Assembly: GCA_031272505.1 (NCBI GenBank)
Contig: JAISTQ010000022.1
Span: forward strand, 1 to 58,992
Source: Propionibacteriaceae bacterium
GTDB lineage: Bacteria > Actinomycetota > Actinomycetes > Propionibacteriales > Propionibacteriaceae
Direction: 5' to 3'
Length of the DNA: 58,992 bases
The notes beneath the pieces were generated by a model that was not told the DNA's origin, searched no databases, and was given only the letters and a program-made list of their open reading frames with translations. Shown piece after piece: positions 1 through 58,992 of this stretch. The first letter of the stretch is position 1. Each line of letters begins with the position of its first letter. The translations under genes and the position numbers were made by a program.

Positions 1-1
1 G

Positions 2-3000
2 GGGACGCAAACGGTCGACATCGAGGGCGTCGTCCCCCGTGAAACCATCTCGGGTACCGCATGGGTTCCCGAAGGCCGCGATCCAACCAGTTACTTCGTC
101 TATGTGACGGCTAGCCAGACCCATGTCGAGGGTAGCTTCTCCCATTATGCCTCTCAGTATCTAGCCACAGATGGAACCTTCTCCATCCCGACCTACCCGG
201 GCGTGAACTACACGGTTTCCTTGCGCAGCTACACCTATTCCGACGCGAGCACATCCATAATCCAGGACGGCACAGTGCGTACCGGTTATACCCACACAAT
301 CGCATCCGGCACCGAGATTGAGTTGCTGCGTCCGGCACCATCGATTTCCTTCGGCGTGACCGGCACCGCGCGCGTCGGCGAGCAGTTGTCGCCGTCAGCA
401 GACACAATTGCAGGCGCGATGGCCCTTGTTGCTGCGGGGTGGGATGTGTCCTTCCAATGGGGGACGGATACGGATCGCGAACCCATCGAAGGAGCGTGGC
501 TTTGGGCGTACACACCCACAACCACGGCGAGCGTCACTCTGGATTTCTCAGCCACAAAGGAAGGCTATGCGCCGATCAGTAAGGCTTATGGGCCCGCAAC
601 CGTGCTTCCTGGGTTCGCTGTCAGCTTTGCCCCGACGTTGCTGGGCACTCCCGAGGTTGGTGAAACGCTCAGCGTCGAATGGGACGAAGACACTGAGGGT
701 TGGACGGCCTACTACAACTGGAAGCGCGACGGCTATTCGGTTGGCAACGGCTCGACGTACGAACTCACTGCCGCCGACGCGGGGCACGCGATTTCAGTTT
801 CCGTCACCTTGTCGCGGCCTTATTACACATCCTCGACGCAGACGACCGCTTCCGTCGACGTCCCGCTATTACCTGGCCCTGAGTTCACGCTTGGTATCGA
901 CGGTTCAGGCCGAGTCGGCGAACAGTTGGAAGTCACCGGTATCGGCGGGCTAATAGACGAAGGCTGGGCAGCCAGCTACAAGTGGTATGCCGACGGAGCC
1001 CTGCTATCAGGCCAGACGCAGTCCCACTACAGGCCAATAACAACGGATTTGGTTACTGTTGAGGTCACGCTTACCAAGCTCGGTCACCAGTCCGGAACCC
1101 AGATCACCAGCACAGCGATCACGTCTGGAGTGGCCATCGAGTTTACGCCTGCGATCACCGGCACGGTATTGCACGGCGAGACGCTCGCCGTCTCTGGGCT
1201 TGATGAAGCCACCAGCCTCGGTTGGCTGGCTGCCTACGAATGGCAGCGCGATGAGGAAGCCATCACGGGTGCCGATTCGGCGACGTACACGATCACCGGC
1301 GATGACGCCGGACATGAGCTGTCCGTTCAGGTCACCTTGACAAGGCAGTACTACGACACTTCCGTGGCAACCTCGGCAAGCGTCGAGGTTCCGAACCGCG
1401 CTCCCGAGTTCACCGTAGCCGCGACCGGCAGCTTCCGTGTCGGCGAAGAACTCGAAGCTGAGGCAACCGCGACGATTCCGGGCAGCCTCGACGAGTGGAC
1501 TGTCAGCTTCCAGTGGCTGCGCGGCGAGACCCAAGTCGGTAGCGGCGCAACCTACACGCCGACAACCACCGACAACATCACTCTGCGCGGCACCATCACC
1601 CGCGAAGGCTACGAATCGCGCACGGTGGATGCGATCTACCCGATCTCCGAGGGTGTCTTCCCGGGAGCTACCCTGACGATCTCCGGTACGGCACTCGGCG
1701 GCAACACCCTGCACGCCAGCGCCGCGCCTTCAGGTTGGAACGCCAGCTACCAGTGGCTGCTTGACGGCTCGCCGATTACGGGTGCCACCAACTCCAGTTA
1801 CTCCGTCGCCTACTCTGATGCCGAGCACGACATCGCCGTCACGGCTAGCTATACCCGTCAGTATTACCAGAGCGGTGCGGCCACGTCGGCCAGCGTGAGC
1901 GTACCGCTGCACCCGGCGGTCAGTTTCGTTCCACACCTGGAAAGTGGCTATGTCGCGGGAGACAGCGTTTCCCTGTACAACGCAATCCCGGAGGGCTGGA
2001 ACGCCAGCTACCAGTGGATGCTGGACGACGAAGACATCCCGGGCGCGACCTCAGCCACGTACGCGACCAGCTTGACCGACACCGAGAAGAAACTGAAGGT
2101 GAAGGTGACCCTCACCCGACAGTACTTCGAGTCGACAACTGTGACATCCAACGAAACCACGCTGCTGCATCCGGCCCCATCTGTAAGTGTGGCAATCAGC
2201 GGCCAGCCCACGGTAGGCGCGGCCCAGAGCGTCAGCGTCACCGGCGTCAGCTTGAGCGACTGGCACGCCAGCTACGAGTGGAAGCTGGACGGCACGGTCG
2301 TCGGGCACAGCGCCACCTACACGCCGAACGCCGCAGGCCAGTTGACAGTGAAAGTGACGTTCTCCCGTACCAACTGGCTCGGCACACAGGCCGAGTCAGC
2401 GGCGGTGAGCATCACTCCGAACGCGGCCCCGACCGTGAGTCTTGACGTACCGACCGCGGTGAACGTCACCGAGAGCTTCACCGTCAACATCACAGCCTCC
2501 GACGCGGAAGGCTCCCCGCTGACGTACGAGGTCGACTTCGGTGACGGCTCAGCCAAAGCCACCGGCAGCTACACCTCCGCACTGAGCCTCACACACTCGT
2601 ATCCAACGGCCAAGAGCTATCTCGTTTCTGTCACGATTAGCGATTCGCTGCTCAAGACTGTAAAGATCGCAACGACAAGGGCGGTGTTGCCTTCGCCGCT
2701 CACTTCAGAGATTTCGGATATTTCACTGGCCTATGCAACGGAGCCGGTGGCGTTCGACGGCTCTGCCTCCAGCCCGTCGGTGCTCATCGACTCTTACACT
2801 TGGGATTTTGGAGACGGGCAGAGCGCCACGGGCAAGAGCGTGACTCATACCTACGCCTCCGAGGGTGATTACTCGGTTATACTCACTGTCCGTTCTGGTG
2901 ATGAAACCGACGAATCAAGCCAGGTAATCTCCGTCCAGAAGAAGCCGACAGTTCCTGGAGTGAGGATCACCGTCAAGAATGGTGATTTCCTTGTATCCGG

Positions 3001-6000
3001 TGCGCAAGCTGTCATCGCGCTTCCTGATGGAGGAAAGGTGACCGCAATATCAAATTCTGAAGGCGTCGCCACACTGTTCGGGATTCCTGACGGAACTGCT
3101 GCGGTGGACGTCTGGGCCAGCGGCTTCCAGACGGTCAGAGCGGAGGTCGAAGTGGTAGACGGTTCCGGCCAGGCAGTCGCCAGCCTCGTTTCGGGCAGTT
3201 TTGCGGCCTCTACTCTGAGCAGTCATCAGCTCACATTCGAAGAGATCGTAGAGCGTGGCCTAGATCCTGATGACCCCGACAACCGGTGGGTCTTTGAAGC
3301 TGAGATCCGGGTGCATTTTGTCGTCGGAGAAGACGGAGAAGAGGAGTGCGACCCAGAGGAAGAACAGTGTGAATGCGAAGAGAACTGCACTCCGCCTAAT
3401 GGCGATTGCAAAGTAACGGCCACACCTTCCGGACTCTTCATAGAGTGCGCGGGCCAGCCGGACCGGTATTTCGTACCGCTCGGGGGCTGGGGCGGGGGCG
3501 GGGGCACAGATTCATGCCTGTATCAGGATCCGGAAGAGTGTAAGCCTCCACCATGGGACAGCCACGGTGTTTATCCGACCTACGAAGTTGTTGAGGGGAT
3601 ACCCATCATCGAATGGCTCGTGATCCCAGTCAAAGGCTCGTTCTTGAAAGAGTTCTTCGATGTGACAATGGTGGTACAAAACCTCTCCAATGTGGCGACT
3701 TTCACCGATGGAATCGCAACGCTTGATGCTCCTAGTGGGTTGTCACGCATGCCCGTGTACGGCGCTGGTATGGCCTCCAGTGAAACAGTATCCGTCCCCG
3801 ATATCGCTCCGATGAGTTCAGAGAGTATCTCGTGGACTCTGCGCGGCGACGCGGAGGGCGAGTACGACATCAGTGCCCAATACAACGGTGTGCTTTCGCC
3901 GTTCGACGCCCCCTTCACACTGAAAGCTCAGCTTGAGGAACCGCTGAAGGTTTGGGCTGGGTCAGCCTTAGAACTGAGCGTAGCCGTGGAACCGGACATC
4001 GACCGCTGGGCGCCGTTCCAAGTTACCCTGACCTTGAAAAATGTCTCAGAGGGGCAGCAAGCGACGACGGTCCATAATCTAATGATCGAGATGGGAGAAC
4101 GGCGTGTGGACGCCGAAGACACCGATGCCCGGTACGTCTGGGCACCAGACACAAAACACGCCTCGGGCCTTATACCGTCCTTGGCCCCTGGCGAATCGGT
4201 GGTGCTTCCGGGCGTTCTCTACGCCGGCATCGGCACCGATTTCGATCAGGGCTTGGGCAAAGTGCTTTCTGAAGACTTAACCCCAGGCTATGTCACTCGA
4301 ATGATCACCGACTATGGAGAGTCCTCCCTCGCCCAGGTCAGCGGGGTAGAGATCAACATCGTCCAAGAGGTTGGGCAAGCGCCCCGTACGACAACGCGCG
4401 AACCGGTCTTTGCGACGCTAGGAAGCCAGATGGTAGATGGTGAGGAGCATGACTATCTGCAACTCTGGTGGGAGCCTGTCGTCGGTGCCCGTAGTTACAA
4501 GGTCTATACACTCGATAAGCTCGTTGACTACACATGGACAGAACTAGAGACAACATCCGAGACCACAGTCCGGTTCGGTCCGGAAAACGCTTCACTGGGT
4601 GGCTATTTCACCGTGTTAGCCCTCACGGATGATGGCTGGGAGCCGTACTACAAGCTCATCCCAGGTGCGGCACGCTACGTCTCCCTTGGGGATGGGTACG
4701 CATCCGGTGAAGGCGTAGAGGAATTCGAGAACGGAACCGCAACCGACCTTGCCGCATTCGACGAACGGGCGATCAATTTGATTCAAGACGCCGCCCGTGA
4801 TCTAATCATGGACACCATCGGATCGTTAGACGTTACTGACCAAGTTGGTGACATACTTGAAGATGTCGGTTTAGGCGCGAACGATAACACCTGCCACAGG
4901 TCGTTTGGTTCGTACGGAAGGTTATTAGCCCAAGACCCCGAAGTTCGGGAGGAGCTTTCACCTGCGCTTTATGCTGGCTGTTCTGGTGCGTTACTGAAAG
5001 ACATCTACTCAGAAAACCCTGCTCAGATAAATGAACCCGCGCAGGTGGACAACCTGTCACAGTTCACGGAGACCGTCACTCTCTCGGCGGGCGCTAGTGA
5101 CGTCGGGCTGAGCGATATTTTCGACCTGTGCTTCAAAATGCCTGAGGGGATTTGCGAAGCAGACATGGTAGTGGACGAGTTCCTGGGTTCGGCCGGTTAT
5201 AGCTCCGGCTGGGGGAGCTTGTGGGCTGTGAAAGTCAAGGCGACAGATATCGCGGAAGCTGTGGTGGACACTGCCGTTGACTGTCTCCTGGAGTTCAAGG
5301 GAACGCCTGCGAAAGCTGTGAAGTGCCTTAAGTCCATTGTTAAACTGAAGAAAGCAATGGTCAGTTTGATGCACTACGACCTGGAACGTGTCTCGTCGCC
5401 AGCAGTTTTATCTTCGGGTGTTCTTCGAAGCCGGATGGTCACAGCACTCAACCACATAGTGGCCAAGGCTCCAAGGGCGAAAGTATACGTTTCCACGTAT
5501 CCGAAATACTTCGATGGGTCCGAGTGCCCCGGCTCTGTGATTTTCACTTTGCCAATCTCCAAGCGGGAGGTGGCGAAGGTGAATGCACTTATCGACCTGT
5601 TGAATCAGGAGATTGTCGAGGCGGTACACCAATTTAACCTGGCTGACGGCAGGAGTGGGACATGGGTGTATGTCGTGTCGACCGACCAAGAGTTCGAGTC
5701 CAAACGGATGTGCCTGAATGGTGAACGCAACGAGGACACTGGGTTCAACCCATACATTTTGGAGTACATCGACACTTGGACGACCGGATACCGTTCCACC
5801 ACCTACTCGATGTATCCAAACGCCGAAGGGCAACGGGCTTTGGAGAAGGCGTTCGCTAAGGCGATCAAGGACAACAACACCGTTGACGTCACCCTTGTTC
5901 CTGGGGAGGGGGCTATCCAAGTATTCCGCGTGTCAACAGGAGTTAGTTCGATCAGCGCAAGAGCGAATGGGGTGCCCACTGGGTACAAGTTGATACTCGA

Positions 6001-8023
6001 AGACCCTGATGGTGTGGTACACGATGGTACTGAAGGGCAGGGGTGTTTCTTGTTCTGGTGCAAGAACTTCTTCGGTGAGTGGTATGCCTACGTTGAGGGC
6101 CCGAAGGTTGGTGATTGGGTTGCGAAAGTCGTGCCAGTGGGTTACTCGAGCGGTCGTTTGGGAGCGGCAGTAGCAGGGGAAAGCGTCAGGTTTAGCATCA
6201 CCACGGATTCTTCTGTTCTGCCGCTCGAAGTCTCTGGCACGGCCACAGTTGCGGGTTCAACTTGGGTTTTCAACACCGATCTCACGGAAGGCCAAAACGC
6301 CTCCTGGGTGTTCGCTGATAATCAGGTGCTCACGGGCGCAAGTGTTACCAGGCAAGCTATCGAAGGACAGCCACCGGTAGCGATCCTGACAGTCACAGAT
6401 GCAAGCGGCATGAGCGTGTCCGTCGACGTTGCTGCGGCAAGCGTTGACTTGAGGCCACAAATCCCGGTGATCGCCGAGCCGACGGTCGAAGGACTACAAG
6501 GGGATGGCCCCGTGCTGACTGGTGCGAGCCTTACAGTAACGATAGATGGATGGTTTGCTGATCCAACAACGGTCACCTACCAATGGTTGCGCGACGGGAT
6601 GCCTATCTCAGGTGAAACTGGCTCCAGCTACACAATCGGCGATGCAGACGCAGAGCATGAAATCTCCGTGAAGATGACCGCGACGTTCAGTGCCTACAGA
6701 GACTTCGTGTACACGAGTGATTCGATTGAGGTGCCACTGCAGCCCGCGCCCTCCTTCTCGCTGGCAATCAGCGGCACTCCGAAGGTCGGACTGATCCTTA
6801 CTGCGCTCACGTCTGGGGACAGCCTGGATGGCTGGACGAAGAGTTATCAGTGGTTGCGCGGTGGCGTGTCGATTCCTGGTGCCACCGGGTCTACCTACAC
6901 GGTGGTCGCGGACGACGCCGAGCGCAACCTTTCGGTGCAGCTCACCGTCAGTCGCGTCGGATACGTGGGCACGACCGTCATCAGTGAAACGGTCGCAGTG
7001 CCGAAGGTGGAGACTGAGCCGAGTCCGTCTCCGAGTCCAACGACGCCGCCGACGACGACTCCAACGACGACTCCGACGACCACTCCGACAACGACGCCTA
7101 CACCTACGCCGACTCCGACGTCGAACCCGACGCCGACCTCGTCGACCACTCCGACGCCTACGCCGACTCTGACGACGACTTCTTCTCCGTCGCCGAGCCC
7201 AAGTGATTCCAACCCGAAGCTCGACCCGACGCCGCCCGCAACCAAGCCGGTCGCCAAGGCAACGGATACCGACACGTTGACTTCGGGGAGCACGCTGAGC
7301 GCAGGAGAGACCCCGGCTGGGTGGGATGCGTCGTATCAGTGGTACCGCGACGGAGTTGCGATTCCGGGTGCCACCGGCGCCAACTACACGTTGACCACTG
7401 CCGACGTCGGCTCCAACGTGTCGCTGAAGGTGACGTTGACGCAGGCCGGATACGAGCCGTACGAGTACACTGCGGGCTCATTCTCGGTTCCAAAGAACAC
7501 TGTTAGCTTCAAGCCGAAACTCACTGGCACACTGAAGGTCGGCAAGACGCTCAAGGTCGGCTCACTTCCGAAGGGCTGGACGGTCAAGTACCAGTGGTTG
7601 CGCGACGGGAAGTCGATCAAGAAGGCGACCAAGGCGTCGTACAAGCTCACCGCTGCTGACGCCGGCCACAAGATCTCTGTGAAGGTCACGGCCTCAAAGG
7701 CTGGTTCGACGACCACGGTCAAGACATCGGCGGCGAAGAAAGCCGCCCAACTGACCGGCAAGCTGACCGCTAAGTTCGCAAAGTCGTCAATCAAGCCGGG
7801 CCAGAAGGTGAAGCTGACGGTCACCGTCAAGGCGACCGGGCTCAAGCCGTCGGGCACCTTGAAGGTCAAAGTCGGTTCCAAGACGTTCACCGGAAAGGTG
7901 AAGTCCGGCAAGGGCACGGTGAAGATCTCCGGGCTGAAGCAGGGCAAGTACAAGATCTCGATATCCTTCTCAGGCACCGAGGTCAAAGCCAAGACTGTGA
8001 AGGTGGCGCTTACCGTCAAGTAG
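2..8023 (+). CDS. Giant Ig-like repeat surface protein with SGNH-like domain (5' end outside window)
   Basis: The frame is open from the left edge, so the GTG at 104 is internal and the true start lies outside; at least 2,673 residues are present. In order there are about eight ~85-residue Ig-like modules (pattern GxxxVGexL ... GW ... YxW ... DG ... T-Y ... D-A-G-H ... V-x-V-T), two PKD domains with FGDG signatures (about 2423-2940), a carboxypeptidase-regulatory-like beta domain (about 2955-3230), a Cys/acidic stretch, beta-rich segments, an SGNH-hydrolase-like domain (about 4670-5870), two more Ig modules, a Thr/Pro linker, two further Ig modules and a Lys-rich C-terminal beta domain. No LPXTG motif or membrane anchor follows. 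It is probably secreted and wall-associated, as adhesin or scaffold; the specific ligand is unknown. The SGNH-like part lacks its expected catalytic residues (see findings). The architecture is seen directly; the role is inferred. Confidence 0.85.
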   Translation, partial: GTQTVDIEGVVPRETISGTAWVPEGRDPTSYFVYVTASQTHVEGSFSHYASQYLATDGTFSIPTYPGVNYTVSLRSYTYSDASTSIIQDGTVRTGYTHTIASGTEIELLRPAPSISFGVTGTARVGEQLSPSADTIAGAMALVAAGWDVSFQWGTDTDREPIEGAWLWAYTPTTTASVTLDFSATKEGYAPISKAYGPATVLPGFAVSFAPTLLGTPEVGETLSVEWDEDTEGWTAYYNWKRDGYSVGNGSTYELTAADAGHAISVSVTLSRPYYTSSTQTTASVDVPLLPGPEFTLGIDGSGRVGEQLEVTGIGGLIDEGWAASYKWYADGALLSGQTQSHYRPITTDLVTVEVTLTKLGHQSGTQITSTAITSGVAIEFTPAITGTVLHGETLAVSGLDEATSLGWLAAYEWQRDEEAITGADSATYTITGDDAGHELSVQVTLTRQYYDTSVATSASVEVPNRAPEFTVAATGSFRVGEELEAEATATIPGSLDEWTVSFQWLRGETQVGSGATYTPTTTDNITLRGTITREGYESRTVDAIYPISEGVFPGATLTISGTALGGNTLHASAAPSGWNASYQWLLDGSPITGATNSSYSVAYSDAEHDIAVTASYTRQYYQSGAATSASVSVPLHPAVSFVPHLESGYVAGDSVSLYNAIPEGWNASYQWMLDDEDIPGATSATYATSLTDTEKKLKVKVTLTRQYFESTTVTSNETTLLHPAPSVSVAISGQPTVGAAQSVSVTGVSLSDWHASYEWKLDGTVVGHSATYTPNAAGQLTVKVTFSRTNWLGTQAESAAVSITPNAAPTVSLDVPTAVNVTESFTVNITASDAEGSPLTYEVDFGDGSAKATGSYTSALSLTHSYPTAKSYLVSVTISDSLLKTVKIATTRAVLPSPLTSEISDISLAYATEPVAFDGSASSPSVLIDSYTWDFGDGQSATGKSVTHTYASEGDYSVILTVRSGDETDESSQVISVQKKPTVPGVRITVKNGDFLVSGAQAVIALPDGGKVTAISNSEGVATLFGIPDGTAAVDVWASGFQTVRAEVEVVDGSGQAVASLVSGSFAASTLSSHQLTFEEIVERGLDPDDPDNRWVFEAEIRVHFVVGEDGEEECDPEEEQCECEENCTPPNGDCKVTATPSGLFIECAGQPDRYFVPLGGWGGGGGTDSCLYQDPEECKPPPWDSHGVYPTYEVVEGIPIIEWLVIPVKGSFLKEFFDVTMVVQNLSNVATFTDGIATLDAPSGLSRMPVYGAGMASSETVSVPDIAPMSSESISWTLRGDAEGEYDISAQYNGVLSPFDAPFTLKAQLEEPLKVWAGSALELSVAVEPDIDRWAPFQVTLTLKNVSEGQQATTVHNLMIEMGERRVDAEDTDARYVWAPDTKHASGLIPSLAPGESVVLPGVLYAGIGTDFDQGLGKVLSEDLTPGYVTRMITDYGESSLAQVSGVEINIVQEVGQAPRTTTREPVFATLGSQMVDGEEHDYLQLWWEPVVGARSYKVYTLDKLVDYTWTELETTSETTVRFGPENASLGGYFTVLALTDDGWEPYYKLIPGAARYVSLGDGYASGEGVEEFENGTATDLAAFDERAINLIQDAARDLIMDTIGSLDVTDQVGDILEDVGLGANDNTCHRSFGSYGRLLAQDPEVREELSPALYAGCSGALLKDIYSENPAQINEPAQVDNLSQFTETVTLSAGASDVGLSDIFDLCFKMPEGICEADMVVDEFLGSAGYSSGWGSLWAVKVKATDIAEAVVDTAVDCLLEFKGTPAKAVKCLKSIVKLKKAMVSLMHYDLERVSSPAVLSSGVLRSRMVTALNHIVAKAPRAKVYVSTYPKYFDGSECPGSVIFTLPISKREVAKVNALIDLLNQEIVEAVHQFNLADGRSGTWVYVVSTDQEFESKRMCLNGERNEDTGFNPYILEYIDTWTTGYRSTTYSMYPNAEGQRALEKAFAKAIKDNNTVDVTLVPGEGAIQVFRVSTGVSSISARANGVPTGYKLILEDPDGVVHDGTEGQGCFLFWCKNFFGEWYAYVEGPKVGDWVAKVVPVGYSSGRLGAAVAGESVRFSITTDSSVLPLEVSGTATVAGSTWVFNTDLTEGQNASWVFADNQVLTGASVTRQAIEGQPPVAILTVTDASGMSVSVDVAAASVDLRPQIPVIAEPTVEGLQGDGPVLTGASLTVTIDGWFADPTTVTYQWLRDGMPISGETGSSYTIGDADAEHEISVKMTATFSAYRDFVYTSDSIEVPLQPAPSFSLAISGTPKVGLILTALTSGDSLDGWTKSYQWLRGGVSIPGATGSTYTVVADDAERNLSVQLTVSRVGYVGTTVISETVAVPKVETEPSPSPSPTTPPTTTPTTTPTTTPTTTPTPTPTPTSNPTPTSSTTPTPTPTLTTTSSPSPSPSDSNPKLDPTPPATKPVAKATDTDTLTSGSTLSAGETPAGWDASYQWYRDGVAIPGATGANYTLTTADVGSNVSLKVTLTQAGYEPYEYTAGSFSVPKNTVSFKPKLTGTLKVGKTLKVGSLPKGWTVKYQWLRDGKSIKKATKASYKLTAADAGHKISVKVTASKAGSTTTVKTSAAKKAAQLTGKLTAKFAKSSIKPGQKVKLTVTVKATGLKPSGTLKVKVGSKTFTGKVKSGKGTVKISGLKQGKYKISISFSGTEVKAKTVKVALTVK
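332..2422 (+). repeat. Array of eight Ig-like modules within the surface protein
   Basis: Eight degenerate in-frame repeats of about 80-90 codons. Each has a GxxxVGe strand, a GW(n)xxYxW core and a DAGHxIsV strand ending in VTLTRxYY. They have diverged in sequence, so recent slippage is unlikely. Four more modules of the same family lie at about 6460-7010 and 7255-7745. Confidence 0.8.
7011..7250 (+). repeat. Thr/Pro/Ser low-complexity linker
   Basis: The stretch encodes mainly PT, TT and SP di- and tripeptides from ACG, ACT, CCG and CCT codons. It separates Ig modules 10 and 11 and is probably an extended, wall-spanning linker that could be glycosylated. The triplet-like DNA may be prone to length variation. 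Confidence 0.8.
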
Positions 8024-8121
8024 CTGGATCCGGTTGATTTCCCCGTCACCCCTCTCCTTGAACGGGCAACTCTTAGACCGGTGGATCGGGGTAGACCGTG
8101 TCAACGAGGGTTTTCGATGAG

Positions 8122-8466
8122 TCAGGTCTGGGACGGTTTTCGTGCTTGAGCGGTGTGATAGGCCGAGCGGCGGGCACGGCGGCCGATCACCCAAATGACG
8201 ATACGGCGGTCATCGAGCATCTCGAAGATCACCCGGAATCGCATGGGAGTACGGCCAGGGAGATCGAATCGTTGCCGGTACATGCCGGAGAGGTCACCTG
8301 TGCTCTCGCGGACTCCGAGTGCTTTTCCGGTCTGTCGGCGATGAGCCAAGTCATCGATTGCGGCCAGGGCAGCGTCCGCCAGCGCGGGCTCTTCATCGTT
8401 CAGAGCCAAGAGGTCTTGCAATGCGTCAGGACGCCACTCGATGGCGAGTGTTTGTCGGTATTTCAT
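8122..8466 (-). CDS. RelE/ParE-superfamily toxin
   Basis: A 114-residue basic protein with the compact RelE/ParE layout: an N-terminal strand (MKYRQTLAIEWRPDALQDL), two helices, then a C-terminal sheet carrying R-x-RFRVIFEMLDD and IVIWVIGRR. In this family such proteins are ribosome-dependent mRNA interferases or gyrase poisons; the sequence does not tell which. It starts inside the antitoxin gene through a 4-base ATGA overlap, so its translation is probably coupled to that gene. It has no association with the neighbouring surface-protein gene. Confidence 0.82.
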   Translation of the reverse strand: MKYRQTLAIEWRPDALQDLLALNDEEPALADAALAAIDDLAHRRQTGKALGVRESTGDLSGMYRQRFDLPGRTPMRFRVIFEMLDDRRIVIWVIGRRARRSAYHTAQARKPSQT

Positions 8467-8732
8467 TTACCTGCTCGGTGTTCCGCCAATGCCTGGTCCA
8501 CTTGCTGGGAAGTTAGTGATGGGGCGGAATCCCGAGCACGTTGCGCGACGAGCGCCAAGTCTGCGGCGTCTTCGTTGGAGGCCAAGTATTCGTGGATGAG
8601 GCGGCGCACGATGCCGGTCATGGTGGAACCTCGTCCCCCGGCGGCCGCGACCAGTTTTAACCCGGCGTAATCCTGCGCGGGAAGGTCTATGGTAATCCGC
8701 TCGGTCTTGGGAGCTACCGTCACTACTGTCAT
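8463..8732 (-). CDS. Ribbon-helix-helix antitoxin
   Basis: An 89-residue protein beginning MTVVTVAPK. The segment KTERITIDLPAQDYAGLKLV followed by a TMTGIVRRLIHEYL helix fits a ribbon-helix-helix DNA-binding domain, and the acidic/Gln-rich C-terminus is the likely toxin-binding tail. An upstream ATG at 8750 is in frame, but it overlaps a perfect palindrome. The ATG at 8732 is preceded by TATTCT and a 6-nt gap, the leaderless pattern common here, so the shorter start is preferred. The gene lies upstream of and overlaps the toxin, the usual order in relBE/parDE modules, and it is expected to repress its own promoter. Confidence 0.78.
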   Translation of the reverse strand: MTVVTVAPKTERITIDLPAQDYAGLKLVAAAGGRGSTMTGIVRRLIHEYLASNEDAADLALVAQRARDSAPSLTSQQVDQALAEHRAGK

Positions 8733-8748
8733 ATCACTAGAATACCTC

Positions 8749-8760
8749 ATTTCATGAAAT
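8749..8760. promoter_or_regulatory. Palindromic operator candidate for the toxin-antitoxin operon
   Basis: ATTTCATGAAAT is a perfect 12-bp palindrome 17 bp upstream of the chosen antitoxin start and close to its -10 box (TATTCT, about 8739-8744). The position suits autorepression by the ribbon-helix-helix antitoxin. No binding data are implied. Confidence 0.45.
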
Positions 8761-8836
8761 CCGTAAACCTTGAAACAGCATCTCTTCCATTGCTGGAAGG
8801 CGGTTCGGAAGCAGCCCTACCCCGTCACATGTCGCC

Positions 8837-8915
8837 CACCCGCTGCGGCTCACTGGCGGGAAACACCACTCGTCGCTTGGTAGCTGGCCTCCAACCGCCC
8901 TCCACCCGCTGCGGC
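8837..8915. repeat. Two direct copies of a 13-bp GC-rich sequence
   Basis: CACCCGCTGCGGC occurs at 8837-8849 and 8903-8915, 66 bp apart, in the 300-bp gap between the toxin-antitoxin operon and the nitroreductase gene. No convincing coding frame, tRNA or terminator was seen in the rest of this gap. The function is unknown. Confidence 0.35.
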
Positions 8916-9062
8916 GGGGTGACCCAAACACTCGGGCGTCGCGTCGGACGGTTCGGGTTTTGCGTCACGTGCAATAGGTTACTCGACCACTGCGAAACTG
9001 TTCTCGACAAGCCCCGTCCCTCCGCGCCCGGGGAGGTGGCGGTGAGTTGACGTCCAAGGGGA

Positions 9063-9749
9063 TCAGGCGTATTTCACGATTTCGTCGAGGGGGCGGCGGG
9101 TGCGGGCTCGGGACGGTTCTTCGTAGCGGAAGCCGAAGGCGACGGCTACGGCGATGGCGTCGGTGTCTGGGTTCAGCACCCCGGCCTCGGTGAGCACGTA
9201 GGTGGCCTCCGCGTAGTTGAAGCCCTCCAGGGCGCACGAATCAATGCCGATCAGCGCTGCGGCCGTCATCATGTTGCCGAGCACGATATAAGCCTGGCGT
9301 TTCGCCCATTCGCCGAGCAGCACATCGTCGGTGATGCCGAGCTTATCCTTCAAGAAGCCCTGGAAGTTCTTCTCCCACTTGGGGAAGTCCTTTTCCGCAA
9401 AGCCCTGCACGTCCAGTTTCATATGCCGCAAGAATGCCGAGCCCTTGCGCAGCTCACTGCCCTGCTTGGTGGTGATCACAATGACGTGCGAGGCGTCCAC
9501 CCACTGCGGCCCGCCTCCCGCTTCGGCCACCAGTTTCGCCCGCAGGCCCGGTGATTGCAGCACCAACAGATTGAACGGCTCCAGCCCATTCGACGTTGGG
9601 GTGAGCTGGGCGGCTTCGAGAATCGTGTCGAAGTCCGTCTTGGAGATGATCCGGTCTGGATCGAATTTCTTCGTGGCCCGGCGATACTTGAACGCATTCA
9701 ACGTAGCCTGACGCGCGTGCTCATGTACATCAAATTCTTCATCTACCAT
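9063..9749 (-). CDS. NAD(P)H-dependent nitroreductase-family flavoprotein
   Basis: A protein of 228 residues from the chosen start. It has the NfsB-like fold signatures: YRRATKKFDP near the N-terminus (FMN phosphate contact), LTPTSNGLEPFNLLVL, the central helix MMTAAALIGIDSCALEGFNY and a C-terminal VAFGFRYEEP strand. Family members are FMN enzymes that reduce nitro-compounds, quinones or related electrophiles with NAD(P)H in the cytoplasm. An ATG at 9773 is possible, but the ATG at 9749 sits 6 nt after TATAGT with no ribosome binding site, matching the leaderless pattern in this genome. It is monocistronic and the substrate cannot be predicted. Confidence 0.85.
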   Translation of the reverse strand: MVDEEFDVHEHARQATLNAFKYRRATKKFDPDRIISKTDFDTILEAAQLTPTSNGLEPFNLLVLQSPGLRAKLVAEAGGGPQWVDASHVIVITTKQGSELRKGSAFLRHMKLDVQGFAEKDFPKWEKNFQGFLKDKLGITDDVLLGEWAKRQAYIVLGNMMTAAALIGIDSCALEGFNYAEATYVLTEAGVLNPDTDAIAVAVAFGFRYEEPSRARTRRPLDEIVKYA

Positions 9750-9803
9750 GTGCGAACTATACGGCACCAACATTACGAACGAAAATCTGCGGGGGATTGG
9801 TGG

Positions 9804-9891
9804 TCGCTAACGCTCCCGCGTGTTTGACGCGCTCCAAATGCCTTCGGCATGTCGCGCGATGGATCCCCGAGCCTTCGGCTCGAGGATGACG
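9804..9891 (-). repeat. Structured dispersed repeat, copy A
   Basis: Read on the minus strand, the element starts CGTCATCCTCGAGCC and contains hairpin 1 (CGAGCC-GAA-GGCTCG), a spacer with GGGGATCC, then hairpin 2 (ATGCC-GAA-GGCAT), ending GGAGCGTTAGCGA. Length (88 bp) and layout match copies B and C although hairpin 2 differs in sequence. It is non-coding and no transposase is nearby. Confidence 0.65.
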
Positions 9892-9990
9892 GCCAGCGGG
9901 GTGCGGGGAGACTTGGGTTTCGGGCTGCCGGTCAGGTCTGGAATGACGGCGGTGGGGTGCGGGGAGAGTCCTCCTCCGGGCTGCATCGCC

Positions 9991-10076
9991 TTCGCTTCGC
10001 TCAGGCACTCTTTGTCCTCCGAAGGCGCAAGGCGCCCGTCGGACTGGATCCCCGAGCCTTCGGCTCGAGGATGACG
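9991..10076 (-). repeat. Structured dispersed repeat, copy B
   Basis: Minus-strand copy with hairpin 1 (CGAGCC-GAA-GGCTCG), GGGGATCCAGTCCGACGG, hairpin 2 (GGCGC-CTT-GCGCC) and the end TGAGCGAAGCGAA. It shares about 40 bp of extra flank with copy A on the hairpin-1 side (CCAGCGGGGTGC ... TTGGGTTTCGGGCTGC), so A and B probably arose by a local duplication. Confidence 0.7.
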
Positions 10077-10171
10077 CCAGCGGGGTGCCGATAGGTTGGG
10101 TTTCGGGCTGCGCTTGGAGCGAACACACTGAGCCTGGGCGAACGAAGTGAGTGAAGACCATTGCCGGAAAC

Positions 10172-10326
10172 AATTTCGTGGGGGTTTGGAGGAATTTCGT
10201 GGACATAGTGAGGCAGATTAGGCTGGGGTTGGCCGGGCATTGGTGCCTGTGTCCGGGGGCAACGCCCGCCCCCGAGCCCAACTATCGGGGAGCGTCCGCC
10301 CTCGGGCTCTCCTCAAAGGAGAAACT
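10172..10326 (+). promoter_or_regulatory. Promoter region and structured mRNA leader of the GH3 gene
   Basis: Two direct copies of AATTTCGTGG (10172-10181, 10193-10202) lie 21 bp apart. The second overlaps the -35 position of a possible promoter whose -10 box is TAGGCT (10219-10224). The implied leader of about 95 nt can form a 7-bp hairpin (10254-10260 with 10268-10274). It also has two mutually exclusive pairings: GAGCCC (10274-10279) with GGGCTC (10304-10309), or TCTCC (10308-10312) with the Shine-Dalgarno strand GGAGA (10318-10322). Such a layout could control translation. It matches no riboswitch class known to me. Confidence 0.45.
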
Positions 10327-13300
10327 ATGTCAACTTTTGACAATCAACGCACTCGGAAGGGGATGATCGTCGGTTTGATTACCATCGGTCTGATCTCTTC
10401 GAGTGCGCTCGCATTCACCACTACGGGAGGAGGCGTCGCCAGCGCCGATCCTCCGCTTCCGTATCAAGACGTCACGCTGCCGTTCAGTGTCCGTGCGGCA
10501 GACCTCGTCTCGCGGATGACCCGTGATGAGAAGATCCAACAGTTCCGCGCGGAGCGGCAGTATCAATCTGGCATCGCGCCCCGGATTGCCCGTCTCGGCG
10601 TCGAACCGTACAACTACTGGAATGAGGCCATGCACGGCGTCGCCCACGCCGGGCGCACCACTGGTGCCAACATCACCACCTTCAACATGGGTGGCTGGGC
10701 GACGGAGTTCCCGTCGCCGATCGCGATGGCCGCCTCCTGGGATCGGGATTTGATCGAAGCGGCTGGCGACATCGTCTCCACCGAAGGCCGCATCATGTCC
10801 AACTACAACAACACCAACTCCGAGGGCTATGCCCCGCACAAAGGTTTGACGTATTGGACGCCGACGATCAACATGGCGCGCGACCCGCGCTGGGGCCGCA
10901 CCGAGGAAACCTGGGGTGAGGACCCGTACCTGACCGGCAACATGGCCGGCGCCTACGCGGACGGCCTGCAAGGCCACGACGCCACCTATCTGAAGGTCGC
11001 CGCCACCCCGAAGCACTACTTCGCGAACAACTCCGAGAACGACCGCCGCTGGGCTTCCGAGGAAGTCTCCGAGCGCGAGATCCGCGAGTACTACACCTGG
11101 GCGTTCGCCGATTTGGCCGCCAACCACCAGACCCGCTCGCTGATGACGGCCTACAACGCCGTCAACGGGGTGCCGATGTCCGCCAGCGAGTACTCCTTGG
11201 AGACGTTGGCCCGGCGCACCTGGGGCTTCACCGGCACTGTGGTGTCCGACTGCGGCGCCGTCGGTGACGTGTACGCCTCCAACAAGCACGCTTTCGCCCC
11301 GGCCGAGCTGGGCCACGCGGCCAGCAACGCCGAAGCCGTCGCCTACACCTTGAAGGCGGGCACCGACCTCGCCTGCTCCGGCGGCGAGTACGCGCTTTCC
11401 GCGGGCTTCCCGACCAGCATCTCCAACGGCTACATCACCGACGAGGACATGGACGTCGCGCTCACCCGCGCCTTCACGCTGCGCATGGAGACCGGCGAGT
11501 TCGACCCAATCGAGACGGTTCCGTACCGTTCCGCCGCCGAATACAACACCGCCACCAATGAGACCGAGTGGAAGTCCTACCTGGAGACGCACAAGGACGA
11601 GGCCGAGAATGTTTCGGATCAATCCGTGGTGCTGCTCAAGAATGACACCCGCCAGGGCTCCACCAACAAGATGTTGCCAATCAAGGCCGCGAACTCGTCC
11701 AAGATCGTGATCCTCGGCCCGCAGGCCCAGATCTCGGTACACGGCAACTATTCGCCGACCCGCCGCATCTTCGAGACCCCGCCGGTGACCGCGATCACGA
11801 ATGCCGCCAAAGCCATTAACCCGGCGGCGGATGTGAAGTTCTACCCCGGCATCTCCGGCGATCCGAAGATCGGCAGCAGCACCCGTGGCGACTGGGCGCG
11901 CACCAAGCCAGCCATCGGCGGCACCGTCGGCGGCAGCTCCACCGCGATCCGCTTCCTCGACGCCTCAGACACTGAACTGGGCCGGGTGACCGTCCCGGAG
12001 ATCGTGCAGCAGCGCGACTTCATCGGCTGGACGGCGGGCACCAACAACCCGACCACTATCACCTCGAATAACTCCTGGGAGGGCTGGCTGGGCTTCACCA
12101 AGGAGATCCCGGTGGGTACCACCCAGATCGAGCTGCGGATGACGGGCGCTGCGGGTACCAACTACCTCACCGACGGCTACTTCGACCTGCGCGTCGATTC
12201 GCCGACCGGCGGCATCATGAGCACCATCCCGGGCATTGGCATCAGCTCTTCCAATGCCTATCAGCGGGCCGCCTACAATGGCCCGACCGGCGTGGAGCAG
12301 CACCTCTACTTCGTGTACCGCTCCGAGTTCTACCACACCACCTTGAACGAGGACATCGACTCGGACAACCCGGGCAACACCTGGGCGAACGAGGTGGCCA
12401 GCGCGGATGCCGTCATCGTCTATGTGGGCACGCTGTGCTCGAACAACCAGACGCAGCCGGTACTCGCCAACAACCCGGCCGACGGCCGTGAGGACGAGGA
12501 CCGCGCCTCCTACGAGCTGGCCCGCGCCCAAGGCGAGCTGGCTGCCGAGGCGGCCGCGTTGAACCCGAACACCGTGGTCTACATGGCCACCACCAACGCC
12601 GTCGACGTGACCTCATTCGTGGATCAGGCGAAGGCGCTGGTGTGGACGGCCTACAACGGCCAGTCGCAGTCTGAAGTCGCCGGGCGCATCCTGTTCGGCC
12701 AGGCGAACCCCACCGGCAAGCTGCCGGTCACCTGGTACAAGAACCTGGACGGCTACCAGAACATCTTCGACTACTCGCTGGCTCCGGTGGACGGCAAACT
12801 CGGCCGTACCTACCAGTACTACACCGGCGACGTCACCTTCCCGTTCGGCTACGGCTTGAGCTACTCGACGTACCAGTACTCGAACCTGCAGCTCGACACC
12901 TCCAGCCTGAACGTGAACGGCACGCTGACGGCCAGCGTGGATGTGAAGAACACCTCCACCGTCGACGGCAAGGAGACGGTCGAGTTGTATGTCTCCAGCC
13001 CGCTCGCCGCCGACCCGATGTATCCCGACATCCAGTTGAAGGGCTTCGAGAAGGTCCCGATTGCCGCCGGGCAGACGGTCAACGTCGCCATTGAGCTGAA
13101 GGGCGAAGACCTGTGGTTCTGGGATGACGTGGCGATGAAGGAGTACTACCCGCTGGGCACCTGGAACATCCTGGTCGGCCCGTCGAGTGACGCCGCCGCT
13201 GGCCTGACGAGCACCTTCCAGCTCCACGGCACCCTCACCCCGCGGGTGGAGACGGTGGCCACGGTGCCGGACGGCGTGCTGCTCAACCTGCAGACGCCTG

Positions 13301-15702
13301 GCAACGCCATCCACGCGAACCTGTCGGCGACCCGGAACGACCAGTCGTTCTATGATCTTGACGAGGTACAGGTCTCCTACACCAGCTCCAACCCGGCGGT
13401 CGCCGCGGTTTCCGGCTCTGGTGCGGTCACCCCGGTGGGGGTGGGCACCGCGGAGATCACCGCCACGGTTACCGCTGACGGCACCTCCGGCTCGTCCAGC
13501 TTCCCGGTCATCGTCCGCAATGGCCCGTTGGTCACCGAGTACAACTCGGCCACCACCACCATTGACGGCATCGACGTGAACTTCCCGGATCAGTGGGCGG
13601 ATTCCGCGCTCGCTCTGGGTGCTCCGGCCGGTTCGGGTGCGGGCGTCGCGCTGCAGGCTGAAGTCGTCCCGGCTGATCCGTCTGCCACCTATGTGTACTC
13701 GATCGCGATGGCCGAGGAGAACTCGGCAGGGGCCTCCATTGACGGCGCCGGCAAGCTGCACGCCACTGGCGAGGGCATCGTGCGGGTGACGGTGGTGGCC
13801 ACCTCCGGCTCCACCAAGGTCTCGCATACCGCGACCGTCCGCGTCGGCGACGCCCCGATTGACACCGCGGCGCTGGCCAAGCGCATCGACAACATCGAGA
13901 ACGCCATCGATTCGGATCTGCTCGTCGAGGAGAACTACACCGCCGATTCCTGGGAGGATCTGCAAGACGCGCTCGCCGCTGGCGAGGCCGCGTTGAGCGC
14001 CACCGACCAGGCCGTGGTGGATCAGGCGCTGGCGGACATCAACGCCGCCTACGCGAACCTGGTGCCGCGTGGTGACACCGCTCCGCTGGCCGCGCTGGTG
14101 GACGCTGTCGACGGCTTGGCTGACGCTGCCGCCACCTACACCCCGGCAAGCTGGGCGGATCTTGAGGATGCGATTGACGACGCCAAGGCTTTGATCGCGC
14201 ATCCGGAGAACGTCACCCAGCCGGTGGTGGATGCCGCGCTGGATGCCATCACCGACGCGCTGGCCGCTTTGGAGATCGCGGTGGTGAAGGCCTCGCTGAT
14301 CTCGCTGATCGACTCGGTGGACGCCCAGATTGCGGGCAACTCGCTGGTGCCGGGGAACTACACCTCGTCCAGTTGGTCCGCGTTGACGTCCGCGCTGACG
14401 GCGGCGAAGGCAGCCCGCGATTCGGCGACCGCCACCCAGGCGGACGTGGATACCGCGCAGGGCAACCTGCAGACGGCCGTGGCCGGCCTGACGACGCTCA
14501 CCGCCACCGATCAGCTCGCCTCGCTGGTGGACACCATCACCGCGATGGGCATGGCCGAGACCGACTACACCGCCGCTTCCTGGAACAACTACCAGGCGGC
14601 TTTGGCGGCGGCGCAGGCGTTGATCGCCACCCCGACCTCGCAGACGGCCATTGACGCCGCCCGCGATCAGTTGGCGCAGGCGATCGCGGCGCTGGTGCTC
14701 GATCCGAACCGCAACGCTCCCGCGGAGCTGGCGGCGATGGTGAACGCGGTTGACAAGCTGAAGGCCACCCAGGCTACCTACACGGCAGCCTCGTGGGCGG
14801 CTTTGGAGACGGCGCTCGCGCAGGCTCGCAGCGCGGTCAGCACCGGCACGAACGCGGATGCCGCCCAGGCGTTGACCCGCCTGGAGAACGCGGTTGCCGG
14901 GTTGCAGGCGCGGGCCAGCACCCAGGGGCTGCTCTCCACCATCGGTTCGGCGGAGGGCATCGACACCTCGATCTACTCGCCGGAAAGCGTCGCCGCGCTG
15001 GCTTCGGCGCTGACGGTGGCGCGGGCGCTGCTCGACGTCAATCCGGATTCGCTGACGGCCACGCAGATCAACAACGCGATCCAGACGGTGAACCAGGCGG
15101 TGGCCGGGCTGACGCCCAAGGAAGCCGCCCCGGTGGAGCCGGACAAGACCGCGTTGGCGGGCTCGCTGAGCACGTTGATCAAGAACACCGAGGCGATCAC
15201 CCCGTCGAAGTACACCGAGCTGTCCTATGCGAAGGTGGCCGCCGAGCTGGCGACCGCGAAGACGGTGTTGGCGAATCCGTCCGCCACCCCGGCGCAGTAT
15301 CAGGCCGCGATCACCGCGGTGGCGAACGCGATCCTGGCGCTGCAGGCCGCCGAGGTGGTGACGCCGACGCCGACGCCGACTGACGATAGCGACACCAAGA
15401 CCGCCCCGGTCACGGTGACCACCAAGTCCGTCACGGTTACCGGCAAGGCCTTCAAGAAGAAGACCAAGCCGAAGGTGACCGTCACCATCACGCTGTCCAG
15501 TGGCACCGCGGTGGGCAAGGTGACGCTCTATGTCGCGGGCAAGAAGGTGAAGTCCTTCAACGCCATCAAGGCGAAGACCACCGTCACGCTGCCGAAGAAG
15601 TACGCCAAGGCCATCAAGGTGAAGGCAAAGTACACGCCGAAGTCCGCCGCCTACGGCAAGGCCAAGACTTCCGCCACCAAGACCATCAAGGTCAAAAAGT
15701 AA
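10327..15702 (+). CDS. Secreted GH3-family glycosidase with FIVAR repeats and Lys-rich tail
   Basis: 1,791 residues from the ATG preceded by AAAGGAG. The signal peptide (RTRKG, then a hydrophobic run) probably ends at ASA before DPPL. The GH3 N-terminal barrel has YNYWNEAMHGVA, KHYFANNSENDRR and VVSDCGAV, whose Asp308 is the expected nucleophile. The Cys after it and the YNYWNEAMHG motif resemble beta-xylosidase/arabinofuranosidase-type GH3 enzymes. A carbohydrate-binding-like beta insert, the GH3 C-terminal domain, a fibronectin-III-like domain and bacterial Ig-like domains follow. Then come about seven FIVAR helical repeats (residues ~1180-1680), a TPTPTPT linker and a highly basic beta domain. 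The enzyme is probably exported and held at the wall to release sugars from plant or host glycans; substrate specificity is inferred only from motifs. There is no sortase motif. Confidence 0.88.
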   Translation: MSTFDNQRTRKGMIVGLITIGLISSSALAFTTTGGGVASADPPLPYQDVTLPFSVRAADLVSRMTRDEKIQQFRAERQYQSGIAPRIARLGVEPYNYWNEAMHGVAHAGRTTGANITTFNMGGWATEFPSPIAMAASWDRDLIEAAGDIVSTEGRIMSNYNNTNSEGYAPHKGLTYWTPTINMARDPRWGRTEETWGEDPYLTGNMAGAYADGLQGHDATYLKVAATPKHYFANNSENDRRWASEEVSEREIREYYTWAFADLAANHQTRSLMTAYNAVNGVPMSASEYSLETLARRTWGFTGTVVSDCGAVGDVYASNKHAFAPAELGHAASNAEAVAYTLKAGTDLACSGGEYALSAGFPTSISNGYITDEDMDVALTRAFTLRMETGEFDPIETVPYRSAAEYNTATNETEWKSYLETHKDEAENVSDQSVVLLKNDTRQGSTNKMLPIKAANSSKIVILGPQAQISVHGNYSPTRRIFETPPVTAITNAAKAINPAADVKFYPGISGDPKIGSSTRGDWARTKPAIGGTVGGSSTAIRFLDASDTELGRVTVPEIVQQRDFIGWTAGTNNPTTITSNNSWEGWLGFTKEIPVGTTQIELRMTGAAGTNYLTDGYFDLRVDSPTGGIMSTIPGIGISSSNAYQRAAYNGPTGVEQHLYFVYRSEFYHTTLNEDIDSDNPGNTWANEVASADAVIVYVGTLCSNNQTQPVLANNPADGREDEDRASYELARAQGELAAEAAALNPNTVVYMATTNAVDVTSFVDQAKALVWTAYNGQSQSEVAGRILFGQANPTGKLPVTWYKNLDGYQNIFDYSLAPVDGKLGRTYQYYTGDVTFPFGYGLSYSTYQYSNLQLDTSSLNVNGTLTASVDVKNTSTVDGKETVELYVSSPLAADPMYPDIQLKGFEKVPIAAGQTVNVAIELKGEDLWFWDDVAMKEYYPLGTWNILVGPSSDAAAGLTSTFQLHGTLTPRVETVATVPDGVLLNLQTPGNAIHANLSATRNDQSFYDLDEVQVSYTSSNPAVAAVSGSGAVTPVGVGTAEITATVTADGTSGSSSFPVIVRNGPLVTEYNSATTTIDGIDVNFPDQWADSALALGAPAGSGAGVALQAEVVPADPSATYVYSIAMAEENSAGASIDGAGKLHATGEGIVRVTVVATSGSTKVSHTATVRVGDAPIDTAALAKRIDNIENAIDSDLLVEENYTADSWEDLQDALAAGEAALSATDQAVVDQALADINAAYANLVPRGDTAPLAALVDAVDGLADAAATYTPASWADLEDAIDDAKALIAHPENVTQPVVDAALDAITDALAALEIAVVKASLISLIDSVDAQIAGNSLVPGNYTSSSWSALTSALTAAKAARDSATATQADVDTAQGNLQTAVAGLTTLTATDQLASLVDTITAMGMAETDYTAASWNNYQAALAAAQALIATPTSQTAIDAARDQLAQAIAALVLDPNRNAPAELAAMVNAVDKLKATQATYTAASWAALETALAQARSAVSTGTNADAAQALTRLENAVAGLQARASTQGLLSTIGSAEGIDTSIYSPESVAALASALTVARALLDVNPDSLTATQINNAIQTVNQAVAGLTPKEAAPVEPDKTALAGSLSTLIKNTEAITPSKYTELSYAKVAAELATAKTVLANPSATPAQYQAAITAVANAILALQAAEVVTPTPTPTDDSDTKTAPVTVTTKSVTVTGKAFKKKTKPKVTVTITLSSGTAVGKVTLYVAGKKVKSFNAIKAKTTVTLPKKYAKAIKVKAKYTPKSAAYGKAKTSATKTIKVKK

Positions 15703-15715
15703 CTCTTGAATAGCA

Positions 15716-15749
15716 GGGGGGTGACGGGTTCGCTCGTCACCCCTCTTTA
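15716..15749 (+). terminator. Rho-independent terminator between GH3 gene and glyA
   Basis: An 11-bp stem (15716-15726 with 15735-15745, one G-U pair) encloses an 8-nt loop and is followed by TTTA. It ends the GH3 transcript. It overlaps the stop codon of the convergent glyA gene and could act in both directions. Confidence 0.75.
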
Positions 15750-17168
15750 TACCTCTAATCCCGGATACAGCGGGAAGTCGGCGAGCAACTCCGCGCAGGC
15801 CGCCTTGGTGCGGGCGGCGACGCCGTCGGCGATGGTGTACTTCGCCTTGCTCGCCCCTTCCGGGCTGGTGTTTTTCAGCACCTCGACCATCAGGGCGGCG
15901 ACCGCGTCAAACTCCGCCTCGCCCAGGCCCCGGGTGGTCAACGCCGGGGTGCCGATCCGGATGCCGGAGGTATACCAGGCCCCGTTCGGATCGCGCGGGA
16001 TGGAGTTGCGGTTGGTGACGATGCCCGAATCCAGCAACGCCGATTCCGCCTGCCGCCCGCTCAGCCCGAAGCTGGTGGCCACATCGAGCAGCACCAGGTG
16101 GTTATCGGTGCCGCCGGTGACCAGCCGCACCCCGCGCTTGAGCAGCCCGTCGGCCAGTGCCTTCGCGTTGCGGGCCACCTGCTGGGCATACTCGCGGAAG
16201 GACGGCTGCCGCGCCTCGGCCAACGCCACCGCCTTGGCGGCCATCACATGCCCCAGCGGCCCGCCGAGCACCATCGGGCAGCCTTTGTCGACCGCGTCCT
16301 TGTATTCGTCATTGCACAGCACCAGCCCACCGCGCGGCCCGCGCAGCGACTTGTGCGTGGTGGTGGCCACCACCTGGGCGTGCGGCACCGGGTCCTCGTC
16401 GCCGGTGAACACCTTCCCGGCCACCAACCCGGCGAAATGCGCCATGTCCACGAACAGGGTGGCGCCCACCTCGTCGGCGATCTCGCGCATCTTGGCGAAG
16501 TTGATCCGGCGCGGATAGGCCGAATAGCCGGCCACCAGGATCAGCGGCTTGAACTCCTTGGCGGCTTGACGCAACTGGGCGTAATCGATCAGCTCGGTCG
16601 TCTCGTCGGTGCCATAGGAACGCTGGTGGAACATCTTTCCGGAGATATTCGGACGGAAACCGTGGGTGAGATGGCCCCCGACGTCCAGGCTCATCCCCAT
16701 CACCCGCTGCTTGGCGAACTCGAAACGCAAATCCTCCCAATCGGCTTCGGAAAGATCATTGACGGTCTTCGCGCCCAGGCGTGCCAGCGTCGGCGACTCC
16801 ACCCGGTGATTCAGGATCGCCCAATAGGCGACCAGATTGGCGTCGATGCCCGAGTGCGGCTGCGCGTAGGCGTGCGCGGCCCCGAACAGCTCGCGGGCGT
16901 GCTCGTCCGCCACCGATTCGACGGTGTCCACATTCCGGCAGCCGGCATAGAAGCGGTGCCCGGGCGTCCCCTCCGCGTATTTGTCGGAAAGCCAGTTCCC
17001 CATCGCCAACAGGGTAGGCAACGAGGCGTAGTTTTCCGACGCGATCAGCTTCAACGAGGCCCGCTGATCCGCCAACTCCTGGGCGATCGCGCCCGCCACC
17101 CGCGGCTCCACTGCGCCGATGAGCGACAGCGCCGAACCAAACACTTCCGATACCGAGATTTCTGCCAT
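15747..17168 (-). CDS. glyA: Serine hydroxymethyltransferase
   Basis: A 473-residue pyridoxal-phosphate enzyme that interconverts serine and glycine using tetrahydrofolate, supplying one-carbon units. Clear motifs are LIASENYAS near the N-terminus, the [14 protein letters not shown] loop, [12 protein letters not shown], and [15 protein letters not shown], whose Lys273 is the PLP lysine. It is about 50 residues longer than the E. coli enzyme because of an insert around residues 125-165, as in the longer bacterial GlyA form. Of several in-frame ATGs, the one giving [10 protein letters not shown] is chosen: it follows TAAACT by 7 nt and nothing resembles a ribosome binding site. It is divergent from the dihydrolipoamide dehydrogenase gene, and glycine cleavage is a natural link between the two. 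Confidence 0.95.
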
Positions 17169-17410
17169 GAGAGAGAGTTTAAGCCATTGCATCCCGCAAC
17201 CATTTCGATTTCATTGCCGAGCCCAAGCGGGACTCTTGAGCCCTGATCCACCGATTATCGGCGTATCGAACGGCACCAGACGGATGTGATGACAAGGCGA
17301 CGATACGAAAGCAGGCTGGACCGCCTGGTGAGTGTCGTCAACGATGTCAGCGCGTTCGGATGGGGTCGTTGGGTAGGCGAGAATCGGTGGATCAGGGTTA
17401 AACTGGAAAC

Positions 17411-18766
17411 GTGGATTACGACGTGATTGTGATTGGGGGCGGTCCGGGCGGCTATCTGGCGGCTGAGCGCCTGGGCCATGCGGGCAAGAAAGTGCTGCTC
17501 GCCGAAAAGGAGACGCTGGGAGGCACCTGCCTGAACGTCGGCTGCATCCCCACCAAGAGCCTGCTGAACTCGGCCAAGCTCTACGCCCACGCCCGCGACG
17601 CCGAGCCGTTCGGGGTGACCGCCACCGAAGTGAGCTTCGACTGGGCCAGGGTGCAGGCCTGGAAAGACCGGGTGGTGAAGACGCTGGTGGCTGGCGTCAC
17701 CGCCACCGAAAAGAAGGCGAAGGTGGAGGTCGTGAAGGCGGCCGCCACGCTGCTCGGGCCGGGCCAAGTCACCGTCGACGGGCAGACGTACTCCTGCGAG
17801 CATGTGATCATCGCCACCGGTTCCATCCCGGCTTCCCCGCCGATTCCAGGGCTGGCGGGCAATCCGGCGGTGGTGGATTCCACCGGCATGTTGGCCATTG
17901 ACCACGTCCCCGAGAAGCTGGCCGTGATCGGCGGCGGGGTGATCGGCGTGGAGTTCGCCTCGCTGTTCGCCGCCTTCGGGGCGCAGGTGGACGTCATCGA
18001 GATGCTCGACGAGATCATCCCGTTCATGGATGACGATCTTTCCGCCCTGCTGCGCAAGGGCATGTCCGCGGTGAACTTCCACCTCTCCGCCAAGGTGACG
18101 GCCATCGAGGGCAACACCGTGGTGTTTGAGAACGCCGCGGGCCAGCAACGCCTGGAGGCCGAGGTGATCCTGGAGGCCGTCGGTCGCCGTCCGCTGTTGG
18201 AAGGCTGGGGCGCGCAGGAAGCGGGGGTGGCCACCAACCGGCAGGGCGTGATCGTGGACGCCACCATGCGCACCAACCTGCCGAACGTCTGGGCGGTCGG
18301 TGACGTCACCGGCCGGGTGCCGCTCGCCCACGCGGCCTATCGGATGGCCGAGATCGCCGTCGCCCACATCCTCGATCCCGCCGCCGCCACCCAAGATGGG
18401 CAAATCTTCCGCCGCGAATCCGTCCCGTGGGCGGTGTACTCCATTCCGGAAGCCGCCGGCGTCGGATTGACGGAGGCGCAATGCGCCGAACAGGGGATTG
18501 ACGTGGTGGCCAAAACCGTCCCGCTCACCCTTTCGGGCCGCTTCATCGCCGAAAACGGGGTGCGCGCTCCCGGCGCCGTCAAACTGATTTCCGAACGCGA
18601 ATCCGGATTGGTGCGCGGCATTTTCATGGTCGGCCCCTACGCCCCCGAAACCATCTGGGGTGCCGCCACCACCTTGGAAACCGAACTCACCGTCGCCGAT
18701 CTGCGCCAAATCGTCTTCCCCCACCCCACCGTCTCCGAAGGCATCCGCGAAGCCGCCTGGGCCTAA
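17411..18766 (+). CDS. lpdA: Dihydrolipoamide dehydrogenase (E3/L-protein)
   Basis: A 451-residue FAD flavoprotein that reoxidises dihydrolipoyl groups with NAD+ for 2-oxoacid dehydrogenases or the glycine cleavage system. It begins with the FAD motif VIVIGGGPGG, carries the redox disulfide GGTCLNVGCIPTK (Cys40/Cys45), a second Rossmann motif LAVIGGGVIGVEFA, the FAD motif VWAVGDVTG, and the C-terminal FPHPTVSEGI with the catalytic His. The GTG start follows TAAACT by 6 nt, indicating a leaderless message. There is no lipoyl domain and no adjacent E1/E2 gene; the divergent glyA favours, but does not prove, a role as glycine cleavage L-protein. Mercuric or glutathione reductase is less likely because the specific N- and C-terminal features are missing. 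Confidence 0.92.
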   Translation: MDYDVIVIGGGPGGYLAAERLGHAGKKVLLAEKETLGGTCLNVGCIPTKSLLNSAKLYAHARDAEPFGVTATEVSFDWARVQAWKDRVVKTLVAGVTATEKKAKVEVVKAAATLLGPGQVTVDGQTYSCEHVIIATGSIPASPPIPGLAGNPAVVDSTGMLAIDHVPEKLAVIGGGVIGVEFASLFAAFGAQVDVIEMLDEIIPFMDDDLSALLRKGMSAVNFHLSAKVTAIEGNTVVFENAAGQQRLEAEVILEAVGRRPLLEGWGAQEAGVATNRQGVIVDATMRTNLPNVWAVGDVTGRVPLAHAAYRMAEIAVAHILDPAAATQDGQIFRRESVPWAVYSIPEAAGVGLTEAQCAEQGIDVVAKTVPLTLSGRFIAENGVRAPGAVKLISERESGLVRGIFMVGPYAPETIWGAATTLETELTVADLRQIVFPHPTVSEGIREAAWA

Positions 18767-18767
18767 G

Positions 18768-19796
18768 TTAAGGCATGGTGATCTCGGTGGTCGCGCCGAG
18801 GGCGGCGGCGCTGTGCCGGGCCAAGTTCGTCAAGGTGGGGGCGGTGGGCATACCGATTTCGGTGTAGCGGTCGGCGAGTGAAAAAAGCAGGGCTTGGATT
18901 TTGATCCAGGGGACGGGGGCGGCCAGTTGCGCGGAGAGCAGGGTGAGCAGCCGTTCGCGCACCGGAACGTCATTTGCGGTGAAGAGTTCGCCGGTGAGGT
19001 TGGGGACGTAGCGGCCATCCAAAGGGGCGGAGTCGATCTCGAAGGGCAGGCGGGCGTCCAGAATCGCGCGGAACTGCGGCACCCCTGGGCGCAACACCGT
19101 CGAGTGGAAGGGGATGTCGATGCCTTCGATCTCCAGGTAGGGCGGCATTCCCCGGTACGGCCGAGCGCGCGCGAACACCACCTCGCGCAGGCGGGCCAGG
19201 GCGGCTTTGGTGCCGGCGGCGACGAATTGGCGGCGCGGGATGTTGAAGTTGACGACCTCCAGCAGCTCCCCGCACTGCTCGGCAATCTCCGCCACGAATC
19301 CGGGCAGCGCCGCGTCGTCAACCCCAAAAAGCTCGGGGCACAGCGCCGCGAGCCGATAGTTGGTATCCCCAGTGGCGTCCCGAGGCACCAGATCGCGCAT
19401 CACCAGCCCGCGCTCCCAGCCGATCTGCAGGGTGTCGGGCAGCGTGGCCACTCCGGCATAGGCGGCCAGCGCGTTCAACTCGCCCAGCGACTGCCCGGCG
19501 AAATACGCCCGCTCGGGCAACGTGCCGGCTTTCCGCCGTTCACCCACCTGCGCGAAAGCCAACGCGCTCAAGGCCACCTGCGCGAACTGCGTCAGGTAGA
19601 GCAGCCCCAGCGGGTGCTGGACCGTCTCGCCGTCAAGCTGCAACTCGGGGGGATTGCCGCGCACGATGTGCAGCAGCGAGAAACCTAGCGCGTCACGGGT
19701 GTAGGTGTCCGCCTCCGCCCAGACGGCCGGGTCGCCGAACTGGTCCATGCCGTCGCGCTGCACCCCCTGGCCGGGGAAGACGATCGCCTCGCTCAT
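18768..19796 (-). CDS. Malonyl/acyl-CoA:ACP transferase-like protein (FAS-I MPT / trans-AT type)
   Basis: 342 residues. It starts with IVFPGQGVQ, has the nucleophile elbow AGQSLGELNALAAY (Ser103, with Gln in place of the usual His before it), NFNIPRRQFVAAG, and IDIPFHSTVLRPGV with the probable catalytic His231. These features match malonyl/palmitoyl transferase domains of type I fatty acid synthases and stand-alone trans-acting acyltransferases more than classical FabD. It starts within the rhomboid gene's stop through an ATGA overlap, so the two are co-translated. No ACP, ketosynthase or other FAS gene is nearby, so its carrier protein is unknown. The in-frame extension further upstream is out-of-frame rhomboid sequence and is not part of this protein. 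Confidence 0.78.
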   Translation of the reverse strand: MSEAIVFPGQGVQRDGMDQFGDPAVWAEADTYTRDALGFSLLHIVRGNPPELQLDGETVQHPLGLLYLTQFAQVALSALAFAQVGERRKAGTLPERAYFAGQSLGELNALAAYAGVATLPDTLQIGWERGLVMRDLVPRDATGDTNYRLAALCPELFGVDDAALPGFVAEIAEQCGELLEVVNFNIPRRQFVAAGTKAALARLREVVFARARPYRGMPPYLEIEGIDIPFHSTVLRPGVPQFRAILDARLPFEIDSAPLDGRYVPNLTGELFTANDVPVRERLLTLLSAQLAAPVPWIKIQALLFSLADRYTEIGMPTAPTLTNLARHSAAALGATTEITMP

Positions 19797-20755
19797 ATGA
19801 AGAGGCGCAGCACCAAGGCCGCGAGGATCAGCGCCCCGAAGGCCGTCAGGTAGATGATCTGCTGCCGCTCCCGCGGGGCGGCGGTGCCGTAGGTGCGGGA
19901 GATGGTGGTGGTGTAGGCGAGGATCGCGCCGATGACCAGCCCGCCGACCAGCCCGCCCAGGTGCCCCTGCCAGGAGATGCCGGATTGGTAATTCGCCACC
20001 GTGAAGATGACGTTGATGCCCACCCAGAACAGGATGGAACGGACGTCCGCCTTCAGTTTCAGCGCGATCACCAGCAGCCCGCCCATCAGGCCGAACACCG
20101 CTCCCGAAGCGCCGAGGGTGGAGGTCGTCGGGCCCGCCAGCCAAAGGATGGCGGCCGAGCCCGCCAGCCCGGAAAGCAGATAGAGCGCCAGGAAGCGGCC
20201 CCGTCCCACAATCCGCTCCAACTGCGGGCCGAGGAACCACAGCGCCAGCATGTTGAACGCCAGGTGCAGGAAGCCCTCGTGGGCGAACATTGAGGTGATC
20301 GGCTGCCAGTACGCGCCGTTCAGAAAGCCGGGTACGAACACGCCGTCGTCGGTCATCGCGCACATTGCGGCCGTGCTGGCGGTGGGGTAGTAGTGCGTCG
20401 GATCGCCGATCACATTGCACTGCCCCTGCAAGGACAGCGCCAGCCAACTGGAGAGGTTGAGCCGCGCCAGATACGTGCAGATCGTGATGGACAGGAAGAC
20501 CACCACGTTGATGCCGATCAGGGTGACGGAGCTGACCGTCGGGTCTGACGAAAGCAGCCCCCCGAACGGCCCCCTTCCCGTCCGCGAGGCTTTTGAGCCT
20601 TTCTTCACACAATCCGGGCACTGATACCCGACCGCCGCCGACACCATGCATTCGGGGCAGATCCCCCGCCCACACCGTTGGCAGCGCACATAGGTGACCC
20701 GGTCCTTATGCCGGTAGCACCGTAGCTGCGTCCCCGAATAATTCGCTTCACTCAC
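19793..20755 (-). CDS. Rhomboid-family intramembrane serine protease with N-terminal zinc-binding motif
   Basis: 320 residues. The N-terminus has a B-box-like cluster of Cys/His pairs (C-x2-H, C-x2-C, C-x3-C, C-x2-C, residues ~13-49) that probably binds zinc in the cytoplasm. Six or seven membrane segments follow, including HEGFLHLAFNM (the conserved His/Asn loop), GASGAVFG with catalytic Ser217 and WQGHLGG with catalytic His265. Rhomboids cut transmembrane substrates within the bilayer; the substrate here is unknown. A TTG six bases further upstream is in frame, but the GTG giving MSEANYSG lies 7 nt after TACCCT and is preferred. Its stop overlaps the acyltransferase start. Confidence 0.88.
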   Translation of the reverse strand: MSEANYSGTQLRCYRHKDRVTYVRCQRCGRGICPECMVSAAVGYQCPDCVKKGSKASRTGRGPFGGLLSSDPTVSSVTLIGINVVVFLSITICTYLARLNLSSWLALSLQGQCNVIGDPTHYYPTASTAAMCAMTDDGVFVPGFLNGAYWQPITSMFAHEGFLHLAFNMLALWFLGPQLERIVGRGRFLALYLLSGLAGSAAILWLAGPTTSTLGASGAVFGLMGGLLVIALKLKADVRSILFWVGINVIFTVANYQSGISWQGHLGGLVGGLVIGAILAYTTTISRTYGTAAPRERQQIIYLTAFGALILAALVLRLFI

Positions 20756-20795
20756 ACCCAATAGGGTACCGTCCCGCGCTTGCCGAAGTTGGAGC

Positions 20796-22571
20796 TTACT
20801 CGTCGTCCTCGAAGTCCGGGTTCTTCAATTCGGTGCCGATCTGTTCGGCGTCCAGCTCCTTGAGGGCGATGTTCAACAGCCTGGACGGGTACTGGCCCTC
20901 GTCGCGGATCTGCAGCAACTGATCCCGTTGCGCCTCAATTAGGGCCATCCGCAGCTCGTTCACCTCGGCGCGCAGCTCCGAAGACTGGCAGTAGTCGATC
21001 TCGGCCAGATGCACGTTGATGAGGATGTGTTCGCGGGCGCTCTCGCGCACCCCTTGGGAGTACTCCGAGCCGTCCGCGCGGCGCAAATCCGGGTTTTCCA
21101 GCTGGGCGATGGCGGCGGCCGCCAACTCGGCGCGCAGATCCGTCATCTGTTGATCCCGGATGTCCGTGGGCGCGCCGGAGACTTTCAGCCGACGGGTCAG
21201 GAAGGGCAGCAAGCCGCCCTGGAGCACCAGCGTCCCGCCCGCGACGATGAAGGCGGTGGTCACCAACAGCGGCCGGTATTCGATGTCGAACGGCAGCGAC
21301 TGGGCGGCTGCCAAAGTGACCGCTCCGCGCATCCCCGCCCAGACCAGCACCGTGCCGTCCTTCCAGTTGAACCGTTCGGCGGCCAAGTAATCCAGGTCGT
21401 TGATGCGGCGTTTGAGCTTCTTCTTCACCTGGTTCACGCGCGCGGCCTGCGCGGCCGGATGCATTCCGCGGGCGAGCGCCTCCTGGTAGTGCGGATACTG
21501 GGTGATGTCCTCGGTGTCGAAATCGTCGAGTTTCTGCTGCAGCTCGCTGAGCCGCTCGCGCAGATGCGGATGCCGTCGATAGATGATGGAGAGCCGCCAG
21601 ATCGAGAAGGCCACGAAGATGCCGCGCACCAAGATGATCACGGTGGCGGCAATCGCGCCCAGCCAGACCGCCTCCCACAGGGTGCGTTGGGCATAGTGCA
21701 GCTGGCCGATGTGCTGGGTGAGCTGCAAGCCCATCAGCAGGAACACCATCGATTCGAGCAGCAGCTCGATCACCCGCCACACCGATTCTTCGTGGAGGCG
21801 CACCGAGGCGTCAATCTTCTGCGCCGAATGGTGCCCGTAGACCAGCCCGGCCACCACCGCGGCCACCAGCCCGGAGGCGTTCAGGTGCTCACAGGGGATG
21901 TAGGCGACGAAGGGGATCACAATCGCCATCGCCACCGACGGAATCTCCTGGTGGATGCGCTTGCGGATCCAGACATTCAACTGGCCCACGATCCAGCCAA
22001 CCGCCACCGCGACCACCACCGCGTAGACGAAATCCAACGCGATCTCCCACAGGGTGACGGAGGCAGCGGCCGCGGCGACCGCCGAGCGCAGCAGCACCAA
22101 GGCGGACGCGTCGTTGAGCATGGCTTCGCCCTCCAGCACGGTGACGATCCGGTTCGACACCCCGGCGCGACGCACGATGCTGGTAGCCACCGCGTCGGTG
22201 GGGGAGAGGATCGCGCCCAGGGCGATGCCCAAGGGCAGCGGCAGGCCGGGCACCAGCCACGTCATCAAAAAGCCGATGATCACCGCGGTGGCGATCACCA
22301 GGATCACCGAGAAAGTGGAGATGGTGCGGAAATCGCGGCGGAATTCCATGATCGGGGTGTTCACGGCGGTGGAATAGAGCAACGGGGGCAGGATGCCGCC
22401 CAGAATCCACTCCGGATCGACGCCGGTGAACTCTGAAGCGAACGGCAGAAAGCTGGCCCCCACGCCGAGCGCGAGCAGCAGCAGCGGGGCGGCGACGCCG
22501 AGTTTTGGCGCGGCGGTGTTCACCAACACCACTACCAGCACGCCAATGACCGCGATCGTCAGGATTTCCAC
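20796..22571 (-). CDS. Na+/H+ antiporter, CPA1 (NhaP-like) family
   Basis: 591 residues with about 12 hydrophobic segments in the first ~430. Motifs are ILSPTDAVATS (ion-binding Asp in the unwound helix), EGEAMLNDASALVL (the ND motif of electroneutral CPA1 exchangers) and the late WAGMRGAVTLAAA. A long hydrophilic C-terminal tail with predicted helices (residues ~430-591) is probably a cytoplasmic regulatory domain. It exchanges Na+ (or another monovalent cation) for H+ across the cytoplasmic membrane in pH and salt homeostasis. The GTG start is 6 nt after TAGGGT with no ribosome binding site. It lies only 40 bp upstream of the rhomboid start, on the same strand. Confidence 0.9.
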   Translation of the reverse strand: MEILTIAVIGVLVVVLVNTAAPKLGVAAPLLLLALGVGASFLPFASEFTGVDPEWILGGILPPLLYSTAVNTPIMEFRRDFRTISTFSVILVIATAVIIGFLMTWLVPGLPLPLGIALGAILSPTDAVATSIVRRAGVSNRIVTVLEGEAMLNDASALVLLRSAVAAAAASVTLWEIALDFVYAVVVAVAVGWIVGQLNVWIRKRIHQEIPSVAMAIVIPFVAYIPCEHLNASGLVAAVVAGLVYGHHSAQKIDASVRLHEESVWRVIELLLESMVFLLMGLQLTQHIGQLHYAQRTLWEAVWLGAIAATVIILVRGIFVAFSIWRLSIIYRRHPHLRERLSELQQKLDDFDTEDITQYPHYQEALARGMHPAAQAARVNQVKKKLKRRINDLDYLAAERFNWKDGTVLVWAGMRGAVTLAAAQSLPFDIEYRPLLVTTAFIVAGGTLVLQGGLLPFLTRRLKVSGAPTDIRDQQMTDLRAELAAAAIAQLENPDLRRADGSEYSQGVRESAREHILINVHLAEIDYCQSSELRAEVNELRMALIEAQRDQLLQIRDEGQYPSRLLNIALKELDAEQIGTELKNPDFEDDE

Positions 22572-22619
22572 GCGTTTACCCTACTGAAATGGCAGGTGCG
22601 GTAATGGTCGATCCAAAAA

Positions 22620-24263
22620 CTATTCGAAGAGTAATCCGGTGGTGTCGGCGGGACATTCGGCAGGTGGGGCGGCGCGGGAGACGAGATAGGCGTCGATGGC
22701 GGAGGTGGCGCATTCGGAGTAGCCGTAGGAGGTGTGGCCGAAGGTGTTCGTTTTCATCAGGTAGGCGTTCGGCAGCCGGGCGGCGGTGGTGGCGGCCGCG
22801 TCATAATTCGTCGCCGCGTCATACGGGGAGCCCACCAGCAGCAGCGGGTTGCGGGTGGCTTTGTTGAACGGGCCGCGATAGGCGTCCTCGTCCTTGCCCG
22901 TCCAATACTTGGTGGCGCACACCGCGCTCTCCCAGAGCCAGATCCGGCCAAAGTGCGGGGAGGCGGCATCGGCGCGCGCGACGTTCTTCGCCCAGGAACT
23001 CTGCCAGGTGGGGTTGCGGCTGTCGGTGCAGAGCACCGCCGAGAACGACTCCACCGAGTTGTTGTAGCCGAACGCCGCCTTGGAGTTGATCCGCTGCAGC
23101 TTCGCCAAAGCCACCTTGGAGGCTGTCAACGCCTTCATCTTCAGGCTCGGGTTCTGTTTCGGATCGGTGCTCACCAGCAGATTCGCCGTCAACGTCGCCC
23201 ACGATTCGATGCCCGCCGGGGTGTAGAGCGATTCCAGCGTCAACTGCTCATAGGCCTGCCAGGAATCCAAGCTCACAATCGGCAGCGGCTTGACCTTGAT
23301 CCGCTCCACCAACGTGTTGAAGCTGGTGGCGGGATCGGGTGCCAGCGGGCAAGCCGGGGCACCCACTTCGACGCAGCGGGTGAACACCGCCTCCAGCGTC
23401 TGCTGGGCGGCTTTCGCGGCGCCGATGCGGATGGTGGACGGGATGTATTTCGTGGCTTTGGTGCCCGCCCAGGCCACCGGTTCGACCACGCCGTCCATCA
23501 CGATCGCGCGCACCCGATCCGGGTAGAGGCTGGCGTACACCGAGCCGATGTACGAGCCGTAGGAGAAGCCGAGGTAAGTCAGATAGGGCTGGTGGAAGGC
23601 CCGGCGCAGCACATCCAGATCGCGGGCCACCTCCGCTGTCGACATTGATTTCGCCAAGGCGTTCTTCGAGCAATTCACCGCAATCGCCTTCGCGGAGGCC
23701 AGGAATTTCTTCTGCTGCGTCGCGCCCACCGGAAAGGCCGTCCCCATGCCCGAGCCGACCGACTTGTATTGCTGCGAACTGCTCGCGAAGCACTGCAACG
23801 ACGTCGATTTCCCGATCCCGCGCGGATCAAAGCCGACGATGTCGAAATAGGTGCGCAGCGTCTTGGAGAACATGGACTTCGATTGGTACAGCAGCGTGAT
23901 CCCCGAGGAGCCTGGCCCGCCCGGATTGACGAACAGCACGCCGATCTTCTTCGCCTGGTTCGTCGCCTTCAGCCGCACCAACGCGATGGAGACCTGGGTG
24001 CCTTTCGGGTCGTCATAATCCAGCGGCACCTTCACCGTCCCGCACGAAAACCCCTTCTTGCACGACTTCGCCCACACCACTTTCGGATTCTTGACGCCCG
24101 CCGAGCGCTTTTGCTCCTTGGTGGACGTGGTGGCGGCCTTGACGGCGGGGGCGCTGACGGTGGAGACGCTGGGCGCTGCGACTGGCTCTGCCGCGGCGCT
24201 GGTGCAGGACATGACCAGCGCCGTCAACAGAGTGAATACCCCCACTAACGTACGTCCACTCAT
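22620..24263 (-). CDS. Secreted TAP-like alpha/beta-hydrolase (tripeptidyl aminopeptidase type)
   Basis: 547 residues from MSGRTLVG. It has an N-terminal signal sequence with a possible but atypical lipobox (LVMSC, Cys20) or alternatively cleavage after SAAA. The alpha/beta-hydrolase core shows FVNPGGPGSSG (oxyanion region), FDIVGFDPRGIGKS and GFSYGSYIG with nucleophile Ser234. The C-terminal TAP-like segment carries LLLVGSPYDAATNY (catalytic Asp region) and TFGHTSYG (His). Actinobacterial relatives are exported exo-peptidases or esterases. An ATG two codons upstream (24269) is also possible; TATGTT lies 8 nt before the chosen ATG, a weak leaderless signal. It is divergent from the CopZ-like gene. 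Confidence 0.85.
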   Translation of the reverse strand: MSGRTLVGVFTLLTALVMSCTSAAAEPVAAPSVSTVSAPAVKAATTSTKEQKRSAGVKNPKVVWAKSCKKGFSCGTVKVPLDYDDPKGTQVSIALVRLKATNQAKKIGVLFVNPGGPGSSGITLLYQSKSMFSKTLRTYFDIVGFDPRGIGKSTSLQCFASSSQQYKSVGSGMGTAFPVGATQQKKFLASAKAIAVNCSKNALAKSMSTAEVARDLDVLRRAFHQPYLTYLGFSYGSYIGSVYASLYPDRVRAIVMDGVVEPVAWAGTKATKYIPSTIRIGAAKAAQQTLEAVFTRCVEVGAPACPLAPDPATSFNTLVERIKVKPLPIVSLDSWQAYEQLTLESLYTPAGIESWATLTANLLVSTDPKQNPSLKMKALTASKVALAKLQRINSKAAFGYNNSVESFSAVLCTDSRNPTWQSSWAKNVARADAASPHFGRIWLWESAVCATKYWTGKDEDAYRGPFNKATRNPLLLVGSPYDAATNYDAAATTAARLPNAYLMKTNTFGHTSYGYSECATSAIDAYLVSRAAPPAECPADTTGLLFE

Positions 24264-24302
24264 TGCCATCAAACATAGCAGGCTTACCCTAGAAGCAGAC
24301 TG

Positions 24303-24317
24303 CCGATTACCAATCGG
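24303..24317. promoter_or_regulatory. Inverted repeat in the divergent promoter region
   Basis: CCGATT-ACC-AATCGG has 6-bp perfect arms and lies between the TAP-like hydrolase and CopZ-like genes, about 15 bp upstream of the latter's TAGACT box. It could bind a regulator; none is encoded next to it. Confidence 0.35.
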
Positions 24318-24341
24318 TGGGTGCGCGCGTAGACTGGGTTT

Positions 24342-24548
24342 ATGGGTATTTCGACTTATCAGGTGAAGGGGATCAGTTGCGGGCATTGCGTGGCCGCGAT
24401 CAAGGAAGAGGTGGGTGCGATTCCGGGGGTCACCGAGGTGGCGTTGGACACCACGGGCGTGTTGCAGATCACCTCGGATGCGCCGGTGGACGCGGCGGCG
24501 TTGCAGGCGGCTTTGGCTGAGGCCGGGGACGACTACGCGCTCGCGTAG
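24342..24548 (+). CDS. Heavy-metal-associated domain protein (CopZ-like metallochaperone)
   Basis: 68 residues forming a single HMA domain: YQVKGISCGHCVAAIKEEV contains the C-x2-C metal site in the usual first loop (GISCGHC in place of the common GMTCxxC), followed by the expected beta-alpha-beta pattern. Such proteins shuttle Cu(I) to P-type ATPases; no copper ATPase is in this window, so the partner lies elsewhere. The ATG follows TAGACT by 6 nt, a leaderless arrangement. The gene ends 3 bp from the convergent glmS stop. Confidence 0.9.
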   Translation: MGISTYQVKGISCGHCVAAIKEEVGAIPGVTEVALDTTGVLQITSDAPVDAAALQAALAEAGDDYALA

Positions 24549-24551
24549 CGC

Positions 24552-26396
24552 TCATTCGACGGTGACGCTCTTGGCCAGGTTGCGCGGCTGATCCACGTCG
24601 TAGCCGCGCAGGGTGGCTAGTTCGCAGGCGAAGATCTGCAGCGGGACGGAGGCCACCAGCGGCTGCAGGATGGTGGGCAGTTGCGGCAGCGGAATCAAGA
24701 CGTCGGCCAGCTCGGTGCCATCGGCGTCACCTTGCTCGGCGAGCACCACGGTGTACGCGCCGCGCGCCTGCACCTCTTTGATGTTGGAGATCACCTTCTC
24801 GTGCAGCCGGTCGCGCCCTTGCGGGGGCACGATCACGAAGACCGGCAGCCCCTCTTCCACCAAGGCTATCGGCCCGTGTTTGAGCTCGCCGGCGGGGAAG
24901 CCTTCGGCGTGCAGGTAGGAGATTTCCTTTAGCTTGAGCGCGCCCTCCAAGGCTGTCGGGTAGCCGACGTGACGGCCCAGGAAGAGCACCGACTTGGATT
25001 CCAGCAGCGACTTCGCGAGATCCAGGACGGGGGCGGAATCGTCCAACACCTGCTGGATCTTCGCCGGGGTGGCCTCCAGATCGCGCATCACGGCGGCGAT
25101 CTCGTCCGCATAGAGGGTGCCGCGCACCTGCGCCAGATAGAGGCCGAGCAGATAGCAGGCGGCCAACTGCGTCAAGAATGCCTTGGTGGAGGCGACGCCG
25201 ATCTCCGGGCCCGCGTGGGTGTAGAGCACCGCGTCGGCCTCGCGCGGAATGGTGGCGCCCACGGTGTTGCAGATCGCGATCACTTTCGCGCCCTGCTCCT
25301 TGGCGTGCTCCTGGGCGCCGCGGGTGTCGGCCGTCTCCCCGGATTGGCTGATGGTGATCACCAGCGTGTCCGAGGTGATGATCGGATCGCGGTAGCGGAA
25401 CTCGGAGGCGATCTCCACCTCGCAGGCGATCCGCGTCCAATGCTCGATGGCGTATTTGGCCACCAGCCCGGCGTGATACGCGCTGCCGCAGGCGATGATG
25501 ATGATCTTGTCGATCACCCGCAGCCGCTCGACCGGGATGCGCAACTCGTCAAGCTGCAGCTCGCCGTTCACCGAATAGCGGCCCAGCAGCGTGTCCGAGA
25601 TGGCTTGGGGCTGCTCGAAGATTTCTTTGCGCATGAACCAGTCATAGCCGCCCTTTTCGGCGGCGGAGACGTCCCACGTCACCTCGTAGGCGCGGCCCTG
25701 GGCGGGGTTGCCGTCAAAATCGGTGATGGTGATCGAATCGGTCGTCACCTCGACGACCTGGCCCTGGCCCATCTCGATGGCCCGGTTGGTGTGCTCGATG
25801 AACGCGGCTACATCGGAGGCGACGAAATTCTCGCCCTCGCCGACGCCCACCACCAGCGGCGAGTTCCGGCGGGCGGCCACCAGTAGTTGCGGATCTTCGC
25901 TGTCGATGGCGACCAGCGTGAACGCCCCCTCCAACTGGCGGCAGATGGTGCGCATCGCCTCGGCCAAGCCGACGCCGCGGGCCACTTCGAGGCCGAGCAG
26001 CTGGGCGGCCACCTCGGTGTCCGTCTGTGACGTGAAACGCACCCCTTGGGCTTCCAGCATCGGCTTCAGGGTGGCGAAGTTTTCGATGATGCCGTTGTGG
26101 ATCAGCGCGATCCGGCCATTCGCCGAGGTGTGCGGGTGCGCGTTCACATCCGTGGGGCTGCCGTGCGTCGCCCACCGGGTGTGCCCGATCCCGATATGCG
26201 CCTCCGGCAGCGGCCGCTCCTCCAGCTCCCCACACAGATTGGCGATCTTCCCCGACTTCTTCCGGACCTGCAACTCCCCATCCGAAATCGTGGCCACGCC
26301 GGCTGAGTCGTACCCGCGATACTCCATCCGCCGCAACCCGGAGACCAATACCTCCCGAGCATCCCGCGGCCCGACGTACCCGATAATTCCGCACAT
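24552..26396 (-). CDS. glmS: Glutamine--fructose-6-phosphate aminotransferase (isomerizing)
   Basis: 614 residues. It converts fructose-6-phosphate and glutamine to glucosamine-6-phosphate, the first committed step to UDP-GlcNAc and peptidoglycan. The start is fixed by chemistry and context: MCGIIGYVG puts the catalytic Cys at position 2, and the ATG lies 7 nt after TACAAT. The ATG three codons upstream overlaps that -10 box. The N-terminal glutaminase domain contains RMEYRGYDSAG, GHTRWATHG and HNGIIEN. Two SIS sugar-isomerase domains follow (ISQSGETADT, EGFPAGELKHGPIAL). The C-terminus ends in LAKSVTVE, as typical. No glmS ribozyme was recognised upstream. Confidence 0.97.
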   Translation of the reverse strand: MCGIIGYVGPRDAREVLVSGLRRMEYRGYDSAGVATISDGELQVRKKSGKIANLCGELEERPLPEAHIGIGHTRWATHGSPTDVNAHPHTSANGRIALIHNGIIENFATLKPMLEAQGVRFTSQTDTEVAAQLLGLEVARGVGLAEAMRTICRQLEGAFTLVAIDSEDPQLLVAARRNSPLVVGVGEGENFVASDVAAFIEHTNRAIEMGQGQVVEVTTDSITITDFDGNPAQGRAYEVTWDVSAAEKGGYDWFMRKEIFEQPQAISDTLLGRYSVNGELQLDELRIPVERLRVIDKIIIIACGSAYHAGLVAKYAIEHWTRIACEVEIASEFRYRDPIITSDTLVITISQSGETADTRGAQEHAKEQGAKVIAICNTVGATIPREADAVLYTHAGPEIGVASTKAFLTQLAACYLLGLYLAQVRGTLYADEIAAVMRDLEATPAKIQQVLDDSAPVLDLAKSLLESKSVLFLGRHVGYPTALEGALKLKEISYLHAEGFPAGELKHGPIALVEEGLPVFVIVPPQGRDRLHEKVISNIKEVQARGAYTVVLAEQGDADGTELADVLIPLPQLPTILQPLVASVPLQIFACELATLRGYDVDQPRNLAKSVTVE

Positions 26397-26470
26397 GCCC
26401 CCCATTGTACGGGTGCAACGTCGTGGTCGCTGCCCGCGTATCGGTGCTCGCTTCGAAATAAGATAGGCGT

Positions 26471-26944
26471 ATGCGAATTGTGTTGCAGCGGGCGTCGCGC
26501 GCCGAGGTGCGGGTGGACGGCGAGGTGGTGGGGCGGCTGCCGAGTCTGGGGCTGGTGTTGTTGGTGGGGGTGACGCACGACGACGGGCCGGCGCAGATCG
26601 AGAAGCTGGCCGACAAGGTGCTCGGGCTGCGGATCATTGACGCGGGCGCGCTGAGCCTGGACGAGCACTTGGACCAAGGGTGGTCGAAGGGGGACGTGTC
26701 GGCGTCGGAGATCAACGCGCCGATCCTGGTGGTTTCGCAGTTCACGTTGTACGCGGACACCCGCAAGGGCCGGCGGCCGAGTTGGTCGAATGCCGCCCCC
26801 GCCGAGGTCGCGGAGCCGATCATTGACGCCTTCGTCGCCGCGTTGCGAGCCCGGGGCGCGCACGTGGAGACGGGCAGCTTCGGCGCGTTGATGGAGGTGG
26901 AACTCGTCAACGCGGGCCCGGTGACCTTGATCCTCGAAGCCTGA
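26471..26944 (+). CDS. dtd: D-aminoacyl-tRNA deacylase
   Basis: 157 residues, the normal length for Dtd, which hydrolyses D-aminoacyl-tRNAs and so keeps D-amino acids out of proteins. It begins [13 protein letters not shown] and carries the signature [12 protein letters not shown] with the active-site SQFTL, followed by KGRRPSW. The C-terminal gateway motif reads [10 protein letters not shown], a small variation on the usual N-x-GPVT. The ATG follows TAAGAT by 6 nt. The gene is divergent from glmS and ends directly against the convergent PEP-utilising gene. Confidence 0.95.
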
Positions 26945-29509
26945 TCAGGCCGCGTTAATTAACGTGACGGTGCCGCCAGCGCCGTCAACCTGGACGCGGT
27001 CGCCGGTGCGCAGCCGGGTGGTGGCGTTGCCACAGCCGACCACGGCGGGGACGCCGAGCTCCCGGGCCACGATGGCGGCGTGCGAGAGGGCGGCCCCGAT
27101 GTCGGTGACGATGGCGGCCGCCCGCGGAAAGACGGGCGTCCAGCCGATGTTCGTCAGGTGGGTGACCAGAATCTCACCGGGCTGGAGCTGGTCGGCCTCG
27201 GCGATGGTGTCGAGACGGCGGACCACCCCTGCCACCACCCCTTTGGCACCGGGCACCCCCCGGATCACCGCGTCGGTGGCGGCCACTTCGGGCACCGTGC
27301 CGCTGGTGTCCAGCGACGGGTCGATGTAGTAGTCGGCGCGGCGATTCGGATCGGCCGCCCAGGCGAACGGGTCGAAGCTGCCCGCGATCAGGCCGGGCAG
27401 CGGGGGCAACTCCAAGTGCTTTTGATGGGTCTGACGGCGCAGCTCAAGGTACGCGAACGCGCTCGTCTCCCCAGCCAGCGCGGCAGGCAACTCCTCGGCG
27501 GTGAGATAGAAGACGCCGTCCCCGATCCCGAGCAACTCGCCAGCCCGCAGCGCGAACGCGCGCACCACGCCCAGCCAGCGGATCGCCTCGGAACGCACCG
27601 CCTCCCGACGCGCCGCCGCCGTGGCCCGTTTCTGCAGCTTCTCCTCGATCTTTTTGGCTTCCTTGGGGTGCGCCGCCCGCAGCCGGCGCAGCGCCGCCGC
27701 GAAATCTTCGGTGGACGACTTGGGTGCCGCCGCCGCGCCCGCCGCCGCCAACTGGGCATCCAGCCAACTTGGGTCTTCCGCCGGACGCGGCCAGGCCAAC
27801 TCCACCTCGTTGTAGCCCCGGTGCCCATACAACCGCAGATACTCCGCGCGAGAGAGCCGTCCAGCCAACACCTCCTGCAGCCCGGCCGCCGGGCCCAGCG
27901 AAGCCAAGCCACCGGCCAACTGGTTGACGGAGGCGAGCAGGATCGCCGCGTCTTCCGGCCCCGCGAGCGCGCGCACTTCGGCGTCAATCGGAGACGATTC
28001 GGCGGTGGCCGCGATCACCGACCAGAACGACTCCCGGTAGGCGGGAAAGACCCGCTCAATCCAGAGTTTCCCCAGTTCCGGCGCTTTATCCACTGCGGCG
28101 ACGGCGTTCGTCAGGTTTTCGCAAGCTGCCAAACTGCCCGCCAGCCAGTCTTTCAGCCGCCGCCGCGCCCCGAGTAGCTTGGGCAGCGTGTACAGCATCG
28201 TCAAGCCTTCGGCCTGCAAATCGGCCTTGGAGAGCGGCAGCGTCAACACCGGGACGGCATCGGGCACCGCCCCCCAGAGATCAGCCAGCTTGCGCAACTC
28301 GGCACGGGGTTGCTCGGCCACTTTCGGGCCCCGCGCCGCCAACTGCACCGAGAGGTTGTTGTAGGTGCGGCCCCCGATGTAGCCGGACATCTGCCGCCCG
28401 CGCACCCGCACCGACGGGCCGCCATGGGCCATCACGTAATCGGCCAGCGTGATCGTCAACGGGGTCTGCGGCTCGGGATTGGCTTCGACAAGATTCGTCG
28501 CCGACCACAGGCAGTTGCCCGCCAAGGTGTCGTTGCGCTCGCCGGTGCGCGGATCGGAGCCGACCATGGTGGTGATCGGCCGCCCCTGCAGCAGCCACAC
28601 CTTCTTGCCGACCACCGCCCACTCCAAATCCTGCGGCAAGCCGCCCAACTCCTTTTCGGCTTGGTGGGCTTCCCGGTGCAGCGACTTCGCCGCCGGGGCC
28701 AACGCCTCCGGGCCGGTGTAATCGCCTTTCGGACGGCTAAAGCGGAACTCGAAAGCGTTCGCCGCCCCCGAGACCAGCGCCTCGCCCAGCCCGGCCACCG
28801 CGTTGCCCGTCATCACGCCCAGATTCCCGGTGAGCGGATCGGCGGTGAACAGCACCCCCGCGTAATCGGCCGCCACCATCTTCTGCACCACCACCGCCAC
28901 CTCGCCGATGTCCGCCACCCCGCGCGCTCCCGCGTAGGCGCCCACCCGGACGTCCTCCGCAGAATGGCGCACGGTGGCCACCGCCTGCGCCACCTCGGCG
29001 GCGGGCACGTTCAACACCGATTCGTAGGCGCCCGCGAACGAGGCTTGCGCGGAATCTTCGGCCAGCGCCGACGAGCGAACCGCGAACAGCGCGTCCTTGC
29101 CCAGCTTGGGGAGCATTTTCGTCAACTCCGCCGCCGCCTCCGGCCGCAAAGCCTCCCCGTCAAACGCCCGCGGCAACAACACCAACGCCTTGGGAACCGG
29201 TTGCCCGGCCCGCAGCAGCTTGTCCAGCGCCACCGCCTTGCCGCCCGCGTTTGCGTACTCTTCCGGGGCCAGCCGACCCAGCCGATACAGCGATTTGCCC
29301 GGCTTCGGCTTGCGGATTACCCGGATCAGGCTGACGATCAGCTTCGCCAACCCCCACCCCAAGGCGTAACCCAGCGTGCCCACCACAAACGCCAGTGGGA
29401 TCTTCACCCCCCACGGCCATGGGCTCGCCACTATGAAACTGACCGCGCATCCCGCCGATGCGCTATTCGCGAACGACGTCTTAAACGCCCGTGCCCCCCG
29501 CTCATGCAT
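26945..29509 (-). CDS. Membrane-anchored PEP-utilising phosphotransferase (PEP synthase / rifampin phosphotransferase-like)
   Basis: 854 residues. After ~22 residues come two hydrophobic segments (AVSFIVASPWPWGVKIPLAF and a following VGTLGYALGWGLAKLIVSL) and a basic RVIRKPKPGK, suggesting a membrane hairpin. The cytoplasmic part has the ATP-grasp domain of PEP synthases (FAVRSSALAEDSAQASFAG, DLEWAVVGKKVWLLQGRP), a long helical middle region and a C-terminal swivelling domain with GAALSHAAIVARELGVPAVVG, whose His carries phosphate. Length and order fit rifampin phosphotransferases as well as PEP synthase-like proteins; the middle domain would decide the acceptor. The substrate is therefore open. 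The start follows TAGGCT by 6 nt. Confidence 0.8.
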   Translation of the reverse strand: MHERGARAFKTSFANSASAGCAVSFIVASPWPWGVKIPLAFVVGTLGYALGWGLAKLIVSLIRVIRKPKPGKSLYRLGRLAPEEYANAGGKAVALDKLLRAGQPVPKALVLLPRAFDGEALRPEAAAELTKMLPKLGKDALFAVRSSALAEDSAQASFAGAYESVLNVPAAEVAQAVATVRHSAEDVRVGAYAGARGVADIGEVAVVVQKMVAADYAGVLFTADPLTGNLGVMTGNAVAGLGEALVSGAANAFEFRFSRPKGDYTGPEALAPAAKSLHREAHQAEKELGGLPQDLEWAVVGKKVWLLQGRPITTMVGSDPRTGERNDTLAGNCLWSATNLVEANPEPQTPLTITLADYVMAHGGPSVRVRGRQMSGYIGGRTYNNLSVQLAARGPKVAEQPRAELRKLADLWGAVPDAVPVLTLPLSKADLQAEGLTMLYTLPKLLGARRRLKDWLAGSLAACENLTNAVAAVDKAPELGKLWIERVFPAYRESFWSVIAATAESSPIDAEVRALAGPEDAAILLASVNQLAGGLASLGPAAGLQEVLAGRLSRAEYLRLYGHRGYNEVELAWPRPAEDPSWLDAQLAAAGAAAAPKSSTEDFAAALRRLRAAHPKEAKKIEEKLQKRATAAARREAVRSEAIRWLGVVRAFALRAGELLGIGDGVFYLTAEELPAALAGETSAFAYLELRRQTHQKHLELPPLPGLIAGSFDPFAWAADPNRRADYYIDPSLDTSGTVPEVAATDAVIRGVPGAKGVVAGVVRRLDTIAEADQLQPGEILVTHLTNIGWTPVFPRAAAIVTDIGAALSHAAIVARELGVPAVVGCGNATTRLRTGDRVQVDGAGGTVTLINAA

Positions 29510-29617
29510 TCTCCTAGCCTAGTGGCATCAATCACTTGGCCTCCAACGGGCCGCGAGTTCTGCTGCCGCCAGAGCGAGCCCCACGCGCCCTCTCACCAGA
29601 CAAAATGACAGATATAT

Positions 29618-29646
29618 TTGACAAGGTGACGGGTTTGTGTTACGTT
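29618..29646 (+). promoter_or_regulatory. Sigma-70-type promoter of the XRE regulator gene
   Basis: TTGACA (29618-29623), a 17-bp spacer and TACGTT (29641-29646). The perfect -35 box and optimal spacing contrast with the leaderless promoters of most neighbours. TGACA/TGAC motifs recur at 29607, 29619 and 29627 and may be part of an autoregulatory operator. Confidence 0.65.
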
Positions 29647-29664
29647 GTGTCTGGAGGTGATGAC

Positions 29665-29871
29665 ATGAAGAACCTGAAGTTGAAGGCGGCGAGGGCCGCC
29701 AAGGACATGTCTCAACAGCAGCTTGCGGATGCGGTGGATGTGGCTCGGCAGACGATCAACGCCATTGAGATGGGCGATTACAACCCGTCGCTGAATCTCT
29801 GCATAGCCATCTGCAAAGCGCTCAACACCACACTCAACGATCTGTTCTGGAAGGAGAACGACAATGCTTAA
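29665..29871 (+). CDS. Small XRE-family transcriptional regulator
   Basis: 68 residues, essentially one helix-turn-helix domain: [19 protein letters not shown], then [20 protein letters not shown] and [14 protein letters not shown], the classical Cro/CI-type five-helix pattern. The ATG is chosen because GGAGGT lies 6 nt upstream; longer in-frame extensions would cross the promoter. Its last bases overlap the start of the downstream membrane-protein gene by 8 bp, so the two are translationally coupled. Such pairs usually comprise a repressor and a membrane protein of unknown role. Autoregulation is likely. Confidence 0.88.
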
Positions 29872-30310
29872 CAAATACGATTACGACGAGCGTCAACTCG
29901 CCGCCCAGAGCATCATGTGGCGCAACACCTACATCTTGCTCGTCGCGCTACTTCTCATCGATGCCTGCTTGGTCTCAAACATCTACCCGTGGACGATCTA
30001 CCCCGAAGACCGCGTCTTCATCCTGGTGATGACCTCGGCCATCGTGGGCATCTTCATCCAAATCAAGACCGAATCGCTGTTCCCGAAGGGCAAGGTCTTC
30101 TGGCCGGTGATCATCGCACTCGGGCTTTGTACGGTGTCCTGCTTCGTCATGATGGGCGTCTCGATCGCCCGCAACGAGCCGTTTATCACCAATGGCCAAC
30201 TCGATACCGGTGCGCTGTTCGCCGTGTTGGCTGGGCTGTCCCTGATCGGATTCCTGGCTTGCCTGATCGCGGGGATTCAGGAAATCAGGCAGCGGAACCA
30301 CAACTCTTAA
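29864..30310 (+). CDS. Four-TM membrane protein coupled to XRE regulator
   Basis: 148 residues, not recognised as a named family. A short charged N-terminus ([11 protein letters not shown]) is followed by four hydrophobic segments (about residues 22-40, 50-66, 78-98 and 118-138) and a basic tail ([10 protein letters not shown]). The 8-bp overlap with the XRE gene gives a two-gene operon. Small integral membrane proteins paired with ~70-residue XRE regulators are common in Gram-positive bacteria, but their function is not established here. It is convergent with the RND gene and its last four bases overlap that gene's end. Confidence 0.75.
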
Positions 30311-33300
30311 TCGGTGACGGCTTCGAACTCGGAGTCGGCGACCACCTTGGGGTCTTTGCGGACCAGCAGGTCGTAGACGATGGGGACGACGAAGAGCGTC
30401 ATCAAGGTGCCATAGAGTAGGCCGCCAACGCAGACGATCGCCATCGGCTGCATCATCCCGGAGCCCTCCCGGATACCGAGGGCCATCACCAGCAACGCGA
30501 AGACGGTGGCCAGCGCCGTCATCAGGATCGGCCGCATCCTGGTGGCGGTGCCTTCGCGGATTGCCGTCAGCCGATCCGCCCCCTCGCGGCGCAATCGGTT
30601 GATGTAGTCGATGAGCACGATGCCGTTGGAGACGATCACGCCCAGCAGCATCGCGAAGCCGATCATGGAGATCACCGAAAGCACCTTCCCGGTGATCAGC
30701 AGCGCCAGCAGGCCGCCGGTGAAGGCGAGCGGCACCGTGAACATGATGATGAACGGGCTGAGCAAGGATTGGAACTGGCCCACCATGATCAGATAGACGA
30801 GCAGCAGTCCGAGCAGCATCATCAAGCCCAACTGGGTGAACGAATCCATGATGGTGGAGTTCTCGCCGGAGATCTCATAGGTGACGTCTTCGGGCAGTTG
30901 CAGCCCCGCAATCGCCTGCTCCACGTCATTCGTCACCAACGTGATGTTGCTGTCTTCGTCGATGGTGATGGTGATCGGCAGCACCCGCCGCTGGTCCTCG
31001 CGCTGGATCATCGGCAGCGTCTCGTCCTCGGAGAAGGTGGAGATGTCGGCGAGCTTCACTTCTTCGACGGTGCCGTCCCGCTGGGTGACGTTCAGCACCA
31101 GTTCCTTGATGTGGTCGGGGGTGAGGGTGTCGTCCTCGAAGTATTGGTTCACCACCAGCACGTCCAGGGTGTCGCCATTGAAGCTGACGTCGGTGGCCGT
31201 CTTGCTCTCGGTGAGCGCCGCCTGCACCAACTGGTAGGCCTGCGCGGTGGTGAGCGCCTTCTCGGCCGCTTTGTCGCGGTCGATGGTGAAATGCAGCACC
31301 GGCTCGGCGTCCTCCAAGCCGTCGTCCACTTCGGCTATCCCGTCGATGCTTTCCACCGCCTGCGAGACGAGCTCCGCCCCGTCCATCATCGCCTCGATGT
31401 CATTCGAATAGAGGTTGACGGTGATACCGCCCGTCCCCAGGAACGTCGACGACATGCTCGAATCGCCTACCGATGCGGTGGTGTTCAGATCCGCCAGCGC
31501 CGCCTCGACGTCGGCGGTGAGTTGCTCCGCGTCCAAGCTCTCTTCGGCCAGGGCATAGACGGCGATGGTGCTCAGGTCGTCACCCCCGGCCAGACCCGCG
31601 AGGGCGCCCATGCCGCTGCCGCTCATCGCCGAGCCATAGGGCATCGCGCCCACTTCCAGCACCCCGTCGATGGCTTGAATCCGGGCCACCGCCTCGTTGG
31701 CGATCTCCTTGCGTTCGCTGGTCGTGGTCTCGTCGGGCATCTCCAGCGTGATGCTCATCTCGCCGGTGCTCACATTCGGCATGTAGGCGAACCCGTTCCC
31801 CCAGACCAGCGCCGCGCTGCCCGCGAGCAGCGCCACCGCGAGGGCGAGCACCGCCCACTTGAAGCGCAGGGCGAGCAGCAGCAGCTTGTCGTAGCCGCGC
31901 AACATCGCGTCAAACCACTTGTGTTCCTTGGGCTCCATCTTGCGGAACACCCCGGAGGCCACCACCGGCACCAAGGTGACCGATACCGCCAGCGAGGCCA
32001 GCAGCGCGTAGGCGAAAGTGAGCGCGAAGTCGGTGAAGAGCTGCCGCGTCAGGCCGGTGACGAAGACGATGGGCACAAAGACGCACACGGTGGTGAGGGT
32101 GGACGCCGCCACCGCTCCGGCCACCTGTTTCGCGCCCGCGACCGCCGCCCGGGTGGCCGAATAGCCCAAGGATCGTAATCGGAAGATGTTCTCCATCACC
32201 ACCACCGAGTCGTCCACCAAGCGGCCGACGGCGATGGCCAGGCCGCCGATGGAGAGCACGTTCAGCGTCACCCCGGAGAAATACATCGCCACCAAGGCGG
32301 CCACCAGCGAAATCGGGATGGAGCACAGCGTGATCAGCGTGGGCCGGAAATCGCGCAGGAAGATCAGCAGGATGACGATGGCGAAGACCGCCCCCCAGAT
32401 CAGGTCGGAGCCGAGCGCGCTGATCACCATGTAGATGTAGTCGCCCTGGTTCATCAACTCGATGAAGCGCAGGCCGTCGTAGGTTTGCTGCAGCTCGGCG
32501 AACTTGGCCGAGATGGCGTTGGTGACGTCCGTGGTGGCGTGCTGCGACTGCTTGGTGAAGGTGATCAGCACCCCGTCGTGGCCGTTGATGTTGGTGTAGG
32601 CCGTCTCCAGATTGTCGCTCATGAAGACGTCCGCGACATCGGAGAGCCGAATCGGATCGACGCCCTCGATGCCCGGATCCATCAGCACCATGTTTTGCAG
32701 TTCTTCGAGCGAGCCCACCTCGTCGCCGACGCGCACCAGATAATCCTGGAACTCCTGGTGGACGTAGCCGGCTGGCATGGAGAAGTTCTGCGCGGTGAGC
32801 AGCCCGGAGACGGTCTCCATGGTGAGCTGCGCGCCCACGTTCGCCTGCTTCAGCGCGGTCTTCCGGGCCTCCTTGATCTGATCGAGGCCCTGGTCGACCT
32901 GGGTGAGCGCCAGATTCAGCGTCGCCTTGCCCGCCTGGAGCTGCGCCGAGCCGTCCGCCAACTTATATAGGTTTGACGCGAGCTGTTCCGTCATCGTGCC
33001 TTGGCCCTTGGCCAGCTTCGTCTGGTTCTCCTCGACGGTCTTGATGCCCGCCTTCAGCTTTTTCACGCCCGAATCGAGCTGTTTGAGGCCCTTTTTGATC
33101 TTGGCCAGGCCGTCGTCAAGCTGTTTCAGGCCGGATTTCGCGGTGGGCAGGTTGGCGTTGATGGTGTCCAGATTGGTCTGCATCTCGGCGATCTGGGCGG
33201 TGAGGGTGGCGATCTGGGTGTCGATGGTGGAGCAGTCCACGCCGGGCGGGGGAGTGCCCGCGTCACAGGCGGCTTTGGCCTGCCCCAAGGCGGCCAGCCC

Positions 33301-34251
33301 GGCCTGCGCGGTGGGCAGCGCCTCCTCGATCTGGGCCTTCGCCGTCGTCATCGCGGAGATTTGGGAGGCCAACTCGTCACGCTGCTTTTGCAGGGTGTCG
33401 CGCTGGGAGACGATGTCGGGGCGCTTGGCCTGCAAGTCGGCCAGTTGGGCCTTCAGGTCGGCCGAGGTGGTAGTGAGCGCGGTGGTGCCGGTGGCCAGTT
33501 GCGTCGCCCCTTTGCCCATCCCCTTGGCGAGCTGGTTGGCGCCGTTGGTGAGCTGTTGTTCGCCGCTCTCGACGTCATCCAGCTTGTCCTCCAGGTCGGC
33601 CTGGGTGTCGCGGAGTTCGTCTTTCTGCTCGTCAATCTTGTCGTTGATGGCCTGTTCGACCGTCTCGTCCAGCGCGTCCAGCTTGTCTTGGCGGATGACG
33701 ACGTTCACCTGCTCCTCGATGATGCCGGTGACGTTCAGCGAGGCGACGCCGGTGATGCCCTCCAGGCGCGTCTCCAAATTGTCTTTGACGAAGGTGGACA
33801 GCTCGGTGGCGTCCGCCCCCTCCTTTTCGACAGCCGCCACCATCACCGGCAGCATGTTCGGGTTGATCTTCATCAACACCGGGGTGCCGATCATCTCGTT
33901 CCAGCCGTAGGACACCTGCTCGATTTTCTGGCTGAGATCGAGCATGGCGGTATCCATGGAAACCCCGTCGGAGAACTCCATGATCAGCATTGAGTAGTTC
34001 TCGTTGGAGCGGCTGGTGAGCGTCTGCATTCCGTCGATGGTGGCGAAACTCTCCTCCATCGGGCGGGTGATCTCGGCCTCCACGTTTTCCGGCGAGGCGC
34101 CGGGGTAGCTGGTGACGGCGATGACGTATGGCAGATCCAGATTGGGGAGCAGCTCGGGCGTCATCGAGGTGAAGCTGGTGATGCCCAACGCGAACACCAG
34201 CACGACCCCGACCAACACCAAGTACGGCTTCCGGACCAGAGATTTGATCAT
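30307..34251 (-). CDS. RND-superfamily efflux permease with large coiled-coil insertion
   Basis: 1,314 residues. The HAE-type layout is clear: an N-terminal membrane segment (LVLVGVVLVFALGITSF), the porter motif VTSYPGASPENVEAEITRPMEE, two six-helix membrane blocks (FLRDFRPTLITLCSIPISLV; GRLVDDSVVVMEN, carrying the acidic residues of the relay), a second porter region and a final FVVPIVYDLLVRK. It exceeds the usual ~1,050 residues because of a ~270-residue helical, heptad-like insertion (about residues 200-470, repeated QL.G...L and LKQLDSGVKKLKAG). No membrane-fusion or outer-membrane partner is encoded nearby, as expected in a monoderm. The divergent TetR gene is the probable regulator. GAGGGG lies close upstream of the ATG. 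Confidence 0.88.
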   Translation of the reverse strand: MIKSLVRKPYLVLVGVVLVFALGITSFTSMTPELLPNLDLPYVIAVTSYPGASPENVEAEITRPMEESFATIDGMQTLTSRSNENYSMLIMEFSDGVSMDTAMLDLSQKIEQVSYGWNEMIGTPVLMKINPNMLPVMVAAVEKEGADATELSTFVKDNLETRLEGITGVASLNVTGIIEEQVNVVIRQDKLDALDETVEQAINDKIDEQKDELRDTQADLEDKLDDVESGEQQLTNGANQLAKGMGKGATQLATGTTALTTTSADLKAQLADLQAKRPDIVSQRDTLQKQRDELASQISAMTTAKAQIEEALPTAQAGLAALGQAKAACDAGTPPPGVDCSTIDTQIATLTAQIAEMQTNLDTINANLPTAKSGLKQLDDGLAKIKKGLKQLDSGVKKLKAGIKTVEENQTKLAKGQGTMTEQLASNLYKLADGSAQLQAGKATLNLALTQVDQGLDQIKEARKTALKQANVGAQLTMETVSGLLTAQNFSMPAGYVHQEFQDYLVRVGDEVGSLEELQNMVLMDPGIEGVDPIRLSDVADVFMSDNLETAYTNINGHDGVLITFTKQSQHATTDVTNAISAKFAELQQTYDGLRFIELMNQGDYIYMVISALGSDLIWGAVFAIVILLIFLRDFRPTLITLCSIPISLVAALVAMYFSGVTLNVLSIGGLAIAVGRLVDDSVVVMENIFRLRSLGYSATRAAVAGAKQVAGAVAASTLTTVCVFVPIVFVTGLTRQLFTDFALTFAYALLASLAVSVTLVPVVASGVFRKMEPKEHKWFDAMLRGYDKLLLLALRFKWAVLALAVALLAGSAALVWGNGFAYMPNVSTGEMSITLEMPDETTTSERKEIANEAVARIQAIDGVLEVGAMPYGSAMSGSGMGALAGLAGGDDLSTIAVYALAEESLDAEQLTADVEAALADLNTTASVGDSSMSSTFLGTGGITVNLYSNDIEAMMDGAELVSQAVESIDGIAEVDDGLEDAEPVLHFTIDRDKAAEKALTTAQAYQLVQAALTESKTATDVSFNGDTLDVLVVNQYFEDDTLTPDHIKELVLNVTQRDGTVEEVKLADISTFSEDETLPMIQREDQRRVLPITITIDEDSNITLVTNDVEQAIAGLQLPEDVTYEISGENSTIMDSFTQLGLMMLLGLLLVYLIMVGQFQSLLSPFIIMFTVPLAFTGGLLALLITGKVLSVISMIGFAMLLGVIVSNGIVLIDYINRLRREGADRLTAIREGTATRMRPILMTALATVFALLVMALGIREGSGMMQPMAIVCVGGLLYGTLMTLFVVPIVYDLLVRKDPKVVADSEFEAVTD

Positions 34252-34301
34252 TGTGCCCCTCTAACACTCGTTGCGGTACCAGTATGCACGGTTAAAGATT
34301 A

Positions 34302-34330
34302 TTGCGCAACTGCAATCTTGCACTTGCGCA
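34302..34330. promoter_or_regulatory. Operator candidate between RND exporter and TetR genes
   Basis: Two direct TTGCGCA heptamers (34302-34308 and 34324-34330), 22 bp apart, flank the interrupted palindrome TGCAA-TC-TTGCA (34311-34322). The cluster sits in the 108-bp divergent promoter region, where a TetR-type repressor would act on both genes. Confidence 0.5.
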
Positions 34331-34359
34331 GAAGTTCCACATATTGGCATACTTGCTAC

Positions 34360-35085
34360 ATGGACCAAGGGGCGACCGAGGAGCTCGGGCTGCGGCAGCG
34401 CAAGAAGCGCGAGACGCTGGTAGCGTTGCACGAGGCGGCTTTGAGCTTGGCCATGGAGCGGGGCTTGGACGGGGTGACGGTGCAGGACATCGCCACCCGC
34501 GCGGATGTCTCGCCGCGCACCTTCTTTAATTACTTTGAGAACAAGGATGACGCGGTGCTGGGCATCTCGGCGTTGGCGACTGCCGAGGTGTTGGCCAGCT
34601 TTGCCGCGCAGGAGCCGGTGAAGCCGTTGGATCTGGACACCATCGTGCAGTTGATCTGGCAGTTGCTGGTGAGTTCGATCCTGTCGGAGAGCACCCTGGA
34701 AGACCGGATGGCTTTGCTGCAGGCCAATCCGTCGTTGGCGCGGCATTCGTTCGATCAGCTCGGCAGGCTGGAGGGGCGGCTGATTGACGCTCTGGACGCC
34801 CGGCTGGCGGTGGAGCCCGGGTTTGCCTCGGCCGCCGAGCGGCGCGACCACCTGATGGTGCTGCTGTCGACCAGCATGGGCGTGTGGCGCTACATCCTGC
34901 ACAAGCTGCTGGACATGGGCGTGACGGAGGCCGGCCTCCCCGTCGACCACGACTACTTCACCCAGCCCATCCGCGCCTTCATCTCCGCCCGCCAAACCGA
35001 ACCCGGCGGCTGGATCCCCGACTCCGACCTCATCCGCACCCTCCAATCCGAATACCTCTCCACCCTCCACACCATCCTCCCGTAG
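34360..35085 (+). CDS. TetR-family transcriptional regulator
   Basis: 241 residues starting MDQGATEELG. The N-terminal domain is a typical TetR helix-turn-helix: RQRKKRETLVALHEAALSLA, GVTVQDIATRADVSPRTFFNYFENKDD. The C-terminal part is helical and would bind a ligand. In the family such genes repress an adjacent exporter and are released by its substrates; the divergent RND gene is the obvious target. A longer in-frame start at 34318 would run through the operator region and is rejected. The last codons contain the TAGCCT box of the macrodomain gene. Confidence 0.88.
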   Translation: MDQGATEELGLRQRKKRETLVALHEAALSLAMERGLDGVTVQDIATRADVSPRTFFNYFENKDDAVLGISALATAEVLASFAAQEPVKPLDLDTIVQLIWQLLVSSILSESTLEDRMALLQANPSLARHSFDQLGRLEGRLIDALDARLAVEPGFASAAERRDHLMVLLSTSMGVWRYILHKLLDMGVTEAGLPVDHDYFTQPIRAFISARQTEPGGWIPDSDLIRTLQSEYLSTLHTILP

Positions 35086-35094
35086 CCTTAAACC

Positions 35095-35601
35095 ATGAAC
35101 ATCGAGGCAATCCAAGGCGACATCACCAAGGAGACGACCGACGCGATCGTCAACGCGGCCAACTCCACGCTACTGGGCGGCGGAGGAGTGGACGGCGCCA
35201 TCCATCGGGCGGCGGGGCCAGGACTGCTGGCGGAGTGCCGCCAGGTGCGCGAGGCCTACCCGCAGGGGCTCCCGGTGGGAAAGGCGGTGGCAACCGGCGC
35301 CTACGACCTGCCCTGCAAGTGGGTGATCCACACCGTCGGCCCGAACGCCCACCGCGGCCAAACCAACCCCGCCGATCTGGCCAGTTGCTTCACCGAATCC
35401 CTGCGCGTCGCCGCCGAAGTCGGTGCCACCTCCATCTCCTTCCCGGCCATCAGCGCCGGCGCCTACGGCTGGGACCCCGCCGACGTCGCCCGCATCGCCG
35501 TCACCGCCGTCACCTCCCACCCCACCCCCCTCACCCTGATCCGCTTCGTCCTCTTCTCCACCCCCCTCCTCCAACTCTTCTCCGCCGCGCTGACACACTA
35601 A
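35095..35601 (+). CDS. Macrodomain protein (ADP-ribose binding/hydrolase)
   Basis: 168 residues forming one macrodomain: IEAIQGDITKETTDAIVNAAN, STLLGGGGVDGAIHRAAGP (the Gly-rich loop and catalytic-type Asn/Asp environment of MacroD/YmdB), and SISFPAISAGAYGW. Relatives remove ADP-ribose from proteins or hydrolyse O-acetyl-ADP-ribose. The gene starts 9 bp after the TetR stop. A TAGCCT box 6 nt before the ATG overlaps that stop codon, so it could be leaderless or read through from tetR. The last ~20 residues (LLQLFSAALTH) look shortened or diverged compared with the usual closing helix. Confidence 0.88.
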   Translation: MNIEAIQGDITKETTDAIVNAANSTLLGGGGVDGAIHRAAGPGLLAECRQVREAYPQGLPVGKAVATGAYDLPCKWVIHTVGPNAHRGQTNPADLASCFTESLRVAAEVGATSISFPAISAGAYGWDPADVARIAVTAVTSHPTPLTLIRFVLFSTPLLQLFSAALTH

Positions 35602-35680
35602 CCGCGTCATCCTCTAGCTACCTTTCCCGTCGTTCTCGGACGAAGTCCCGGAATTCAAACGTGCGTGGTTGACTTTTCCC

Positions 35681-35767
35681 CGTCATCCTCGAGCCGCAGG
35701 CTCGGGGATCCAGTGCGACGGGTGCGGACGCACCTTCGGAGCACCAAGAACGCGTGAGCGAAGCGAA
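35681..35767 (+). repeat. Structured dispersed repeat, copy C
   Basis: Plus-strand copy of the element seen at 9804-9891 and 9991-10076: hairpin 1 (CGAGCC-GCA-GGCTCG), GGGGATCCAGTGCGACGG, hairpin 2 (GGTGCG-GA-CGCACC), end TGAGCGAAGCGAA. A shorter, degenerate hairpin of related style (GGAC-GAA-GTCC, about 35637-35652) lies just before it. Between this and the macrodomain gene nothing codes. Confidence 0.7.
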
Positions 35768-35770
35768 CGC

Positions 35771-35880
35771 CACACTCTTATGCACTCTTATGCACTCTTA
35801 TATGCTCTTAAGTGCTCTTAAGTTTTCTGATATGCTCTTAAGCAATCTGATACGGGCTGATACGCTCTGAAGCGGAGTGA
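35771..35880 (+). repeat. Eleven-unit, 10-bp phased tandem repeat
   Basis: Eleven consecutive 10-bp units follow without interruption, consensus roughly NNNGCTCTKA: four near-identical TRYRCTCTTA-like units, then AGTGCTCTTA, AGTTTTCTGA, TATGCTCTTA, AGCAATCTGA, TACGGGCTGA, TACGCTCTGA and AGCGGAGTGA. The period is not a multiple of three and there is no spacer, so it is neither coding nor CRISPR. It ends 18 bp before the ATPase start, which has its own GGAGG site, and begins 3 bp after repeat copy C. Confidence 0.8.
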
Positions 35881-35898
35881 TGGAGAGGAGGCAAAGCG

Positions 35899-36996
35899 AT
35901 GCCGGAAGATCGTTCGTTTGTGCCGGCTTTTGGAAACAAGCCAAGGCGGCTGGTTGGGCGTGATGAGGAGATCGCTGGTTTCTTGCGTGGGCTGGCGGGG
36001 CCGCCGGGGCATCGGGATCGCGCCACGTTGTGTCTGGGACAACGCGGCATGGGAAAGACGGCGCTGCTGTTGAAGTTCGCGGAATTGGCCGAAAGCCACG
36101 GGTTTGTGGCGGCGAAAGCGACAGCGGGGGTGGATCTGCTGGTGCAGTTGATCGAGGGCATCCAGGCCGCCGGATCGAAATACGTTCCGTCGAATCGCAG
36201 GTTTACCGGGGTGAGCGTGGGGGCGTTGGGGTTTTCCGTCGGGTTGAGTTTCACTGATGACACCGAGCGCAAGGCCAGTTTCCGGGCCAAGCTGTCGCTG
36301 CTCTGCCAGGCGTTGGAGAATCACGAGAAAGGCGTGCTGCTGCTGGTGGACGAGGTGACGGCCGACGATGAGCAGATCCGTCAGCTTGCCACCGCCTACC
36401 AGGAGTTGGTGGGGGAGGGGCGGAACATCGCGATTGCGATGGCTGGGCTGCCGGCGGCCGTGTCGTCGGTCTTGAACGATAAGGTGCTCACGTTTTTGAA
36501 TCGAGCTCGGAAGATACAGCTCGGCCCGTTGCCACTGGCGGACGTCACCGTCGATTATTTCAACACGTTCAAGGAGTTAGGCAAGTCGATCAGTGTTGAC
36601 GATCTGGGGCGCGCGGTCGCGGCGACGATGGGGTATCCGTATTTGTTGCAGTTGATCGGGTATTACCTTTTGGAGTTCACCGGCGCGGACAGCGAGATCT
36701 CCAGCGCCACGGTTGATCTGGCCATCAACACTTCGCGGACCGCGATGGTCGATGGCATCTTCACCCCGAGCCTGAGCCCGCTCTCGAAGCGTGATCGCGA
36801 ATTCCTCGAAGCCATGAGCCTTGATGACGAGACCAGCGACATCGCCGACATCACCCAGCGCCTCGGCGTCACCGCCGCCAGTGCCCAACAAACCCGCCGC
36901 CGCCTCATCGCCTCCGGCGTGATCATCCCGTCGGGCACCGGCCAACTCCAATACGCCCTCCCCTACTTGGGCCCATTTTTTCGCGGCACCCTGTAG
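35899..36996 (+). CDS. P-loop ATPase (archaeal-ATPase/Orc1-like family)
   Basis: 365 residues with a good GGAGG 8 nt upstream. Walker A is GQRGMGKT (residues 47-54), Walker B is LLLVDE (Asp151/Glu152), and a sensor-like AIAMAGLPAAV follows. A winged-helix-like C-terminal region (SDIADITQRLGVTAASAQQ and TRRRLIASGVIIPSGTG) suggests DNA binding. This layout is that of the ATPase_2/AAA family found in many gut and archaeal genomes, whose cellular role is poorly known. It has no neighbouring partner gene that is intact. The phased 10-bp repeat array directly upstream is a plausible control or binding region. Confidence 0.8.
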   Translation: MPEDRSFVPAFGNKPRRLVGRDEEIAGFLRGLAGPPGHRDRATLCLGQRGMGKTALLLKFAELAESHGFVAAKATAGVDLLVQLIEGIQAAGSKYVPSNRRFTGVSVGALGFSVGLSFTDDTERKASFRAKLSLLCQALENHEKGVLLLVDEVTADDEQIRQLATAYQELVGEGRNIAIAMAGLPAAVSSVLNDKVLTFLNRARKIQLGPLPLADVTVDYFNTFKELGKSISVDDLGRAVAATMGYPYLLQLIGYYLLEFTGADSEISSATVDLAINTSRTAMVDGIFTPSLSPLSKRDREFLEAMSLDDETSDIADITQRLGVTAASAQQTRRRLIASGVIIPSGTGQLQYALPYLGPFFRGTL

Positions 36997-37115
36997 CCGT
37001 CCTCCTCGAACACCTCCTCCAAAAGTGCCTCGACGACCCCGCCAACGCCCGCCGCTACGCGAGCCTCGTCCTGGACATCGACCCCACCAACACCGTCGCC
37101 CGCCAGTACTTGTAG
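36996..37115 (+). pseudogene. Remnant of a TPR-like coding sequence
   Basis: Directly after the ATPase stop, another frame reads AVLLEHLLQKCLDDPANARR, then YASLVLDIDPTNTVARQYL and a stop. The A-x2-Y-x3-VL-x-IDP-x-N pattern resembles a TPR helix pair. There is no start codon or upstream domain, so it is best seen as the 3' scrap of a lost gene. It could alternatively be chance reading of GC-rich DNA. Nothing else is seen up to 37187. Confidence 0.35.
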
Positions 37116-37187
37116 CTGCTACCTGGCATCAAGACAACTCCCACAACCCCTAGACCCAAAACTGAGTCACCGAAATCAACCTCCCGG

Positions 37188-37424
37188 TCACTTGACGGAC
37201 TCTTCGGTGGCCTGCCCTTGGGCGATATCATCCTCTTCTCCGAAGACTTCCTCCCAGAGTCTGCGCAACTCGGCGACACTCGGGACGAGCGGAGCGCCTC
37301 CTTGGGCGTTATCTTCCATGTAGCCATACCAATCGGCTTGAGCGATGCCCTGCGCGGTGATAAGCCACGGCCCGGTGATGGGCTCGCCGTCTGCGGCGAT
37401 GACCTTGCTCATCTCGTCGTCCAT
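37188..37424 (-). CDS. Small acidic protein of unknown function (possibly frameshifted)
   Basis: 78 residues, not recognised: MDDEMSKVIAADGEP, a central GPWLITAQGIAQADWYGYM and an acidic ELRRLWEEVFGEEDD helix. The composition looks like a real cytosolic protein, unlike the Arg-rich overlapping frames. The reading continues upstream without a start, and a +1 shift at a four-base G run (37452-37455, C on the plus strand) would join it to a plausible N-terminus from 37530 (MSAVLKLVQARLRQLLSPQR). The gene may thus be broken or mis-sequenced. The gap from 37425 to 37664 otherwise shows nothing. Confidence 0.45.
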   Translation of the reverse strand: MDDEMSKVIAADGEPITGPWLITAQGIAQADWYGYMEDNAQGGAPLVPSVAELRRLWEEVFGEEDDIAQGQATEESVK

Positions 37425-37664
37425 TCCTTCGGCACCGACAGCAGCATCGAGCCCCGGAAGTCACAGCGTCCCTTTGCGGTGACAGCAACTGTCTCAGGCG
37501 TGCTTGTACCAACTTTAGTACCGCTGACATGCAGCAAAGCCCCTAGCTGGAGCCGCATTGGTGGTGGCCGAAGCCGAAAAGCTGCCTAAGTTGGTTTTAG
37601 GGTTCTCGACCTGTTGCCACCACCATGCGGACGCCGACGCTCGATATGGCGCACTGTCGTCCGC

Positions 37665-38465
37665 TCAGCACCAGTAGACCGGGGTGTCGGTTTCGATCGA
37701 CGCCTGGAAAAGCTCACGGAGCGGCTTGACGCACGGGATGTCGTCTTGCACTAGGGGACGCGCGACAACCTTCAAGTCTAGATCGTCCCGCCCGAAGCCC
37801 ATGCCGTCGAAGGTGAACTGGCTGCCGTCGTCGCCGATGAAAGTGACGACGTCGCGGTCATCTTCGTACTTGACGCGCTGCTGCACTGCCATAGACCGGA
37901 AGACTTCGACATCGTCTTTACGGACAAAGATGCCAGCCGGATCGAACCCGCAACTGATGCCTCCATGTGAGAATGCCCAATTGCCACCCCAGCGTGGGTT
38001 GTAGTCGTACTCCTCTTCACCGGTGTCGGCATCTACCAAGAACCATCCGGGGCAACCGACCGCCCGTTCGCAAAGCAAATCAAGCTCACTTAACACCGCA
38101 GAGGCCTGCTCCGGAGAAACGCTACCGCTGTTCCGATGAGGTAGCAGATTCCTGAGTGTCGAGAGCTGGCCATCATCGAACCGCGAAACGTAGCTCCGGA
38201 AGACGCTGACCTCAGGCCAGCTGCCCACCCGTGCCGAGCAGATTTCCATCCCCCAATGCTGGCAACTCGCCTCCCGCCAGTCGCAGAGCTTTTCGTACAG
38301 TGCCCACCATTTCCTGTCTGTGTCTTCGTCGCGCTCTTCCCCTAGACAATCCCGCTTCAGATAGGGAAGGCCCCCTGCAGTCCCCAACATGGACCACGGC
38401 ACCGGCGGATCCTCCACCAACCCCTCGGCCAAACAACGACAAGGTACATACGCATCGAGCCCCAT
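37665..38465 (-). CDS. Hypothetical Cys-rich cytosolic protein
   Basis: 266 residues from the ATG preceded by AGGAGGAG. It begins MGLDAYVPCRCLAEGL and has no signal peptide or membrane segment. It has 10-12 Cys, many Trp and acidic residues, and a distinctive WFLVDADTGEEEYDYN middle section followed by FSHGGISCGF. I do not recognise the family. It stands alone between the small acidic gene and the restriction-modification pair, in a region of decayed and defence-type genes. An immunity- or toxin-related role is possible, but nothing in the sequence proves it. Confidence 0.65.
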   Translation of the reverse strand: MGLDAYVPCRCLAEGLVEDPPVPWSMLGTAGGLPYLKRDCLGEERDEDTDRKWWALYEKLCDWREASCQHWGMEICSARVGSWPEVSVFRSYVSRFDDGQLSTLRNLLPHRNSGSVSPEQASAVLSELDLLCERAVGCPGWFLVDADTGEEEYDYNPRWGGNWAFSHGGISCGFDPAGIFVRKDDVEVFRSMAVQQRVKYEDDRDVVTFIGDDGSQFTFDGMGFGRDDLDLKVVARPLVQDDIPCVKPLRELFQASIETDTPVYWC

Positions 38466-38823
38466 TGCTCCTCCTATCAGTAGCCGTCGAGCCCCTGCGA
38501 CCCGACACCTCCCATTCTGCTCAGCCCCTCCGACATTTATCCCAGAAACACGCCCTGACAAGGGGAAACGTCAGCAGCGGGTGCGTTCCAACCCTGCAAA
38601 GACACTCCTTCCGCACCCGGCAACGCCAGCACCTCCTCGCCAACCCCAAGGTCAGAATTCGAGCGCCGGGGGAGGGTCAATGGTGAGCCGTCGTCGGCAG
38701 GCTTGACTGAAGATGACGATACTTGGGGTGTTATTGTCTGTGTTCCGGTTCCTGTGCTAAGAGCTTTCTCATAACCCGGTTTTGATCCGTCGTGGCCGTG
38801 GTGTCTTGTTGTACGCTGACGAC
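38466..38823. other. 358-bp intergenic region before the restriction-modification operon
   Basis: No convincing open reading frame, tRNA or terminator was seen on either strand. Its right end supplies the TACGCT box 6 nt before the methyltransferase ATG. The base composition falls towards the right, at the edge of the lower-GC restriction-modification segment. Confidence 0.5.
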
Positions 38824-40731
38824 ATGGTCACGCGCGCTCAGGTTCAGTTGCCGGGGACGGGACTGCCATCAGCCAGACCAGTACTCAAGTGGGCTGGCGG
38901 AAAGTCACAACTAGTACCTGAGCTGCTTGAGAGGGTTCCGCGAAGGTTCGGGAAGTACATCGAACCGTTCTTTGGAGGGGGCGCGCTCTTCTTTGCGCTA
39001 CAACCGGGGGCTGGTGTGATCGCGGACATTAACCCTGAGCTAGGCAATCTATATGTGGCGATACGCGACAATGTGGATGAAGTAATCCGGTACCTTGCTG
39101 CCCACAAGAACGAGGAGTCTCACTTCTACGAGGTGCGCTCGCAGGACTGGCAGTCGATGTCGTCGGCAGAAGCCGCAGCTCGCACCATCTTCCTGAACCG
39201 AACCTGCTTCAATGGTTTGTATCGCGTAAACAGGGCAGGAAGATTCAACGTCCCCTTCGGGGGCTACAAGAACCCAAGGATCTTGGATACGGACAACCTG
39301 TTCGCAGTCTCACAGAGCCTCCAGGGAGTACAGATCCTTGTCGGAGACTACAAGACAGTACTTGCCGGGCAGGCAAAGCCCGGGGATCTTGTCTTCCTTG
39401 ACCCTCCCTACTTGCCTGTCTCCGAATATTCAGATTTCAAGCGATACACCAAGGAGCAATTCTTCGAAGAGGATCATGTAGAACTTGCCGCAGAAGTGCG
39501 GCGTCTACACGAGCTTGGGTGCTTTGTCATCCTGACGAACTCCAATCATCCCCTTGTCCACGATCTATACAAGGGCTTTAGGATCGACGTCTTCCAAACC
39601 AAACGCCACATTTCCTCTCGTGCAGATCGCCGTAATGGTGAAGATGTCGTAGTCACCATCCCACCCAAACAGCGTTTCAGTCTCCGTCTCCTGCCTGAGC
39701 CGCTTGATGATCAGACCTTGTTGTTCCCAACTACTCGATTCATGGGCTCTAAGAGTAAGTTGCTCACCGACATTTGGTCTGTCGCAAGCCAGTTCGACTA
39801 CCAGAACGTTGTTGACCTCTTCGCAGGCTCGGGCATCGTCTCGTACATGTTCAAGGCCAAAGGTAAGAACGTCCTTGCCAACGACTACATGGCTTTTAGT
39901 GCCAACACCGCCAAGGCTCTTGTGGAGAACAGCTGCGAGACACTTCCGATTGCCAAAGCTAAGCAGCTCGTGAGCACACGCTTTGACAATGATAGCTTCG
40001 TAGAAACCACCTTTGCCGGGCTCTATTACACCGACGAAGACAATCGGTTCATCGATTCAATGCGGGCAGGGATTTCCAAGATTCGCAACCCGCATCAACG
40101 GGCTATCGCCATGGCAGCTCTCATCCGCGCTTGTTTGAAGAAGCGCCCACGGGGGATCTTCACTTACACAGGTACTCGGTACGACGATGGTCGGCGAGAT
40201 CTTCAAATCTCGTTTGCCGAGCATTTCCTTGAGGCTGTACAACTGCTGAATGCTGCCGTTTTCGATAATGGAGGGCTCTCCTGGTCGCGGTTGGGGGATG
40301 CGATGGCAGTCCCGACTAAGGAAGACGCTCTTGTGTACATCGACCCGCCGTACTATTCGCCTCTATCGGACAACGAGTATGTCAGGCGCTATCATTTCGT
40401 CGAAGGTTTGGCCAGAGACTGGCAGGGTGTTGAGATCCAGCGGCACACCTTGACGAAGAAGTTCAAGTCGTATCCGACGCCGTTCTCGTCCCGAACTGGG
40501 GCACATGAGGCTTTTGATCGGCTCTTCAGGCGTCATCGCAACTCAGTGTTGGTGGTGTCTTACTCTTCGAACTCGCTTCCTACTTTGGATGAGATGGTTA
40601 CCTTGATGAGCAGACACAAACGGCACGTAGAAGTCATCCCCGTCAATCACAGGTACTCGTTCGGAAACCAAGCCCACAAGGTTGGCAACAACCGGAACGA
40701 AGTGCTTGAGTACTTGTTTGTAGGATTCTGA
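38824..40731 (+). CDS. Double D12-class DNA adenine methyltransferase (M.FokI-like fusion)
   Basis: 635 residues made of two complete adenine-N6 methyltransferase domains in tandem. The first has VLKWAGGKSQL (AdoMet site), EPFFGGGALFF and FLDPPYLP (DPPY, Asp193). The second has TRFMGSKSKLL, VVDLFAGSGIVSYMF (Asp331) and YIDPPYYSPL (Asp507). Such fusions are typical of type IIS systems with an asymmetric site, where each half methylates one strand, as in M.FokI. The ATG follows TACGCT by 6 nt. The stop overlaps the nuclease start by one base (TGATG). The lower GC than the flanks and the accessory setting point to horizontal acquisition. Confidence 0.9.
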   Translation: MVTRAQVQLPGTGLPSARPVLKWAGGKSQLVPELLERVPRRFGKYIEPFFGGGALFFALQPGAGVIADINPELGNLYVAIRDNVDEVIRYLAAHKNEESHFYEVRSQDWQSMSSAEAAARTIFLNRTCFNGLYRVNRAGRFNVPFGGYKNPRILDTDNLFAVSQSLQGVQILVGDYKTVLAGQAKPGDLVFLDPPYLPVSEYSDFKRYTKEQFFEEDHVELAAEVRRLHELGCFVILTNSNHPLVHDLYKGFRIDVFQTKRHISSRADRRNGEDVVVTIPPKQRFSLRLLPEPLDDQTLLFPTTRFMGSKSKLLTDIWSVASQFDYQNVVDLFAGSGIVSYMFKAKGKNVLANDYMAFSANTAKALVENSCETLPIAKAKQLVSTRFDNDSFVETTFAGLYYTDEDNRFIDSMRAGISKIRNPHQRAIAMAALIRACLKKRPRGIFTYTGTRYDDGRRDLQISFAEHFLEAVQLLNAAVFDNGGLSWSRLGDAMAVPTKEDALVYIDPPYYSPLSDNEYVRRYHFVEGLARDWQGVEIQRHTLTKKFKSYPTPFSSRTGAHEAFDRLFRRHRNSVLVVSYSSNSLPTLDEMVTLMSRHKRHVEVIPVNHRYSFGNQAHKVGNNRNEVLEYLFVGF

Positions 40732-42455
40732 TGGCCGAACTGAGCTTCCCTGTCCGCGTTAGGCCATGGCATCTCGCAAACACTACCGTTAGAAACCCCG
40801 GCAGGCTTCAAGCGGGGCTTAGAGCCTTAATAGATCGCGGCTATGCAGGCAATATGAATAGGGATATGGAGGAGAAGATTGCTCGTGCACTGCATGAAGA
40901 GAGCATCATTTCGCTCTCGGACAGCACGAAGGATGTCACCTCGATCGCCCGGAAGTGGCGGAGCGCATTGGTGCAACTCGGATTCTTATGGCCCGATGTG
41001 GATATGCGACCAAGAATCCGTGACGTTCGCCAGAGCGAATTAGGCGCTGCATTTACGCTGACACCCAACGGCGAAAGACTTTTAGAGGCCCAGTCATTTC
41101 TCGGTGTGCAAGAAGTGCTACTTAGATCGATTGCGGCGCTGACTCTCCCTAGCCCACTGGAACCAGCCTACGACTTTTCGCCGTTCTCTCCGCTGCGGCA
41201 CGTGATTCGAATCATTAGGGAGCTAGAACGATCCGGGAATGGACGGTTCCTGACTCGACTGGAGATTGCTTCGATTGTCATATTCTCCGTCGGAAGTGAC
41301 CGGCTTGACAGCGTTGTGAAGAAGATTATACGGCAGAGAGACGAGCGTGCTATAGTGATAGGGAAGCGACGTTTCGAATCGGAGACAATTGAAACGAAAG
41401 CGGGATCCACAGGCAACAAGCGTCAAACTCTTTACGACTATCAGGATGTAGTCTGTCGCTACTTGAAGGCCACTGGCCTTTTCCAATCCTGTGGCAGGGG
41501 AATTGAGCTAGCTCCCGAACTAGAGGCAGCGGCCAAGTCATTGGCGGACGAGCCTGACGAACAGTTGCCAAGAGTCGAGTATCTCGTCCGTCTTGCTAAT
41601 GGGTCTGCATTGCCGACCGATACTCTCGCAGGAGCGGTAGGAGTTTTAGATGGCCTGCTCGACATCGCATCCGATTCAGGAGTTTCCTTCGACAGTGCTG
41701 GTTACGATCTCAGTACTACTGAAGGATTATCGCTAGCTCGCCACGATCTTCTTGATCTCGTCTTCCAGCAGAAGGAGCTTGAGTACTCCAAGAATCAACG
41801 CAACAAGATGGAAGAGATTCTGGCTTATCTCCGCATGTTGGACGAGGGGAAAGACAAGATTAAACTTGCTGGTGAGCAACTGACAATACCCAAAGCTGAA
41901 CGAGCGGCATATTTCGAATGGTTGTTGTGGCGGGTGCTGCTCGCGCTGAATCAGCTCGAGGTACCTCCGGATAAGGTGCGACGGTTCAACGCTGACAATG
42001 ATTTCCTGCCGATAGGTACCGCTCCAGGCGGGGGTGCAGATGTGATCGGCGTGTACCGCGACTCAGTGATCGTAGTGGAAGTCACTCTCACGTCTGGATC
42101 CCGCCAAGTAGCAGCAGAGGGTGAACCCGTCAGACGACACGTCGCCGATGTACTAGAAAAGTATGAGCCATTGGGCAAAGCCGTCTATGGGCTCTTTATC
42201 GCTAGGCAAATCGACACTAATACCGCTGAGACCTTCAGGACGAGCGTCTGGTACAAGCACAACGACGAGAGGGTTGTACTAAGCATTGTGCCGCTCACCC
42301 TGCGTCAACTCATAGTGGTGTTGGAGCGCGGTGTCAAGAAGGGAAACTTGGAGCCGTCACTACTGATCGATACTATCGTGGAGCTGGCGGAGTTGCGAGC
42401 CGACACCGATGGAGCCCCGGATTGGAAGGAGAAGATCGAGAAGCGGTTGAGCTGA
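40731..42455 (+). CDS. Type IIS restriction endonuclease, AlwI/FokI-like
   Basis: 574 residues. It has an N-terminal and central helical DNA-recognition part with winged-helix-like segments (FLTRLEIASIVIFSVGSDRL, TLYDYQDVVCRYLKATGLF). In the C-terminal third lies a PD-(D/E)xK-like core: PGGGADVIGVYRDSVIVVEV with Asp437 and Glu450 followed by VT, where many family members have xK. The nearby SGSRQ and GEPVRRHV motifs resemble the AlwI-type family as I remember it. Position after a double adenine methyltransferase, with a one-base overlap, supports a type IIS restriction-modification pair. The recognition site cannot be read from the sequence; GGATC (AlwI) or GGATG (FokI) would be first guesses. 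Confidence 0.78.
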   Translation: MAELSFPVRVRPWHLANTTVRNPGRLQAGLRALIDRGYAGNMNRDMEEKIARALHEESIISLSDSTKDVTSIARKWRSALVQLGFLWPDVDMRPRIRDVRQSELGAAFTLTPNGERLLEAQSFLGVQEVLLRSIAALTLPSPLEPAYDFSPFSPLRHVIRIIRELERSGNGRFLTRLEIASIVIFSVGSDRLDSVVKKIIRQRDERAIVIGKRRFESETIETKAGSTGNKRQTLYDYQDVVCRYLKATGLFQSCGRGIELAPELEAAAKSLADEPDEQLPRVEYLVRLANGSALPTDTLAGAVGVLDGLLDIASDSGVSFDSAGYDLSTTEGLSLARHDLLDLVFQQKELEYSKNQRNKMEEILAYLRMLDEGKDKIKLAGEQLTIPKAERAAYFEWLLWRVLLALNQLEVPPDKVRRFNADNDFLPIGTAPGGGADVIGVYRDSVIVVEVTLTSGSRQVAAEGEPVRRHVADVLEKYEPLGKAVYGLFIARQIDTNTAETFRTSVWYKHNDERVVLSIVPLTLRQLIVVLERGVKKGNLEPSLLIDTIVELAELRADTDGAPDWKEKIEKRLS

Positions 42456-42500
42456 ACCGCGATTGTGGCGGGACGAGCATTGATTCATGCCTCCAAGGAT

Positions 42501-42845
42501 TCAGCCGAAGCCAAGCTGCCCGGCCAGAGGAGGCGGACGCCGACTGATTTGCAGACGTCTATCCAGCACGTCTATGCGGGGGACTAGCCCGTCTCGTCCT
42601 TCTTCGTAGGGGGCCGATAGCTCGATCTCGCTCTGCGCGACGCCAGCGGCGAGCAGTCCGCGCGGCTCATCGCCTACTTTGAGCAGGAAGATTCGATCCC
42701 CCGACTCGATGCCTTGGCGTCGGGTGCCGGTGGTCCAGGGTTCGCTGTAGCCGCCGGTGGTACGGATCTGCTCGGTGACGGTGCCGTCATCAAATTCAGT
42801 CCAGATCCACTTGGCTGGGTTCCAGAGTAGGAAAAACGTAGCCAT
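42501..42845 (-). CDS. EVE/PUA-like domain protein, probably C-terminally truncated
   Basis: 114 residues preceded by GAGGAGG 8 nt upstream. MATFFLLWNPAKWIWTEF, then TTGTRRQGIESGDRIFLLKV and GDEPRGLLAAGVAQS match the N-terminal EVE-like domain found in many restriction-associated HNH proteins. In those the domain reads modified bases and is followed by a nuclease domain. Here the reading frame ends at LAGQLGFG with no nuclease. It lies tail-to-tail with the type IIS nuclease, so it may be a leftover of a modification-dependent restriction gene or a free-standing reader. Confidence 0.65.
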   Translation of the reverse strand: MATFFLLWNPAKWIWTEFDDGTVTEQIRTTGGYSEPWTTGTRRQGIESGDRIFLLKVGDEPRGLLAAGVAQSEIELSAPYEEGRDGLVPRIDVLDRRLQISRRPPPLAGQLGFG

Positions 42846-42968
42846 TCGATCTGCCTCCTCGCCGTCCCACTTGCGTCAGGACAAGCCTACGGGAACCGTC
42901 AACTCAGAAGCTACGAAAACTCGCCCCCTTCCGGTAGGCTTGTCTCATCCCTGCGACCTGGAGGATTA

Positions 42969-42995
42969 ATGGACGACTGCGGTTCCGTCAAGTAG
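42969..42995 (+). CDS. Eight-codon leader ORF upstream of the ABC-F gene
   Basis: ATG with GGAGG four bases upstream, encoding MDDCGSVK and a TAG stop. It is followed at once by a hairpin and, 64 bp on, by the ABC-F start with its own GGAGG. Antibiotic-inducible ABC-F resistance genes often carry such short upstream ORFs, on which drug-stalled ribosomes alter leader folding. That role here is inferred from position only. Confidence 0.5.
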   Translation: MDDCGSVK

Positions 42996-43034
42996 AGCCG
43001 GGTCTGCCGTGACGGCGGCCTTACCAGCCCGGCT
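42996..43034 (+). promoter_or_regulatory. Attenuator-like hairpin in the ABC-F leader
   Basis: AGCCGGG (42996-43002) pairs perfectly with CCCGGCT (43028-43034). Inside lies a smaller hairpin (GCCG-TGA-CGGC, 43006-43016). No U-run follows, so a translational or Rho-linked mechanism is likelier than intrinsic termination. Confidence 0.5.
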
Positions 43035-43059
43035 ATGCCCGACGACTGGAGGTACGCCC

Positions 43060-44645
43060 ATGAATAATCCTGTTTCCCTTATTGATGTGAGTTTGCGTGG
43101 CCGGATGGCGCGGCGGCGCTGTCGCACGTCAGCGGCGCGTTTTCCGCCGGGCGGACGGCGCTGGTGGGGGCGAATGGCTGCGGGAAGACGACGTTGTTGC
43201 GCCTCATCGCGGGCACGCTGCGGCCCTCGGCGGGGAAGATAACGGTGGCCGGCCGGGTGGATTGGTTGCCGCAGGATCTCACGCTCGACCCAACCCAGAC
43301 GGTGGCCGACGTCCTGGGGATCGCGCCCAAGCTCGACGCGCTCCGGGCCATCGAAGCTGGCGATGCTTCCTCCCGGCACTTCGACACCCTGGCCGACGAT
43401 TGGGACGTGGAGACGCGGGCCCTTGCCGCCCTCCGCCAGGTGCGCGAGACCCTCGGCGGGCCGGGGTTCTTGGATCGCGCGGTGGCCATGCTCTCCGGCG
43501 GCGAGGTGGTGCTGTGCGCGCTCGCCGGCCTCATCGTGCGACGCGCCCCCATCGCGCTGCTTGACGAGCCCACCAACAACCTCGACCAGGCCGCCAAGGC
43601 CGCGGTGCGCGAAGTGGTGCGCAACTGGCGCGGGACGCTGATCGTCGTCAGCCACGATCTCGATCTGCTCGAAGCGGTGGACGCGACGGCGGAGCTTTAT
43701 GACGGCGAGTTGCGCTTTTTTGCCGGTCCCTACCACGTCTACCGCGAAGCCATCGACGCCGAGCAGCAGACCGCCGCCGACCAGGCCGCCAGCGCGAAGG
43801 CGGCCATCCGCAAGGAGCGGCGCCAGCGTCAGGAGGCGGAGACGCGCCTCGCCCACCGGGCCGCCCAGGCCAAGAAGCAGAGCCAGCAGGGCATCCCGCA
43901 CGGCGCGGTCGACTACCTCACCAACCGTTCCGAGAAAGCCACCGCGAAGCTGCGCGGCAAACTCGACAGCCGATTGGCGGACGCTCAGGAAGTGGCCGCC
44001 CACGCCGCCGCCAAAGTACGCAAGCGCGAACACATTTCAATCGACCTGCCCGATCCGCAGGTGCCTGCCGGGCGTCAGATCGCCACGCTGCGTGACGGCC
44101 AATCCGAGTATCTGCTCCAAGGGCCCGAACGGATCATCCTCACCGGCCCGAACGGTTCCGGCAAGACCACTCTGCTGGAGCACCTGCTTGGCCAGCGTCC
44201 TGCCGTCGGGCCCACGGGCACGCTGCACCTTGATCGGGTGGGCTATCTGCCGCAACGTTGGGAGCTCGATCCGCGCCTCTCCGCCCTCGCCTTGGTGCAG
44301 CAGGTGGCTCCCGCCGTCCCCGAAACCGCGCTGCGCAACCAGTTGGCCCGGCTGCTGCTCCGTGGTGACGCGGCCCTGCGTCCCACCGCCGCGCTCTCTG
44401 GCGGGGAACGCTTCCGGGTGGCGCTCGCCCGACTGCTGCTCGCCGATCCGCCCGCGCAACTGCTCATCCTCGACGAGCCCACCAACAACCTCGATCTCGA
44501 CTCGGTGCAGCAACTCGTCGAAGCCCTGTCCGCCTACCACGGAGCCCTATTAATAGTGACGCACGACGCCCGCTTTGCCGCCGCCCTCACCCCACACCTG
44601 GTGCTGGAACTCACTTCGGATGGCCGATTGCGGCGCGCAGATTGA
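43060..44645 (+). pseudogene. ABC-F family ATPase with an N-terminal frameshift
   Basis: The ATG at 43060 has GGAGG 7 nt upstream and reads MNNPVSLIDVSLR. It must then shift by -1 near 43098 to continue as WPDGAAALSHVSGAF, SAGRTALVGANGCGKTTLLR and the rest of a normal ABC-F protein. In the zero frame it degenerates to Arg-rich sequence. The main part has two ATPase cassettes (Walker A GANGCGKT and GPNGSGKT; signatures LSGGE twice; LLDEPTNNLD and LILDEPTNNLD) joined by a charged linker, and no membrane domain. ABC-F proteins act on ribosomes, many giving resistance to macrolides, lincosamides or pleuromutilins. A one-base deletion or a sequencing error would explain the break. The first in-frame internal start (43164) would leave a protein lacking its first strand. 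Confidence 0.8.
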
Positions 44646-44741
44646 CTCTGGCCCGCTATTCAAACGCCTCAGCCAGGGCGTCGAGACTGCCGCATGGCAG
44701 ATCGTCGGGTTGCGCTCTGGAGAGGTAGATGGTTGCGTTTG

Positions 44742-45032
44742 CTATCGGCTAAGTTTCGAAACTGGAGAACCATTAGTAGGAACAATGATTCTGGAGAACA
44801 TGGCGACGAGAGGGCCCCTGTCATCCCGTTCCGCTGCCGCGGCACACGCGCGGTCGTTTTCATCTCCCACCACGGCGTCCCAAATGATTTGGTAACCAGC
44901 GTTGGCAAGATCGAGTTCGTTGGCGAAAACTGCCTGAGCTTCCAAGTGTTTCAGTTCACTAGCAGAGTGCGCTCCGAGCAGGTTTCGAAGATCTCCTATA
45001 GCTGGGTCGAGGTAGGGGTCAACGAACGTCAT
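44742..45032 (-). pseudogene. Truncated Fic-family toxin
   Basis: The first ~42 residues (MTFVDPYLDPAIGDLRNLLG, then ASELKHLEAQAVFANEL) match the conserved opening of Fic proteins. The frame then runs into unrelated sequence and stops at 96 residues. The Fic catalytic motif HxFx(D/E)GNGR is absent and was not found downstream up to 44646. It starts within the antitoxin's stop (ATGA overlap), the normal operon order. It is presumably inactive as an AMP-transferase. The stretch 44646-44741 holds nothing recognisable. Confidence 0.7.
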
Positions 45033-45211
45033 GGTTCGGGGATGTTGTATCGTTGCCGAATCTTCGCTGCGGCTTGTTCGGCGGACAGTTCGCCCACAAC
45101 GTAACGATCAGCAATGCTCCGAGACTCTGCGGAGACCGCCAGCCCTTCCAAGCGTTCATTGGCGATGGCTTGGGTAACGGTGAACTCCCGCTCCGCTTGC
45201 GTTTGATCCAT
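45029..45211 (-). CDS. VbhA-type antitoxin of a Fic module
   Basis: 60 residues: MDQTQAEREFTVTQAIANER, LEGLAVSAESRSIADRYVVG, ELSAEQAAAKIRQRYNIPEP. Small helical antitoxins of class I Fic modules block the ATP site with an inhibitory helix ending in E-G; here NERLEG occupies that place, with Asn where Ser/Thr is usual. The ATG follows TAGAAT by 7 nt. Its toxin partner, overlapping by 4 bp, is truncated, so the antitoxin appears orphaned. Confidence 0.75.
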   Translation of the reverse strand: MDQTQAEREFTVTQAIANERLEGLAVSAESRSIADRYVVGELSAEQAAAKIRQRYNIPEP

Positions 45212-45286
45212 GAAATTGATTCTACTGGGTGTGAGCTTTGCTTGGTGAACGGGACGTCATCTCGAGTGATGTGAGAATCACGGCAT

Positions 45287-45784
45287 TTACGCGTAGCGAG
45301 CGGCCCAAGTGCGGAGTTGTTCGCGGGTGGCGGTGGCGTCAATCCGGGTGGCGGGGTGCCAGATGGCTGCGCCGGGGCAGGAGGCCCGGAGTTGTTTGTC
45401 CGTCAAGCCGACGGGGCTGGAGCCTGAAGTGACGAACGGGACGACCGTCTTGCCAGACAGATCGATGCCTTCCAAGAAGGTGTTGACGACGGTGGGCGGC
45501 ACGCCCCACCAGATCGGGGCCCCGACGAACACCACTTGGTATTTTCTGAAATCGACCTCGGGCGGGATGATCGCTGGCCGCGACGACAGGTCGCGCATCT
45601 CGACGGAGCTGCGCGAGTGTTCGTCATGCCAATCCAGGTCGACCTCGGTGTACGGCAACGCCGGCTCGATTCGGCACAAGTCTGCCCCCACCGCCGCCGC
45701 GATCTCCTCCGCGATCCGCTTCGTGGTGCCCGTGCACGAGAAATAGACCACCAACTTTGCGATTTCGGGCAATGCTGAACTCAT
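45287..45784 (-). CDS. Flavodoxin-family protein
   Basis: 165 residues. The FMN phosphate loop is VVYFSCTGTTKRIAEEIA near the N-terminus. VFVGAPIWWGVPPTVVNTFL (the WWG isoalloxazine-stacking type) and TVVPFVTSGSSPVG complete the flavodoxin fold, so it is a cytosolic electron carrier or NAD(P)H-linked quinone-type reductase. GGAGG lies 4-5 nt before the ATG. It is monocistronic and divergent from the small ORFs at 45846. Confidence 0.9.
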   Translation of the reverse strand: MSSALPEIAKLVVYFSCTGTTKRIAEEIAAAVGADLCRIEPALPYTEVDLDWHDEHSRSSVEMRDLSSRPAIIPPEVDFRKYQVVFVGAPIWWGVPPTVVNTFLEGIDLSGKTVVPFVTSGSSPVGLTDKQLRASCPGAAIWHPATRIDATATREQLRTWAARYA

Positions 45785-45845
45785 TCATCCTCCTTCGTCG
45801 TCGCCCAGTCTACAAACCCTGCCCAGTCGATGTGGAGGTATCACT

Positions 45846-45953
45846 GTGTCAGGTTGCGGGGTGGGGGTGGGAGATGGAAGACCTGGCCGCAGGCAACCGC
45901 CATGCGGTCAAGCGGATCCGGCAAGGATCCCGAGCCGGAAGGAAGTGCCATGA
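45846..45953 (+). CDS. Small ORF 1 (35 codons) with strong ribosome binding site
   Basis: A GTG start sits 6 nt after GGAGGT and encodes MSGCGVGVGDGRPGRRQPPC and 15 more residues. The stop overlaps the next small ORF (ATGA). The peptide is Gly/Arg/Pro-rich and unlike any family I know. It could be translated, or the segment could be a structured leader; the spacing of the ribosome binding site favours translation. Confidence 0.35.
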   Translation: MSGCGVGVGDGRPGRRQPPCGQADPARIPSRKEVP

Positions 45954-46015
45954 GCACCCGCGCCCAACTGCTCGCCATGCCCATCGCCCGCTTCATTGCC
46001 GCCTGGCTGGGGTGA
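45950..46015 (+). CDS. Small ORF 2 (21 codons), coupled to small ORF 1
   Basis: MSTRAQLLAMPIARFIAAWL plus Gly: an amphipathic, mostly helical peptide with a hydrophobic second half. An AAGGAAG lies 5-6 nt upstream and the ATG overlaps the previous stop by 4 bp. It ends 4 bp before the convergent response-regulator gene. Its role is unknown; membrane association is possible. Confidence 0.35.
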   Translation: MSTRAQLLAMPIARFIAAWLG

Positions 46016-46019
46016 CGCG

Positions 46020-46655
46020 CTACCCGCCGAGATAGGCGAGGACGGCGAGGATGCGGCGGTGGTCGTCGGGGTGGTCGGCGAGGTCGAGTTTGGTGAAGAT
46101 GCTGGCCACGTTTTTCTCAACGGCGCCGGTGCCAATGTAGAGGGCGGCGGCGATCGCCTGGTTGGAGCGGCCTTGGGCCATCAGGGCGAGCACCTCGCGC
46201 TCGCGCGGAGTGAGGCGCTCCAGGCGGACGTCCTTTTTGACGAGCAACTGCTTGATCACCTCGGGATCGACCACCGTCCCGCCGTCGGCGATGGTGTTGA
46301 TGGCCTGCTGCACCATGTTGATGTCCTGCACCCGATCCTTCAGCAGGTAGCCGAAACGCCCCTGCGAATCGGCGAGCAGATCGGCCGCGTACGCCGCCTC
46401 CACCCACTGCGAGAGCACCAAGACCCCCAGCCCCGGATGCCGCTTGCGCAACTCCAACGCGGCGCGCAACCCGTCGTCGGTCATCGTGGGGGGCATCCGC
46501 ACATCGGTGATCACCACCTCCGGCGGCTGGGCATCGACGGCGGCGATCAGTGACGGCGCGTCGCCCACCGCTTCCACCTCGTGGCCCAACTCGGACAACA
46601 GCCGCACCAGACCCTCGCGCAGCAGCACGGAGTCTTCGGCGAGAGTCAGACGCAT
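46020..46655 (-). CDS. NarL/LuxR-family response regulator
   Basis: 211 residues. The receiver domain carries the acidic pair AEDS, phospho-acceptor Asp51 (VVITDVRMP), a Ser/Thr at VLSQW and Lys at LLKDR. The C-terminal LuxR-type helix-turn-helix is LTPREREVLALMAQGRSNQA and IAAALYIGTGAVEKNVASIF. It is encoded 52 bp downstream of a matching histidine kinase on the same strand, so the two form a two-component system. It probably binds DNA as a dimer; the target genes are not evident. Confidence 0.93.
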   Translation of the reverse strand: MRLTLAEDSVLLREGLVRLLSELGHEVEAVGDAPSLIAAVDAQPPEVVITDVRMPPTMTDDGLRAALELRKRHPGLGVLVLSQWVEAAYAADLLADSQGRFGYLLKDRVQDINMVQQAINTIADGGTVVDPEVIKQLLVKKDVRLERLTPREREVLALMAQGRSNQAIAAALYIGTGAVEKNVASIFTKLDLADHPDDHRRILAVLAYLGG

Positions 46656-46707
46656 GGCTCCATCCTAGATGGCGTCGCCACGAGAGCGGGGACGGTGGCC
46701 ACGTTAC

Positions 46708-47964
46708 CTACAGCGGCAGCGAGACGGTGATGTGGGTGCCCGCGATGCTGGTGACGTCAAAGTCGCCCTCCAAGCCCGCCACCCGCTCGGTCAACCCGGC
46801 GAGGCCATGGCCGGGCACCACCTGGGCGCCGCCCACCCCGTTGTCGCTCACGATTACCTTGAGAGCCGACTCGTCAGCCCAGACATTGGCGGTGACGTGG
46901 GTGGCCTGCGAGTATTTCGCTGCGTTGGCCAATGCCTCGGCGACCACGTAATAGGCGCCGGTAGCCACCGGTTCGGGCAGATCGGCCGGAACCTGCACCG
47001 ACAAATCCACCGGGATGACGGAGGTGGCGGCCAACGTCGTCAACGCCGCTTCCAAGCCGCGTTCGCGCAGAATCGGCGGGGCAATGCCGCGCGAGAGCGC
47101 CCGCAGATCGGCGATGATCCCGTCGTTGAGCTTCCGCGCCCCGGAGAGCAACTCCGACGCCTGTTCCGGATCGCCCTCGGCGAGACGCCGTTCGGCGGCA
47201 GCCAAATCCATGCCCATCCGGATCAGCGCCTGTTGCGGCCCATCGTGGATGTCGCGCTCCAGCCGACGCAGCGCGTCCGCCTCGGCGTTGTCCTGGTGCT
47301 GCCGGGCTACGGCGAGTTCGCGCACCCGCTTGGCCATCTCGGCCTTGGTGGGCTCCAGCAGCGCCCGCGCCAGCCCAATGTGGATGGCGGCCATCGCCTT
47401 GGTGATGAACGGCAGCGTCAACAGCGCGAAAATCGCGATCACAAAATGGAAGAGCGCCTCCGGGATCGGCAGGCCGAGCAGCCCCATAATCCCCCGGTTG
47501 TCGGGCACAAAGCGGTCGACGATGGGGGTGTAGATCCACGACGTCAGCCCGCCGAGGATCATCGCCCACCAAGCGAGCGTCACCGACCAGGTGAAAACGC
47601 AAACCGGCAGATAGAGGATGCCGTGCGCCACCTCGCGCCAGCGCCGCGAGTTCCCCCACACCGCGAGGAAGCGCCGGGCGGGATTGCCCTGCAGGCTGGG
47701 TACGGGCTCCAGCTCGCTGATCTCGACGCCGAGGGGCCGCAGCCGCAGCTTGTCGAGCTCCGCGAAGCCATGGGCGATGTGCAAGGTGGCCGCCATCAGC
47801 GGAATGCCCACCCAGACGATGAGCAAACCCGCCGACACCGCGACCATGGTGACCAGCAGGATGAAAGCCGCCAGCCCGATCGGGAAAGTGAGCAGCAGAT
47901 AGCCGGATTCGCGGGCCACCCTTTCGGCGATCTCGCGAATGTCTTGTGCGGTAAAAGTAGTCAT
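46708..47964 (-). CDS. Sensor histidine kinase (HisKA_3 type)
   Basis: 418 residues. The N-terminal sensor region has about four to five membrane segments (residues ~20-60 and ~110-185). The dimerisation/phospho-acceptor motif RRLERDIHDGPQQALIRMGM follows, with the conserved His, then the HATPase domain (VAEALANAAKYS, VIVSDNGVGG, GHGLAGLTERV). The architecture is the actinobacterial sensor-domain type paired with NarL regulators such as its downstream neighbour. The signal is unknown but probably membrane-related, as there is no large extracellular domain. Confidence 0.92.
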   Translation of the reverse strand: MTTFTAQDIREIAERVARESGYLLLTFPIGLAAFILLVTMVAVSAGLLIVWVGIPLMAATLHIAHGFAELDKLRLRPLGVEISELEPVPSLQGNPARRFLAVWGNSRRWREVAHGILYLPVCVFTWSVTLAWWAMILGGLTSWIYTPIVDRFVPDNRGIMGLLGLPIPEALFHFVIAIFALLTLPFITKAMAAIHIGLARALLEPTKAEMAKRVRELAVARQHQDNAEADALRRLERDIHDGPQQALIRMGMDLAAAERRLAEGDPEQASELLSGARKLNDGIIADLRALSRGIAPPILRERGLEAALTTLAATSVIPVDLSVQVPADLPEPVATGAYYVVAEALANAAKYSQATHVTANVWADESALKVIVSDNGVGGAQVVPGHGLAGLTERVAGLEGDFDVTSIAGTHITVSLPL

Positions 47965-48004
47965 GCCTCAAGCCTGCCCGGCGCCTGCCCCCCTCCACAT
48001 TGGT

Positions 48005-48039
48005 GCGCACCCCCAAATCTAGTAGGGGGGATAACCCCC
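48005..48039. promoter_or_regulatory. Inverted repeat and possible promoter upstream of the histidine kinase gene
   Basis: GGGGG-GATAA-CCCCC (48025-48039) lies next to TAGATT on the minus strand (about 48015-48020), a possible -10 box about 50 nt upstream of the kinase start. The repeat could be an operator or the tail of the convergent transcript. Confidence 0.3.
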
Positions 48040-48055
48040 GCCTGACCGCGTCCAG

Positions 48056-49171
48056 TTATGATTTCTCGAATTTGACGCGGGCAGTTTCCCGGCCGTGGAA
48101 GCGGGCGTATTGGTTGGCGGCGGCGGCAAGGGAGTCGGGGTCGGGGGGTTTGACGCCGTCAAACCACTCAATGGTGATGGGCACCGGATGATCGGGGCGG
48201 AGTCTCCTCAGCTGGGCCTGGGCGGCCGGTTTCCAGACGCCCACGCACTTCCCGTCCGACACCACGGTGGGCCGGAACACGCCGTTGCCGCCGGGGCACC
48301 AGGCCGCGTTGTGGGCTGGGTTGAGCATCGCGTCCCGATCTTGGTAGCCCAGCAGATGCTCGTCGTACGCGGGCAGCAGGATCGTGCCGGATGCCGGCTT
48401 GCGGTCCGCCACTTCGGGAGACATCCACAGCGGCTGGCCGTGTTCGTCCTCCACTTTGGTGACGCGATCCCCGGCGGACTCCAGCGCCTGGGCGGCCTCG
48501 CGCTTGCCCAGCCCCGCCCACCAGGCCAGATCCGCCACCGTCGCCGGGCCATGGGCGGCTACATACCTGGCGGCCAACTCCGCCAGCGGGTCTTCAGGTT
48601 CGGATTGACGGGTGTGGGCCAGCCACTCGTCCGTCAGCGCTATCAATTGCTGCCCCGCGGCCACCGGGCCGAACACGATCGTCCCGGTCTGGGCGAGCAC
48701 CCAGAGCAGATGGTATTTCCAGTGCTTCTCGATCCGGATGCCCCGCCCGGCCACTGCTTCGATCAGCGCGTCCCGGCCCAGCCGCCGATCACCCGCGAGG
48801 GTCTCGATCACCCCGATCCGCACCGTCTCGATGTGGTCTTGGCTCAGCCCCAGCCGCTCACGCCACCGTTTGGCTGAAGTGGCCCGTTGCATCGCCTTTA
48901 CCCGCAGCAGCCAAGTGAGATCCGCGGCGGGCACCGCGTGCAACGTGCCGCGCAACGGCCAAGACCGCACGATCTGACGGTCGTTGAAGGCCTGCTCCAC
49001 CTGGGCCTGGGTGGCCCCGCTGCGCACCCCCAGCGCCCATCGCGAACTCGGAAAATCCTGGGCCTGCATCGCCAGAAAATGGCTGGCCACTCCGACCGGC
49101 CCGCCTGCGGCACCCTCCGTCAACAACAGCGAGCGCAGCCGCAACGACCGAATCTCACGGGTTCCCAACAT
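48056..49171 (-). CDS. AlkZ-like winged-helix DNA glycosylase
   Basis: 371 residues of the HTH_42/AlkZ superfamily, whose studied members excise alkylated bases and unhook DNA crosslinks. The diagnostic Q-x-Q is present at Gln36-Gln38 (FLAMQAQDFPSSRWAL), followed by RSWPLRGTLHAVPAADLTWL, LTDEWL, WWAGLGKREA and LLPAYDEHLLGYQDRD. The start giving MLGTREIRS is 7 nt after TAGAGT with no ribosome binding site. In-frame codons further upstream (to 49405) are read-through of the intergenic region. It is monocistronic, so a housekeeping or protective role against alkylating natural products is possible. Confidence 0.85.
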   Translation of the reverse strand: MLGTREIRSLRLRSLLLTEGAAGGPVGVASHFLAMQAQDFPSSRWALGVRSGATQAQVEQAFNDRQIVRSWPLRGTLHAVPAADLTWLLRVKAMQRATSAKRWRERLGLSQDHIETVRIGVIETLAGDRRLGRDALIEAVAGRGIRIEKHWKYHLLWVLAQTGTIVFGPVAAGQQLIALTDEWLAHTRQSEPEDPLAELAARYVAAHGPATVADLAWWAGLGKREAAQALESAGDRVTKVEDEHGQPLWMSPEVADRKPASGTILLPAYDEHLLGYQDRDAMLNPAHNAAWCPGGNGVFRPTVVSDGKCVGVWKPAAQAQLRRLRPDHPVPITIEWFDGVKPPDPDSLAAAANQYARFHGRETARVKFEKS

Positions 49172-49409
49172 GGCGCCGACTCTACCCACCTGATCGCGGC
49201 CCTGCGCGGGTTTTAATGATTCCTGCTCACTCAGGGCGCGGTTTTGCATCCGTGTCGACATGGTGACGCTCTTCTTGCCCAAAGAATGAGCGATTCCGGA
49301 GGCGAAAACTGCCCGGATCGCACCGGAACTGCTCAATCTTCGAGGGCTGACGGTGGGAGCGGCTGGGACTGGCGGCTGACGCGGGAAAAACTCGCCTCGT
49401 CTCATTTTA
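49172..49409. other. Intergenic region between the AlkZ-like gene and the sugar operon
   Basis: 238 bp with no supported gene. It carries the AlkZ promoter at its left end and the LacI-controlled promoter begins just beyond its right end. Confidence 0.5.
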
Positions 49410-49448
49410 TGTAAGCGCTTGCATTTAGGTGATGTAAGCGCTTACACT
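49410..49448 (+). promoter_or_regulatory. LacI-type double operator overlapping the sugar-operon promoter
   Basis: Two near-identical operators, TGTAAGCGCTTGCA (49410-49423) and the perfect palindrome TGTAAGCGCTTACA (49433-49446), are centred 23 bp apart. They overlap a promoter formed by TTGCAT (49419-49424), an 18-bp spacer and TACACT (49443-49448). Binding of the LacI-family repressor encoded downstream would cover both boxes. A third copy precedes that repressor gene. Confidence 0.8.
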
Positions 49449-49504
49449 AGTAGTGCGAGGACACTCGCGGGAGACAGTCTTTACACTGAATACAAAGGAG
49501 TGAC

Positions 49505-50878
49505 ATGTTTCGTTCAACTCGAACACTGGCGGCCCTGGCTGCCTTCGTCTGCCTGGCGGGTCTCACCGCCTGCGGATCAACCCCCACCACCGACGGATCG
49601 TCAACCCCGGCTCCGGCTGGCAGCACTGACGACGCCTGCGCCAGCTACGCCCAATACGGGGATCTCGCCGGAAAGAAGGTGACGGTCTACGCCACCTTCA
49701 TCGACCAGGAGGGCACCGAATACGAGAGCTCATGGGCGCAATTCGCCGAATGCACCGGCGCCGAGATCGCCTATGAGGGCTCGCGCGACTTCGAGGCCCA
49801 GCTTCCGGTCCGCGTCGAGGCGGGTGCCGCCCCGGACATCGCGATCCTGCCGCAGCCCGGCCTGCTGCGCACCATGGTCGCCACCGGCAAAGTGAAGCCC
49901 GCGCCGGATACCGTGGCCGCGAACGTCGATCAGTACTGGTCGGCGTCATGGAAGGCCTACGGCACCGTGGACGGCACCTTCTATGCCGCGCCGCTGGGCG
50001 CCTCAGCCAAGTCGTTCGTCTGGTATTCCCCGGCGATGTTCGCCGATGCCGGCTACACCGTCCCCACCACCTGGGACGAACTCACCGCGCTCACCGAGCA
50101 GATCGCCGCTGACGGAGTGGCGAAGCCCTGGTGCGTCGGCATCGAATCCGGCACCGGCACCGGCTGGCCGGCCACCGACTGGCTCGAAGACGTGGTGCTG
50201 CGCTTCGCCGGCGGGGAGAACTACGACAAGTGGATTTCGCACGAGATTCCGTTCAACGATCCGTCCATCCTCGAATCCCTCAACGAGATGGGCAAGCTCA
50301 TCCACGACGACCGTTACGTCAACGCCGGAATTGGCGACATCCAGTCCATTGCGGCCGAGCCGTGGACGGACGCGGGCTACCCCATCGTCGACGGCCAGTG
50401 CTACCTGCATCGCGCCGCGTCGTTCTACCAGACCAACTGGACCACCCTCGACGAAAGCCTGGTGGTCGGAGAAGACGGCGACGTCTGGGCGTTCCCGCTG
50501 CCCGGTTTGACCGCCGACTCCAAGCCGGTGATCGGCGGCGGCGATTTCGTGGCCGCCTTTGACGACCGTCCCGAAGTGCAGGCGTTCCAGGCATTCCTGG
50601 CCAGCCCGGAGTGGGCGAACGCCAAGGCCACCGCCACCCCGCAGGGCTGGGTCACCGCCAACAGCGGGCTCGATGCTTCGCTGCTGAAATCCCCGATGGA
50701 CCAGCTCGCCTTCTCGGTGTTGTCCGATCCGGGCGTCGAATTCCGCTTTGACGGCTCCGATCTGATGCCCTCCGAAGTGGGCGCGGGCTCCTTCTGGAAA
50801 GAAATGACGGCCTACTTCGCGCAGGACAAGTCGGCTGCCGATGTCCTCGCCGCGATTGAAGCCACCTGGCCCAAGTAA
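49505..50878 (+). CDS. ABC sugar-binding lipoprotein (AglE-like)
   Basis: 457 residues. It has a signal peptide with lipobox LAGLTAC, then a Ser/Thr/Pro linker and a type-I solute-binding fold (VTVYATFIDQEGTEYESSWA, APDIAILPQPG, YAAPLGASAKSFVWYSP, PTTWDELTALTEQI). It closely resembles alpha-glucoside binding proteins (AglE). It would be anchored to the outer face of the membrane and deliver a disaccharide to the two permeases downstream. AAAGGAG lies 4 nt before the ATG. It is the first gene of a five-gene operon behind the LacI operators. Confidence 0.92.
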   Translation: MFRSTRTLAALAAFVCLAGLTACGSTPTTDGSSTPAPAGSTDDACASYAQYGDLAGKKVTVYATFIDQEGTEYESSWAQFAECTGAEIAYEGSRDFEAQLPVRVEAGAAPDIAILPQPGLLRTMVATGKVKPAPDTVAANVDQYWSASWKAYGTVDGTFYAAPLGASAKSFVWYSPAMFADAGYTVPTTWDELTALTEQIAADGVAKPWCVGIESGTGTGWPATDWLEDVVLRFAGGENYDKWISHEIPFNDPSILESLNEMGKLIHDDRYVNAGIGDIQSIAAEPWTDAGYPIVDGQCYLHRAASFYQTNWTTLDESLVVGEDGDVWAFPLPGLTADSKPVIGGGDFVAAFDDRPEVQAFQAFLASPEWANAKATATPQGWVTANSGLDASLLKSPMDQLAFSVLSDPGVEFRFDGSDLMPSEVGAGSFWKEMTAYFAQDKSAADVLAAIEATWPK

Positions 50879-50906
50879 ACCCAGGTAGACACGAGGAAAA
50901 CTGGCC

Positions 50907-51893
50907 ATGGAACTCTTCCTCCACCCGGAGAGCCCCGGTGAGAAGCTGCTGCTGATGGTGATCGCCATTGCGATCTTCGTCGCAGTCACCGGGGCCATCC
51001 TGGGCCTGCTCAGCCTTCCCAAACGGGCGCCACGCTGGTTGACGCCCTTGGGTTTCCTGGCGCCGGCGGTGGTCGCCGTCTGTTTCGGGCTGGTCTATCC
51101 GGCCGCGGTGACCGTCGGCAACTCGTTCAAGGATCGGACGGGGCAGGAGTTCGTCGGCCTGGACAACTACGCCCAGGCTTTCACTGAAGGCCAGTTCCTG
51201 ATTGTGCTGCGCAACTCGGTGCTCTGGGTGGTGCTGGTCCCGCTGCTGGCCACCGCCATGGGGTTGCTGTACGCCGCGCTGGTGGATCGCACCCGCTTCG
51301 AGAAAACCGCCAAGACGCTGATGTTCCTGCCGATGGCGATCTCGATGGTGGGCGCGTCGATCATCTGGAAATTCGTCTACGACAACAAGGTCGGCCTGCT
51401 CTCCCAGGCGTACGTCTGGGTGGCTTCGCTCTTCGGACAGGAGGTGACGGCCCCGCAGTGGCTGATGAACGCCCCCGCGAACACCGCGTTCCTGATCGTG
51501 GTGATGGTCTGGATCCAGGCCGGATTCGCGATGACGGTGCTGTCGGCAGCGATCAAGGCGATCCCGGACGAGATCAACGAGGCGGCGCTGCTGGACGGGC
51601 TGTCGCAATGGCAGCTCTTTCGCACCATCACCATCCCGATGATCCGCCCGTCCATCGTGGTGGTGTTGACGACGGTGGCGATGACGTCGCTAAAAGCCTT
51701 TGACGTGGTCCGCACCATGACCGGCGGCAACTTCGACACCTCGGTGATCGCCAACGAGTTCTACACCCAGTCGTTCACCAACCAGAACAAGGGGATGGGG
51801 GCGGCGCTGGCCGTGCTGCTGTTCGTGATCATCATCCCGGTGATCGTCTACAACGTGCGGCAACTGCGCAAATCCGAGGAGGTGCGCCGATGA
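50907..51893 (+). CDS. ABC sugar permease (AglF-like)
   Basis: 328 residues with seven or eight hydrophobic segments, including an N-terminal extra helix. The EAA loop reads INEAALLDGLSQWQLFRTIT, the contact site for the ATPase. PLGFLAPAVVAVCFGLVYPA and FLPMAISMVGASIIWKF are typical of MalF-type permeases of the CUT1 class. It pairs with the next gene, whose start overlaps its stop (ATGA). No ATPase gene is in the operon; CUT1 systems of Gram-positives commonly share an MsiK-type ATPase encoded elsewhere. Confidence 0.92.
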   Translation: MELFLHPESPGEKLLLMVIAIAIFVAVTGAILGLLSLPKRAPRWLTPLGFLAPAVVAVCFGLVYPAAVTVGNSFKDRTGQEFVGLDNYAQAFTEGQFLIVLRNSVLWVVLVPLLATAMGLLYAALVDRTRFEKTAKTLMFLPMAISMVGASIIWKFVYDNKVGLLSQAYVWVASLFGQEVTAPQWLMNAPANTAFLIVVMVWIQAGFAMTVLSAAIKAIPDEINEAALLDGLSQWQLFRTITIPMIRPSIVVVLTTVAMTSLKAFDVVRTMTGGNFDTSVIANEFYTQSFTNQNKGMGAALAVLLFVIIIPVIVYNVRQLRKSEEVRR

Positions 51894-52807
51894 GCACCGC
51901 CAAATCCACACCGCGCGAGCGTCGGCTCACCCGCGTCGAACGCCGCCTGATCGCCTCTAAAAACCGGCTCAGCTCGCCGTGGGCTTCGGGGATCGCGCTG
52001 GTGATCGCGATGCTGTGGACCGTCCCCACCATCGGGCTGCTGGTGACCAGCTTCCGCGGCAACCGCCGTCAGATCACGTCAAGTGGCTGGTGGGAGGCGC
52101 TCGCCCCGGCCAATTGGGGGAGTTTCTCGCTCGTCAACTATGAGACCGCCCTCGGCGCGCAAAACAAGCTGGGCGACTATTTCACCAACTCGCTGGTGGT
52201 GACGCTGCCGTCGGTGCTGATCCCGATCACGCTGGCGCTGCTCGCCGCCTACGCCTTCGCCTGGACGGAATTCCGGGGCCGCAACATCTTGTTCATCGCC
52301 ATCTTCTCGCTGCAGGTGGTCCCCATCCAGGTGACCATGATCCCGCTGCTCACCCAATATGTGAACTGGGGGCTGGAAGGCACTTTCTGGGTGCTCTGGC
52401 TCTCCCACGCCATGTTCGGCCTGCCGCTGGCGATCTTCCTGCTGCACAACTTCATGCGGGAGATCCCGCGCGAGTTGATCGAGGCCGCCCGCGTCGACGG
52501 GGCGGGGCACGTCCAGGTCTTCCTGCGGGTGGTGATGCCGCTGATGACCCCGGCTATCGCCTCGTTTGCGATCTTCCAGTTCCTCTGGGTCTGGAACGAC
52601 CTGCTCGTCGCCTTGGCCTTCGCTGGCAACACCCCGGAGGTGGCCCCGCTCACCGCCCGGCTCTCCGACATGGTGGGCTCCCGCGGCTCGGCTTGGCATC
52701 TGCTTTCCGCCGGGGCGTTCATCTCGATGGTGGTGCCGGTGGCGGTCTTCCTGGCGTTGCAGCGGTTCTTCGTGCGCGGGCTGCTGGCCGGATCGGTGAA
52801 AGGCTGA
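51890..52807 (+). CDS. ABC sugar permease (AglG-like)
   Basis: 305 residues with six membrane segments after a basic N-terminus. The EAA loop is LIEAARVDGAGHVQVFLRVV, and IFSLQVVPIQVTMIPLLTQY and FLWVWNDLLVALAF are typical MalG/CUT1 motifs. It forms the heterodimeric channel with the preceding permease, to which it is coupled by a 4-bp overlap. It is followed 1 bp later by the beta-phosphoglucomutase gene. Confidence 0.92.
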   Translation: MSTAKSTPRERRLTRVERRLIASKNRLSSPWASGIALVIAMLWTVPTIGLLVTSFRGNRRQITSSGWWEALAPANWGSFSLVNYETALGAQNKLGDYFTNSLVVTLPSVLIPITLALLAAYAFAWTEFRGRNILFIAIFSLQVVPIQVTMIPLLTQYVNWGLEGTFWVLWLSHAMFGLPLAIFLLHNFMREIPRELIEAARVDGAGHVQVFLRVVMPLMTPAIASFAIFQFLWVWNDLLVALAFAGNTPEVAPLTARLSDMVGSRGSAWHLLSAGAFISMVVPVAVFLALQRFFVRGLLAGSVKG

Positions 52808-52808
52808 C

Positions 52809-53507
52809 ATGGACGGCTATCTATTTGACTTGGACGGCGTCCTGGTCCCCACCGCCGCGCTGCACCAACAGGCGTGGCGCCGGATGTTCGAAGAATGCTT
52901 CGCCTCCCAAACCCATCCGCCCGCCAGCTACGCCGATGACGACTACTATCGCTGCCTCGATGGCCGTCCGCGCTATGACGGCGTGGCCGACGTGCTGGCC
53001 TCGCGCGGGATCGCCCTGCCGTGGGGCTCCCCGGACGATGCGCCCGCCGCCGAGACCGTCTGCGGGCTGGGCAACCGCAAGGACGCCTACTTCCGCGACC
53101 TGTTGGCCGCGGGCGAACTGCAACCGTACCCGGAGACCGTCGGGGTGCTGCAAACCCTGCGCGAGCGCGGGGCGGTATTCGCGGTGGTCAGCTCTTCGGA
53201 GAACGCGCGGCAGGTGTTGCAGCGCGCGGGCCTCGGCGAGTGGTTCACGCACATCGTTGACGGCCGTTACCGATCTGATCATGGGTTGCGCGGCAAACCC
53301 GCCCCCGATACCTTCCTGGCCGGGGCCGACCTGCTCGGGTTGGCGGCATCGCGCTGCGCGGTGGTGGAGGACGCGCTCTCCGGGGTGGCGGCCGGACGGG
53401 CGGGCGGATTCGGCCTGGTGGCCGGGGTGGATCGCGAAACCCAGGCGCAGCCGCTGTATGACGCCGGGGCTGACGTGGTGATCGATTCGCTGGAGGGGCT
53501 GTTATGA
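52809..53507 (+). CDS. pgmB: Beta-phosphoglucomutase
   Basis: 232 residues of the HAD superfamily. The phospho-Asp motif is YLFDLDGVLVPTAALHQQAW (Asp7 nucleophile, Asp9 acid/base). FAVVSSSENARQVL, GKPAPDTFLAGADLLG and VVEDALSGVAAGRAGG complete the HAD motifs. It converts beta-glucose-1-phosphate to glucose-6-phosphate. It sits between the sugar permeases and a GH65 phosphorylase, overlapping the latter by 4 bp (ATGA), exactly the pair needed to use an alpha-linked glucose disaccharide by phosphorolysis. Confidence 0.93.
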   Translation: MDGYLFDLDGVLVPTAALHQQAWRRMFEECFASQTHPPASYADDDYYRCLDGRPRYDGVADVLASRGIALPWGSPDDAPAAETVCGLGNRKDAYFRDLLAAGELQPYPETVGVLQTLRERGAVFAVVSSSENARQVLQRAGLGEWFTHIVDGRYRSDHGLRGKPAPDTFLAGADLLGLAASRCAVVEDALSGVAAGRAGGFGLVAGVDRETQAQPLYDAGADVVIDSLEGLL

Positions 53508-55597
53508 CGTGGGTTGATCCGCTGGACCGCGGGCGTTTCCCCGCTGACGAATGGGCTTTGCTCGAAGTGAGCGGCCCCGATTCGCCCGCCCGCGAAAACC
53601 ACGCGCAGACGCTATTTAATGTGGCCAACGGCTACCTGGGCATCCGTCCGGGCAGCGGGTTGACGTTCATCAACGGCTTCCACGAGACCTACCGCATCCG
53701 CCACGCGGAGAACGCCTACGCGCTGGCCCGGGTCGGCCAAGTGATGGTGCCGGTGCCGGATGGCACTTGCTTCGAGGTGACGGTGGCAGGCGTCCCCCTG
53801 CGCGATTGCGAGTTGGTGAGCCGGACGCGGCGGCTGGATTTCCGTGATGGCGAGCTGATCCAGGACGAGGTGTGGCGGCTCCCGGACGGCCTGGAGATCC
53901 AAATCCGGCAGACTTGGCTGGCGTGCCTGTCCCGCCCAGGGTTGGCCGTCACCACTCTCCAGGTGGACGCCGGGGGAGCGCCGGTGGAGATCGCCGGCCC
54001 CTTGCGCGTCGGTTTCGCGCCGGCGGAATCACCCGAAGCGGGCGACCCGCGTCAAGCCGAACTCCCCATCGATGGCGGTCTGGAGTTGATCGACGACGCG
54101 GGCCCACTGGCCGCCTACCGGTGCCGCAATTCGCGGCTCGCAGTGGTCGTCGGTCGGCGCGATACGGCCACTGCGGCGAGGTTGACGCGCTACCTGAGTT
54201 ACGCCACTACGCCTTTTGGCCCGGACGGGGTGGCCGACGGCTTGGCCGTCACCCTTGATGAAGACTTGGCTGGGCTGAAGGCCGAATGTGCGCGAACCTT
54301 GGCTGCGGCTCCGGATTTGGCCGGGCTGCGCGCCGAGCAACGCGCCTGGCTGGCCGCCTTTTGGGAGCGCGGCGACGTGCGGGTGGAGTTGGATTCCCCG
54401 TCCAAACAATTGGCCATCCAGCAGGCGATCCGGTTCGAGCTGTTCCAGCTCGCCCAGGCGACGGCCGCTCCCGGCGAGCAGGGCATTCCGGCGAAGGGAC
54501 TGAGCGGCAGCGGCTATTCGGGGCATTATTTCTGGGACGAGGAGCTCTTCATCCTGCCCTTCCTTACTTACAGCGATCCGGGCCGGGCCCGGCAGGTGTT
54601 GCGCTTCCGGCATCGGATGCTGGGCGCGGCCAAGCGGCGGGCCGCCGAGTTGGAGCTGGCGGGGGCGCTCTACCCGTGGCGGACCATCAACGGCGAGGAG
54701 GCGTCCGCCTATTTCCCGGCGGGCACGGCGCAGTATCACATCTCGGCGGATGTCGCCTATGCGGTGCAGCAGTATGTGAACGCCACCGGGGATCGCGGTT
54801 TCCTGGCCGACGGTGGGGCGGAGATTTTGGCCGAGACCGCCCGGATGTGGGCCGATCTGGGTTTTTGGGGTGACGACGGCAGCTTCCACATCCACGGCGT
54901 CACCGGGCCGGACGAATACTCCGCGCTGGTGGACGACAACTACTACACCAACGCGATGGCCCGGCATAATCTGCGCAGCGCGATCAGCGCGTGGCAGGCA
55001 CTGGGCGACGCGGGTGAGCTCCAGGAATGGCGGCGGATCGCCGACGCGATGCACCTGGGGTTTGACGAGCGGCGGGGAGTGCATCCCCAGGACGCCCAGT
55101 TCTTGCATCGGGAGCCGTGGCCGGCTCAAGAGCAACGCCGACCGCTGCTGCTGCACTACCACCCGTTGGTGATCTATCGGCATCAGGTCGTCAAACAGGC
55201 GGACGTGGTGTTGGCGCTGCACCTGCTCAGCCACGAGTTCACCGCCGCCGAGAAACGCGCCGATTTCGCCTACTACGACCCGCTCACCACCGGAGATTCC
55301 ACCCTTTCGGCGGCAACCCAGGCGATCATCGCGGCCGAGGTGGGCGCGGCGGAACTGGCGGAACGCTATTTCGAGCAGGCCCTCTTCGTCGACCTCGCGG
55401 ATCTGCACCACAACACGGCTGACGGCGTCCACCTGGCTTCGGCGGGCGGCGTCTGGCTGGCCCTGGTCGCCGGTTTCGCCGGGATGCGGGACAGTGACGG
55501 CGAGATCCGCTTCGATCCGCACTTGCCGCCGGGCTGGAAGTCGCTGATGTTCTCCCTCACCGTGGGCGGCGAACCCACCCAATACGTCTTTACTTAA
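53504..55597 (+). CDS. GH65 glycoside phosphorylase (maltose/kojibiose/nigerose type)
   Basis: 697 residues. It has an N-terminal beta-sandwich (NVANGYLGIRPG, FHETYRI), then an (alpha/alpha)6 barrel with GYSGHYFWDEELFILPFLTY, the general acid in TGPDEYSALVDDNYYTNAMA (Glu471), KQADVVLALHLL (phosphate side) and DGVHLASAGGVWLALVAGFA. GH65 enzymes split alpha-glucobioses with phosphate to beta-glucose-1-phosphate and glucose. It is slightly shorter than maltose phosphorylases (~750), and its linkage specificity cannot be read safely. The adjacent pgmB consumes its product. Its end overlaps the convergent lacI-type gene by 4 bp. Confidence 0.9.
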   Translation: MTWVDPLDRGRFPADEWALLEVSGPDSPARENHAQTLFNVANGYLGIRPGSGLTFINGFHETYRIRHAENAYALARVGQVMVPVPDGTCFEVTVAGVPLRDCELVSRTRRLDFRDGELIQDEVWRLPDGLEIQIRQTWLACLSRPGLAVTTLQVDAGGAPVEIAGPLRVGFAPAESPEAGDPRQAELPIDGGLELIDDAGPLAAYRCRNSRLAVVVGRRDTATAARLTRYLSYATTPFGPDGVADGLAVTLDEDLAGLKAECARTLAAAPDLAGLRAEQRAWLAAFWERGDVRVELDSPSKQLAIQQAIRFELFQLAQATAAPGEQGIPAKGLSGSGYSGHYFWDEELFILPFLTYSDPGRARQVLRFRHRMLGAAKRRAAELELAGALYPWRTINGEEASAYFPAGTAQYHISADVAYAVQQYVNATGDRGFLADGGAEILAETARMWADLGFWGDDGSFHIHGVTGPDEYSALVDDNYYTNAMARHNLRSAISAWQALGDAGELQEWRRIADAMHLGFDERRGVHPQDAQFLHREPWPAQEQRRPLLLHYHPLVIYRHQVVKQADVVLALHLLSHEFTAAEKRADFAYYDPLTTGDSTLSAATQAIIAAEVGAAELAERYFEQALFVDLADLHHNTADGVHLASAGGVWLALVAGFAGMRDSDGEIRFDPHLPPGWKSLMFSLTVGGEPTQYVFT

Positions 55598-56604
55598 GGC
55601 TTAGGCAGCTTCGGCCCGGTCGAGGTACGCGCCACCAATTCGGTCTCAAACAGGGTTTGCTCCGGCATCGCTTGGCCGGCGGTGGCCTCCAACACCAGCC
55701 GGGCGGCTTCGGCACCTTGCCGGTAGGCCGGTTGGGAGACGGTGCTCAAGCCCATGATTTCGCCCAGGTTGTGGCCGTCAAGGCCGATCACGGAGACCTC
55801 CGCGCCGGGGGTGATTCCGCGTTGGCGCAGCGCCAACATCACGCCCATCGCGGTCTCGTCCGAGGCGGCGAAGATGGCGGTGACGTCCGGGCGGCGGTCC
55901 AGCAGCGCGTTGGCGGCCCGATGGCCGCCCACCGCCGTCATGTCAGCGGGGGAGTCCAGATCGTCGTCGGGAGCCAACCCGTGATCCAGCATGGCTTGCC
56001 GCCAGCCGCTGCGGCGGCGCATCGTGGGGGCGGCCGGATTGCGGTCGGTCGCCGATCCGGAGACGTGCCCGATCACGGTGTGCCCGAGGCTGACGAGGTG
56101 GGAGACGGCCAGCGCGGCCGCGGCTTGGTCGTCAATCCCGACGTGCGGGAATCCGGGCTGCTGCACCGAGATGAACACCGCCGGCACATTCAGCGAACGC
56201 AGCTGCTCGACTTCGTCGTCCGCGAAGAACATCGAGGCCACCACCACCGCGTCCACCCGCCGGGCGAGCACGTCCGCGTCGAAGGTCTTGCGGGGCAGCA
56301 CGCTGTCGGGCAGCGAGTAGAGCAGCGCGTCGAAATCCGCCTCCCGCAACGTGTGCTCCGCCCCTTCGAGGGCGGTGGCGAAGAACCAACGTGAGATCGC
56401 CGGGGCCACCAACCCGACGCTCCGGGTGCGCCCGCTGGCCAGGGCCGCCGCGCTTGGGGAGGGCACATAGCCCAACTCGCTGGCCGCCGCCTGCACCGCC
56501 GCCGCCGTGGCCGGCGCCACACTCGGCAACCCCCGCAACGCCCGCGACACCGTAGCCGTCGACACCCCGACCGCCTTGGCCACTTCTTCGATACTCACAC
56601 TCAC
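55594..56604 (-). CDS. LacI-family repressor of the sugar operon
   Basis: 336 residues. The DNA-binding domain IEEVAKAVGVSTATVSRALR with hinge GYVPSPSAAALASGRT is followed by a periplasmic-binding-like domain (SVGLVAPAISRWFFATALEG, AIFAASDETAMGVMLALRQR). The GTG start has no obvious ribosome binding site. It lies tail-to-tail with the GH65 gene, and an operator matching those of the sugar operon lies about 34 bp upstream of it, so it probably controls both. The inducer would be the transported disaccharide or a product. Confidence 0.92.
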   Translation of the reverse strand: MSVSIEEVAKAVGVSTATVSRALRGLPSVAPATAAAVQAAASELGYVPSPSAAALASGRTRSVGLVAPAISRWFFATALEGAEHTLREADFDALLYSLPDSVLPRKTFDADVLARRVDAVVVASMFFADDEVEQLRSLNVPAVFISVQQPGFPHVGIDDQAAAALAVSHLVSLGHTVIGHVSGSATDRNPAAPTMRRRSGWRQAMLDHGLAPDDDLDSPADMTAVGGHRAANALLDRRPDVTAIFAASDETAMGVMLALRQRGITPGAEVSVIGLDGHNLGEIMGLSTVSQPAYRQGAEAARLVLEATAGQAMPEQTLFETELVARTSTGPKLPKP

Positions 56605-56637
56605 ACGCCCTATTCTGCCCCAAAACCCCCACCTTGA

Positions 56638-56651
56638 TGCAAGCGTTTACA
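56638..56651. promoter_or_regulatory. LacI-type operator upstream of the repressor gene
   Basis: TGCAAGCGTTTACA matches the sugar-operon operators at 11-12 of 14 positions (consensus TGYAAGCGYTTRCA). It suggests autoregulation. Confidence 0.75.
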
Positions 56652-56723
56652 CCGCGATCCCGATCCACAGCCTCACCTTTCCGTAGAGTCGGTCAGTCCG
56701 GAGATTGCGGCGGCTTGGGAAAA

Positions 56724-56735
56724 ATACTATAGTAT
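56724..56735. promoter_or_regulatory. Palindrome overlapping the vapBC -10 box
   Basis: ATACTATAGTAT is a perfect 12-bp palindrome that includes the TATAGT box lying 7 nt before the antitoxin ATG. It is a likely autoregulatory operator of the toxin-antitoxin pair. Confidence 0.55.
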
Positions 56736-56740
56736 CTCTT

Positions 56741-57097
56741 ATGGTATCGAGTTCGGGGTTTTCTGACCTGGTGTGGCAGGTCGGGCAGGGGCCGACGCGG
56801 CCGGTTTCGGTCACGGTCACCCAGGGGACGTTCGCGGCAGCCAAAGAGATGGCGGGCGAGCGGGGGTTGTCGTCGTTTGTGGAGGAGGCGCTGCAGCGGC
56901 AAATACGCCGGGTCAAGTTGCGCGAGTTGGTCGATTGGATGGCCGAAGGCCAGGAAGATCCCATCGATTGGGAGGACGTTGATCGCAAGGCCGAGATCCT
57001 GCGTAAGCATGAGGCTTTTGTGCGCGAGCTGGAGGAACAGGCGCCGGCCCAGTCGTCGAAGCCGGGAACGGAACACCAATCCAAGGAGGCGGCGTGA
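56741..57097 (+). CDS. VapB-like antitoxin
   Basis: 118 residues. RPVSVTVTQGTFAAAKEMAG, ERGLSSFVEEALQRQIRRVK fits a ribbon-helix-helix or related strand-helix-helix DNA-binding domain, and the acidic C-terminal half (WMAEGQEDPIDWEDVD and ELEEQAPAQ) would wrap the toxin. The ATG follows TATAGT by 7 nt; an upstream in-frame start would lie within the palindromic operator. The toxin gene follows with a 4-bp overlap. It is longer than typical VapB proteins (~75-90 residues). Confidence 0.75.
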   Translation: MVSSSGFSDLVWQVGQGPTRPVSVTVTQGTFAAAKEMAGERGLSSFVEEALQRQIRRVKLRELVDWMAEGQEDPIDWEDVDRKAEILRKHEAFVRELEEQAPAQSSKPGTEHQSKEAA

Positions 57098-57501
57098 GCA
57101 CCGATCCCACCATCGTCTTGGATGCTGAGGGTTTCTCGCGGGTCGTCCGGCGCGACCGGGACATGCTGCACTGGCTGGTGAGCGCGCTCAAATGCGATTG
57201 GGAGGTTTTCGTTTCGGCTGCCACCTTGGTGGAGGCGGTCGATCCGCAGATCTCGCGGGCGGCGGCTCGCTGGAGCGAATCAAAGCTGGACGTCGTGTCA
57301 GTGTCTGCCGACACGTCACACACGGCCACCGACATGCTGCGTACCGCCCGGCTCCACGGTCACACCCACGCACTCGATGCCCTCGTCGCCGCGACCGCGG
57401 CCGAGCTAAGCCGTCCCGTCACCATCCTGACGTCAGACCCGGCCGATCTCACCCAACTCACCCAAGACCACCCCAAAATCCTCGTCCAACCCCTCACGTA
57501 G
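57094..57501 (+). CDS. VapC-like PIN-domain toxin
   Basis: 135 residues with the PIN-domain acidic residues: Asp10 (TIVLDAEGF), Glu47 (ATLVEAVD), the later HTHALDALVAATAAEL and TSDPADLTQL. PIN toxins are Mg-dependent ribonucleases that cut tRNA or rRNA. The GTG start overlaps the antitoxin stop (GTGA), giving translational coupling. Confidence 0.85.
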   Translation: MSTDPTIVLDAEGFSRVVRRDRDMLHWLVSALKCDWEVFVSAATLVEAVDPQISRAAARWSESKLDVVSVSADTSHTATDMLRTARLHGHTHALDALVAATAAELSRPVTILTSDPADLTQLTQDHPKILVQPLT

Positions 57502-57606
57502 CTTCCCCGCTACGAATACTGACTGAATCGAACAACAGGTAAAGACCTTGACTCTGGAGCCAGGTTGAAAAACAGCGGACAGATCAAGTCGCGGTAAGCT
57601 AGCCGT

Positions 57607-58677
57607 GTGCGGAGTGTGGGGATACTGGGGGGCTCAGGGGTGGTTGGCACGGTGGTGGCTGAGATTTTGTGTCGGCGCGAGGACGTCCAGGTGGTGCTGC
57701 TGGGGCGGAATGTTGACCGGTTGACGGAGACGGCTGCCGCGCTGGGCGGTGAGCGGGTGAGTATCGTCCAGACGGACGCCACGGATCCGGTTTCGTTGCG
57801 CGCGGCTTTCGCGCCCCTCGACTTGGTGGTGGTGGCGGCGCCGCTGCTGGATCGGCTGGAACCGGTGGTCCAAGCCGCGTTGGATACCGGCACCGACTGG
57901 GTGGACGTGCTGCTCGACACCCCAGAGAAGTGGGAGATGTTTGATTCGTTGGCTTCGAGGTTCGAGGCCGATGGGCGGATCGGGTTGGTGGGTTCGGGCA
58001 TCCATCCGGGGTTGCCAGCGGTGCTGATCCGGGCGGCTGCGGCACGCAAACCGCTCACCAAGGCCGAGGTGGGCATGATCGTGAGCATGGATTGGTCGCG
58101 GGGGATTCCGCCCGAAACCGCGAAAGAGTTCACGCTGGAGATGGCGAACATGAAGGCCGGGAAGCTCAGCGGCGGCCAATGGCGCAAACTCTCGTGGATG
58201 AGCCCCAAGACCGTCACCAAGATCGATTTCGGGGAGCACGGAAAACGCAGTTGCGCGTACATGGCGCTCGAGGAGATTCGCCGCCTGCCCAGCGTCCTGC
58301 CTCAGCTTCGCGACGCGGGCCTGGCCGTATCCGGTTTCTCACCGCTGGTCGATTACTTGCTGATGCCGCTGGCCATGGTGATGACCGCCATCTCAAAACG
58401 GCTGGCCGGTCCGGCCGCCCGGATGATGGTGTGGGGGCTGGTGAAGACGGGCAAACCGCCGTACGACACGATTCTGCGCCTTGACGCGGACGGAGTGTCG
58501 GCCTCCGTGACCCACGCGGATTCCTATTGGCTCACCGCGGCCGTGGCAGCACTCACCGCAACCCAAATCCTCGACGGACACGTACCCCCAGGCGTCCAAC
58601 CCGCCGCCCTCGCCGTCAACCCCGAACAACTCCTGGACGACCTCGCCGCCCTAGGCACCACCGTCAATTGGAGCTGA
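57607..58677 (+). CDS. Saccharopine-dehydrogenase-like NAD(P)-binding protein
   Basis: 356 residues. The N-terminal Rossmann fold is VGILGGSGVVGTVVAEILCR, followed by LLGRNVDRL and APLDLVVVAAPL. The middle part GSGIHPGLPAVLIRAAAA and the C-terminal region resemble saccharopine dehydrogenase-related proteins of unknown substrate. There is no lysine-pathway gene nearby. The GTG start follows TAAGCT by 6 nt. A short hydrophobic segment (about residues 245-270, LLMPLAMVMTAISK) may associate with membranes. Confidence 0.8.
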   Translation: MRSVGILGGSGVVGTVVAEILCRREDVQVVLLGRNVDRLTETAAALGGERVSIVQTDATDPVSLRAAFAPLDLVVVAAPLLDRLEPVVQAALDTGTDWVDVLLDTPEKWEMFDSLASRFEADGRIGLVGSGIHPGLPAVLIRAAAARKPLTKAEVGMIVSMDWSRGIPPETAKEFTLEMANMKAGKLSGGQWRKLSWMSPKTVTKIDFGEHGKRSCAYMALEEIRRLPSVLPQLRDAGLAVSGFSPLVDYLLMPLAMVMTAISKRLAGPAARMMVWGLVKTGKPPYDTILRLDADGVSASVTHADSYWLTAAVAALTATQILDGHVPPGVQPAALAVNPEQLLDDLAALGTTVNWS

Positions 58678-58738
58678 CGGGGCGTCGGCGGATTCAGGGC
58701 CCACTACACATGGGTTTGTGATGAGCCCGTTAACGGCA

Positions 58739-58764
58739 GCGGCCCCGAGTTTCCCCGAGGCCGC
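58739..58764 (-). terminator. Hairpin after the right-edge surface-protein gene
   Basis: Read on the minus strand, a fully paired 10-bp stem (two G-U pairs) encloses the loop GGAAAC, 27 nt after the stop. On the plus strand the same sequence has two mismatches, so it fits the minus-strand gene better. No U-run follows. Confidence 0.5.
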
Positions 58765-58791
58765 CCGCCCTATTCAACTGTAGACAGAGGG

Positions 58792-58992
58792 TCATTTAAC
58801 TTTGACGGTCTTTACCGCGGAGGTCTTGGCGGTGCCATTCTTCGCGGTGGACTTCGGAATGTACTTGGCCTTTACCTTGATCGCCTTGGAGTACTTCTTC
58901 GGCAGGGTGATAACGGTGTTCTTGTTGATCACCTTCACCGTCTTCACCTTCTTGCCGTTCACATACACCGCGATCTTGCCCTTCGCGACCCC
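58792..58992 (-). CDS. C-terminus of a Lys-rich surface protein (5' part outside window)
   Basis: 66 codons open from the right edge to a TGA: KGKIAVYVNGKKVKTVKV, NTVITLPKKYSKAIKVKAKY, then TAKTSAVKTVKVK. This is the same basic beta-domain that ends the GH3 protein (VTLYVAGKKVKSF, LPKKYAKAIKVKAKYTPKSA). It therefore belongs to another large exported protein, with most of the gene beyond the window. A short fragment without a start codon is easily missed by gene finders. Confidence 0.85.
   Translation of the reverse strand, partial: GVAKGKIAVYVNGKKVKTVKVINKNTVITLPKKYSKAIKVKAKYIPKSTAKNGTAKTSAVKTVKVK

Follow-up and report, generated by a model that had tools for sequence, protein, structure and literature searches.

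Direct-repeat arrays before genes of AAA_16 ATPases with a presumed C-terminal winged helix: a putative autoregulatory one-gene unit

Winged-helix proteins that bind direct repeats, and direct repeats placed around the promoter of an ATPase operon, have both been described in bacteria; the statements on them given here are drawn from the consulted sections of the cited papers. BldC, a MerR-like regulator of Streptomyces, places its winged helix on direct repeats of varying number, binding cooperatively and directionally, head to tail, with 9 bp per protomer (PMC5859096). Our array resembles these targets in being made of directional direct repeats of about 9 bp with no inverted excess. In contrast, BldC has 68 residues and multiple targets; in our protein an AAA_16 ATPase domain precedes the predicted winged helix, and the genomes searched contained the array nowhere but before its own gene. 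RdfS is an oligomeric winged-helix excision factor that forms a left-handed superhelical filament (PMC11963761), and the protein row proposed here, deduced from sequence, would be left-handed as well; unlike our system, RdfS has no apparent consensus motif and no ATPase domain in the sections consulted (PMC11963761). IniR, a mycobacterial signal transduction ATPase of 818 aa that acts on the iniBAC promoter, shares with our protein an AAA+ ATPase domain (likened to SSO1545) and a C-terminal DNA-binding domain, and the consulted part of its description mentions no tandem array (PMC5760070). Unlike IniR, which has a MalT-like middle domain, our protein has only 365 residues and falls outside that family: it gave no match to the IniR profile at E up to 0.1. 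One of seven A1 members does match the NCBIfam IniR profile (1.8e-8), a further point in common. In the ParR/parC and StbA/stbDRs systems, an operon that includes a gene for an ATPase or motor protein has direct repeats of 9 to 20 bp around its promoter (PMC9426499, PMC3098194); around the stbABC promoter of R388, 9-bp repeats with 2-nt spacing lie in two sets of five (PMC3098194). Our system likewise has direct repeats round the presumed promoter of an ATPase-type gene, but in those systems the DNA-binding protein is separate, the ATPases are unrelated and a role in plasmid maintenance has been shown. ParMRC and ParABS systems have an actin-like or ParA ATPase and a separate adaptor gene; here the ATPase is of the AAA_16 type and, by product names in eight plasmid loci, no adaptor recurs. 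AAA_16 ATPases, winged helices on direct repeats and arrays around partition-operon promoters are thus known parts. Their combination, family-wide and with changing repeat words, seems undescribed, and full-text literature searches, in which few subscription-journal papers were covered, brought up no account of comparable arrays ahead of AAA ATPases like these.

The locus lies on contig JAISTQ010000022.1 of a Propionibacteriaceae bacterium; the whole stretch of 58,992 nucleotides that was analysed is called the window, and its relevant features are listed in Table 1. An initial annotation had described eleven units of exactly 10 bp ending 18 bp before an ATPase gene, alike at first and diverged later, and a reading of the window confirms this in full: the second and third units are identical, and divergence is found further on.

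Table 1. Features of the decamer array, its leader and the adjacent ATPase gene in the window.
Feature	Position	Strand	Details
Decamer array, 11 x 10 bp, uninterrupted	35771..35880	+	core CTCT(T/G)A(A/T)(G/A)
Array units 1 to 6, in order			CACACTCTTA TGCACTCTTA TGCACTCTTA TATGCTCTTA AGTGCTCTTA AGTTTTCTGA
Array units 7 to 11, in order			TATGCTCTTA AGCAATCTGA TACGGGCTGA TACGCTCTGA AGCGGAGTGA
Leader, 18 bp, with Shine-Dalgarno-like GAGAGGAGG	35881..35898	+	sequence
AAA_16 ATPase with predicted C-terminal winged helix, 365 aa	35899..36996	+	PF13191, 42.1 bits, cut-off 32.6
Walker A, GQRGMGKT, residues 47-54	36037..36060	+	alignment of 45 homologs
Walker B, LLLVDE, residues 147-152	36337..36354	+	alignment of 45 homologs
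Predicted C-terminal winged-helix region, residues 288-365	36760..36993	+	58-homolog profile; sequence evidence only
Presumed recognition helix TAASAQQTRRRL, residues 325-336	36871..36906	+	helix presumed from alignment

Written in the register that ends in CTCTTA, the array has an invariant T in column 8 and an invariant A in column 10 (11/11 units), C in column 7 in ten of the eleven units and T in column 6 in nine. It matches itself at lag 10 in 67 of 100 positions, against a mean of 33.5 and a top value of 45.54 per 100 in mononucleotide shuffles (n=2000, maximum over lags 5-20), and is the best lag-10 stretch in the entire window. TRF reports 2.9 perfect copies at 35773-35801 and periods of 20 and 30 bp up to 35852, a call that stops short of the last, most diverged units. 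The annotation had also put all units on one face of the helix, which holds only in part. At 10.5 bp per turn the ten 10-bp steps amount to 9.52 turns, so that the face drifts by about half a turn in relaxed B-DNA, and the mean step in homolog arrays is about 9.6 bp, at which sites or protomers would spiral and not share one face; exact phasing is therefore rejected. Intrinsic curvature, another of its suggestions, is unlikely as a general cause: four A or T in succession occur just once in the window array (TTTT), and A-tracts (AGGAAAAAAAGG) occur in some homolog arrays and, as judged by eye, are absent from most. An RNA leader or riboswitch was considered and rejected, the region having no unusual fold (z 0.32; 124 of 200 shuffles fold as well); an Rfam search of the array leader region returned 0 matches. 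Two other kinds of repeat were observed in the window. The dispersed, REP-like palindrome GTCATCCTCGAGCCGCAGGCTCGGGGATCC is present in three copies with at most one mismatch, at 9861-9890 (-), 10046-10075 (-) and 35682-35711 (+), one of them shortly upstream of the decamer array. Tandem repeats with periods of 12, 18, 24 and 54 bp, all multiples of 6, occupy 7032-7180 and are likely a coding repeat.

The protein encoded next to the array is an AAA_16 member, scoring above the PF13191 gathering score and carrying both Walker motifs. The family named in the annotation, ATPase_2 (PF01637), had to be replaced, as the protein reaches 19 bits there against a cut-off of 33.2. Among 45 aligned homologs, AAA_16 matched all 45 and ATPase_2 matched 33 (E up to 0.5). 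Residues G47, R49, G50, G52, K53 and T54 of Walker A and D151 and E152 of Walker B are invariant throughout this alignment. The C-terminus looks like a winged-helix DNA-binding domain: when a profile of 58 C-termini was run against the PDB, the top matches were transcriptional regulators of the winged-helix type (best E 0.00057; 52 sequences at E up to 5, a few of them unrelated), and HTH_24 and MarR_2 matched in 17 and 14 of the 45 homologs, respectively (E up to 0.5). The PADLOC anti-phage profiles gave 0 families for the window protein at E up to 1; for the 45 homologs they gave weak, scattered matches, the commonest being mad8 (13, best E 0.00032) and the best SngB (6.7e-6). An architecture of AAA+ plus winged helix would also suit an Orc1/Cdc6- or DnaA-like loader, with the array as an iteron origin and the locus as a replication or loading site, and there are weak profile matches to Orc1/Cdc6 (5/7 members, best E 0.001) and Hda (4/7, best E 0.00038) as well as to DnaX and DnaA chains in the PDB. 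However, the Orc1/Cdc6 match of the window protein has 14.4 bits against a cut-off of 181.3, the family occurs patchily, and the array stands directly before the gene's own Shine-Dalgarno; we therefore give a loader function very little credence. Behind the ATPase gene and out of its frame, a short codon-biased frame (36998-37116) appears by eye to be the decayed tail of another gene, and a Pfam scan of its in-frame translation gave no match. At 38782-42455, a D12-class adenine methyltransferase adjoins an AlwI-type restriction endonuclease, forming a restriction-modification system.

For the comparison with relatives, loci were taken as the best matches, up to 30 per search, and so are not a random sample; start codons were picked by a heuristic. 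After fragments had been dropped, 89 distinct homologs were left, of which the 60 closer ones form group A and the 29 distant ones (~400 aa) group B; the alignment sets A4 and A3 hold 45 and 58 of the 60 group A members. Dropped before counting were L032, L033, L034 and the pattern loci L007-L011 (set aside beforehand), L012, L046 and L072 (no start), L026, L028, L031 and L062 (N-terminus missing in the match) and L048 (too little upstream DNA), and duplicates were collapsed; by eye, L026, L031 and L072 show arrays. The annotation had proposed to test whether decamer arrays precede such genes in relatives, and many homologs do have one. At least four phased units form a chain within the 140 bp before the start in 37 of 60 upstreams in group A, whereas only 2 of 59 control stretches, taken 500-640 bp upstream, contain such a chain (Fisher p 1.5e-12). 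Upstream of other genes the same is true of 7/190, two of which are homolog arrays again, leaving 5/188 (p 6.7e-23), and of 0/35 strictly intergenic upstreams. Chains of three are common by chance (50/60 in group A versus 16/59 in controls), and the chain finder undercounts, recovering 8 of the 11 window units. More than half of the group A upstreams (34/60) beat their own shuffles at 1 in 60. Homologs lacking any array, the case that would have spoken against the annotation, exist as a minority only: ten of the 60 score at most two units, and about seven of these ten show a unit pair by eye, a pair alone being at chance level. Seven further distinct plasmid members have chains of four (L174-L177) or two (L178, L179 and L181); L111 has a chain of four, but its control stretch likewise has four. 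Two alphaproteobacterial homologs have chains of three (L161) and two (L160).

The spacing of the units was read from identical 5-mers in the 140-bp upstreams. Pooled over the 89 homologs, the counts are 176 at lag 9 and 387 at lag 10, then 98, 255 and 205 at lags 18-20, 53, 53, 79 and 104 at lags 27-30, and 75 and 68 at lags 38 and 40, with dinucleotide shuffles at 10-24; there is no peak at 11, 12 or 21. The stretches 500-640 bp upstream show only the three-base rhythm of coding DNA (49 at lag 9, 53 at lag 12 and 15 at lag 10). Group A taken separately has 165, 307, 243, 180, 96, 63 and 43 pairs at lags 9, 10, 19, 20, 30, 40 and 50, against 33, 12, 7, 2, 19, 7 and 15 in its control stretches; its pooled peaks fall at 9-10, 19-20, 29-30, 38, 40 and 49-50 bp, and its inverted 5-mer spectrum shows no excess. 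Steps within 38 arrays are of 10 bp (90), 9 bp (53), 8 bp (10) and 11 bp (6), with a mean of about 9.6; the finder behind this count admits 8-11 bp only, and the unrestricted lags peak at 9-10. In group B there is mainly a direct lag of 10 (80 versus 3) with a small one of 20 (25 versus 5), and the chain statistic passes the shuffle test in 1/29 members only. In part of group B, long arrays seem to be replaced by inverted sites in pairs. Upstream of the group B paralog L005, for instance, there is an inverted block of GTATAG words 10 bp apart, in two copies about 100 bp apart. For group B as a whole inverted sites were rejected: they are seen by eye in single members (e.g. L021), yet the pooled inverted spectrum is without a clear peak.

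The array is tied closely to its gene. The own genome has 2.23 Mb in 67 contigs and six members of the ATPase family, the window gene included. All five places in it that match a three-unit pattern with up to 3 mismatches lie within the array; a two-unit pattern with 2 mismatches has 14 places, 8 of them within the array, and the remaining 6 are fewer than the 13 of a reversed-pattern control. In the four genomes searched with their own word (G000, G900, G1036 and G909), the array stands solely before its own gene (8/8 places in G900, 3/3 in G1036 and 4/4 in G909), and G982, searched with the word of G1036, gave none. The two-unit pattern of the window word occurs in 37 stretches of viral_contigs, by estimate about chance for so large a collection. 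Comparison of relatives adds a boundary. In the plasmid pair L174/L175, alignable DNA begins at the array, 51 bp before the ATG. Array and leader agree in 50/50 bp, the alignable block including the gene is 83.5% identical, and upstream of the array the two plasmids are no more alike than by chance (5-12 matches in each block of 25). The main alignment starts 28-78 bp before the start codon in L004/L027, L075/L076, L076/L077 and L069/L070, and L083/L085 and L086/L097 give one alignment for the array and another for the gene start; L098/L109 and L176/L177 depart from this pattern, being alike over the whole stretch read. Between the window gene (L001) and L036 the gene start aligns but the array does not, the likeness of the arrays being by word only; with L040 there is only a 10-base chance match, and the arrays are again alike only by word. 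The idea that array and ATPase form one system is thus upheld by arrays before many homologs, by an array unique in its genome at the mismatch limits searched, and by alignable DNA that starts at or near the array in several relative pairs. They are best read as a portable one-gene unit, present in genome assemblies and on plasmids. A phase-variable or non-functional tandem repeat arising by slippage could explain the two identical neighbouring units of the window array and the varying unit number among homologs (3 to 9 by the chain finder, 38 arrays), but it is very improbable, given that different words keep the same spacing before many homologs and that array and leader of L174/L175 are better conserved than the block around them. 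Separately, L105 and L111 carry closely similar Bifidobacterium-type arrays of TTTTTTAGA words that by eye differ in about 4 bases and by no whole unit. A copy-number switch, also suggested in the annotation, was not seen among the homologs compared.

The repeat word itself changes among homologs. It is CTCTTAWG in the window and GTAAATAG, GCAAAG, and GGTAAAG or TGTGTAA in the group A paralogs of the window gene, so that members of one genome can differ (CTCTTAAG versus GTAAATAG); words in other homologs include AGGAAA, CTTAGA, GTTTAAG, GATGAAG and TATAC. Clades pair a word with a helix: AGGAAA with DYAQKYR, GATGAA with DHGYVSRYR and CTTAGA with (S/A)QVAQYR. Among plasmid-type members, by eye, a VANYR helix goes with CTCACA (L066, L174 and L175), V(A/S)KYRNRL with TTCACC (L106, L176 and L177), and VGNYR with GTTCAC and GTACAC (L107). 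Mantel tests on 58 arrays (L015 and L088 excluded, C-terminus unusable) were used to compare words and proteins, tests that leave some effects of common descent in. The first, un-normalised test was not significant for the winged helix (rho -0.06, p 0.23); the ATPase domain and the recognition helix had rho -0.07 (p 0.16) and -0.15 (p 0.013), respectively. In the later tests similarity was normalised by self-similarity, both the normalisation and the score cut-offs having been chosen after the first test. All 58 arrays then gave p 0.037 for the winged helix (partial given the ATPase domain 0.056), 0.002 for the recognition helix and 0.16 for the ATPase domain, and the 49 arrays scoring at least 2.4 gave 0.016, 0.0007 and 0.069, respectively. 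With the 36 arrays scoring at least 3, rho was -0.36 for the winged helix and -0.37 for the recognition helix (both p 0.0003, the floor of 3000 permutations); the winged helix kept -0.355 (p 0.0003) given the ATPase domain, and the ATPase domain had p 0.06, or 0.88 given the winged helix. The 24 arrays scoring at least 4 gave -0.43 (p 0.0003) for the winged helix and -0.19 (p 0.006) for the ATPase domain, but p 0.66 for the latter given the winged helix. The recognition helix, significant in every version, is the part that follows the repeat word most closely. Among the 36 clearest arrays, then, the word co-varies with the winged helix of the same protein, beyond the ATPase domain. Selected orthogonality of same-genome paralogs found no support (mean similarity 0.444 in 16 pairs versus 0.430 in 1078 others). 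As we infer binding by the ATPase itself, the array might instead be the operator of a separate host regulator. However, the word changes among paralogs of one genome and follows the winged helix of the adjacent gene, and there is no second array in the own genome at the mismatch limits searched, which makes a host regulator quite improbable.

The distribution of the ATPase family is patchy. Matches were found in 16/30 genomes of the genus and 75/147 of the family Propionibacteriaceae (E 1e-3), in 15/293 of the order and 6/393 of the class (E 1e-40), and in 17/396 of the phylum (seven-member profile, E 1e-60). Homologs are present on 72 of 72,556 plasmid records and in 0 of 50,697 phage records, and a B. 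breve query against plasmids matched only its own record. The upstream and gene-start sequence of L039, on a contig of a Propionibacteriaceae MAG, is the same as that of L036 in the same-genus genome G024. The plasmid homologs, and the similar repeats flanking the stbABC promoter of R388 in the consulted part of PMC3098194, would fit a centromere-like or maintenance site at which ATPase and array segregate or anchor a replicon, in the manner of ParR/parC and StbA/stbDRs, with autoregulation being secondary. We consider such a site unlikely. Genome assemblies supplied 52 of the 60 group A members and plasmid records eight, although some assembly contigs may be plasmids; one genome holds six members; and the ATPase matches AAA_16 and not the actin-like or ParA families. 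In the eight plasmid loci, whose flanks of up to 6 kb were compared by the names of non-hypothetical products, there is no recurring adaptor gene, and the named neighbours of the ATPase that do recur are all generic: helix-turn-helix proteins, IS3 transposases (L105 and L108) and a ParA-family gene (L103 and L107, the former also with a ParB gene), so that these last two plasmids have other partition genes. Two further observations concern plasmid neighbourhoods. Two Arthrobacter plasmids (L106 and L175) each have a DUF4193 gene a short distance downstream of the ATPase, on the other strand, and in the Sphingobium plasmid pTomMM15b (L160) a distant homolog has a conjugative relaxase gene on one side and a B3 metallo-beta-lactamase gene on the other.

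Our preferred reading, to which we assign a probability of roughly 70%, is that the adjacent ATPase binds the array cooperatively, as an operator, through its own winged helix, and hence that the portable one-gene unit is autoregulated. Of the roles proposed in the annotation, cooperative protein binding is retained as the best reading of the array; we infer actual binding and cooperativity, and likewise repression and the role of ATP. One C-terminal winged helix would read one unit, and successive protomers, placed head to tail at intervals of 9-10 bp, would thereby assemble cooperatively into a gently left-handed row along promoter and leader. Units within arrays point the same way, which fits one protomer per unit, head to tail. 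With the array as the target of the ATPase's own winged helix, the row would set, and most likely repress, expression of its own gene. Arrays end a median of 20.5 bp before the start codon (38 arrays), so that bound protein would cover the message start and, in some of the cases, the promoter. A strict-consensus promoter scan found no site near the window array; a looser one proposed candidate promoters for 27 of 38 upstreams, placing the start site within the array in 16, downstream of it in 9 and upstream in 2. Repression would be the likeliest outcome where message start and promoter are covered. Because Walker A and Walker B are invariant in the aligned homologs, ATP is expected to matter, probably for assembly, which ATP binding or hydrolysis by the AAA+ domain would govern. 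It is possible, though doubtful, that the array also nucleates an ATP-gated nucleoprotein filament with a job of its own, such as detecting or trapping incoming DNA or keeping the carrier element stable, and that a widespread, undescribed class of portable one-gene systems, each with a private, clade-specific array, is represented here.

For the Actinobacteria, the autoregulatory reading means that barely characterised 'ATP-binding proteins' gain a testable function, each of them seeming to be paired with its own binding site. The 9-10 bp tandem layout predicts an ATP-controlled protein row on DNA, and the unit is small enough for testing in one reporter experiment. Dozens of protein-array pairs with different words offer naturally occurring data on how a winged helix achieves its specificity.
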